Assembly: GCA_030019215.1 (NCBI GenBank)
Contig: JASEEZ010000018.1
Span: 1 to 38,540 of the forward strand
Reading direction: 5' to 3'
Length of the DNA stretch: 38,540 nt
Source: Actinomycetota bacterium
Lineage (GTDB): Bacteria > Actinomycetota > Aquicultoria > Subteraquimicrobiales > UBA9087
In this document: one piece after another, positions 1 through 38,540 of the stretch
How the letters are laid out: every line of letters begins with the position of its first letter
How positions within the stretch are numbered: the first letter of the stretch is position 1
Notes under the pieces: generated by a model
Seen by the model: only the letters and a program-made list of their open reading frames with translations
Databases searched by the model: none
What the model was told of the DNA's origin: nothing
Made by a program: the position numbers and the translations under genes

Positions 1-60
1 TTCTCGCCGTCGCGGAGCTATGGCGGAGCACGGTCGGCAAATAGGCCTCGCCGTCTGAAA

Positions 61-89
61 AAGTGTCAACTTGACTTGTTAATAGTCCA
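61..89. repeat. Dispersed 29-bp repeat, copy 1
   Basis: This 29-bp stretch matches 27222-27250 at 27 of 29 positions in the same orientation. The core TGACTTGTTAATAGTCCA is identical in both. GC-rich DNA with several CGCC/GCGG words precedes both copies. It may be the end of a larger non-coding element that runs off the left edge of the window. No transposase is visible. Confidence 0.6.
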
Positions 90-119
90 ACTTTAACCAT
101 TAACTATCGACTAAACTTT

Positions 120-204
120 TGGTGCCGAAGGCGGGAGTCGAACCCGCATGTCCGAAGACACACGATTTTGAGTCGTGCGTGTATACCAGTTCCACCACTT
201 CGGC
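120..204 (-). tRNA. tRNA-Leu (anticodon CAA)
   Basis: Read on the minus strand this is an 85-nt class II tRNA. The acceptor GCCGAAG pairs with CTTCGGC, the anticodon stem CACGA/TCGTG encloses the loop CTCAAAA (anticodon CAA, reading UUG), there is a long variable arm, and the T arm GCGGG-TTCGACT-CCCGC is intact. A discriminator A and an encoded CCA follow. Confidence 0.95.
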
Positions 205-285
205 ATCTTAGCACACTTACGTATCTAGTTTAGCATACAGCTCTCATTGCTTATAGTTACCAGCTCCCAGCCACCGGTCTGACAA

Positions 286-409
286 CCCGGCCTTACGGCC
301 TCGATAGCCGATGGCTCGCTCCCCCGCTGATGGCGGGGTCGCTCGATAGCATCTGGCTCGTTCGCTTTGCTCACTTGATAGCATATGGCTCGCTCCCTGC
401 GTTCGCTCG
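286..409 (-). repeat. Chain of hairpin modules, locus A (3' of glnA)
   Basis: Read on the minus strand, four modules follow each other: M1 (378-409), M2 (346-377), M3 (304-345) and a shortened M4 (about 286-303). Most start with CGAG, hold an imperfect hairpin, and are joined by linkers of the form AGC-N5-GCT or AGCC-ATC-GGCT that are themselves small hairpins. M1, M2 and M4 are near copies of modules in locus B (25666-25790). M3 exists only here and carries a CCCCGC-CATCA-GCGGGG stem. The chain has the same orientation as glnA and lies downstream of its stop codon. Confidence 0.7.
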
Positions 410-419
410 ATAGCATAAA

Positions 420-545
420 CCATCTGCCATCAGCCATCAACCATCTGCCATCTGCCATCAACCATCTGCCATCAGCCATCAGCCATCAACCATCTGCCAT
501 CAGCCATCTGCCATCTGCCATCTGCTATAAGCCATCAGCTATCAG
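420..545 (-). repeat. Heptanucleotide tandem array behind glnA (18 units)
   Basis: On the minus strand this is eighteen consecutive 7-nt units of consensus YWGATRG (CAGATGG, CTGATGG, TTGATGG and variants) with no phase slip. The array starts 11 nt after the glnA stop codon and runs into the hairpin chain. Open frames across it in both directions only translate the repeat and are not treated as genes. Confidence 0.85.
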
Positions 546-556
546 CCGCTTTCCCT

Positions 557-1885
557 TTACAGAATTGGGAGATATTTTTTCAATTCGTAGGAGGTGATCT
601 GTCCTCGGTATAGATCCCACTCTAGCTTCTTGTTTCTGATGAACCAGTTGAAAACTTGATCGCCAAGTGTTCTTTTTACCAGTTCGCTTTCTTCCATCTC
701 TTTGATGGCTTCGTAGAGATCCTCGGGCAGAGCTTCGATGCCGATTTTTTCCTTTTCCTCATTGGTCATCTCGTAGATGTTGTTCGTAACTGGCTCCGGC
801 AACTTGTAGCCCTTTTCGATCCCCTCAAGGCCAGCTGCAAGCATAACTGCGAAGGCAAGATAAGGGTTGCAGGCTGGATCGGGGCTTCTTAACTCGACCC
901 TGGTGGATTTCTCCTTACCGGGCTTATACATCGGGACTCTGACCAGCGCGGAGCGGTTTCTTTGCGCCCAGCAGATGTAAACGGGGGCTTCGTAGCCAGA
1001 GACCAAGCGTTTATAGGAATTGACCCACTGGTTGGTTATTGCACAGATTTCCTTGGCATGTTTGAGCAAGCCAGCAACGTAAGCTTTAGCGGTTTCGGAG
1101 AGGTGATATTCGTCCTTTGGGTCGAAGAAGGCATTTTTATCGCCTTTAAGAAGTGATTGATGGGTGTGCATTCCGCTTCCGGCCTCGCCGAAGAGTGGCT
1201 TTGGCATAAAGCTGGCATGGACGTTGTGTAATTGGGCGGTCTCTTTGACCACTAACCTGTAGGTCATCACGTTGTCCGCCATGCGGAGTGCATCGGTGTA
1301 TCGGAGGTCAATTTCATGCTGGCTAGGGCCGACCTCGTGATGACTGCATTCCACCCCTATGCCGAATTTTTCCAGAGTAAGAACTGTTTCCTTTCTCAAA
1401 TCGATTGCCAAGTCAAGAGGAGTCATATCAAAGTAAGTTCCCTTGTCCAATATCTCCGGGCTTTCTGGACTCTGAAAGTAATAGTATTCGAGCTCTGGAC
1501 CTACATAGAAAGTGTAGCCCATTTCTTCCGCTCGCTTGAGGTTCTTTTTAAGGACGTAACGAGGGTCGCATTCATAAGGTGAACCATCGGGATTAAGAAC
1601 ATCACAGAACATCACCGCCACGTTTTGGCCACCGCTGCGCCATGGGAGAATTTGCAAGGTTGTTGGGTCGGGCATGGCCACCATGTCGCTTTCCTGAATT
1701 CTTGCAAACCCCTGGATGGAAGAGCCATCAAAACCCATTCCTTCGGTCATTGCTTTGCTCAATTCTTCAACCGTTATAGCAAAGCTTTTCAGAAAACCCA
1801 AAACATCTGTAAACCAAAGATGCACGAATTTAATCTTTTTTTCCTTGATCTCTCTCAGCACCTCTTCTTTGTGTTTGTCAGACAT
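557..1885 (-). CDS. glnA: Glutamine synthetase, type I
   Basis: Makes glutamine from glutamate, ammonia and ATP in the cytoplasm; this is the entry point of nitrogen assimilation. The product is 442 aa, the usual length for a type I enzyme. Visible motifs, in order, are GFDGSSIQGF, VGPSQHEIDLRY in the ATP/glutamate region, GSGMHTHQSL, and the arginine-rich NRSALVRVP and STRVELRSPD segments. The start is ATG at 1885, preceded by GGAGGAG; an open frame continues to a TTG at 1966 but lacks a ribosome site. A weak promoter, TTGTCT-N17-TAAACT on the minus strand with its -10 at about 1921-1926, lies upstream. It diverges from an NrpR-type regulator, which probably controls it. The 3' side carries a heptad array and hairpin chain in sense orientation. 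Confidence 0.96.
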   Translation of the reverse strand: MSDKHKEEVLREIKEKKIKFVHLWFTDVLGFLKSFAITVEELSKAMTEGMGFDGSSIQGFARIQESDMVAMPDPTTLQILPWRSGGQNVAVMFCDVLNPDGSPYECDPRYVLKKNLKRAEEMGYTFYVGPELEYYYFQSPESPEILDKGTYFDMTPLDLAIDLRKETVLTLEKFGIGVECSHHEVGPSQHEIDLRYTDALRMADNVMTYRLVVKETAQLHNVHASFMPKPLFGEAGSGMHTHQSLLKGDKNAFFDPKDEYHLSETAKAYVAGLLKHAKEICAITNQWVNSYKRLVSGYEAPVYICWAQRNRSALVRVPMYKPGKEKSTRVELRSPDPACNPYLAFAVMLAAGLEGIEKGYKLPEPVTNNIYEMTNEEKEKIGIEALPEDLYEAIKEMEESELVKRTLGDQVFNWFIRNKKLEWDLYRGQITSYELKKYLPIL

Positions 1886-2012
1886 TTTACTCCTCCAATC
1901 TCGAGCGCAGATTCGTAAATAGTTTAAAGCAATGACCTTTATCAGACAATGATTTATTTCGAGCAAAAGATCAAATTCCCGCTTTTTTATTTCAAAAAAA
2001 TCTAGGAAAAGC

Positions 2013-2041
2013 TTGACACGCAGGCAAGAATAGTATAGGTT
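2013..2041 (+). promoter_or_regulatory. Probable promoter of the NrpR-type regulator
   Basis: A consensus -35 (TTGACA, 2013-2018) is followed by weak -10 candidates: TATAGG (2034-2039) or TAGGTT (2036-2041). It lies directly upstream of the inverted repeat at 2042-2061 and about 30-55 bp before the start codon. Confidence 0.45.
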
Positions 2042-2061
2042 TACGGTAACCGATTGCCGTA
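2042..2061 (+). promoter_or_regulatory. Candidate operator in front of the NrpR-type gene
   Basis: Imperfect inverted repeat TACGGTA-N6-TGCCGTA, with six of seven arm positions complementary. It overlaps a second one, GGTT-N6-AACC (2038-2051). The four-base-N6-four-base layout recalls the GGAA-N6-TTCC operator known for NrpR of Methanococcus. It ends 6 bp before the start codon, so binding there would give autoregulation. Role inferred. Confidence 0.45.
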
Positions 2062-2067
2062 TAGAGG

Positions 2068-3057
2068 ATGAAGATGGATCAAGAGGTAGAGAGAAAAATC
2101 GTTGGCATCCTTAAGATTTTGAGCAAGGGAAAAGAACCCCTGGGAGCAAGCCTTATTTCCCGGCGCCTTAAAGATTTTGGCATCGACTTATCCGAGAGGG
2201 CAGTCAGATACCATTTAAGAATAATGGATGAAAGGGGTCTTACGGAAGGCCACGGAAAAGAGGGGCGAATAATCACAGAGAAGGGATTAGAAGAGCTGGA
2301 TAACGCACTTGTCTCGGATAAGGTTGGTCTGGTGAGTGCCAAGATTGACACTTTTTCCTATCTTACCTCGCTTGATCTCGAACGCAAGACCGGTAACGTC
2401 GTTACGAACGTCTCTCTTCTGAATAAGGACGATTTCAGGAAGGCCCTCAAGGCTATGAGGGATGTTTTTGAAGCCAAGCTTTGCATGAGTGATTTAGTGG
2501 CAGTGGTCCCTGAAAATGAGAGATTGGGGGAAGTTGAGGTTCCTCCAGGGAAGGTGGGTTTTGGGACGATCTGCAGTGTTACTTTGAATGGAGTTTTGGT
2601 TAGGGCTGGCATCCCCATCGATTCTAAATTTGGAGCCATTCTTCAGATGGAAGACTTCCGGCCCCTTCGCTTTACCGAACTCATTACTTATGAGGGTTCT
2701 TCCCTTGATCCGTTGGAAATTTTCATTAAGAGCCGAATGACCAGTGTGCGAGAGGCAGCTTTAACGGGCAGCGGGAAAGTACTGGCGGGTTTCCGGGAGG
2801 TTTCCGCGGCTGCCCTGGAGAGGGTCAATGAAGTTGTGGAGGGGCTAGAACAAATTGGAATTTACGGTGTTCTGGTGGTGGGCAGGCCGAGTCAGCCTGT
2901 TTTGGAGATGCCGGTTGGGATGGATAGGGTAGGCATAGTTGTCATTGGAGGGTTAAATCCACTTGCTTTGTTGGAAGAGGCTGGCATAGAGACTGAAAGC
3001 CGAGCGATGAGCACAATGATGGACTTTGGGAAACTCAAAAGTTTTTGGGAGCTTTAA
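2068..3057 (+). CDS. nrpR: NrpR-type nitrogen regulator (winged helix plus NrpR effector domain)
   Basis: Predicted transcriptional repressor. In methanogenic archaea NrpR represses nitrogen-assimilation genes and is released by 2-oxoglutarate. Residues 1-75 look like a winged helix (LSERAVRYHLRIMDERGL followed by a basic wing). The remaining 250 residues resemble the NrpR/DUF128 effector region, rich in VGFGTICSVTLNGVLV- and GMDRVGIVVIGGLNP-like segments. Only one effector domain is present at 329 aa, shorter than two-domain archaeal forms. It is divergent from glnA and followed by a glutamate synthase gene, which supports a role in nitrogen control. Start: ATG 2068; a second in-frame ATG at 2074 is also possible. 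The family call comes from recognition without a search. Confidence 0.75.
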   Translation: MKMDQEVERKIVGILKILSKGKEPLGASLISRRLKDFGIDLSERAVRYHLRIMDERGLTEGHGKEGRIITEKGLEELDNALVSDKVGLVSAKIDTFSYLTSLDLERKTGNVVTNVSLLNKDDFRKALKAMRDVFEAKLCMSDLVAVVPENERLGEVEVPPGKVGFGTICSVTLNGVLVRAGIPIDSKFGAILQMEDFRPLRFTELITYEGSSLDPLEIFIKSRMTSVREAALTGSGKVLAGFREVSAAALERVNEVVEGLEQIGIYGVLVVGRPSQPVLEMPVGMDRVGIVVIGGLNPLALLEEAGIETESRAMSTMMDFGKLKSFWEL

Positions 3058-3064
3058 GAAATCT

Positions 3065-3082
3065 TACGTGTTGTTGCACGTA
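3065..3082 (+). promoter_or_regulatory. Candidate operator in front of glutamate synthase
   Basis: Perfect inverted repeat TACGTG-N6-CACGTA. A second perfect pair of arms overlaps it: CGTATA (3079-3084) and TATACG (3096-3101), 11 nt apart. Together they cover both the -35 and the -10 of the promoter at 3074-3101. The TACG/CGTA outer arms are shared with the repeat before the regulator gene at 2042-2061, which suggests one protein acts on both. Confidence 0.5.
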
Positions 3083-3101
3083 TACTTTGTTGTGCTATAC
3101 G
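3074..3101 (+). promoter_or_regulatory. Promoter of the glutamate synthase gene
   Basis: TTGCAC (3074-3079), 16-bp spacer, then TATACG (3096-3101), with an upstream TG (TGC-TATACG) giving an extended -10. It lies about 110 bp before the start codon, so there is a leader of roughly 100 nt. No riboswitch fold was recognised in the leader. Confidence 0.5.
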
Positions 3102-3209
3102 AAGATGGGTTGAGCGCAGGTTTGTTCTAGGAGGTGAAGACATAAAGTTTGATTGGCTCCTAAGCTTAGCTTCGTTTAGAGATTCAAATCTAGTTGGGAG
3201 GGATTATTA

Positions 3210-4799
3210 ATGAATTTACAACAGCCAAACGCAAATGATGCTACACAAACTTCAAATCGTTCGCGGAGTGTTGTGCCTGCATCTGGGTTGTGTACTCGTT
3301 GCATGGATGGGTGCAGGGGTAACTGCGAAGTGTTCAAGGCATCCTTCCGGGGACGCGAAGTTCTTTATCCTGGACCTTTTGGGGAGATAACCGCTGGTGG
3401 AGATAAAGACTATCCGATTGACTATTCGCATTTGAATATTCAGGGATACGCCCTTGGAGCCAAGGGTTTGCCCAAAGGGGAGGAAGGCAACCCAGATAAC
3501 ACGCTTTTTACGATGGTTAATACCGAGACTAGGTATGGTTACAATCATAAAGTAAAAATGCGTTTACCTGTGTTTACTGGTGCCTTGGGCTCAACCGATA
3601 TTGCGCGCAAGAATTGGGAGCACTTTGCCGTCGGTGTCGCTATAAGTGGTATTACTCTTGTTTGCGGTGAGAATGTGTGCGGAATCGACCCTCAGCTTGA
3701 AAGGGATAAGAAAGGCAAGGTCATAAACTCGCCCGATATGAAGCGCCGCATAGAACAATATCGTCGTTATCATGATGAATATGGCGACATCCTCGTTCAA
3801 ATGAATGTGGAGGATACCCGGCTTGGGGTAGCTGAATATGTAATCGGTAGGCTTGGAGTGGAGACTATCGAGCTCAAATGGGGCCAGGGTGCAAAGTGCA
3901 TCGGTGGTGAAATTAGAGTAAATAGTATCGAGCGCGCTCTGGAACTTCAGAAGAGAGGATATCTGATTACCCCCGATCCATCGCTTCCGGAAAACCAGGC
4001 CGCTTTCAAAGATGGCGCATTACGCCATTTTGAAAGACACTCTCGTCTAGGGTTTATCGATGAAGAAGAATTTATGAAAGAAGTTGAGAGATTGCGCTCC
4101 CTTGGGGCAAAGCGAGTCACCTTAAAGACTGGTGCTTATCCGATGCGGGAACTTGCTATGGCCATTAAATGGGCTTCTCGGGCAAAAATTGATCTTTTAA
4201 CCATCGACGGTGCCCCGGGTGGTACGGGGATGAGCCCCTGGAGAATGATGGAAGAGTGGGGTGTCCCTACATTCTATCTACAGTGCATGACTCATGAGCT
4301 CTGCACCAAACTGGCAGAGAACAGAGAGTATGTGCCTGACATCGCCATAGCCGGTGGTTTCAGCAGTGAGGACCATATTTTTAAAGTGCTTGCTTTAGGA
4401 TCTCCTCACGTTAAAGCCGTTTGTATGGGACGTGCTTTAATGATTCCTGGCTTTGTGGGGAAGAATATCAATGCTTGGCTTAAGGAAGAAGATCTTCCGA
4501 AAACCGTCTCCAAGTTCGGCTCAACCAAAGAGGAGATTTTCGTCAATTATGAGACACTGAAAGCCAAGTATGGTAAGGAGGTTGATGAAATGCCTCTGGG
4601 AGCGATAGCGCTATACACCTTTACAGATAAACTAAGAGTTGGTTTGCAACAATTGATGGCTGGAAGTCGCAACTTTAATATACCGAGTATTTCTCGAAGT
4701 GACCTCATGGCTTTAACAGAAGAGGCAGCTAAGGTATCTGGAATTCCCTATGTGATGGATGCCTATCGCGAAGAGGCAATGAGGATTATCGAAGAGTAG
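3210..4799 (+). CDS. FMN-binding glutamate synthase-type protein (GltB synthase domain only)
   Basis: Probably forms glutamate from glutamine (or ammonia) and 2-oxoglutarate on FMN. The 529-aa chain carries the TIM-barrel synthase domain, with LKTGAYPM, the glycine-rich IDGAPGGTGMSP and IAGGFSSEDHIFK segments typical of the FMN site, and CMGRALMIPGF near the end. It lacks the glutaminase domain and C-terminal structural domain of full-length GltB. Near the N terminus are four cysteines (28, 31, 35, 39; CTRCMDGCRGNC), a possible Fe-S or metal site. ATG 3210 follows GGGAGGGA. The electron and ammonia donors are not encoded next to it. It could act on a related substrate; neighbours glnA, nrpR and nadE favour nitrogen assimilation. 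Confidence 0.82.
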   Translation: MNLQQPNANDATQTSNRSRSVVPASGLCTRCMDGCRGNCEVFKASFRGREVLYPGPFGEITAGGDKDYPIDYSHLNIQGYALGAKGLPKGEEGNPDNTLFTMVNTETRYGYNHKVKMRLPVFTGALGSTDIARKNWEHFAVGVAISGITLVCGENVCGIDPQLERDKKGKVINSPDMKRRIEQYRRYHDEYGDILVQMNVEDTRLGVAEYVIGRLGVETIELKWGQGAKCIGGEIRVNSIERALELQKRGYLITPDPSLPENQAAFKDGALRHFERHSRLGFIDEEEFMKEVERLRSLGAKRVTLKTGAYPMRELAMAIKWASRAKIDLLTIDGAPGGTGMSPWRMMEEWGVPTFYLQCMTHELCTKLAENREYVPDIAIAGGFSSEDHIFKVLALGSPHVKAVCMGRALMIPGFVGKNINAWLKEEDLPKTVSKFGSTKEEIFVNYETLKAKYGKEVDEMPLGAIALYTFTDKLRVGLQQLMAGSRNFNIPSISRSDLMALTEEAAKVSGIPYVMDAYREEAMRIIEE

Positions 4800-4867
4800 A
4801 TAATGATACTAAAGTAAGGGTTGGTGAAAGGGGCGAAGCCTCATTATAATTACAGACGGGTGATCGA

Positions 4868-5605
4868 ATGGAGACCGAGGAACTCTCAAGGAAGATCGTC
4901 GACTGGATAAGGAATAAGGTCGTGGCAGCGGATGCCAAGGGAGTTGTCTTTGGGCTAAGCGGTGGAGTAGATTCGGCCGTTGTTGCCCTTCTCTGCAAAA
5001 AGGCTTTCCCCGGTGACTTGCTGGCTCTGATAATGCCTTGCCGTAGTGCCAAAGAAGATGTCGAGGATGCACTTTCTTTTGCGCGGAAATTCGATGTGAA
5101 TCACCAATTGGTGGTCCTAGACGAATCGTACGATAAATTGGTGAGCGAGCTTGAGAAAGGTGGGTTTTGCGAGGGATTGGATTCCGGTCGGAAACGTTTG
5201 GCTTTTGCCAACATCAAGCCAAGGCTTCGAATGACCACCCTTTATTATTTTGCCAACTTGCTGAATTGCCTTGTGGTTGGGACGGGCAATAAGAGTGAAA
5301 TAATGGTCGGTTACTTCACCAAGCATGGGGATGGCGCGGCTGACATCTTGCCTCTAGGCAACTTATTGAAGACCCAGGTAAAGGAACTTGCACGTTATTT
5401 GGGGGTTCCAAGGGAGATTATCAATAAACCGCCATCGGCGGGTCTCTGGAGAGGCCAGACTGACGAAGCTGAAATGGGAGTGACCTATGAGGAGATCGAC
5501 GCTTTTTTGTCGGGGCGCGCCTCTGCAAATAAAAGCGAGAAAGTTAGCTTGATGATTAAAAGAAGCGAGCACAAAAGGGCGTTGCCGGATATCCCGGATT
5601 TTTAA
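4868..5605 (+). CDS. nadE: NAD+ synthetase, ammonia-dependent
   Basis: Last step of NAD synthesis: amidates deamido-NAD using ATP and ammonia. At 245 aa it has only the synthetase domain; the glutaminase domain of glutamine-dependent forms is missing. The ATP pyrophosphatase loop SGGVDS is at residues 31-36. GTGNKSEIMVGYFTKHGDGAADILPLG-type residues follow at about 139-160, and KPPSAGLW near residue 187. It starts 68 bp behind glutamate synthase and may share its transcript, fitting the local ammonia theme. The ribosome site before ATG 4868 is weak. A strong hairpin terminator follows the stop. Confidence 0.93.
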   Translation: METEELSRKIVDWIRNKVVAADAKGVVFGLSGGVDSAVVALLCKKAFPGDLLALIMPCRSAKEDVEDALSFARKFDVNHQLVVLDESYDKLVSELEKGGFCEGLDSGRKRLAFANIKPRLRMTTLYYFANLLNCLVVGTGNKSEIMVGYFTKHGDGAADILPLGNLLKTQVKELARYLGVPREIINKPPSAGLWRGQTDEAEMGVTYEEIDAFLSGRASANKSEKVSLMIKRSEHKRALPDIPDF

Positions 5606-5626
5606 GTAAGTGTTGGCCGGAAGTCG

Positions 5627-5661
5627 TTAAAGAGCCCCCGATTTAATCGGGGGCTCTTTAA
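5627..5661. terminator. Bidirectional terminator between nadE and hxlB
   Basis: Two 17-nt perfectly complementary arms separated by one base. The core is AGAGCCCCCGA pairing with TCGGGGGCTCT, and the outer arms are A-rich and T-rich, so both strands get a T-run. It lies between the convergent genes nadE (plus) and hxlB (minus). Confidence 0.93.
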
Positions 5662-5672
5662 TTCAAGCTCTT

Positions 5673-6242
5673 TTATTCAAGCATGGTGTGAGCGCGCCTC
5701 ATTGCTTCCTCGGTTATCTTGAGTTCGTGCATTAGGTCGGCGATGACGCATTCGAAGAAGCACATGGCGGAGAGTTCGAACAGGGAACCGAGAGGAGCGA
5801 TCGTCACCTCCCCTATCAGTTGCCGCGAATCGTAGCTTGTGATCTCGTCCTTCTTTCTTGGAAGGGGGATGTGAATGACGGAGTCGGCCAATTGTGCCAA
5901 CTCCGATTCTTTGTTTGCGGTTACCGCAACCACTTTCCCTCCCACATCTTTGGCAGTTTTTGCTATCTCCACGACGGTTTTGGTCTTTCCTGAACCCGAG
6001 ACGGCCACCAGGATGTCCTGCTTGCGCATGGCGGGAACGACTGTTTCCCCCACGACATAGGTTCTCTTTCGCAGATGGACCAGGCGCATTGCGAAGGCCT
6101 TGGCCACCAGCCCGCTTCTTCCTGCGCCGACGATGTAGACCCTTCGAGCTCCCTTGAGGATTTCGACGAACTTTTTGAAATCCTCCGAACTTATCTGCGT
6201 GGTAACGTGGTGGATTTTATCCAGAAGCTCTTGGTAGTACAT
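5673..6242 (-). CDS. hxlB: 6-phospho-3-hexuloisomerase
   Basis: Converts D-arabino-3-hexulose 6-phosphate to fructose 6-phosphate, the second step of the ribulose monophosphate pathway. The 189-aa product is a single SIS domain: VYIVGAGRSGLVAKAFAMRL near residue 35, AVSGSGKT at about 80-87, and the SLFELSAMCFFECVIADLM segment near the C terminus that is typical of this family. It lies 17 bp behind hxlA in the same direction, clearly one operon. Start ATG 6242. Confidence 0.92.
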   Translation of the reverse strand: MYYQELLDKIHHVTTQISSEDFKKFVEILKGARRVYIVGAGRSGLVAKAFAMRLVHLRKRTYVVGETVVPAMRKQDILVAVSGSGKTKTVVEIAKTAKDVGGKVVAVTANKESELAQLADSVIHIPLPRKKDEITSYDSRQLIGEVTIAPLGSLFELSAMCFFECVIADLMHELKITEEAMRRAHTMLE

Positions 6243-6259
6243 TTCTTCCCCGCGGTTCT

Positions 6260-6904
6260 TTAGTCTGGCCAGAGACGGTCGATTTTTTCCTTTATTGCCT
6301 TTGCGGCCTCTCGGGGGTTGTCCTTCTTGGTTATTCCGGCGCCCACGATGATGATCGCCGGCTGGAAATCGGCGAGTTGGTCCAGATTCTCCAGTTTGAT
6401 TCCCCCGGCCACCGCCAGGGTTATATTTTTTATGGTTGCGATCTCCTTGAGATCTTGAAAAGGGGTCTTTCCCTTGAGCTGCTCATCAATGCCCGTATGC
6501 ACGCAGAAATAATCGGGCCCGAGTCCCTTCAGTTGCCGTACCTTTGTCGACTTCTTTACGGTGCCCACCAGGTCCACCATGACCTGTTTTTCGTGAATCT
6601 TTGCTTCGAGAATGGCGGCCTCGATGGTTGAAGGATAAGTACAAGCCAGGACGGTGGTAATGTCCGCTCCGGCTCTGAAGGCCATACCCGCCTCCACCGC
6701 TCCTATGTCTGCTGTTTTTAAGTCGGCGGTCACCTTTTTTTCGGGGGCCAGCTTCTTTAATTTACTTACGATTTCTATTCCCTCTGCCTTAATAAGAGGC
6801 GTTCCGGCCTCCAAAATGTCCACGAAGTCTTTGACCTCCCGTGCCAGCGATAGGGCCTTTTCCCCATCGATGACGTCCAGAGCCACTTGAAGCAAAGGCT
6901 TCAT
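6260..6904 (-). CDS. hxlA: 3-hexulose-6-phosphate synthase
   Basis: Aldol condensation of formaldehyde with ribulose 5-phosphate; run backwards it supplies ribulose 5-phosphate from fructose 6-phosphate. The 214-aa barrel belongs to the orotidine-phosphate decarboxylase superfamily. The catalytic DLKTAD motif (D-x-K-x-x-D) is at 61-66, LEAGTPLIKAEG sits near residue 31, and AVAGGIKLENL and IIVGAGIT form the phosphate-binding end. ATG 6904 is preceded by GGGAGGG. The first gene of hxlAB. No other one-carbon gene lies nearby, so the direction of use (formaldehyde fixation or pentose supply) cannot be told from this window. Confidence 0.94.
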   Translation of the reverse strand: MKPLLQVALDVIDGEKALSLAREVKDFVDILEAGTPLIKAEGIEIVSKLKKLAPEKKVTADLKTADIGAVEAGMAFRAGADITTVLACTYPSTIEAAILEAKIHEKQVMVDLVGTVKKSTKVRQLKGLGPDYFCVHTGIDEQLKGKTPFQDLKEIATIKNITLAVAGGIKLENLDQLADFQPAIIIVGAGITKKDNPREAAKAIKEKIDRLWPD

Positions 6905-7221
6905 TCATTCCCTCCCTTCAGAAGATGTCAATTTTATTAAATCATAATCAGAGGTTGGAGGAAAGGATTTAGATAGACGCTAGCCACCAGGTGCCAGAAG
7001 GCAGAGAGCGGAGAGCAGTGAGAGTGAGCACAGAGCACAGAGCGTAGAGACAAAAGATTTTTCTCTAAGCTCTAAGCTCCGAGCTCTAAGCCGGTGTGTT
7101 AACTGTCAACTAATTTCTAATAACGAATTCCAAATAACCAATAGCGACATCTGTCATTCGACATCCGACAATGCGGGAAACAAGAAACCAGGCACGAGGC
7201 ACACTGTGGTGGGCGAGAGGT
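6905..7221. other. Repeat-rich intergenic region between hxlA and polA
   Basis: No gene is seen. From about 7002 to 7053 there is a purine-rich stretch with a 7-nt rhythm on the plus strand (GAGCGGA, GAGCAGT, GAGCACA, GAGCACA, GAGCGTA), with one phase slip. A 23-bp word at 7069-7091 is repeated exactly at 24532-24554. The words TAATAACGAATTCC and CCAGGCAC also recur upstream of gap. It appears to be accumulated dispersed repeats. Confidence 0.7.
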
Positions 7222-7250
7222 TTGTCAAACTTTATTGGGGACTGTACAAT
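7222..7250 (+). promoter_or_regulatory. Promoter of polA
   Basis: TTGTCA (7222-7227), 17-bp spacer, TACAAT (7245-7250). Transcription would start near 7257, leaving only about 14 nt before the ATG, which includes GGAG. Confidence 0.65.
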
Positions 7251-7270
7251 TTAAAAGGAGCTGCAAGGGA

Positions 7271-9952
7271 ATGAAGGGTTTGCGAAAGAAAAAAGTAATT
7301 CTCATCGACGGAAATAGCCTGGTTTACCGGGCCTTTTATGCTCTCCCCACCACTTTAGCCACCAAGGCTGGTCAGATAACCAATGCTGTCTATGGTTTCA
7401 CCGGTATGCTCATCAGACTTTTGAGGGAACAGAAGCCCGATGTAGTTGTGGTTGCCTTCGATAAGGGTATGCCCCTTAGAGTCAACCAGTACGAGGAATA
7501 TAAGGCCCATCGACCCGAGACCCCGGATGAACTCAAGAGTCAGTTCCCCCTTGTTAAGGATGTTCTCTGTGCTTTGAACATTCCCATATTCGAGGTTGAG
7601 GGCTTCGAGGCCGACGATGTTTTGGCTACCCTTGCTAAGGAGGCTGAAAGTGAGGGGTACGAGGCTGTGGTCGTAACCGGTGATCGGGATGCTTTCCAGC
7701 TTATCTCACCAAGTGTGAAGATAATGACAACAAGAAAAGGTATATCCGACATCGTTCTCTACGATCGGAGGAAGGTTGTGGAGCGCTATGGTATCCCGCC
7801 TGAGAAGATGCCCGACATGCTGGGCCTGAAAGGGGATGCCTCCGATAACATTCCAGGTGTTCCGGGGATTGGGGAAAAGACTGCCTCCAAGCTGATTCAA
7901 GAGTTCGGAAGCCTAGAGGGGGTACTTGACCACGTGGATGAACTTCCAAACAGGTTGCGAGAGACCTTAATTGAGCATAAGGAGCAGGCTAGGTTGAGCA
8001 AGCAGCTGGCCACCCTTGATTTTGACGTTCCCACCGAGGTCGATTTGAAGAAGTACCGTTGGGGCAAGTGGGATGAGACCCGGGTGCGCGAGCTTTTCTC
8101 TTGCCTCGAATTCAACACTCTCCTCGAAAGGTTATTGGGTGAAGAGTTTTCTGAAAAGGACACAGAACTGGTTTCATTGGATATCAGGCCAGGGGTCATC
8201 CTTTCCCTTCGAGATCTGGAGAATCTCCTGAAAAAGCTGAATCAAAGTTTAGAGATGGCACTGGAGGTGTGCTCCAGTGGTGTCTCTGTCGATCAGCATC
8301 TGGAGGGGTTGGCCATTGCTCTTGAGACGGGAGGCTCCGTGCGGGTTTACTATATTCCCCTCGCCGATGAGGGTGGTGTCATCCAGGATAAGCTCTTTGC
8401 CTCGGAGGGGGAGCTTTCAAGATCCCTCATTTTGAGCAGGCTTAAAGGCTATTTGGAGTCGTTGAGGCTTTCAAAATTGGTCCACGATGGCAAGATGGGG
8501 ATACTCTGCTTCAAGAAGGAGGGTCTGGATTTAAGGGGGATTTCTTTTGATACGATGATCGCTGCCTATCTCCTGGATCCCGGAAGAGGCGACTATCCTT
8601 TGGAGAACCTATGTCGAGAATATCTGAGGGCGAAGATTTCCGGCGATGGGACCCAGAATACTTGCCAGAGAGCTCTGGCTACCCTGAAGCTTCAATCCAT
8701 ATTGAAAGCGGAGCTTGAGCGGAGGGGGCTCCTGAAACTCTTCAAGGAGATCGAGGTGCCGCTTATTCCTGTTCTTGCCAGGATGGAGTGGGAGGGGGTG
8801 GGCATCGACGCGGAGGTTCTCGAGGTTCTTTCCTCAGAGGTAGACGACGTTTTAAGAACGCTTGAGAAAGAGATATACAATCTGGCTGGAGAGGAGTTCA
8901 ATATAAACTCTCCACAGCAGTTGGGAAAGGTTTTGTTCGAGAAATTGAGATTAGAGGTGGGTAAGAGAACGAAGACCGGCTATTCCACAGATTTTTCTGT
9001 CTTGATCAAGCTGGTGGATGAGCATCCCATCATCGAGAGGATTCTACGGTATCGGGAGCTATCCAAGTTAAAATCGACCTATATTGATGCCTTGCCGAAG
9101 TTGATTAATCCTCAAACGGCCAGAGTCCACACCTCTTTCAATCAGACCGGAACCGCCACGGGGAGGCTCTCCAGTAGCAATCCCAATCTGCAAAATATTC
9201 CAATCCGCACTGAACTGGGCAGGAGGATAAGGGAGGCTTTTGTGCCGTCCAGATCCACCGACGAGTTCCTGATGGCCGACTATTCTCAGATTGAATTGAG
9301 AATCCTTGCCCATTTATCTCAAGATGAAAATCTTTTGAGAGCCTTTAGAGAGGATAGGGATATTCATCAAGCCACGGCTTGTGAGGTTTTTGGAGTGGAG
9401 CCCAAGGATGTCGATCCCGGGATGAGGAGGGCAGCTAAGGCTGTGAACTTCGGGATTGTGTATGGCATCAGTTCTTATGGTCTCTCCGAGCAGCTGGGGA
9501 TATCCAAGGAAGATGCGAAGCTTTATATCGATAAGTATTTTAAGCGCTATCCCGATGTCAGAAAGTTCGTCGATAAGGTAGTGGCCGGGGCCTACCGGGA
9601 TGGTTTTGTTGCCACCATTTTTGGTCGGCGTCGCTACATCCCGGAGCTTAAGAGCAGCAACTACAGGATCAGAAATTTGGGGGAGAGATTGGCCATCAAT
9701 GCCTGTATACAGGGGAGCGCTGCTGATATCATCAAGGTGGCTATGATAGCTCTGGATCGGGAACTCGGCAAGCGTAGGCTTGAGACGAAGATGATTTTAC
9801 AGGTTCACGACGAGCTTCTGTTTGAGGTTCCCTCGTCGGGAAAGAAGGTTTCCACCATTCTGATAAGGGAGGTTATGGAAGGTGCCTATCCCCTAAAGGC
9901 AGGGTTGAAAGTGGATATTACCAGCGGTCCTAGGTGGGGAAAAACTCTGTAG
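7271..9952 (+). CDS. polA: DNA polymerase I
   Basis: Removes RNA primers and fills gaps in replication and excision repair. The product is 893 aa. The 5'-nuclease domain (about 1-290) shows LIDGNSLVYRAFYA, EADDVLATLA, VTGDRDAFQLI and LKGDASDNIPGVPGIGEKTA. The middle domain has lost the 3'-5' exonuclease residues: where DxE is expected there is LEVCSS, the NLKYD-type motif is HDGKMG, and no YxxxD is seen, so proofreading is predicted absent. The polymerase domain has motif A DYSQIELRILAHLSQD, motif B RRAAKAVNFGIVYG and motif C QVHDELLFEVP. ATG 7271 follows AAAAGGAG; a TTG at 7235 in frame is less likely because it lies inside the promoter. Confidence 0.97.
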   Translation: MKGLRKKKVILIDGNSLVYRAFYALPTTLATKAGQITNAVYGFTGMLIRLLREQKPDVVVVAFDKGMPLRVNQYEEYKAHRPETPDELKSQFPLVKDVLCALNIPIFEVEGFEADDVLATLAKEAESEGYEAVVVTGDRDAFQLISPSVKIMTTRKGISDIVLYDRRKVVERYGIPPEKMPDMLGLKGDASDNIPGVPGIGEKTASKLIQEFGSLEGVLDHVDELPNRLRETLIEHKEQARLSKQLATLDFDVPTEVDLKKYRWGKWDETRVRELFSCLEFNTLLERLLGEEFSEKDTELVSLDIRPGVILSLRDLENLLKKLNQSLEMALEVCSSGVSVDQHLEGLAIALETGGSVRVYYIPLADEGGVIQDKLFASEGELSRSLILSRLKGYLESLRLSKLVHDGKMGILCFKKEGLDLRGISFDTMIAAYLLDPGRGDYPLENLCREYLRAKISGDGTQNTCQRALATLKLQSILKAELERRGLLKLFKEIEVPLIPVLARMEWEGVGIDAEVLEVLSSEVDDVLRTLEKEIYNLAGEEFNINSPQQLGKVLFEKLRLEVGKRTKTGYSTDFSVLIKLVDEHPIIERILRYRELSKLKSTYIDALPKLINPQTARVHTSFNQTGTATGRLSSSNPNLQNIPIRTELGRRIREAFVPSRSTDEFLMADYSQIELRILAHLSQDENLLRAFREDRDIHQATACEVFGVEPKDVDPGMRRAAKAVNFGIVYGISSYGLSEQLGISKEDAKLYIDKYFKRYPDVRKFVDKVVAGAYRDGFVATIFGRRRYIPELKSSNYRIRNLGERLAINACIQGSAADIIKVAMIALDRELGKRRLETKMILQVHDELLFEVPSSGKKVSTILIREVMEGAYPLKAGLKVDITSGPRWGKTL

Positions 9953-9994
9953 GTTGGATTGTTGAGTTTTTGCGGAAAGACTTGGGCTGGTTTT

Positions 9995-10005
9995 TGTGGT
10001 AAACT
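9995..10005 (+). promoter_or_regulatory. Extended -10 element before rpsA
   Basis: The string TGTGGTAAACT contains TG-N-TAAACT, an extended -10. No good -35 is seen. Exactly the same 11 bases precede coaE (11499-11509), which supports a functional element. Confidence 0.45.
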
Positions 10006-10040
10006 GGTGGAGAAAATAAAGCTGGAGGGATAAAAAAATA

Positions 10041-11426
10041 ATGGGAAGAAGCGAAAAGGAAGAAGTCAAAGACTACATGAAATTGGACGAGGAGGGCAGG
10101 TTAGTCCCAGACTACGAGCGGACGATAAAAATCTTCGACGAGGGAGATATAGTTTCGGGGACGGTCGTCAGAGTCGATAGGGATGAAGTTTTGGTAGATA
10201 TCGGCTACAAATCGGAGGGGGCCATCCCCGTTCGGGAGCTTTCCGTAAAGACGAACGTGGATCCATTTGAGGTTGTCTCCGTCGGCGATGAGATCGAAGC
10301 TTTGGTGTTACAGAAGGAGGATAAGGAGGGAAGACTGATTCTCTCCAAAAAGCGAGCCGAGTACGAGAGGGCCTGGGATGAGATCGAGCGGATACGCGAG
10401 GAAGGTGGCACTGTAAAGGGAAAGGTTATCGAGGTCGTCAAGGGCGGGTTGATTTTGAACATTGGCCTGAGGGGATTTTTGCCTGCCTCTCTCGTGGAGC
10501 TCCGCCGCGTCAAGGATCTGGGCGATTACGTTGGTCAGGATTTGGAATGCAAGATAATCGAGATAAACAGGAGTCGAAATAATGTGGTTCTCTCCCGCAG
10601 AGCGATTCTGGAGGAAAAACATAGGGAGGAACGTAGGGAGATTCTGGCCAGGTTGGAAAAAGGACAGATACTCACGGGAAAGATCTCCAGCATAGTGGAT
10701 TTTGGGGCCTTCGTTGATTTGGGAGGGGTCGATGGGCTCATTCACATCTCGGAGCTCTCATGGACCCGTATCAATCATCCCTCTGAGGTCGTCACCGTGG
10801 GCGATGAAGTCAAGGTGCAAGTTTTGGACGTCGATATGGAACGGGAGCGGGTTTCCCTGGGTCTTAGGCAAACTCAGGAGGATCCATGGCGAGAGCAGGT
10901 AAGCAAATATTCCGTGGGTGACGTCATTAAAGGGTCTGTAAGCAAACTTGTCTCGTTCGGCGCCTTCGTGGAAATTGGTGAGGGGGTCGAGGGCTTAATG
11001 CATGTTTCTGAACTGAGTGATGAGCGGGTTGAATCGCCTGAAGAGGTGGTAAGAGTTGGTGAAGAGGTGGAGGCCAGGATCATCGATATAGATCTGGATC
11101 GAAGGAGGGTGAATCTTACTCTCAGAAAGGCAGAGGAGAAAAAAGAACTAGAAAAAAAACCAGAAGAGAAACCAGAGGAAAAAGTAGAAGAAAAGGTAGA
11201 AACGAAAGAAAAGGCGAAAGCAAAAGCAAAAGCAAAAGAAAAGGCGGAAGAGAAGGAAGTTGCAGTTAAGGTAGAGGAAGCCGAGGAGAAGGTGATGGAG
11301 CTAAAAGAGGCCTCGGAGGAAGCGATAGAGGAGGAATCAGAGAAAGAGATTCTCCCCGAACCGACCTCTCTGGAGGCGGTATTGGAAGAGATGAAAAAGA
11401 CCCGGGGGAGGAAGAAGAAGACGTAA
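10041..11426 (+). CDS. rpsA: 30S ribosomal protein S1 homologue, four S1 domains
   Basis: RNA-binding protein that helps the 30S subunit capture mRNA. The 461-aa chain holds four S1 (OB-fold) domains at about 31-100, 117-185, 205-277 and 292-365. Domains 3 and 4 have the canonical VDFGAFVDLGGVDGLIHISELS and VSFGAFVEIGEGVEGLMHVSEL type cores; domains 1 and 2 are more diverged. Residues 366-461 are a low-complexity tail of Lys, Glu and Ala, with repeated KAKAKAKEKAEEK-type text, probably disordered. Four domains match the actinobacterial form rather than the six-domain proteobacterial one. It follows polA, an order common in Actinomycetota. Confidence 0.93.
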   Translation: MGRSEKEEVKDYMKLDEEGRLVPDYERTIKIFDEGDIVSGTVVRVDRDEVLVDIGYKSEGAIPVRELSVKTNVDPFEVVSVGDEIEALVLQKEDKEGRLILSKKRAEYERAWDEIERIREEGGTVKGKVIEVVKGGLILNIGLRGFLPASLVELRRVKDLGDYVGQDLECKIIEINRSRNNVVLSRRAILEEKHREERREILARLEKGQILTGKISSIVDFGAFVDLGGVDGLIHISELSWTRINHPSEVVTVGDEVKVQVLDVDMERERVSLGLRQTQEDPWREQVSKYSVGDVIKGSVSKLVSFGAFVEIGEGVEGLMHVSELSDERVESPEEVVRVGEEVEARIIDIDLDRRRVNLTLRKAEEKKELEKKPEEKPEEKVEEKVETKEKAKAKAKAKEKAEEKEVAVKVEEAEEKVMELKEASEEAIEEESEKEILPEPTSLEAVLEEMKKTRGRKKKT

Positions 11427-11452
11427 GCAGCGCCCCCGAATAAACGACTCTC

Positions 11453-11481
11453 AGGCCTCGCAAATTGCGGGGCCTTTGTTT
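11453..11481 (+). terminator. Terminator after rpsA
   Basis: Stem AGGCCTCGCAA / TTGCGGGGCCT with one T-G wobble and a single-base loop, followed by the T-rich tail TTGTTTA. Confidence 0.8.
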
Positions 11482-11498
11482 ATTTGACCTCTTTGCTC

Positions 11499-11509
11499 TG
11501 TGGTAAACT
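11499..11509 (+). promoter_or_regulatory. Extended -10 element before coaE
   Basis: TGTGGTAAACT, identical to the element before rpsA. TTGACC lies 14 bp upstream of the TAAACT hexamer, a short spacing, so the extended TG probably compensates. Confidence 0.5.
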
Positions 11510-11538
11510 TAAATTGGGCCCGTTAAAGGAAGGTGAAG

Positions 11539-12129
11539 ATGAAAATAGTCGGTGTCACTGGGGGAATTGCTGTTGGCAAGAGCACTGTCGCCGGGTTTCT
11601 GGCCAAATGGGGGGCGGCGGTGATCGATGCCGATGAGATTGCCCAACAAGTCGTTCTCGAACCTGAGGTGCACCACCGGATAGTCGCTCGTTTCGGTGGG
11701 GATATTCTCCGAGCCGATGGGGGCATCGATCGAAGAAAGCTGGCGAAGGTGGTCTTCTCCGACCCACAGAAGCTCAAGGTTCTAAATGAGATCGTTCATC
11801 CCCCAGTAATAGGGATGGTCAAGGAACGGGTGGAGGAGCTGAAGGAGAGTCTCTGCGATGGCGTGGTCGTGTTGGACGTACCCCTTCTGGTCGAGACCGA
11901 TTTGCTTTCACTAGTCGACTTGGTTGTTGTGGTGACCGTGAGCGAGGAAGCTCAACTAGAGCGTTTAAAGAAGAAGAGTCTCTCGATGTGTGAGGCGAAG
12001 TCGAGAATCTCGGCGCAGATACCTCAGGAGGAGCGCTTGAGATATGCCGACTATGTGATTGAGAACGATGGAACACTGGAGGCATTAGAGAGAAAAGTGG
12101 ATGGTTTGTGGAAGAAAATAGTTGGCTGA
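11539..12129 (+). CDS. coaE: Dephospho-CoA kinase
   Basis: Last step of coenzyme A synthesis, phosphorylating the 3'-hydroxyl of dephospho-CoA. The product is 196 aa. The P-loop GGIAVGKS is at residues 8-15, followed by VIDADEIAQQVV (substrate-binding DAD), RRKLAKVVFSD and VVLDVPLLVE. ATG 11539 is preceded by AAAGGAAGG; a GTG two codons earlier is less likely. It lies between rpsA and uvrB, as in other actinobacterial genomes. The stop codon itself is part of the first unit of a heptad repeat array. Confidence 0.95.
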   Translation: MKIVGVTGGIAVGKSTVAGFLAKWGAAVIDADEIAQQVVLEPEVHHRIVARFGGDILRADGGIDRRKLAKVVFSDPQKLKVLNEIVHPPVIGMVKERVEELKESLCDGVVVLDVPLLVETDLLSLVDLVVVVTVSEEAQLERLKKKSLSMCEAKSRISAQIPQEERLRYADYVIENDGTLEALERKVDGLWKKIVG

Positions 12130-12167
12130 TAGCTAATGGCAGATAGCTGATGGCTGGTGGCAGATAG
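12126..12167 (+). repeat. Heptanucleotide array overlapping the coaE stop codon (6 units)
   Basis: CTGATAG, CTAATGG, CAGATAG, CTGATGG, CTGGTGG, CAGATAG: six in-phase units of the same YWGATRG family as at glnA and gap. The first unit includes the coaE TGA. The orientation is the sense of coaE. No hairpin chain follows here. Confidence 0.75.
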
Positions 12168-12383
12168 CTGAGAATGAAGGGTGAAGAAAGTCTTTAAATT
12201 CAAAATCCTAATCTCTAAATCTTAAACAAATCCAAAACCCTAATTTTCCAAATGTTGTTTTGAATTTTGTATTTTGAACTTTGTGCTTGTTTAGAATTTG
12301 GTGCTTAGAGCTTTGAATTTCTTGCCTCTGAATTCTTAATTTTAGTGGCTGGAAGCTGGCGACTGATTGAATTGGTGATTTAA
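12168..12383. other. AT-rich repeat-derived spacer between coaE and uvrB
   Basis: No gene is seen. 12172-12199 shares the words GAATGAAGG and GTCTTTAAAT with 24191-24232 downstream of whiA. 12289-12341 is closely related, in inverted orientation, to 38439-38498. No clear promoter was found for uvrB. Confidence 0.55.
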
Positions 12384-14378
12384 ATGGCAAACTTTAAGGC
12401 TTGTGCCCCTTTTGAGCCCAAGGGGGATCAGCCCAGGGCAATAAGGCAGTTGATCAAGGGAGTCAAGAGAGACTATCCTTATCAGACTCTTCTCGGGGTG
12501 ACGGGGAGCGGTAAGACCTTCACGATGGCCAAAGTCATCGAGGGTGTCCAAAAACCAACCCTGGTTATCGCGCCCAATAAGACACTGGCTGCCCAACTTT
12601 GTGGCGAATTCAGAGAGTTTTTCCCCGAGAGTGCCGTCGAATATTTTGTGAGCTATTACGACTACTATCAACCTGAGGCCTATCTGCCCCAAATGGACCT
12701 CTACATCGAGAAGGACGCTTCCATAAATGATGAGATCGACCGGTTGCGACATGCTGCCACGTCTGCTCTTCTCTCCCGAAGGGATGCCATCATCGTTGCC
12801 AGCGTTTCCTGCATCTATAATCTTGGCTCGCCGCAGGATTACTTAGCCAGGGTGGTCCTCCTTGAAGCGGGAAAGGATTACGAGCGTGATGAGATTTTGA
12901 GAAAGCTCGTGTCCGTCAAGTACCAGAGAAACGACATGGATTTCTCTCGGGGGAGATTTCGTGTCAGGGGCGACGTTGTAGAGATCTTCCCAGCCTACGA
13001 GGATAGGGCATTAAGAATTGAGATGTTCGGCGATACCGTGGAACGGATTCTGGAGATAGATTCTCTGGTGGGGGAGGTAGTACGCGAGCACGAGAAGATC
13101 GCGATCTATCCCGCTACTCACTTTGTGACCATCGAGGATAAGCGGGACAGGGCGATTGTCTCCATCGAAAAGGAACTCCAGTGGCGATTGAGGGAGCTTG
13201 AGGCCGAGAGGAAGCTGCTGGAAGCCCAGAGGCTCCGGGCGCGCACCAGATACGATCTGGAGATGATCAGAGAGGTTGGTTACTGTGCCGGAATAGAGAA
13301 TTATTCGAGGCATTTTTCGGGCAAGACACCCGGTGAGCCACCCGATACTCTCCTAGATTACTTCCCCGATGATTATCTCGTCTTTATAGACGAGTCTCAT
13401 ATCACCGTGCCTCAGATTCACGGCATGCACGAGGGAGACAGATCACGGAAGGAAGCCCTGGTTGATTACGGTTTCAGATTGCCCTCTGCTTTCGATAATC
13501 GCCCTCTGACCTTCGATGAGTTCATCAAAAAGGTGCCGCGGATCGTCTTTGTGAGTGCCACGCCTGCTGAATACGAGCTCTCTGTCAGTAATCAGGTTGT
13601 TGAGCAGATCATCCGTCCCACGGGGCTGGTTGATCCAGAGGTGATTGTTCGTCCCTCCGAAGGTCAAATTGATGATTTGGTGAGCGAGATTAAAAGGAGA
13701 GTCACCAGAGATGAAAGGATATTGGTCACTACCTTAACCAAGAGGATGGCCGAAAATCTGACCGACTATCTTGTGGAGAACGGTATCAAAGCGAGATATA
13801 TGCACGCGGATGTGGAAACACTGGAGCGAATTAAGATATTGACGGATTTGAGACTCGGCGAGTTCGACGTGCTGGTCGGGATAAACCTCCTTAGGGAGGG
13901 TCTCGACTTACCCGAGGTATCTCTGGTCGCAATCCTCGATGCAGACAAGGAGGGTTTCTTGAGAAGCGAGAGATCGCTCATTCAAACCATCGGCCGGGCG
14001 GCCCGAAACGTCGGTGGCCAGGTCGTTCTTTACGCCAGTGAGGTCACGGAGTCCATGAAGCGAGCTTTAAGCGAGACCAACCGGCGGCGGAGAATGCAAA
14101 TTGAGTTCAACAAAGAGCATGGCATAGAGCCGCAGACCATTCGCAAGGCCGTAACCGATATCATTCAAGCTGCTCAAGCCGCTGAATCGCGAGCTTTATA
14201 TCAAACCAGGCGGAGGTTGACCGGGGAGATTTTGCGAATGCCCCGAGATGAATTACGCCGCTTGATTCAGGTTTTGGAAGAGGAGATGAGAACCGCCGCC
14301 GAGGAGCTGAAGTTTGAGGAGGCGGCCAGATTGCGTGATGAGATCGTGGAGCTAAGAGAAGAACTCACTTCTTCCTGA
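12384..14378 (+). CDS. uvrB: UvrABC excinuclease subunit B
   Basis: Damage-verifying helicase-like subunit of nucleotide excision repair; receives DNA from UvrA and recruits UvrC. The product is 664 aa, the normal length. Walker A GVTGSGKT is at about 38-45, the aromatic beta-hairpin region [12 protein letters not shown] at about 90-101, DESH of motif II at about 336, and motif [11 protein letters not shown] at about 533. The C-terminal UVR domain (about 625-660, [10 protein letters not shown]) binds UvrC. ATG 12384. With uvrA, uvrC, polA and an alkyltransferase within 15 kb it forms a repair neighbourhood. Confidence 0.97.
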
Positions 14379-14393
14379 AGAACACTTTTCCGG

Positions 14394-14657
14394 TTAAATT
14401 GGCGAGGACTCTGGCCGCGATTTTCCTTCTGGCTCCGGGGCAAGAAGACTGGTAACAATATCTCTTTTCGTCACTATACCAACCAATTTACCTTCCTTAA
14501 CTACTGGCAGAAGCCTCAATGCGTGCTCGAACATGACATCCAGGGTTTCGCCCAGAGAATATTCTGGGGTTATCGTGACGACCGGGGAAACCATTACGTC
14601 TTTAACGTGGCTTGCAAAGAGACTTTGGAGGCGCTCCGATCTAAAGATTTTCAACAA
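14394..14657 (-). CDS. Small CBS-domain protein, start uncertain
   Basis: An 87-aa product with one recognisable CBS motif: VKDVMVSPVVTITPEYSLGE at about 18-37, then MFEHALRLLPVVKEGKLVGIVTKRDIV. CBS domains bind adenosyl ligands and usually occur in pairs; only one is present, so it may dimerise or be a remnant. There is no ATG start. The frame opens after a TGA, and only two adjacent TTG codons (14657, 14654) are available, with AAAAGGG directly against the first. An ATG just upstream is in another frame and soon meets a stop, so a frameshift is possible. It lies behind the antiporter on the same strand and might regulate it. Confidence 0.6.
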   Translation of the reverse strand: MLKIFRSERLQSLFASHVKDVMVSPVVTITPEYSLGETLDVMFEHALRLLPVVKEGKLVGIVTKRDIVTSLLAPEPEGKSRPESSPI

Positions 14658-14711
14658 CCCTTTTCGTCATAATTTGCTTCACTTTAATGCGAGGTAGTCT
14701 GTTTATTTCAA

Positions 14712-15938
14712 TCATCTCTTTTCCTCGGGAACTTCATCTGCCTTAAAGATGGCCCATTTGGTGAAGGGAGGTCCCAAAATTTGAAAGATGAGAGTCGTGC
14801 CGGCGATTACGTTTATTGCTAAAAGACCTAGCTCTCTCCCTGCTGCACCGTAAGCTTGAAAATCGCGCAGGGCTTGCATCGATAAACCGATTGCTACACC
14901 CGCTTGAGACAGAAGGCAAAAACCGAGGTATTTTCTAACGGTTTCTGGGGCGTTTGATATGCGACCGCCGAACCAGGTGCCGATGCTTTTTCCCGCTACT
15001 CTGTTGATTATATAGGCTAGTCCTATGAGCCCGAGCTTAGCCAGCAAACTAGTCTGAAGCCTCGCGCCCACGAGGATGAAAAATAGAACGAATACTGGCG
15101 GGGTGATTCTTTGAACTACATCAAATACTTCGGTTCTTTTTGTAAGGTTTATAACTGTAGCACCCAGGGCCATATTTGAAAGAATAAGCGAGGAGTGGAA
15201 CGTTAAGGCAAGACCCGTGCATAAAACTATTGAGCCAATGCCCAATATCATCAGGGCCTCGCGGTCGTGAACTCTCTTGATTACGAAAGATAGCAAAACT
15301 CCTATCATAATTCCTATAAACAGGGAGCGCCCTATCTCAAGGAGAGGGGCTTCTAGAAGGGAAAGGGCCGGTGGCATGCTTTCCCTAACGAGAAGACCCT
15401 TTATCATCATGGTTGCAAAGGCATAGATTATAATCGCTGTTGCATCATCCAAGCCCACCACCGCATAGAGGGTAGTTGTAAGAGGACCCGATGATTCGTA
15501 CTCGCGTAAGACATCGACCGTAGCCGCCGGAGCGGTGGCGGACGCCAATGCGCCAAAGAGAAGAGCGACCGGAAGCCGTTGTGTGAAGATATAGATGGCG
15601 ACAGTTACGGCAAGAAAAGCCCCGAAGCTTTCCAGTATTGTGATGGTGAAGATGCTTTTTCCAAGTCTCTTGAAGACCGCAATGGACATCTCCCCGCCTA
15701 TCGCGAAACCGATGAGGGCCAGAGCAAACCAGCTTATCAAATCGAGCCTATTTAACGCTTGCTCGCTGAAGAATCCCAGGAATGATTCACCGAGTAGAAG
15801 ACCGATGATGATGAAGCCTACAACCTGTGGAGCTTTAAAAAATTTTCTGCCGAATCTCCCTCCAAAAAAGCCAACCACAATGGCTAGCCCCAGTAAAGTT
15901 ATAAGAGTATTGATGTCAAGCGAAGCGGCGGTTAACAT
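14712..15938 (-). CDS. Cation:proton antiporter, CPA2 (Kef/Nap) family
   Basis: Integral membrane exchanger of Na+ or K+ for protons. The 408-aa chain is almost wholly hydrophobic, with about 12 predicted membrane segments and no C-terminal nucleotide-binding (TrkA-N) domain. The family core shows APQVVGFIIIGLLLGE near the N terminus, SATAPAATVDVLREYE and the acidic pair in VGLDDATAIIIYAF, the likely ion-binding centre. ATG 15938 is preceded by AAAGAGGTGAAA; a longer frame to 15995 lacks a ribosome site. A CBS protein follows on the same strand. The ion carried cannot be told from sequence. Confidence 0.85.
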   Translation of the reverse strand: MLTAASLDINTLITLLGLAIVVGFFGGRFGRKFFKAPQVVGFIIIGLLLGESFLGFFSEQALNRLDLISWFALALIGFAIGGEMSIAVFKRLGKSIFTITILESFGAFLAVTVAIYIFTQRLPVALLFGALASATAPAATVDVLREYESSGPLTTTLYAVVGLDDATAIIIYAFATMMIKGLLVRESMPPALSLLEAPLLEIGRSLFIGIMIGVLLSFVIKRVHDREALMILGIGSIVLCTGLALTFHSSLILSNMALGATVINLTKRTEVFDVVQRITPPVFVLFFILVGARLQTSLLAKLGLIGLAYIINRVAGKSIGTWFGGRISNAPETVRKYLGFCLLSQAGVAIGLSMQALRDFQAYGAAGRELGLLAINVIAGTTLIFQILGPPFTKWAIFKADEVPEEKR

Positions 15939-16025
15939 TTTCACCTCTTTGAGTAATATTCTCTTATATATACCACCTGACGAGGGAAGGGTCAAACGGA
16001 TCAGCGTAAATAGCCTGTTGAACTA

Positions 16026-16034
16026 TGTTATAAT
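16026..16034 (+). promoter_or_regulatory. Extended -10 promoter of uvrA
   Basis: TGTTATAAT: a perfect TATAAT with the extended TG-N. The -35 region is poor. Distance to the uvrA ATG is 35 bp. No SOS-box-like palindrome was recognised near it. Confidence 0.6.
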
Positions 16035-16069
16035 CATTTTTGGGTCTCGAATTTTTGGTGAGGTAGAGA

Positions 16070-18925
16070 ATGTTAGATGACAGGATAGTCATTCGGGGGG
16101 CCCGGGAGCACAATCTCAAGAACATCAATCTCGAGCTTCCTAGGGACAAATTGATTGTGATGACAGGAATATCCGGTTCGGGTAAGTCTTCCCTGGCCAT
16201 TGATACCATCTATGCTGAGGGTCAAAGGAGGTATGTTGAATCTCTGTCCGCTTATGCCCGGCAGTTTCTGGGACAGATGGGAAAACCCGACGTCGATCAC
16301 ATTGAGGGGCTTTCGCCCGCCGTCTGCATCGATCAGAAATCCACCACCAAGAATCCCCGCTCGACCGTGGGAACCACAACGGAGATCTACGACTACCTCC
16401 GCCTGCTTTACGCAAGGATCGGCATCCCTCACTGTCCCAACTGCGGGAGGGAGATAACCCAGCAATCCTCTCAGCGGGTAATAGATCAAGTTCTTAAGTT
16501 GCCCATGGGGACCAGGTTCCAGATTCTGGCGCCTGTGGTGAGGGGAAGGAAAGGCGAGTATCGTGAGCTCTTTGAAAGGTTGAGAAAAGATGGGTACGTC
16601 CGCGTTCAGGTGAATGGGAAGGTTTATGGTTTGGATGAGGAGATCAAGCTGGATAGGGATGTTAGGCACAACATTGATGTAGTGGTCGATAGATTGGTAA
16701 TGAAAGAGGGGGTCGAACGTCGCCTGGCCGATTCCATCGAGATCGCCCTGGATCTCGGGGAAGGGATTGTGGCCGTTGAGGTCATAGGTGGTGAGCGCAT
16801 TAACTTCAGCACTCATTTTGCCTGCATCGACTGTGGGGTAAGTTTTGAGGAGCTCTCCCCCCGGATGTTTTCCTTTAATAGTCCCTATGGAGCCTGTCCC
16901 ACTTGTGGTGGCTTGGGCAGCAAGATGGAGCCCGATCCCGATCTCGTCGTCCCCAATCTGGATCTCACCTTGCGTGAGGGGGCTATAGCTCCTTTCTATC
17001 ACACGCGGGTTAATTTTTATCACCGGATGATCCAGGCTGTGTCCGAACAGTTTGGAATCGATATGGGCACTCCCTTCAGGGATCTGGAGGATTGGCAGCA
17101 GAATGTTCTTCTCTACGGAACGGGGGATGAGAGAGTATACATTCGTTACAGGAGCTTGACTGGTCGAATGCGAGCTTATTACACGACCTTTGAGGGGGTG
17201 ATTCCCAACCTCGCCCGGCGGTATAGGGAGACGGAGTCGGACTATGCTAGGGAGAAAATTGAGCAGTACATGCGTGTGAGACCCTGTCCCGCCTGTGGCG
17301 GATCGCGCTTGAAACCCCAGAGCCTGGCTGTAACGTTGGGTGGTCTCAACATTTATGAGTTCTGTCAGATGTCGGCGAAGAGAGCCCGTCAGTTTTTGGA
17401 CGAGCTCAAACTCGATGGGAGACAGATGCTCATTGGTCGCCGCATTTTGAGGGAGATAAAGGAACGCCTGAGATTTTTGGTTGATGTTGGCCTGGACTAT
17501 CTCACCCTGGAAAGAGCGGCGGCTACCCTCGCCGGAGGGGAGGCTCAAAGGATAAGGTTGGCCACTCAGATTGGTTCGGGGCTGGTCGGTGTCCTTTATA
17601 TTCTGGACGAGCCGAGCATCGGTCTTCACCAGAGGGATAATAGGCGTCTCCTCGATACCCTCAGGCGCTTGAGGAATATGGGCAACACTCTCATCGTGGT
17701 CGAGCATGATGAGGCGACCATAAGAAGTGCTGATTTCATTGTGGACATCGGTCCGGGGGCGGGGGAGCACGGTGGAGAGATCGTGGTCACGGGCACGCTC
17801 GGTGATATTATCGACCACCCGCGTTCGGTGACGGGTAGGTATCTCAGCGGTGAGAGAAGGATAGAAGTCCCTGAATCTCGCCGCCGCTCACGGGGGGAGT
17901 ATCTGATTGTGAGGGGAGCTAGGGAGCACAATCTCAAGAATATCGATGTTCCCATTCCTCTCGGGCTCTTCATCTGTGTGACTGGGGTCTCTGGTTCCGG
18001 GAAGAGTTCCTTAGTGGCTGACATTCTTTACAGGGCCCTGGCCTCGAAGCTTTATAAGTCGAGGGAATACCCGGGTGATCACGATGCAATAGAGGGACTG
18101 GAATACATCGATAAGGTCATAAATATCGATCAATCCCCCATCGGCAGGACCCCCAGGTCGAATCCGGCCACTTATGCGAAGGTCTTTGATGACATTCGAG
18201 CGGTCTTTGCCCAGGTCCCCGAGGCTCGCGTGCGGGGTTATAAAGCCGGTCGCTTCAGCTTCAATGTTAGTGGTGGAAGGTGCGATGCCTGTCGGGGTGA
18301 CGGGACCATAAAGATAGAGATGCACTTCCTTCCCGACATCTATATCCCCTGTGAGGTTTGCAAAGGCAAGCGTTACAATCGGGAGACGCTCGAGATAAAA
18401 TTCAAGGGCAAATCCATAGCTGATGTGCTTGATATGTCAGTTGAAGAGGCCCTGCGGTTTTTTGAGAACATACCCAAAATAAGGAGACGTCTTCAGACGC
18501 TCTACGACGTTGGTCTGGGCTACATCAAACTCGGCCAGCCGGCCCCCACCCTCTCTGGTGGCGAGGCTCAGAGAGTGAAGCTGGCCGCCGAGTTATCCAA
18601 GAGGGCCACCGGCAGGACATTCTATATACTTGATGAACCCACGACCGGTTTGCACTTCGCTGACATCGAGAAGCTGCTCAACGTTCTGAATCGTCTGGTG
18701 GGCCAGGGTAACACCGTGCTCGTCATCGAGCATAATCTGGATGTAATCAAGACAGCCGACCATATCATCGATTTGGGACCGGAGGGTGGAGAGGAGGGGG
18801 GCTACATTGTGGTTACCGGTGCCCCCGAAGAGGTGGCGGATGACCCGGCCTCTTACACTGGTCAGTTTCTGAAACGAGTTTTGGCCCCTCAAGTCGCGAA
18901 AGTGGCTGGAGTCGAAGGAGGTTAA
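16070..18925 (+). CDS. uvrA: UvrABC excinuclease subunit A
   Basis: Damage-sensing ATPase of nucleotide excision repair. The 951-aa product has two ABC ATPase halves. The first has Walker [10 protein letters not shown] at about 33-41, zinc cysteines C122/C125, more zinc cysteines at about 252/255 and 275/278, signature LAGGEAQR and Walker [13 protein letters not shown]. The second has GVSGSGKSS, a CDACRGDG...[10 protein letters not shown] zinc module, signature LSGGEAQR and [15 protein letters not shown] 16070 follows GGTGAGG. The downstream membrane-protein gene starts at the base after the stop, so uvrA, that gene and uvrC are translationally linked. Confidence 0.98.
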
Positions 18926-19282
18926 ATGCTCTTGCTTTCACCGAACGTACTTTTTCTGTTGGGGGTGCTCGTCCTCGCTGTGGTCTGTGCCCTCTCTTAC
19001 TACTTTGGTTTGTGGTTCAGACGGTGTATTGTGAGTAGATTGCCTGAAGGGGGATTCAAGAGCTTGTTCAGTCGAGATGGTCTTCTTTTTCGCCGTTATG
19101 CCAACGTGGGGCAACTGTTTTTGGATATTTTTCTTTTTTGGCTTGTTATGGGATTAATCGGCTACTCGATCGTTGTGCCCAGGGGGAGCTCCCTTCTCTT
19201 TCTTGGAATATGGATAGCCTTCTTTCCCATGCTATTTCTGGTTCAATATTTTTCCACCATTAAGGGTCGGGAAGAAAAATGA
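18926..19282 (+). CDS. Uncharacterised small membrane protein between uvrA and uvrC
   Basis: Not recognised. A 118-aa product with three likely membrane segments at about 7-28, 64-84 and 88-108, a basic cytoplasmic-looking stretch between the first two (FRRC, RLPEGGFKSLFSRDGLLFRRYA), and a charged end. The ATG starts at the base after the uvrA stop; the GGAGG inside the uvrA end serves as ribosome site. Its last codons overlap the uvrC start in an ATGA. This tight packing shows that it is translated with the repair genes. Function unknown; a membrane tether or an unrelated passenger are both possible. Confidence 0.75.
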   Translation: MLLLSPNVLFLLGVLVLAVVCALSYYFGLWFRRCIVSRLPEGGFKSLFSRDGLLFRRYANVGQLFLDIFLFWLVMGLIGYSIVVPRGSSLLFLGIWIAFFPMLFLVQYFSTIKGREEK

Positions 19283-21153
19283 CGGTGACCAAGAAGGCGA
19301 TCGCCGAACAGCTCAAGATGGTGCCGGATAGACCCGGGGCTTACATTTTCAAAGATGAGCGGGGCAACGTTCTTTACGTTGGGAAGGCCCGTTCTCTTAA
19401 GAAGAGGATCCGCTCTTATTTTCGGGCCCCTACGACGGTGGGGCTTTCCCCCAAAATACGCGCCATGGTCGAGAGGATCGCCGATTTCGATTTCTATGTC
19501 ACCGATAGCGAGGTAGAAGCCCTCATCCTGGAGTGTAATTTGATCAAGAAACACTGCCCCGATTTTAATGTGGATCTGAGAGACGATAAAAGTTACCCCT
19601 CTCTGGCGATAGTTTTGGAGGAAGAGTTTCCCAGAGTGCTGGTCACTCGAAAGTTGAACATCAAGGGGGCTCGCTATTTTGGTCCCTACACGAAGGCCCA
19701 CGCCGTAAGGGAGACCCTCGATACCTTGAGGCGGGTCTTTCCCCTCCGCACCTGCTCCGATTCGAAGATGGCACGGGCGAGAGCGAGTGGCTCACCCTGC
19801 CTGGACTATCATATAAAGAGATGCCTCGGTCCATGCGTTGGTAAGGTCTCACCCCAGGAGTACCGAGAGATGATCGAGCAAGTCTGTCTTTTTCTAGAGG
19901 GAAAGCAAGAGAAGATAGTAGAAAAGCTCGAGGAGGAGATGAGGGAGGCCGTCGAGAAGCTTGAATTCGAGAAGGCCGCCCGTTTGAGGAACAGGATCCA
20001 GGCCGCTCGCCATGTCTTGGAGAGGCAGAAGATGATGCTTCCCTCTTTGGAGGATCTGGATGTGATTGCTCTGGTGCTCGGAGAGGAGATGGCCTGCGTG
20101 GAGGTATTTTTTGTTCGGGGAGGAAAGATGCTCGGTAGCGAGAGCTTCATCCTGGAGAGGAAAGGGGCGGATGAGGACGAGTTACTTTCCTCCTTTGTTA
20201 AGCAGTTTTACCTCAGGGTGACTCTGATTCCGCACCTGATTCTTTCGGAGAGGGAGATAGGGGATAGGAAACTCATCGAGAGTTGGCTTAGTCAAAGGCG
20301 AGGTAAAAGGGTTGAGATCAGGGTTCCCAGGAGGGGAGAGAAGAGGAGGTTGGTCGAGTTGGCCCGGGAGAACGCCCGCCACACCTTTGAACTGCTCAAG
20401 GTGAAGAGGCGGGTTGAACGCGAGAGGGCCTCGAAGGCCCTGGCTGAGCTGAAGGAGGAGATCGGCCTTCCCTCGCTGCCCTACAGGATAGAGTGTTTTG
20501 ATGTCTCCACCATCAGAGGCGCGGAGTCGGTTGGTTCGATGATAGTCTTCGAGAATGGCAAACCCAAGAGCGAGGACTACCGGCGGTTCAGGATAAAGTG
20601 GGTGAGGGGACAGGATGATTTTGCGATGATGGGAGAGGTTTTGAAGAGAAGGTTTGCCCGATTTTTAGAGGAGCGGGGTCAGCCCGGGAGCAAATTCGGC
20701 CTGCAGCCAGACCTCGTGATCGTCGATGGGGGCAAGCCCCAGCTCTCTGCGGCCATTGGCGCTCTAAGTGAGCTCAAGATCGAGAGCATTCCCCTGGCTG
20801 CCTTGGCCAAGGGGGAGGAGAAGATTTATCTTCCGGACATTTCCGAGCCACTGACTTTGCCCGCTTTTTCTCACGCCCTGAACCTGGTCCGAAGGATCAG
20901 GGACGAGGCCCATCGCTTTGCCATCGCCTATCACCGTGGTCTGAGGGAGAAAAAGATGGTGAAATCCGTCCTCGATGATATACCGGGGGTGGGGGAGAGA
21001 CGCAAGAAGCTGTTGATGGATTACTTTGGCGCGGTCGATAATCTAACCAGGGCTTCTCTGGAGGAGCTGGAGGCGGTGCCGGGACTTCCTTCCACGCTCG
21101 CCCAGCGAATCTTTGAGTATTTTCGGGGAGAGAGGAAGCGAGTTGTCTTATAG
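19279..21153 (+). CDS. uvrC: UvrABC excinuclease subunit C
   Basis: Makes both incisions around the damaged base. The product is 624 aa. The N-terminal GIY-YIG nuclease domain (PGAYIFKDERGNVLYVGKA at about 18-36) cuts on the 3' side, the UVR domain at about 205-240 (EFEKAARLRNRI) contacts UvrB, the RNase H-like domain beginning at ECFDVSTIRG (about 412) cuts on the 5' side, and a helix-hairpin-helix pair (IPGVGERRKKLL) ends the chain. The start overlaps the upstream small gene by four bases, and the end overlaps the following alkyltransferase. Confidence 0.97.
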   Translation: MTVTKKAIAEQLKMVPDRPGAYIFKDERGNVLYVGKARSLKKRIRSYFRAPTTVGLSPKIRAMVERIADFDFYVTDSEVEALILECNLIKKHCPDFNVDLRDDKSYPSLAIVLEEEFPRVLVTRKLNIKGARYFGPYTKAHAVRETLDTLRRVFPLRTCSDSKMARARASGSPCLDYHIKRCLGPCVGKVSPQEYREMIEQVCLFLEGKQEKIVEKLEEEMREAVEKLEFEKAARLRNRIQAARHVLERQKMMLPSLEDLDVIALVLGEEMACVEVFFVRGGKMLGSESFILERKGADEDELLSSFVKQFYLRVTLIPHLILSEREIGDRKLIESWLSQRRGKRVEIRVPRRGEKRRLVELARENARHTFELLKVKRRVERERASKALAELKEEIGLPSLPYRIECFDVSTIRGAESVGSMIVFENGKPKSEDYRRFRIKWVRGQDDFAMMGEVLKRRFARFLEERGQPGSKFGLQPDLVIVDGGKPQLSAAIGALSELKIESIPLAALAKGEEKIYLPDISEPLTLPAFSHALNLVRRIRDEAHRFAIAYHRGLREKKMVKSVLDDIPGVGERRKKLLMDYFGAVDNLTRASLEELEAVPGLPSTLAQRIFEYFRGERKRVVL

Positions 21154-21697
21154 ATTTGGTTACTACGAAACCTCTTATGGGATAGGTGCCTTTGTCTTCA
21201 CTGAACGGGGCCTTGCGGGGCTTGTCCTTCCTCGGGATGATTGTGGAGAGTGTAAGGCCTTTGTTCTCGGAAAGTTTCCTGGGGCTCATTATGATGAAGA
21301 TTTAAATCGCTTCGGGGACCTATTGAGTCTTTATTTTGAAGGGAAACCAGTTGGATTCGGCGAATCATTAGATTTGTCGGATTTTTCTCTCTTCGAGAGG
21401 AAGGTATACCTGGCTACTCGAACCATCCCCTATGGTGAGACCAGAAGCTATGGATGGTTGGCCAAAGCGATTGGCAGACCAAGAGCCTGTCGGGCAGTTG
21501 GAAGTGCTCTGGGCAGAAATCCCATTCCAGTAGTCATTCCCTGCCATAGGGTGATTAGAGGAGATGGATCACTGGGAGGATTTAGCGCCAGATCGCTCTG
21601 GAAAGAGAGGCTTCTCGCTTTGGAGGGAGTCGAGTGCGGAGGGTTCAGTTTGATCTCCTCTAGCGGTTGTGACTCGATGTCGGGAGTGGTAAAGTGA
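21143..21697 (+). CDS. ogt: Methylated-DNA--protein-cysteine methyltransferase
   Basis: Suicide repair of O6-alkylguanine by transfer to its own cysteine. The active-site IPCHRVI has Cys at about residue 134 of a 184-aa product, followed by GDGSLGGFS. The helix-turn-helix stretch YGETRSYGWLAKAIGRPRACRAVGSALGRNP precedes it. The likely start is TTG 21143, eleven bases inside the end of uvrC with AGAGGAAG upstream; a TTG at 21113 is an alternative. The stop overlaps the next gene by GTGA. The C-terminal 20 residues are unlike the family and look dispensable. Confidence 0.92.
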   Translation: MSYRFGYYETSYGIGAFVFTERGLAGLVLPRDDCGECKAFVLGKFPGAHYDEDLNRFGDLLSLYFEGKPVGFGESLDLSDFSLFERKVYLATRTIPYGETRSYGWLAKAIGRPRACRAVGSALGRNPIPVVIPCHRVIRGDGSLGGFSARSLWKERLLALEGVECGGFSLISSSGCDSMSGVVK

Positions 21698-22041
21698 AAT
21701 TTTTGCTGCGATTGTTGATTTGTGCACTGGTGATCTTCCTTATAGCCTACTGGTTTCCCGGTTTGATCGTGGTCGATAACTTCGTCACAGCTCTTATAGC
21801 CGCTCTTGTATTGGCGGTGGTGAATGCCTCCATTCGACCAGTTGTTTTGGTACTGACCATTCCCGCCAATGTTCTCACATTGGGTTTGTTCACCTTCATC
21901 GTTAATGCTTTGATGCTATGGTTGGTATCGGTGATCGTTCCCGGATTCAAGATCGCCGGTTTTATAGCAGCTCTGGTTGCCTCCCTTCTCATAAGTGTAG
22001 TTAGTACTTTTCTTTCCTCCCTGATCATTGGGAGAGGATGA
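21694..22041 (+). CDS. Small four-helix membrane protein, phage-holin-like family (PF04020 type)
   Basis: A 115-aa hydrophobic protein with four membrane segments. The pattern IRPVVLVLTIPANVLTLGLFTFIVNALMLWL is the hallmark of the widespread family annotated as four-TMS mycobacterial phage holin, whose cellular role is unknown. It is not evidence of a prophage, since no phage gene lies near. GTG start in a GTGA overlap with ogt, and the stop overlaps the rapZ start. Confidence 0.85.
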   Translation: MKFLLRLLICALVIFLIAYWFPGLIVVDNFVTALIAALVLAVVNASIRPVVLVLTIPANVLTLGLFTFIVNALMLWLVSVIVPGFKIAGFIAALVASLLISVVSTFLSSLIIGRG

Positions 22042-22985
22042 GGAGCTGGTTGAAGGGGAGAATGTGCTCACGGTGCCCTGCCAACGGCGGGGTAAAAGGG
22101 GGTTGGATTGAAAAATTGGAGTTCACTATCATAACTGGTCTCTCCGGGGCCGGGAAGACGGAAGCCGTCAGGTGTTTTGAGGATATGGGATATTTCTGCA
22201 TAGATAATCTGCCCTCCACGTTCATTCCCAAGCTTGCTGAGTTGTGCTCTTTGCCGGGTAGCAGGATAGGAAAGGTTGCTTTGGTGTGCGATGTCAGAGG
22301 GGGGGAGTTCTTCGATGCTCTTTTCGAGGCCTTGAGGGAGCTGAAGAGTAGAGACATCGGTTACCAGATCTTGTTTTTGGAGGCGTCCGATGAAGAGTTG
22401 GTTAAGCGTTTTAAGGAGACCCGCCGCCGACACCCTCTAGCCGAGGGAGGGGAGCTCATAGGGGGTATTCATAAAGAACGTCAGCTTTTAGAAAGCTTTA
22501 GGGGTCGGGCGGATATGATCATCGATACGACCAATCTTGAAGCTTATGAATTGCGGGATAAAATTCGCTCTTCTTTTCTGGGAAGACAAAAGAGGAAGGC
22601 CATCTTGACCACGGTGATCTCCTTTGGCTACAAATATGGTGTGCCTCTGGATGCGGATTTAGTAATGGACGTCCGCTTTTTACCGAATCCTCACTACATC
22701 GAGGAGCTACGCGCTTATAGTGGCGAGGACGAGAGAGTACGGGATTTTGTTTTGAAGAGGAAAGAGACTCAAGCTTTTCTGAGGAAATTTCGTGATCTCC
22801 TTGCTTTTCTTCTCCCTTATTATATCTCCGAGGGAAAGACCCATTTGACCATCGCCCTTGGTTGCACCGGGGGAACGCACAGGTCGGTCGTTTTGGCTAA
22901 TGAGATAGAGAAATTTTTAGGGGAGAAAGGTTACAACGTCGTCGTCAGGCATCGGGATGTTAAGAGAAGTGTTTTGCCGGCTTGA
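22038..22985 (+). CDS. rapZ: RapZ/YvcJ-type nucleotide-binding protein
   Basis: P-loop protein of the RapZ family: in Escherichia coli it governs the small RNA controlling glucosamine synthesis, and in Gram-positives the homologue sits with whiA. Walker A GLSGAGKT, then CIDNLPSTFIPKL, a DTTNLEAYELR segment and the conserved C-terminal GCTGGTHRSVVLANEI. Three starts compete: ATG 22038 (ATGA overlap, GGGAGAGG upstream; 315 aa), ATG 22062 (AAGGGGAG upstream) and TTG 22116 (289 aa, the usual family length). The stretch between holds a copy of the GCC/GGC palindrome found in the tRNA cluster, so the N-terminal extension may be an insertion. YvcK is missing downstream. Confidence 0.9.
   Translation: MRSWLKGRMCSRCPANGGVKGGWIEKLEFTIITGLSGAGKTEAVRCFEDMGYFCIDNLPSTFIPKLAELCSLPGSRIGKVALVCDVRGGEFFDALFEALRELKSRDIGYQILFLEASDEELVKRFKETRRRHPLAEGGELIGGIHKERQLLESFRGRADMIIDTTNLEAYELRDKIRSSFLGRQKRKAILTTVISFGYKYGVPLDADLVMDVRFLPNPHYIEELRAYSGEDERVRDFVLKRKETQAFLRKFRDLLAFLLPYYISEGKTHLTIALGCTGGTHRSVVLANEIEKFLGEKGYNVVVRHRDVKRSVLPA
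22076..22092. repeat. GC palindrome within the 5' extension of rapZ
   Basis: CCCTGCC-AAC-GGCGGGG, one T-G wobble. Same family as the hairpins at 36655-36671, 37216-37232 and others. Confidence 0.55.
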
Positions 22986-22999
22986 GAGGAGATATCGTA

Positions 23000-23944
23000 A
23001 TGCCATCTTTTTCAACTTCCGTTAAAAACGAGCTGGCTAGGGTCCAGCCCGGGAAGAAGTGTTGTCAATTGGCGGAGCTTTCGGCCATAGTGAGGATGGA
23101 CGGTGTCTTTCATATTCAGGGCAAGGGGTCCTATGCTCTTCATACGCTGACGGAGAATGCGGCTGTGGCCAGGAGGGTGCTCAAGCTCACCTCCGACTTG
23201 TTTCAAATCGAAACTCAAGTCGAGGTCGAACGCTCTCCATTGCAAAAGGCGAACAACTACATCGTTTTTATTCCCAATCAACCTTCCCTCGGGCAATTCC
23301 TCAATGAACTGGGTGTTCTAGATGATGCTATGAATATAAGGTATGATGTTCCCCCCAGGTTGGTGAGGAAGGCTTGCTGTGCCCTGGCCTATCTTAGGGG
23401 GGCTTTTTTGGGGGGCGGGTTTGTTGGAGATCCCAGAAAGGAATACCAGCTGGAGTTGACGACGAATAACGCCCAGTTGGCCTTCGATTTACGCGAATTA
23501 ATGAAGCGGTTTAACTTGACCGCTCAACTTGTCCCTCGCCGGGGAAGTTACGTGGTCTACCTCAGGGAGGGTGAACAGATCGTGCGATTTTTGGCCCTGG
23601 TGGGAGCCTATTCCTCACTTCTTAAGCTGGAGGATGTCAGAGTTTTAAAGGAACTGAGGAACCGTGTCAATCGCCTGGTCAATTGCGATACGGCCAATCT
23701 TGGCAAGACGGTTGAGGCGGCCCTTTCACAATTACGCGACATAACTTTGATGGAGGAGGAAGTGGGTCTAGGCCGGCTACCACAGGCTCTGCAGGAAATC
23801 GCGGAGATGCGACTTCAGGCCCCTTATGCTAATTTAAGGGATCTGGGAGAGATGCGCGATCCCCCGCTGAGCAAATCGGCCGTTAACCACCGAATGAGGC
23901 GTCTCAGTCGATTGGCTGATAACCTTAGGAGAAAAGTGGGGTAG
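23000..23944 (+). CDS. whiA: WhiA, LAGLIDADG-related DNA-binding regulator
   Basis: Transcription or chromosome-linked regulator found across Gram-positive bacteria; in Streptomyces it is needed for sporulation division. The 314-aa product has the N-terminal domain beginning FSTSVKNELARV, a degenerate homing-endonuclease core (AYLRGAFLGGGFVGDP near residue 125) and a C-terminal helix-turn-helix (YANLRDLGEMRDPPLSKSAVNHRMRRL). ATG 23000 follows GAGAGGAGAT, 15 bp behind rapZ. In most Gram-positives yvcK lies between rapZ and whiA; it is absent here. A long heptad array begins 36 bp after the stop. Confidence 0.95.
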   Translation: MPSFSTSVKNELARVQPGKKCCQLAELSAIVRMDGVFHIQGKGSYALHTLTENAAVARRVLKLTSDLFQIETQVEVERSPLQKANNYIVFIPNQPSLGQFLNELGVLDDAMNIRYDVPPRLVRKACCALAYLRGAFLGGGFVGDPRKEYQLELTTNNAQLAFDLRELMKRFNLTAQLVPRRGSYVVYLREGEQIVRFLALVGAYSSLLKLEDVRVLKELRNRVNRLVNCDTANLGKTVEAALSQLRDITLMEEEVGLGRLPQALQEIAEMRLQAPYANLRDLGEMRDPPLSKSAVNHRMRRLSRLADNLRRKVG

Positions 23945-23980
23945 AAGCGTCAGTTGCCAGGCACCAGGGATGAAAAACAG

Positions 23981-24134
23981 TCAAGGGTCAAGGGACGAAG
24001 GGCGAAGGACGAAGGGCGAAGGACGAAGGACGAAGGGCGAAGGACGAAGGGCGAAGGACGAAGGGCGAAGAACCAGGTACCAGAGACCAGGGGCCAGAGG
24101 CCAGAGACGAAGGGCGAAAGACGAGGGGCGAGGT
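23981..24134 (+). repeat. Heptanucleotide array behind whiA (22 units)
   Basis: Twenty-two consecutive 7-nt units without phase slip, consensus RCSARRG (ACGAAGG, GCGAAGG, ACCAGAG, GCCAGAG and variants), preceded by two TCAAGGG units that are counted in. Purine-rich on the whiA sense strand. Frames reading through it give only Arg/Lys/Glu/Gly repeats. Confidence 0.85.
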
Positions 24135-24337
24135 GTACAGGTTAAGAGCTTATCGGACAGTTAAGTAGGTAGCGGTTGACAAGACGGCAAGAATGAAGGA
24201 TGAAAAATGAAAATGAAGAGCGTCTTTAAATCCTTAAATCATTTTCCATTTTTAGTTTTTAATTCTGATTCTTCTCCAAAAATAGTGAGTAGAACAACTA
24301 AAGCGAGATGAAGTGCAAAGAGAACTTTGGGGTTCAA

Positions 24338-24376
24338 GGACGTAAAGTCCCGTGGGGACAACGTCCCTATACGGGA
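24338..24376. repeat. Nested hairpin cluster
   Basis: GGAC-GTAAA-GTCC (24338-24350) overlaps TCCCGT (24348-24353) pairing with ACGGGA (24371-24376), which encloses GGGAC-AAC-GTCCC-type arms (24355-24367). No T-run follows, so it is not a typical terminator. Confidence 0.55.
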
Positions 24377-24431
24377 TTCCAGGAATCAAGGGTCAAGTGA
24401 AAATCCTAGAAAATAAAACACTAGAACCCTA

Positions 24432-24477
24432 GAATCCTTGACCCCTCGAATCCTTGACCCCTCGAATCCTTGAACCC
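24432..24477. repeat. 16-nt direct tandem repeat, 2.9 copies
   Basis: Unit GAATCCTTGACCCCTC at 24432-24447 and 24448-24463, exact, then a partial third copy GAATCCTTGAACCC. Also related by sequence to the TCAAGGG words upstream (complementary). Confidence 0.8.
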
Positions 24478-24531
24478 TTTCCTAATAACGAATTACCAAT
24501 AACGAGTAACGAATTCCGAATAACGAAAGAT

Positions 24532-25606
<1,075 letters not shown>

Positions 25607-25648
25607 CAAATGGCTTATGGCAGATGGCAGATGGCAGATGGCAGATAG
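25607..25648 (+). repeat. Heptanucleotide array starting at the gap stop codon (6 units)
   Basis: CAAATGG, CTTATGG, CAGATGG three times, CAGATAG; same YWGATRG family and same sense orientation as behind glnA and coaE. The first unit begins at the base after the TAG stop. Confidence 0.85.
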
Positions 25649-25665
25649 TTAAGGCTATTAGCTAT

Positions 25666-25790
25666 CGAGCGAACGCAGTGAGCGAGCTATATGCTATCGA
25701 GTGAGCAAAGCGAACGAGCTATATGCTATCGAGGCCGCAAGGCCGAGCCATCGGCTATTGAGCGAACGAAGTGAGCGAGCCATCGGCTAC
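25666..25790 (+). repeat. Chain of hairpin modules, locus B (3' of gap)
   Basis: Four modules of 32, 32, 29 and 32 nt (25666-25697, 25698-25729, 25730-25758, 25759-25790). Module 1 can fold as CGAGCGAAC-GCA-GTGAGCGAG, module 2 as CGAGTGAGC-AAA-GCGAACGAG, module 3 as CGAGGCC-GCAA-GGCCGAG, module 4 as TGAGCGAAC-GAA-GTGAGCGAG. In each, Watson-Crick pairs alternate with GA facing GA. Linkers are AGC-TATAT-GCT or AGCC-ATC-GGCT. M1 and M2 match locus A at 30 and 29 of 32 positions. Confidence 0.75.
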
Positions 25791-25823
25791 ATTGCTACAT
25801 TACTACACTAACTACAACTGGGG

Positions 25824-27017
25824 GTGCAAAGGCTGTTTAATAAGAAAACAATAAGAGACATAGATGTTAGAGGTAAGCGTGTCTTGGTGCGGGTCGATTT
25901 CAACGTTCCTCTCGATGAAATGGGGGAGGTCGCCGACGATACTCGCATCAGAGCTACTTTGCCCACCATCGATTATCTTTGTGGGGACGGAGCGAAGGTT
26001 ATTTTGATATCTCACCTGGGGAGGCCGAAGAATTTTGATGAGAGATTTCGTCTGGACCCAGTCGCCCGAGCGCTTTCGAGATTGCTGAATAGGCCGGTGA
26101 GGAAGGTGGACAGGACCGTTACCGACGAGGTTATAAAGGCTGTGAATGAGCTCAAGGCCGGCGATGTATTGATGTTGGAGAACGTGCGTTTCAACCCCGG
26201 GGAGAAGGAAAACGACCCGGAATTCGCCCGAGCGCTGGCCAGCCTGGCCGATGTTTATGTCAACGATGCTTTTGGTGCGGCCCACAGGGCTCATGCTTCC
26301 ACTGCGGGTGTGGCGAAGTACCTTCCTGCGGTCGCCGGTCTTCTTCTGGAAAGGGAGGTGAGCAGCCTCTCTCGCTTGTTGGGGAACCCGGAGCATCCCT
26401 TTTTGGCGATCCTGGGAGGGAACAAGGTTTCCGACAAGATAGGGGTGATCGAGAGATTTTTGGATATAGTCGATGCTTTACTTACGGGAGGCGGAATGTG
26501 TTTCACCTTCTTGAAGGCCAAGGGCTTCAATATCGGCGATTCCATCTGCCAAGAGGACGGACTGGATCACTGTCGGAGGATGCTTGATAAGGCCGAGAAA
26601 AATGGCACTCCCTTTTATCTACCCACGGATGTTGTGGTGGCCGACGCCTTCGCCGAGGATGCGAATCATAAAGTGGTTTCCGCGAATCGGATTCTCAATG
26701 GCTGGATGGGTCTGGATATCGGTCCCGAGACGGTGGAGATCTACAGAGATGTTGTGAAGAGAGCTAGGACGATCTTCTGGAATGGCCCCATGGGTGTCTT
26801 TGAGATGGAACCGTTTTCTCAGGGGACGAGAGCGATTGCGGAGGCTATAGCCAGCTCTGGGGCCATGACCATCGTTGGCGGTGGCGATTCCGATGCCGCT
26901 TTGAAAAAGTATGGCTTTGAGGATAGGATATCGTTCGTTTCCACCGGTGGCGGGGCTTCCCTCAAGCTTCTCGAAGGGTCGCCTCTACCCGGTCTTGAAG
27001 CACTACTGGATAAGTGA
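25824..27017 (+). CDS. pgk: Phosphoglycerate kinase
   Basis: Makes ATP from 1,3-bisphosphoglycerate. The 397-aa product has the N-terminal VRGKRVLVRVDFNVPLD, ILISHLGRP, the hinge region with NDAFGAAHRAHAST, and the ATP-binding end GGGDSDAALKKYG...STGGGASLKLLEG. Start: GTG 25824 is the only usable codon before the conserved NKKTIRDI; its ribosome site is poor (GGGG directly adjacent), perhaps because the repeat element behind gap abuts the gene. Confidence 0.95.
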   Translation: MQRLFNKKTIRDIDVRGKRVLVRVDFNVPLDEMGEVADDTRIRATLPTIDYLCGDGAKVILISHLGRPKNFDERFRLDPVARALSRLLNRPVRKVDRTVTDEVIKAVNELKAGDVLMLENVRFNPGEKENDPEFARALASLADVYVNDAFGAAHRAHASTAGVAKYLPAVAGLLLEREVSSLSRLLGNPEHPFLAILGGNKVSDKIGVIERFLDIVDALLTGGGMCFTFLKAKGFNIGDSICQEDGLDHCRRMLDKAEKNGTPFYLPTDVVVADAFAEDANHKVVSANRILNGWMGLDIGPETVEIYRDVVKRARTIFWNGPMGVFEMEPFSQGTRAIAEAIASSGAMTIVGGGDSDAALKKYGFEDRISFVSTGGGASLKLLEGSPLPGLEALLDK

Positions 27018-27312
27018 TGTATTATTAACAAGATAGGTTAACACTATGGTCGGGTGAAGTACTCCGAAAGCACGCGGTCGGCCTCGTTTCAGTTTAACGA
27101 GATTTTACTCTGGCCGCCGCTCGGGTCTCGCCTCGCGGCAGATTATGAAGATCTTCAAGGATTTTTACACGCGGGGCTCCGACACGGTTTTCTCCGCACT
27201 TTACCCTCCCTTCGCAGGTTTAAGTGTAAACCTGACTTGTTAATAGTCCAGGTGAGATATTAAGTAAGATATTTTGGTAGGAGGCTAATTGGATCGAGCA
27301 GAAGGAGGTCTC
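27018..27312. other. Spacer between pgk and tpiA
   Basis: A 69-codon frame (27054-27263) was judged non-coding. The GC-rich stretch 27100-27215 is followed by the 29-bp repeat (27222-27250). TTGTTA and TATTAA, 15 bp apart at the end of the repeat, could serve tpiA as a weak promoter. Confidence 0.5.
27222..27250. repeat. Dispersed 29-bp repeat, copy 2
   Basis: 27 of 29 positions match 61-89 in the same orientation. Both copies follow GC-rich DNA rich in CGCC and GCGG words. Confidence 0.6.
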
Positions 27313-28083
27313 ATGCGCACTCCATTGATGGCTGGGAATTGGAAGATGAATAAGACCGCTGGGCAGGCAGTTCATTTGGTTCAGGACCTGGCGGAGCTGA
27401 TTAAAGGTGTGAAGGATGTGGAAGTGGTGGTTTGCCCACCCTTTACTGCCCTGAAGAGCATTTCCACGGTGATCGAGCTCGATAGGTTGGCGATTAAATT
27501 GGGCGCGCAGGATATGTATTGGGAGGAGAAGGGGGCTTTCACCGGGGAGATTTCGCCGATTATGCTCAAGGATCTGAGGGTGGACTATGTCATAGTGGGT
27601 CATTCTGAGAGGAGGCAGTACTTTGGGGAGACCGATGAGACCGTCAACAAAAAAGTTCGATCGGCGTTGGATCATGAGCTCATCCCCATCGTTTGTGTGG
27701 GCGAGACATTGGAAGAGAGGGAGAGAGAAGAGACCAACATTGTGGTGGAGAAGCAAATAGCGGGTGGTCTGGCTGGACTTGATCCATTTGAGGTGGAGAA
27801 GCTGGTCATCGCCTACGAGCCTATCTGGGCCATCGGCACTGGTGCGACGGCCACACCGGAGGTTGCCAATGATGTCATCCGGCACATCAGGGCGATCATT
27901 GGCTCTCAGTTTACTCCTCCTGTGGCTAAGAGGATAAGGATACTCTATGGCGGGAGCGTCACGCCTGAGAATATTGACGATTTGATGGATGAGCCGGATA
28001 TCGATGGCGTACTCGTCGGGGGAGCCAGTTTAGATGCGGAAAAATTTGCGAGGATCGTGAGGTTCGGGGAGCACCAGGCATGA
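27313..28083 (+). CDS. tpiA: Triosephosphate isomerase
   Basis: Interconverts dihydroxyacetone phosphate and glyceraldehyde 3-phosphate. The 256-aa barrel shows AGNWKMNKT at the N terminus (catalytic Lys), VGHSERRQYFGE (catalytic His), AYEPIWAIGTG (catalytic Glu) and YGGSVTPEN with GVLVGGASL for the phosphate. ATG 27313 follows AAGGAGGT; an upstream TTG at 27289 is in frame but unlikely. Confidence 0.97.
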   Translation: MRTPLMAGNWKMNKTAGQAVHLVQDLAELIKGVKDVEVVVCPPFTALKSISTVIELDRLAIKLGAQDMYWEEKGAFTGEISPIMLKDLRVDYVIVGHSERRQYFGETDETVNKKVRSALDHELIPIVCVGETLEEREREETNIVVEKQIAGGLAGLDPFEVEKLVIAYEPIWAIGTGATATPEVANDVIRHIRAIIGSQFTPPVAKRIRILYGGSVTPENIDDLMDEPDIDGVLVGGASLDAEKFARIVRFGEHQA

Positions 28084-28146
28084 GATGGGATACAATAGGG
28101 TGCAGGTAAGTTCGTTGATGGCCGAAAGCGAGCACTCTTTTTTGAC

Positions 28147-28166
28147 CCGCAACCTGCGGCTTTTTT
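28147..28166 (+). terminator. Possible weak terminator between tpiA and gpmI
   Basis: Five-base stem CCGCA-ACC-TGCGG followed by CTTTTTT. The stem is short and gpmI starts only 14 bp later, so it may only attenuate. Confidence 0.45.
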
Positions 28167-28179
28167 ATATTCTGGAGTG

Positions 28180-29781
28180 ATGCGGTTGATTCGGCATGAG
28201 GGAGTCTCGAATCCCAGACCGAAGCCTCTCTGCCTGATTATTCTGGATGGTTGGGGGATCGGCGAGAGCACAGAGGGTAATGCCATAACTGCTGCGAAAA
28301 CACCGAATATGGATCGGTTTATGGCAGAGTATCCCCACACCATCATCGGTGCTTCCGGGGGGGCGGTTGGTCTTCCCGAGGGGCAGATGGGGAACTCTGA
28401 AGTTGGCCACCTGAATTTGGGTGCCGGTCGGATAGTTTATCAGGACTTGACGCGCATAACCAAAGCTATTCGGGAAGGTCTCTTCTTCAAAAATCCTGTT
28501 CTTCTCAAGGCCATACGTCGGGCAAGGGAAAAATCGGCCGCGCTTCATCTGATGGGGCTCCTCTCCGATGGAGGGGTGCACAGCCACGATACTCATCTCT
28601 ATGCTCTTCTGGAGTTGGCCAAGAGGGAGGGAATGAAGGATGTTTATTTGCATGTTTTTCTCGATGGACGGGATGTTCCTCCCCAAAGCGCCAAAGGCTA
28701 TATCGATGAACTCGAGGAGAAGATAAAAAAGATAGGTGTTGGAGAGATTGCCACGGTCGCCGGTCGCTACTATGGGATGGATCGGGATTGGAGGTGGGGG
28801 AGGACAAAGCTTGCCTATGATGCCATGGCTCATGGCATGGGCGAGACTGCTAACACTGCCGAGGAAGCCGTCGAGCAGTCGTATGAGCGGGACGTGGTGG
28901 ACGAATTTGTCAAACCGACGGTTATCCAGCGACCAGCGACCGGTGAACGACAGCCGGTTGCGATCGTCAAAGATGGAGATTCGGTCATCTTTTTTAACTT
29001 CAGACCCGATAGGGCACGACAGATAACTAAAGCCTTCATTAAGAAGGATTTTCAGGAGTTTGATAGGGGCTCTCAGCTGCTAAGTGTCTTCTTCGTGTGC
29101 ATGACTGAATACGATGCTACTTTTGAGGTCCCGGTTGCTTTCTCTCCTGAAGAGCTGACGAATGTTCTGGCCGATGTTTTGGCCGAGCACGGTCTGAAGC
29201 AACTTCACATCGCTGAGACGGAAAAATATGCCCATGTCACCTTCTTCTTCAATGGGGGGGTGGAGAAGCCGAAGAAGGGGGAGGTGAGGCGCTTGATACC
29301 CTCTCCTAAGGTCGCTACCTACGATCTGAAACCCGAAATGAGTGCCTATGAGGTGACGGAGGCCGTTTTGAAGGAGATCGATGAAGGCGACTTCGACGTT
29401 ATCATCTTAAACTATGCCAATCCGGATATGGTGGGACACACTGGCGTTTTCAAAGCCGCTGTAAGGGCTGCGGAGGCCGTTGACGAGTGCGTCGGGAGGG
29501 TGGTGGAGGCAGTCGTTCGGAAGAGCGGGGAGTGCTTGATAACCGCCGACCACGGAAATTTGGAGAAGATGATCGACTTAAAGACCGGCGAACCCTTCAC
29601 TGCTCACACTGTGGGAAGTGTCCCTTTCATTTACGTTACGGGGAGGCGAGTGGAGCTTTACCCGGGCGGGTGTCTTGCGGACGTTGCCCCCACAATGCTC
29701 GATATTCTGGACATTTCCAAACCAAAGGAGATGACCGGAAAAAGCCTAATAGTGGAAGATGAGGCGGCGGGATGTAGATGA
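28180..29781 (+). CDS. gpmI: 2,3-bisphosphoglycerate-independent phosphoglycerate mutase
   Basis: Interconverts 3- and 2-phosphoglycerate through a phosphoserine intermediate, using two Mn2+. The product is about 533 aa. It opens with [12 protein letters not shown] and [14 protein letters not shown]; the phosphorylated Ser is in [17 protein letters not shown]. Metal-binding ends: [12 protein letters not shown] and [11 protein letters not shown]. The start is uncertain: ATG 28180 has GGAG only two bases away, GTG 28177 lies before it, and TTG 28186 would have normal spacing. Confidence 0.95.
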
Positions 29782-29852
29782 AACCCGCTTAATTGCCTTC
29801 TTGCTGTAGTTGTGTTAATTTTTGTTGATGTTAAAATCGAACTAAAGGAGAG

Positions 29853-30086
29853 ATGATCTTGATCACCGTGGTTCTTGTCATACATGTAATTGCCTGTCTG
29901 GGCCTGATCGCGGCGGTACTGCTTCATTCAGGAAGAGGGGCGGGTCTGTCCTCCGCTTTTGGGGGCGGTTTGCCCAGTACCTTCTCCGGTACGTCCCTGA
30001 TCGAAAAAAATTTGGATAGGATTACCATAGCGTTGGCCATTACCTTTGCCATAACCTCGGTCTTACTAACCATTTTTCTTTCCTGA
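29853..30086 (+). CDS. secG: Protein-export membrane protein SecG
   Basis: Small accessory subunit of the SecYEG translocon. The 77-aa product has two membrane helices (about 3-24 and 55-75) around the conserved loop LLHSGRGAGLSSAFGGG. ATG 29853 follows AAAGGAGAG. Its place behind the glycolytic genes is common in Gram-positives. A strong terminator follows. Confidence 0.93.
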   Translation: MILITVVLVIHVIACLGLIAAVLLHSGRGAGLSSAFGGGLPSTFSGTSLIEKNLDRITIALAITFAITSVLLTIFLS

Positions 30087-30130
30087 CGGGATGGAAAATG
30101 GCGGGGAGTTTCTTGCTCTCGATTTCAGCG

Positions 30131-30171
30131 AGGCGCTAGTTTGAGGACTAGCGCCTTGTTTTGTTTTTTGG
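30131..30171 (+). terminator. Terminator after secG
   Basis: Ten-base perfect stem AGGCGCTAGT / ACTAGCGCCT with loop TTGAGG, followed by a T-rich run. Separates the glycolysis-secG set from the opp operon. Confidence 0.93.
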
Positions 30172-30299
30172 GGTTCTTGCAAATTCAGGAGGAGGAAGGA
30201 ACTGAGTGGAGAATATAGCAAGGTACAGGAGTACATCTACGGTCGTTTTGGAGGTGATGTATGAGCTCTTTTAAAATTTTTGGTGAAGGAGGGTGGAGA

Positions 30300-31922
30300 A
30301 TGTTTAGAGGATTAAAGATATCCCTTGTGTTCTTGCTCGTGCTAGCGCTGGCTGTATCTTTCATCTCCGGTTGCCCCAAAAGGGAAGAGGTTGAAAAGCC
30401 CAAACCGAAGCCTGCGGAGGAGCCTGTCCAGGGAGGAACGTTTAATGCTTTTCTCATAGAGCCGGTAACCCTCGATGCGGCCCATTCCCAGGAATCGGCG
30501 GGAATCCAGGTGGCAAAGCAGATTTATGATGGCCTGGTTGATCACGATCCCGAGACCATGGAGTTAGTTCCGGCGATGGCGGAGTCCTGGGAGCCGAACG
30601 GGGATGCTACCGTCTTTACCTTCAAGCTCAAAAAGGGCATCAAGTTCCACAATGGTAGAGAGTGTAAGGCACAGGACTTTGTCTATTCTTGGAGTCGAGT
30701 GGCTGCCAAGGAGACAGCTTCCGAGGTTGCTTATCATCTTTCTCCAATCAAGGGTTTCAAGGCTTGCCAGGAGGGTGCGGCGACCAAGCTAGAGGGTGTC
30801 AAGGCCAAGGATGACTATACTCTTGAGGTCACCCTGAACTATTCTTACGCCGAGTTTCCCGTAACACTTGGGCATGTCGTCTTTTCTCCGGTCCCCAAAG
30901 AAGTGGTGGAGGAAAAAGGAGAAAAGTTTGCGGAAGAACCGGTTGGAACGGGACCACTCAAGTTCACTGAGTGGGTCCACGATCAGCGGATTATCCTCGA
31001 GAGGTTCGATGGTTATTACGGACACAAGGCCTATTTGGATAAGGTTGTCTTCAGAATCTTTGCCGATGAGCAGACCGGTTTCCTGGAATTTGAGGCGGGG
31101 AATCTCCACGATGCCCAGATTCCGCTGGGGCAGATCAAAGCCGCTCAAGAAAAGTACAAGGAGAGGTGTTTGATCAATCCCATGTTGGGCATCTACTACT
31201 ATGGCTTGAACATGGAGACGGCTCCCTGGAAGGACAATCCCAACCTCCGCCAGGCGTTGAACTATGCGATCGACCGAAAGAGCATAACCGAGACTGTCTG
31301 GGAAGGGGCCCGTGTTCCCGCCACCGGCATTGTTCCGAAGGGGATTCCAGGTTTTCAGGAAGATGTTATGCCCTACACCTACAATTCGAGCAAGGCCAAA
31401 AGTCTTCTTGATCAGGCTGGCTATCCAGGTGGGGCTGGTCTTCCCAAGCTCGTTCTGGGTTACAATGTGGGGGTTGGTCACGACAAGGTTGCCCAGGCCA
31501 TTCAGGCCCAAACCAAAGAGGCGGGGATAATCTTCGACATAATCGGGTATGAGTGGGGGACCTACCTTGATAAGATTCAGGCGAAGGAGGTTACTTTCTT
31601 CCGTCTGGGTTGGGTGGCGGACTATCCGACCATGGATAATTTCTTATACCCCCTCTTCCACTCGGAGAATGCGGGTGCCGACAACATGTGCTATTACAAC
31701 AATCCCGAGGTTGACGGGAAGCTTATGGGGGCCAGGAAGGAGACGGATGAGGATAAAAGGGTGAAGCTGTACCAGGAGATCGAGCGGATCGTCCTCAACG
31801 ATGCGCCTATTGTTCCCATTGCCTTCTATAGGACCAGTAGGGTCATCGGCCCCGAAGTTCGTGGCTACATTCGCACGGCCACGGATGATACTCCCATGGA
31901 ACTGATCTGGCTGGCCAAGTAG
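30300..31922 (+). CDS. oppA: Oligopeptide ABC transporter, substrate-binding lipoprotein
   Basis: Captures peptides outside the membrane for uptake. From ATG 30300 (540 aa) the chain starts with MFRGLK, a hydrophobic stretch and the lipobox FISGC (Cys25), then a Pro/Lys/Glu linker. The rest is a family 5 solute-binding domain: GGTFNAFLIEPVTLDAAHSQES, FKLKKGIKFHNGREC, and NLRQALNYAIDRKSI. ATG 30261 with GGAGGTGAT upstream would add 13 residues before the signal; GGAGGGTGGAGA precedes 30300. First gene of oppABCDF, with a strong hairpin directly behind it. Confidence 0.92.
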   Translation: MFRGLKISLVFLLVLALAVSFISGCPKREEVEKPKPKPAEEPVQGGTFNAFLIEPVTLDAAHSQESAGIQVAKQIYDGLVDHDPETMELVPAMAESWEPNGDATVFTFKLKKGIKFHNGRECKAQDFVYSWSRVAAKETASEVAYHLSPIKGFKACQEGAATKLEGVKAKDDYTLEVTLNYSYAEFPVTLGHVVFSPVPKEVVEEKGEKFAEEPVGTGPLKFTEWVHDQRIILERFDGYYGHKAYLDKVVFRIFADEQTGFLEFEAGNLHDAQIPLGQIKAAQEKYKERCLINPMLGIYYYGLNMETAPWKDNPNLRQALNYAIDRKSITETVWEGARVPATGIVPKGIPGFQEDVMPYTYNSSKAKSLLDQAGYPGGAGLPKLVLGYNVGVGHDKVAQAIQAQTKEAGIIFDIIGYEWGTYLDKIQAKEVTFFRLGWVADYPTMDNFLYPLFHSENAGADNMCYYNNPEVDGKLMGARKETDEDKRVKLYQEIERIVLNDAPIVPIAFYRTSRVIGPEVRGYIRTATDDTPMELIWLAK

Positions 31923-31937
31923 TGAGTGCTCCTTGGA

Positions 31938-31981
31938 GGGCTTGCAATCCCGATGTACATCGGGATTGCAAGCCCTTTTTC
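31938..31981 (+). terminator. Strong hairpin between oppA and oppB
   Basis: A 38-nt perfect palindrome (GGGCTTGCAATCCCGATGT and its complement) followed by TTTTTCTTTT. It probably stops most transcripts after oppA, so that the binding protein is made in excess over the transporter. Confidence 0.9.
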
Positions 31982-32030
31982 TTTTATGTTACCTTTGTGA
32001 AAGTGGTAAAACCAAAGGTAGGATGATCGA

Positions 32031-32966
32031 ATGCTGGTTTATATCGCAAGAAGGTTTTTGCAAGCAATCCCCGTCGTTATTGGTGTTACCTTTTTGATAT
32101 TCCTCCTCATGTTCATCCTTCCTGGAGATCCCGCGCGGATGCTGGTTCAGAAGGGGGCTAGCCCGGAGGTCCTACAAAGGGTTCGCGAGGCTTACGGTCT
32201 GGATAAACCCTGGTATGTCCAGTATGGGAAGTATATGTGGAAGTTGCTGCACGGGGACTTTGGGACCTCCATCCGGTACAGGCGACCCGTCATCGATATG
32301 ATGAAGGACCATTATCCCAACTCGGTTCGCCTGGCCTTAGTGGCTTTGATGATCGAAGCCGTCCTCGGTGTCGCCGCTGGCATAATTTCAGCGGTCAAGC
32401 GGTATTCCTTCCTTGATGTCCTCGTTACCTTGTCCACGACTATTCTGGTGGCCATGCCCATTTTTTGGTTTGCCATGTTGCTCCAGGTCTTTTTCGGTTT
32501 GAAGTTGGGCGTGTTACCTATCTCGGGCATGGGCAATGGGAGCTGGCGTTACTACGTTTTGCCCGCTATAGCGCTCGCTTCGGTGCACACTGCTTTCGTT
32601 GCCCGCCTGACTCGTTCGAGTATGCTCGAGGTCATCCGGCAGGACTACATCCGAACCGCCAGGGCCAAGGGATTGTCGGAGTGGCGAGTCATCCTCAAGC
32701 ATGCTCTTAAGAATGCCCTGATCCCGGTGGTGACGATCCTTGGGCTGGATTTTGGGGGCCTCATCGGAAGCGCGATCCTCACCGAGACGGTTTTCTCCTG
32801 GCCTGGGGTGGGGAGGGTTATCTATCTGGCTATTTTGCAGAGAGATCCCCCGGTTGTGGTGGGCGGCGTCCTCATTTTAGTCTTGGTCTTCATCTTCCTG
32901 AATTTGGTCGTGGATATATCCTACACCTATTTGGACCCCCGGATTCGTTACGGGGCGAGGAAGTAG
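32031..32966 (+). CDS. oppB: Oligopeptide ABC transporter, permease
   Basis: First membrane subunit of the peptide importer. The 311-aa product starts with the typical YIARRFLQAIPVVIGVTFLIF, has about six membrane helices, and carries the coupling loop YIRTARAKGLSEWRVILKHALKNAL that contacts the ATPases, then FSWPGVGRVIYLAILQRDPPVV. ATG 32031 follows AGGATGATCGA. oppC starts 11 bp after its stop. Confidence 0.95.
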   Translation: MLVYIARRFLQAIPVVIGVTFLIFLLMFILPGDPARMLVQKGASPEVLQRVREAYGLDKPWYVQYGKYMWKLLHGDFGTSIRYRRPVIDMMKDHYPNSVRLALVALMIEAVLGVAAGIISAVKRYSFLDVLVTLSTTILVAMPIFWFAMLLQVFFGLKLGVLPISGMGNGSWRYYVLPAIALASVHTAFVARLTRSSMLEVIRQDYIRTARAKGLSEWRVILKHALKNALIPVVTILGLDFGGLIGSAILTETVFSWPGVGRVIYLAILQRDPPVVVGGVLILVLVFIFLNLVVDISYTYLDPRIRYGARK

Positions 32967-32977
32967 GGGAGACGATT

Positions 32978-33865
32978 ATGTCCAATGCTAAAAGGATACC
33001 GGTGTTCCCCGAAAGGGTTTCGGTGTGGAGAGATCTCTGGAGGGGTTTGAGGAGAAATAAGCTGGCCATGTTTGGTCTGGGTGTGATCGTTTTCTTGGTG
33101 CTCGTGGCCATCTTTGCACCTCTCATTGCTTCCTATGATGAGGCCGTCGGTTTTTACCCCGATGAAATCCTCAAGCCCCCCAGCTTTGAGCATCTCATGG
33201 GCACGGATGATTTGGGCAGGGACGTTTTTGCTCGGGTCGTGTGGGGTTCTCGGGTTTCCGTGGAAGTTGGGGTCGTGGCCGTGGGCATCGGTATTGTCAT
33301 CGGTTTGTTCATGGGGGCTATCTCCGGTTACAGGGGTGGGGTGGCCGATAGTCTCATCATGAGGACCGCTGATATATTCTTTGCCTTTCCATATCTTTTG
33401 GGTGCCATTGCCATAATGACCATCCTGGGCCCGGGCATCATCAATGTCTTCATAGCCATCGGTATTCTGGAGTGGGCGTACTTTGCTCGACTCTTTAGAG
33501 GTTGTATCCTTTCCGTTAAGGAGAACGACTACGTCGAGGCCGCTCGGGCCATTGGGGCGGGTGATGTTAGGATTCTCTTGCATCACATCTTTCCCAATGC
33601 TATAGCCCCGGTGATAGTTTATGCTGCCATGAGCGTGGGTATCGCGATAATAACGGAAGCAGCCTTGAGTTTCCTCGGCATAGGTGTTCAACCTCCCCAG
33701 CCAAGTTGGGGTTCCATGCTTGCTGATTCTCGGCCATTTATGGCCACCGCTCCCTGGATGATGTACTTCCCCGGTTTGACCATTCTGATGACGGTGCTTG
33801 GGTTCGTTCTCGTGGCCGATGGCTTGAGGAATGTGCTCGATCCGAGGCTTAGGGGTTTGCTTTGA
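32978..33865 (+). CDS. oppC: Oligopeptide ABC transporter, permease
   Basis: Second membrane subunit. 295 aa with an N-terminal cytoplasmic segment, the GTDDLGRDVFARVVWGSRVS region typical of OppC/DppC, about six helices, and the coupling loop YVEAARAIGAGDVRILLHHIFPNA. The end LGFVLVADGLRNVLDPRLRG is canonical. The stop codon shares a base with the oppD start. Confidence 0.95.
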   Translation: MSNAKRIPVFPERVSVWRDLWRGLRRNKLAMFGLGVIVFLVLVAIFAPLIASYDEAVGFYPDEILKPPSFEHLMGTDDLGRDVFARVVWGSRVSVEVGVVAVGIGIVIGLFMGAISGYRGGVADSLIMRTADIFFAFPYLLGAIAIMTILGPGIINVFIAIGILEWAYFARLFRGCILSVKENDYVEAARAIGAGDVRILLHHIFPNAIAPVIVYAAMSVGIAIITEAALSFLGIGVQPPQPSWGSMLADSRPFMATAPWMMYFPGLTILMTVLGFVLVADGLRNVLDPRLRGLL

Positions 33866-34875
33866 TGGAGAGAAGGGCGCCGATGTTACTAGAGGTCAAG
33901 GACGTAAAGACATATTTTTATACCGATGAGGGCGTTGTTAAGGCTGTGGATGGTGTGAGTTTTTCTCTTGAGCGGGGACGGATCCTGGGTATCGTTGGGG
34001 AGTCCGGTTGCGGAAAGAGTATGACCGCCCTTTCGATCATGCGTCTGGTTCCATCTCCCGGGAAGATCATCGGCGGTGAAGTTACCTTCAAAGGCCGCAG
34101 TCTCCTTGATCTCGACGAGAAGGACATCGGGAAAATTCGTGGGAATGAAATCTCCATGATCTTTCAGGACCCGATGACCTCACTCAATCCAGTCTTTACC
34201 ATCGGTGATCAGATAGCGGAAGCGATTCGCCTTCATGGAAAGGTTTCTGGGAGGGAGGCCATGCGGCGAACGATTGAACTTCTGGAGATGGTCGGTATCC
34301 CCCAGGCCTACGATAGGGTGAGGGATTATCCCCATCAGTTCAGCGGGGGGATGAGGCAACGAGCCATGATAGCTATGGCTCTTTCTTGCGAACCCGACTT
34401 GCTCATCGCTGATGAGCCAACCACTGCTCTGGATGTAACCATTCAGGCTCAAATTTTGGAGCTTATCCAGGATCTTCAAGGAAGGTTCAATTCAGCAGTC
34501 ATTTTAATCACTCATGATCTTGGCGTCGTTGCTGGGCTTGCCGATAATGTTCTGGTGATGTATGCCGGAAAGATTGTGGAATACGGGAGCATCGACACGA
34601 TCTATTACCAATCGCGGCATCCCTACACTTGGGGCCTGATGAACTCGATACCTCATCTTGGTAGAGAGGGGAAGGGAAAGCTAAAATCCATTAGGGGCTC
34701 ACCGCCGAGTTTAGTTCGCCTGCCCCGTGGTTGCAGTTTTAGCCCAAGGTGTGAATTTGCTTGGGAGGTGTGTTTCAAGGTAACACCGGTTCTGGAGAAG
34801 GTCGCTCCGGGGCATTTCTCTGCCTGCCACCGAAGACGGGAAGAGGGTATTTTTAAAATGGCTGTTGGTAAGTAG
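33865..34875 (+). CDS. oppD: Oligopeptide ABC transporter, ATP-binding protein
   Basis: One of two ATPases powering the importer. About 336 aa: Walker [10 protein letters not shown]-loop SMIFQDPMTSLNP, signature FSGGMRQR, Walker B LLIADEPTTALD and H-loop ITHD. The C-terminal extension has the paired cysteines GCSFSPRCEFAWEVC, in some family members an Fe-S site. Start: ATG 33865 overlaps the oppC stop by one base; ATG 33883 with AGAAGGG is also good and closer to the family norm. Confidence 0.95.
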   Translation: MERRAPMLLEVKDVKTYFYTDEGVVKAVDGVSFSLERGRILGIVGESGCGKSMTALSIMRLVPSPGKIIGGEVTFKGRSLLDLDEKDIGKIRGNEISMIFQDPMTSLNPVFTIGDQIAEAIRLHGKVSGREAMRRTIELLEMVGIPQAYDRVRDYPHQFSGGMRQRAMIAMALSCEPDLLIADEPTTALDVTIQAQILELIQDLQGRFNSAVILITHDLGVVAGLADNVLVMYAGKIVEYGSIDTIYYQSRHPYTWGLMNSIPHLGREGKGKLKSIRGSPPSLVRLPRGCSFSPRCEFAWEVCFKVTPVLEKVAPGHFSACHRRREEGIFKMAVGK

Positions 34876-34878
34876 CGG

Positions 34879-35871
34879 ATGGGTGAGATACTTAGGGTCG
34901 AAAACTTGGTGAAACATTTCCCCGTCAAGAAAGGGGTAATATTCCAGAGAGAGATTGGTAGAATTCACGCTGTCGACGGGATAAGTTTCTCTATTGGCGA
35001 GGGCGAAACTCTTGGTCTCGTGGGCGAGAGTGGTTGTGGCAAGTCAACCACGGCCAAAGTAATCCTCCACCTTTTGGGGGCCACGGCCGGCGAGGTCTTC
35101 TTTGAAGGCGAGAATATCTTCGCGTGTGATCGGGCACGGATGAAGCACTTGCGACGGGAGATGCAGATAATTTTTCAGGATCCCCTTGCCTCGCTCAACC
35201 CCCGGATGACCGTGGGAGATATCATCGCTGAGCCTCTGGTGGTGCACGGCATCGGGACCAGACAGGAGAGGTTGAGAAAGGTAGAGGAGCTACTTGAAGT
35301 CGTGGGATTGAATCCCGCTTACATTCGCCGTTATCCCCACGAGTTCAGCGGGGGGGAGAGGCAGCGAATCGGAGTTGCCAGAGCCCTGGCGCTCAAACCA
35401 AAGCTAGTGATCTGCGATGAACCCATCTCCGCCCTGGATGTTTCCATCCAGGCTCAAATAATCAATCTTTTGGAGGATCTTCAGAGGGAGTTCGGTCTGA
35501 CTTACCTTTTCATTGCCCACGATTTGGGTGTTGTTAGACACACGAGCGACAGGGTGGCGGTGATGTATCTGGGAAAGATTGTGGAGCTTTCCGACCAAAG
35601 GGAGCTTTACGAGTCACCGCATCATCCCTACACGCAGGCCTTGCTCTCCGCTGTTCCCTTTCCCGATCCTGAGAAGGAGAGATTGAGGAGGAGGATAATC
35701 CTTAAAGGGGATGTACCCAGTTCAGTTGAACCTCCCAGTGGCTGTCGCTTTCGAACTCGTTGCGCGATCGCTCAGGATATCTGTACTGAGGTCGAACCCG
35801 ATTTCAGGGAGGCTCATAAGGGTCACTGGGTGGCCTGTCATTTTGCCAGGGCGAATCCCATTCCTGCGTAA
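34879..35871 (+). CDS. oppF: Oligopeptide ABC transporter, ATP-binding protein
   Basis: Second ATPase of the importer. 330 aa: Walker [10 protein letters not shown]-loop [13 protein letters not shown], signature FSGGERQR, Walker [12 protein letters not shown] and H-loop FIAHD. It ends with [18 protein letters not shown] 34879 lies three bases after the oppD stop. Last gene of the operon; no clear terminator is seen before the next gene. Confidence 0.95.
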
Positions 35872-35993
35872 TGACTTCGGTATCTTGCAAAGATTCTTGT
35901 AGCGGGTTATTTTATTTGTATTAGTTGATGTAGCTGGTGAGGTTGCCTTATTATCGTGCAAATTTCGAAGCTTAGACAAACGGGGTGAAATAA

Positions 35994-36410
35994 ATGCGAT
36001 CGAGATCCCTGGTTTTCTTACTAATCTGCACTTTGTTGATTTTCCCGGTTTTGTCCGGTTGTAAGTGGTTCGCCCAGAAGCCCGCTGAAACGCCAGAAGC
36101 ACCGGGGGATTCAACGGAAGAATCCTTAAAAGGACCCCTGGTTTTGGATTTTTACGCCGACTGGTGCGGTGCCTGCGAGAAGATGGAACCGGTGGTGGAA
36201 AAACTTAAAGAGGAGCACAAGGATGTCGCTTTTAAGGAATACGATATTGATACCCCCGAGGGGAAGAAAATGGCGGATAAATTTGGAGTTTCTGTCATTC
36301 CCACCCTCATCTTCATCGACGAATCGGGTAACGCGGTTTCTAAGCGAGTTGGAGTCGTATCCGAGGCAGAATTCATCGAGGAGCTTGAAAAGATAGCCTG
36401 CCCGATCTGA
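35994..36410 (+). CDS. Thioredoxin-like lipoprotein
   Basis: Probable membrane-anchored thiol-disulfide protein outside the cytoplasm. 138 aa: signal peptide with lipobox VLSGC (Cys23), a Pro/Glu-rich linker to about residue 47, then one thioredoxin fold: LDFYADWCGACEKM with Cys58 and Cys61, and cis-Pro VIPTLIF. The CGAC centre replaces the usual CGPC, which typically changes redox potential. Start ATG 35994 with GGGGTGAAA upstream. It stands alone; partner thiol proteins are not visible nearby. Could be a reductant for cytochrome or exported proteins. Confidence 0.88.
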   Translation: MRSRSLVFLLICTLLIFPVLSGCKWFAQKPAETPEAPGDSTEESLKGPLVLDFYADWCGACEKMEPVVEKLKEEHKDVAFKEYDIDTPEGKKMADKFGVSVIPTLIFIDESGNAVSKRVGVVSEAEFIEELEKIACPI

Positions 36411-36451
36411 GGATAGTGGTCTCGCCGTTGGCGGGAGACAGTACATCCAAA

Positions 36452-36479
36452 TTGACAGCGCTTGCCCAGGTGTTATAAT
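36452..36479 (+). promoter_or_regulatory. Consensus promoter of the tRNA cluster
   Basis: TTGACA (36452-36457), 16-bp spacer, TATAAT (36474-36479), with the extended TG (TGT-TATAAT). The best sigma-70-type promoter in the window, 22 bp before tRNA-Leu. Confidence 0.9.
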
Positions 36480-36501
36480 TTAAATGGCTGGTTAGAGGGA
36501 T

Positions 36502-36588
36502 GTCCGAGTGGCGGAACTGGTAGACGCGCTAGGTTGAGGGCCTAGTGAACATTAGTTCATAGGGGTTCAAGTCCCCTCTCGGACACCA
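36502..36588 (+). tRNA. tRNA-Leu (anticodon GAG)
   Basis: 87 nt with class II variable arm. Acceptor GTCCGAG/CTCGGAC, anticodon stem CTAGG/CCTAG with loop TTGAGGG, T arm GGGG-TTCAAGT-CCCC, encoded CCA. Confidence 0.96.
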
Positions 36589-36654
36589 AGAGTACTCAGT
36601 GGCAGAGAGTTGGTTTATAATATCCCAATAAATGTACGCATAGTTGTCGGCTAA

Positions 36655-36671
36655 CCCCGCCGATGGCGGGG
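36655..36671. repeat. GC hairpin between tRNA-Leu and tRNA-Gly
   Basis: CCCCGCC-GAT-GGCGGGG, perfect stem, followed by TTTTAT. Ends six bases before tRNA-Gly. Could end tRNA-Leu transcripts. Confidence 0.75.
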
Positions 36672-36677
36672 TTTTAT

Positions 36678-36753
36678 GCGGAAGTGGCTCAGCTGGTAGA
36701 GCATCTCCTTGCCAAGGAGAAGGTCGCGGGTTCAAGTCCCGTCTTCCGCTCCA
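36678..36753 (+). tRNA. tRNA-Gly (anticodon GCC)
   Basis: 76 nt. Acceptor GCGGAAG/CTTCCGC, anticodon stem TCTCC/GGAGA with loop TTGCCAA, T arm GCGGG-TTCAAGT-CCCGT (one wobble), discriminator T, encoded CCA. Confidence 0.96.
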
Positions 36754-36843
36754 TTTTTAAAAGTTAGGAGTTTGTTAGTCTGTAGTCGGGAGCAAAAAAG
36801 AAGAATACTACTGACTCCGCACTAAGAGACTTTATACTTAATA

Positions 36844-36918
36844 GGCGACGTGGCCGAGAGGCTTAGGCAGAGGTCTGCAAAACCTTGTACGGCGGTTCGA
36901 GTCCGCCCGTCGCCTCCA
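36844..36918 (+). tRNA. tRNA-Cys (anticodon GCA)
   Basis: 75 nt. Acceptor GGCGACG/CGTCGCC, anticodon loop CTGCAAA, T arm GGCGG-TTCGAGT-CCGCC, discriminator T (U), encoded CCA. Confidence 0.95.
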
Positions 36919-36920
36919 AT

Positions 36921-36935
36921 CCCGCCCTCGGCGGG
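36921..36935. repeat. GC hairpin behind tRNA-Cys
   Basis: CCCGCC-CTC-GGCGGG, perfect 6-bp stem, starting two bases behind the tRNA CCA. Same family as 36655-36671. Confidence 0.7.
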
Positions 36936-37031
36936 GTAGCCAAGAATGAGGAGTCATTAGCTCCATTGAATTTACAAAAGCTTTAAATTAAGATTTTTAA
37001 GTTTTTGGCTATTGACTATTCACTCATGACT

Positions 37032-37052
37032 CGTCCCACTTTCAGCGGGACG
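37032..37052. repeat. Hairpin immediately before tRNA-Val
   Basis: CGTCCC and GGGACG arms around a 9-nt loop; it ends one base before the tRNA. Related in style, not in core sequence, to the GCC/GGC palindromes. Confidence 0.55.
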
Positions 37053-37053
37053 C

Positions 37054-37125
37054 GGGCGCTTAGCTCAGTGGGAGAGTACTTCCTTGACGCGGAAGGGGTC
37101 ACAGGTTCAAATCCTGTAGCGCCCA
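37054..37125 (+). tRNA. tRNA-Val (anticodon GAC), 3' end without CCA
   Basis: 72 nt to the discriminator. Acceptor GGGCGCT/AGCGCCC, anticodon stem CTTCC/GGAAG with loop TTGACGC, T arm ACAGG-TTCAAAT-CCTGT. The bases after the discriminator A are CTA, not CCA; a second copy of the last 23 bases, with a proper CCA, lies 175 bp downstream. All other tRNAs here encode CCA, so this one was probably separated from its original end by an insertion. Confidence 0.93.
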
Positions 37126-37303
37126 CTATTTATGCATAGAGTTTCTCTTTAATGGTGCAATGAAGACACTAGGGGGTATGGGGGAATTTATCCCCCATGA
37201 TTTTGGGGGTGACAGCCCCGCCGTTGGCGGGGCGTCCTCAGGGGGACTTGTCCCCCTAGGAAGCGCGAAGCGCTAAGCGGTTCAAATCCTGTAGCGCCCA
37301 CCA
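37104..37303. mobile_element. Hairpin-rich insert bounded by a duplicated tRNA-Val end
   Basis: A 23-bp direct repeat (37104-37126 and 37279-37301) consists of the T-arm 3' half and acceptor of tRNA-Val. Between them 152 bp hold four or more hairpins: ATGGGGG/CCCCCAT (37178-37198), GCCCCGCC-GTT-GGCGGGGC (37215-37233), AGGGGGAC-TT-GTCCCCCT (37240-37257), AGCGC-GAA-GCGCT (37262-37274), and outer arms CTAGGGGG (37169-37176) with CCCCCTAG (37252-37259). There is no reading frame. This is the layout of an element inserted at a tRNA end, but no integrase is present. Confidence 0.65.
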
Positions 37304-37356
37304 GAAATTTGGTTGATAGTTGATAGTCGATGGCAAAACACTTAAATTCTTACAGG

Positions 37357-37373
37357 CCCCGCCGACAGCGGGG
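37357..37373. repeat. GC hairpin before the minus-strand gene end
   Basis: CCCCGC-CGACA-GCGGGG followed by TTGTTCTTTT on the plus strand. It lies 23 bp behind the stop of the minus-strand gene at 37397-37816. Confidence 0.65.
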
Positions 37374-37396
37374 TTGTTCTTTTGAAATGCTGTGTT

Positions 37397-37816
37397 TTAC
37401 CAACGGGGTCTTTTACTCATGTTGCCCATGGCCAGTCTCTGTTGAAGTTTGTCCATTTGAATCACTCTTATGGTGGTCTTTTTAGGGTCGACCGAGACGC
37501 CGTGTTTGGCCAGGAGTATGGTTCTTAGGGTGTCGATGATCTGCTTTTGATTCGAACCAACCTTGGTCACCAGGTGAATTTCGATTACCCTTTCGTCCGC
37601 GGTTACCACTCGGCAGGTGCTGACACCTTTCATGAGAGAGATGGAGGCCTCGAGCACCTCATTGGGGGGAAGAGGGGGAGCGGGTCTTTTTCCCGATTTC
37701 CGCGGTTGTGGCGGAATTCTTAATTCTTTTGTCTGCCCAGCTTCAGTTTTGGCTTTCGGTTTCTTCTTCCACCGCCTGATATTTCTCAATTGCCTGAGCT
37801 TTTTCATGCTCTTCAT
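37397..37816 (-). CDS. Uncharacterised small basic protein
   Basis: Not firmly recognised. 139 aa: residues 1-50 are strongly basic and proline-rich, probably disordered (RRWKKKPKAK, KSGKRPAPPLPP). Residues 52-120 look like one folded alpha/beta domain: VLEASISLMKGVSTCRVV, IEIHLVTKVGSNQKQIIDTL, LLAKHGVSVDPKKTTIRVI. Similar domains are, from memory, found in small proteins near fatty-acid genes in some Gram-positives, but this is not certain. ATG 37816 is preceded by GAAGG. It lies alone on the minus strand inside the tRNA cluster. The codon use resembles its neighbours. Confidence 0.7.
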   Translation of the reverse strand: MKSMKKLRQLRNIRRWKKKPKAKTEAGQTKELRIPPQPRKSGKRPAPPLPPNEVLEASISLMKGVSTCRVVTADERVIEIHLVTKVGSNQKQIIDTLRTILLAKHGVSVDPKKTTIRVIQMDKLQQRLAMGNMSKRPRW

Positions 37817-37920
37817 TTTGGCCTTCTGTCACTGGAGTTTTTGAGTGTGATTGACAACCTTCCCCAATTAATTTACATTTTTCACTGCCAAATCCTGCTT
37901 TTAAGGATACTTGTTGTCTT

Positions 37921-37949
37921 TTGAAAAGTCGATATCCCTTTGTTATACT
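37921..37949 (+). promoter_or_regulatory. Promoter of tRNA-Tyr
   Basis: TTGAAA (37921-37926), 17-bp spacer, TATACT (37944-37949) with extended TG (TGT-TATACT). A small hairpin ACCC-TAGA-GGGT (37963-37974) lies between it and the tRNA. Confidence 0.75.
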
Positions 37950-37995
37950 TTTATTGGGTCTCACCCTAGAGGGTCTACGACTCGAGGGGAAAGTC

Positions 37996-38080
37996 GGGGG
38001 GGTTCCCGAGTGGTTAAAGGGAGCAGACTGTAAATCTGCCGGCGAAGCCTTCAGAGGTTCGAATCCTCTCCCCCCCACCA
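37996..38080 (+). tRNA. tRNA-Tyr (anticodon GTA)
   Basis: 85 nt class II tRNA. Acceptor of seven G paired with seven C, anticodon stem GCAGA/TCTGC with loop CTGTAAA, variable arm, T arm GAGG-TTCGAAT-CCTC, encoded CCA. Confidence 0.96.
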
Positions 38081-38081
38081 A

Positions 38082-38123
38082 TTAGCTATTAGTTGTTGGT
38101 TGTTGGGATTGCCTAATAGCTAA
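38082..38123. repeat. Inverted repeat between tRNA-Tyr and tRNA-Thr
   Basis: Eleven-base perfect arms TTAGCTATTAG (38082-38092) and CTAATAGCTAA (38113-38123) with a 20-nt loop. The loop itself can pair in part with the DNA that follows (TTAGTTGTTGG near CCAATAACTAA). Confidence 0.7.
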
Positions 38124-38139
38124 AACCAATAACTAATGT

Positions 38140-38215
38140 GCCCGCATAGCTCAGCAGGTAGAGCACGTCCATGGTAAGGATGAGGTCAGCGGTTCAAATC
38201 CGCTTGCGGGCTCCA
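38140..38215 (+). tRNA. tRNA-Thr (anticodon GGT)
   Basis: 76 nt. Acceptor GCCCGCA/TGCGGGC, anticodon loop ATGGTAA, T arm AGCGG-TTCAAAT-CCGCT, discriminator T, encoded CCA. Confidence 0.95.
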
Positions 38216-38325
38216 CTCCAGTAACGTGGTGACACAGGTTCTTAGTGACATAGTTCTTTGGCTCTTGATTTTTTGGTGTTATGGTTCTAAGTTACCATGT
38301 TGCTACGTCTCTATGGTGCTAGTTT

Positions 38326-38400
38326 GGCGGTGTAGCTCAGTGGAAGAGCACACGGTTCATACCCGTGAAGTCACAGGTTCGAATCCTGTCACCGCTACCA
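38326..38400 (+). tRNA. tRNA-Met (anticodon CAT), elongator type
   Basis: 75 nt. Acceptor GGCGGTG/CACCGCT with a G-U first pair, anticodon stem CACGG/CCGTG with loop TTCATAC, T arm ACAGG-TTCGAAT-CCTGT, encoded CCA. The three G-C pairs of initiator tRNAs are absent. A tRNA-Ile modified at C34 (lysidine) cannot be wholly excluded. Confidence 0.9.
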
Positions 38401-38540
38401 ATATATAGTCTATTAGTCGGGAGTGGGGAGCTGATCATAATTAAGAATTAAGAAGGAAGAATTAAGAAATTCGAAGCACTAAGCACCAAATTCTAAACCC
38501 CGTAAACCCCGTATAGAAATCGAAGATTTTTTACGGGGCT
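38401..38540. other. Repeat-derived end of window
   Basis: No gene is seen. 38439-38498 is the inverted relative of 12289-12341. A hairpin with arms CCCCGTA (38507-38513) and TACGGGG (38532-38538), and a partly paired interior, closes the window. Confidence 0.6.

Follow-up and report, generated by a model that had tools for sequence, protein, structure and literature searches.

We found that the 3′ end of the tRNA-Val(gac) gene is duplicated around a hairpin-rich insert in the analysed window (the whole 38,540-nucleotide stretch from an Actinomycetota bacterium, contig JASEEZ010000018.1), and that this feature is probably one copy of a family of non-autonomous insertion elements. As judged from sequence comparison, the members of the family are ORF-less, rich in hairpins, about 115-220 bp long, specific for tRNA 3′ ends and placed in tRNA orientation, with about 23 bp of the target duplicated. 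The duplicated stretch covers tRNA positions 52-74, beginning on the T-loop side and ending with the first C of CCA, and because it is duplicated on insertion the host tRNA stays whole. The comparison of copies described below indicates that these elements moved by a target-copying route and not via a fixed attachment site of the usual kind.

ARAGORN identified a tRNA cluster at the end of the window, in which tRNA-Val(gac) occupies positions 37054-37126 of the + strand (Rfam RF00005, 68.1 bits) and ends at C74 without an encoded CA. Sequence comparison revealed an exact 23-bp direct repeat, GGTTCAAATCCTGTAGCGCCCAC, whose first copy (37104-37126, + strand) and second copy (37279-37301, + strand) both correspond to tRNA positions 52-74. 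The CA that follows the second copy (37302-37303, + strand) completes CCA and represents the sequence that originally flanked the tRNA on its 3′ side. When the mononucleotides of this region were shuffled 500 times, the longest exact repeat within 600 bp was 13 bp, compared with the 23 bp observed. The first-pass annotation had described a 23-bp exact repeat derived from the tRNA-Val end and an insert of 152 bp; both were confirmed, and the insert spans 37127-37278. It had also stated that the tRNA-attached copy lacks CCA while the distant copy and all other tRNAs of the window encode it, which held for 7/7 of the other tRNAs. However, CCA was also missing at the Val(cac), Lys(ctt) and Arg(ccg) tRNAs of the same genome, which carry no insert, so that a missing CCA alone is not diagnostic. 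The repeat and insert at tRNA-Val(gac) are neither a chance match nor an assembly error.

The insert begins with a type A leader, YATTYWTGCRT... (37127-37168, + strand), which forms the left part of the element and is common to the copies at tRNA-Ile(gat) and tRNA-Arg(acg). It is followed by the conserved family core (37170-37274, + strand), which was defined by alignment and model search and scored 74 bits with the covariance model R1. An outer inverted pair, CTAGGGGG/CCCCCTAG (37169-37259, + strand; arms 37169-37176 and 37252-37259), encloses the conserved core. The folding analysis placed hairpin 1, the ATGGGGG-AATTTAT-CCCCCAT region, at 37178-37198 (+ strand). The conserved motif GGGGGTGACAGC (37205-37216, + strand), in which GGGGT and ACAG were invariant in the alignment, forms the 5′ foot of the central hairpin (37215-37233, + strand). 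Hairpin 3, AGGGGGACTTGTCCCCCT, and hairpin 4, AGCGCGAAGCGCT, lie at 37240-37257 and 37262-37274 of the + strand, respectively; the earlier description had given at least four perfect hairpins and an outer pair. The fold of the insert was more stable than that of dinucleotide shuffles (z = -4.1). Short hairpins CCCCGCCNNNGGCGGGG equal to the central hairpin of the window element were also scattered over the genome, at 36654-36676 and 37355-37373 of the window and at about 30 further sites.

No credible gene was found within the 152-bp insert, in agreement with the earlier observation. A single stop-free frame of 49 codons on the + strand includes the sole stretch that starts with ATG (about 38 aa); this frame is broken by indels in both other type A copies, the two closest paralogues.

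We then compared the insert with the rest of the window genome (G000; 1.63 Mb in 52 contigs). The insert body recurs behind tRNA-Ile(gat) (89% over insert positions 1-149) and behind tRNA-Arg(acg) (92% over positions 17-136), and each of these paralogues is flanked by the 3′ end of its own tRNA. Together with the Val(gac) copy they form type A, which has its own 42-base leader and no inverted left T-arm. A diverged subfamily was found behind Val(tac), Lys(ttt), Pro(tgg), Arg(tct), Gly(tcc) and Trp(cca). Altogether, at least 9 of the 45 tRNA genes of this genome carry an element copy, three of them in tandem, and the proposed check for copies beside other tRNAs was therefore positive here as well as in relatives. 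As a separate observation, upstream of tRNA-Met(cat) on contig C4 of the same genome (L005:1614-1775) lies a 26-nt duplicate of the 5′ half of this tRNA together with a decayed anticodon arm, a duplication resembling a tRNA pseudogene.

In all copies that retain both flanks, except one recombinant, the sequence after the element is the 3′ end of the tRNA that it lies behind; in this recombinant, the Gly(tcc) copy of G030, the left and right arms come from different tRNAs. The host tRNAs matched by the flanking copy include Val, Ile, Arg, Lys, Pro, Gly, Trp and others. Among the 18 copies with an intact right arm, the repeat starts exactly at position 52 in 12, and most repeats end at positions 74-77. 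The left end of most non-type-A copies is an inverted host T-arm. When this arm was compared with 101 distinct T regions, its own host was the best or tied best match in 15/19 copies and uniquely the best in five. Most copies with the inverted arm also have a single additional T or C in the right copy, located between positions 51 and 52, and the three bases before it again match the host.

A satellite of a tyrosine recombinase, with an attP core that corresponds to the 3′ end of the tRNA and an attB site in the T-loop, would also produce a direct repeat. The T-loop is a known site of action of integrases at tRNA genes, and the repeat sits exactly where these enzymes act and restores the 3′ end. 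However, among bodies with 85-98% similarity the repeats differ and correspond to the respective host tRNA (Val, Ile, Arg, Lys, Pro, Gly and Trp), and a fixed attP is unable to explain near-identical bodies at different tRNAs that are each flanked by their own tRNA 3′ end. Moreover, the tRNA-proximal 3′ half comes from the element in an att reaction, so that a single attP would disrupt any tRNA with a different acceptor stem. No element match was obtained in phages, in plasmids or in two pattern scans of viral contigs, and no integrase was recognised in the insert or, by eye, among the ORFs of at least 90 aa near the listed copies. An integrative element of the tyrosine-recombinase type was thus largely refuted, and a satellite of this kind is improbable; the initial reading of the duplicated tRNA end as a trace of classic site-specific integration was not supported.

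Pattern matches to the core DNA were found in Candidatus Subteraquimicrobium, in Candidatus Oleimmundimicrobium, where three copies lie within one tRNA cluster, and in two more Actinomycetota MAGs, one of which is the sister species G001. The DNA search of the class genomes detected the element in 8/36, with the named matches belonging to Candidatus Aquicultoria. Similarly, covariance model R1, which was built from 20 cores, detected it in 14/397 genomes of the phylum, among them two distant families in which it also lies at tRNAs. All 43 tallied model matches in tRNA loci were located at the 3′ end of a tRNA, and their cores lay on the same strand as the tRNA, in a tabulation in which some loci overlap or derive from two records of the same genome. 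An intact tRNA lies 7-275 nt upstream in 37/43 of these matches, and the other six are truncated upstream by the end of a contig or by a gap, or retain only a tRNA 3′ fragment. The genomes are MAGs, and assembly gaps coincide with some of the tandem copies.

Three further matches were considered individually. In an Acidobacteria MAG (L085:1814-2338), a similar core (GGGGGGTGACAGC-hairpin-GCGTCCTAGGGGGG) lies behind a thiolase-like gene, the 3′ end of which is tandemly repeated together with the hairpin block; the match has the core motif of the family but was left out of the count of tRNA copies. A match in Bryobacteraceae (L089) was rejected as a chance pattern match inside an apparent coding repeat. 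In the Actinomycetota genome SpSt-1170 (L084:190-245), the second T-loop copy of an element is split by another GC-rich palindromic repeat.

The search of relatives for empty sites, which had been suggested as a check, identified such sites at Pro, Gly and Arg tRNAs of related species, which are not isogenic strains. The Pro(tgg) site is empty in G030, and its 3′ flank equals the sequence after the second copy in G000 and G001. The Gly(gcc) site is filled in G028 and empty in G029 and in the window genome, while the Arg(tct) and Gly(tcc) sites are filled in the window genome and empty in its sister species G001. The cores group mostly by genome or subfamily and not by tRNA; the identity between the Gly(tcc) core of G000 and that of Pro(tgg) in G001 is 98%. 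The suggestion of a very small non-autonomous element is therefore supported by the dispersed paralogues, the empty sites in relatives and the missing ORF, and dispersed copies, absence of an ORF, target duplication and empty sites are all MITE-like properties.

Units in tandem were seen at Lys(ttt) and Trp, and also at Gly(tcc) and Pro, where they adjoin assembly gaps. A comparison of G029 with G030 at Arg(acg) showed that the T-stem of the tRNA and the second copy had changed in concert, which suggests gene conversion. Such tandem units and joint changes would fit a local origin without mobility, in which replication slippage, template switching at T-arm hairpins and recombination build the repeat and the body is an unrelated filler. 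However, the same body with covarying stems is present at many tRNAs and in other genera. This shared body refutes local origin as the sole cause, and we give the idea very little credence; homologous recombination alone does not give dispersal with host-matched flanks.

The alignment showed that the entire central stem is exchanged from copy to copy and that its base pairing is preserved. The covariation score was 0.279, compared with 0.137 in shuffles and at most 0.096 with slid partners. The constant tRNA orientation and the covarying stems make a structured RNA co-transcribed with the tRNA possible. Such an RNA might be functional in the trailer of the tRNA transcript, for example as a regulator or processing switch with anti-T-arm pairing to the tRNA, and might have been dispersed by occasional duplication events and maintained by selection. 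The better fold was that of the tRNA strand in 25/26 copies, this strand has far more G-U pairs, and the inverted arm still matches the host tRNA where the right copy has decayed (G088, G119). A weak resemblance to the Clostridiales-2 RNA (RF02937) also fits this reading, at 28.5 bits and below the 58.6-bit gathering threshold of Rfam. However, the shuffle-corrected fold z-scores were equal on both strands, so that RNA and single-stranded or cruciform DNA are indistinguishable by fold, and the bias towards the + strand may reflect composition. Moreover, the element is absent from most tRNAs, its presence at the same tRNA varies among species of one genus, and the right copies decay in distant families, which also means that an exact second copy is not needed. 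We consider a selected trailer RNA unlikely as the main explanation of the family.

For the insertion-element reading, we propose the following route. An enzyme acting in trans would cut the two strands in a staggered way near positions 52 and 74, at a distance of about 23 nt, or a copy would be synthesised from such cuts; the hairpin body would then be joined at the cuts, and fill-in would give the direct repeat. The complementary ends of the hairpin body would fold together, and snap-back synthesis would yield the inverted arm. Later recombination between the two copies would produce tandem arrays and precise loss. Insertion is probably harmless, since a complete T-arm and acceptor strand remain with the tRNA, and this may explain the tRNA 3′-end niche. 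More tentatively, the two target-matching arms, namely the left inverted T-arm and the right direct T-arm with the acceptor strand, might be copied anew from each host tRNA to which the element moves, with a folded single strand or RNA finding the next tRNA by base pairing and leaving it intact. Several points weigh against the insertion-element reading. The extra base between positions 51 and 52 and the three upstream host-matching bases are unexplained by a plain target duplication, a duplication of 23 bp is long for known cut-and-paste transposases, and the direction of movement is read from empty sites in related species. Moreover, neither an autonomous copy nor a copy flanking a transposase was found. 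As to terminal inverted repeats that a MITE-like element would share with its autonomous parent, no such parent was identified, and the left inverted arm is derived from the host.

We also examined the carriers for enzymes that could mobilise the element. Reverse transcriptase was absent from the carriers G001, G022, G028-G031 and G034, and a retroelement that requires this partner for target-primed reverse transcription was rejected. Similarly, Cas1 was absent from G000, G001, G022, G029, G031 and G034, several of which are high-completeness carriers, which excludes Cas1 as the required partner of a casposon-like element. An IS605-type element with a TnpB guide RNA was rejected since TnpB was absent over the cut-off in G000, G001, G022, G023 and G028-G031. 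LAGLIDADG genes were common in carriers and non-carriers alike. In Candidatus Subteraquimicrobium, LAGLIDADG endonuclease ORFs (PF14528 match; L083:5260-6054) lie directly behind the Gly(gcc) element copy and are absent in the sister genome G029; they were set aside as the driver because other copies have no such ORF.

The only tested candidate present in nearly all carriers was a RAYT-like Y1/HUH transposase, which is weakly favoured as the mobiliser. Target duplication is not known for IS200/IS605-type transposases, which argues against this candidate. Y1 transposases were found in 29/36 class genomes, including every class carrier but G030, and the window genome has six; they are also present in many non-carriers, and their presence in carriers therefore does not discriminate. 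A specific form of the insertion-element reading, in which a RAYT/TIRYT enzyme moves a REP/TIR-type element through single-stranded hairpins, is conceivable but doubtful. The core motif GGGGTGAC fits GGGGWSAS, a motif of the TIRs around some TIRYT genes (PMC3733652). However, the core motif was near 0/20 sampled Y1/RAYT loci, and the repeats at the sampled RAYT loci read GGGG(T/A)CAG. Two RAYT-like transposase genes (L175:998-2119 and L177:642-1634) have flanking inverted repeats with GGGG(T/A)CAG or TAGGGGACG tips, like described TIRtrons.

A duplicated tRNA end is commonly taken as the mark of a tyrosine-recombinase island. Our results suggest that the same signature can come from a target-copying route that acts on many tRNAs with no gene in the element, and many carriers have no reverse transcriptase or Cas1. 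The filled, empty and tandem sites form a natural series in which a novel mechanism of insertion, or an RNA carried along on tRNA transcripts, could be sought. A search of the open literature, with subscription journals outside its coverage, returned no description of this element family.

Among the known systems, islands and satellites of tyrosine recombinases likewise duplicate the tRNA 3′ end from the T-loop side to the end, but the present element is only about 150 bp long, has no integrase, and the sequence of its repeat is set by the host tRNA and not by a fixed attP. Casposons and Cas1-type integration share the target duplication, and casposons can use tRNA ends; in contrast, several high-completeness carriers have no Cas1, and the element has no casposon-type terminal repeats or genes. 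The Clostridiales-2 RNA resembles the element in a GGGG hairpin followed by a GUG-CAG hairpin CGUC, a weak full-length match whose score is far under the family cut-off. REPs are short extragenic palindromes located mostly downstream of coding genes (PMC3733652, PMC3116915). Like REPs/REPINs and the TIR families with RAYT/TIRYT (PMC3733652, PMC3116915), the element is short, gene-less, palindromic and dispersed, and its core fits the motif of some TIRs. Unlike them, it lies only at tRNA 3′ ends and in one orientation, carries a 23-bp target copy and an inverted target arm, and flanks 0/20 sampled RAYT genes. Taken together, the element behaves as a MITE-type element that differs from REPs/REPINs, integrase satellites and casposons in the tested defining features, and there is a real chance that its target-copying arms make the family something new.
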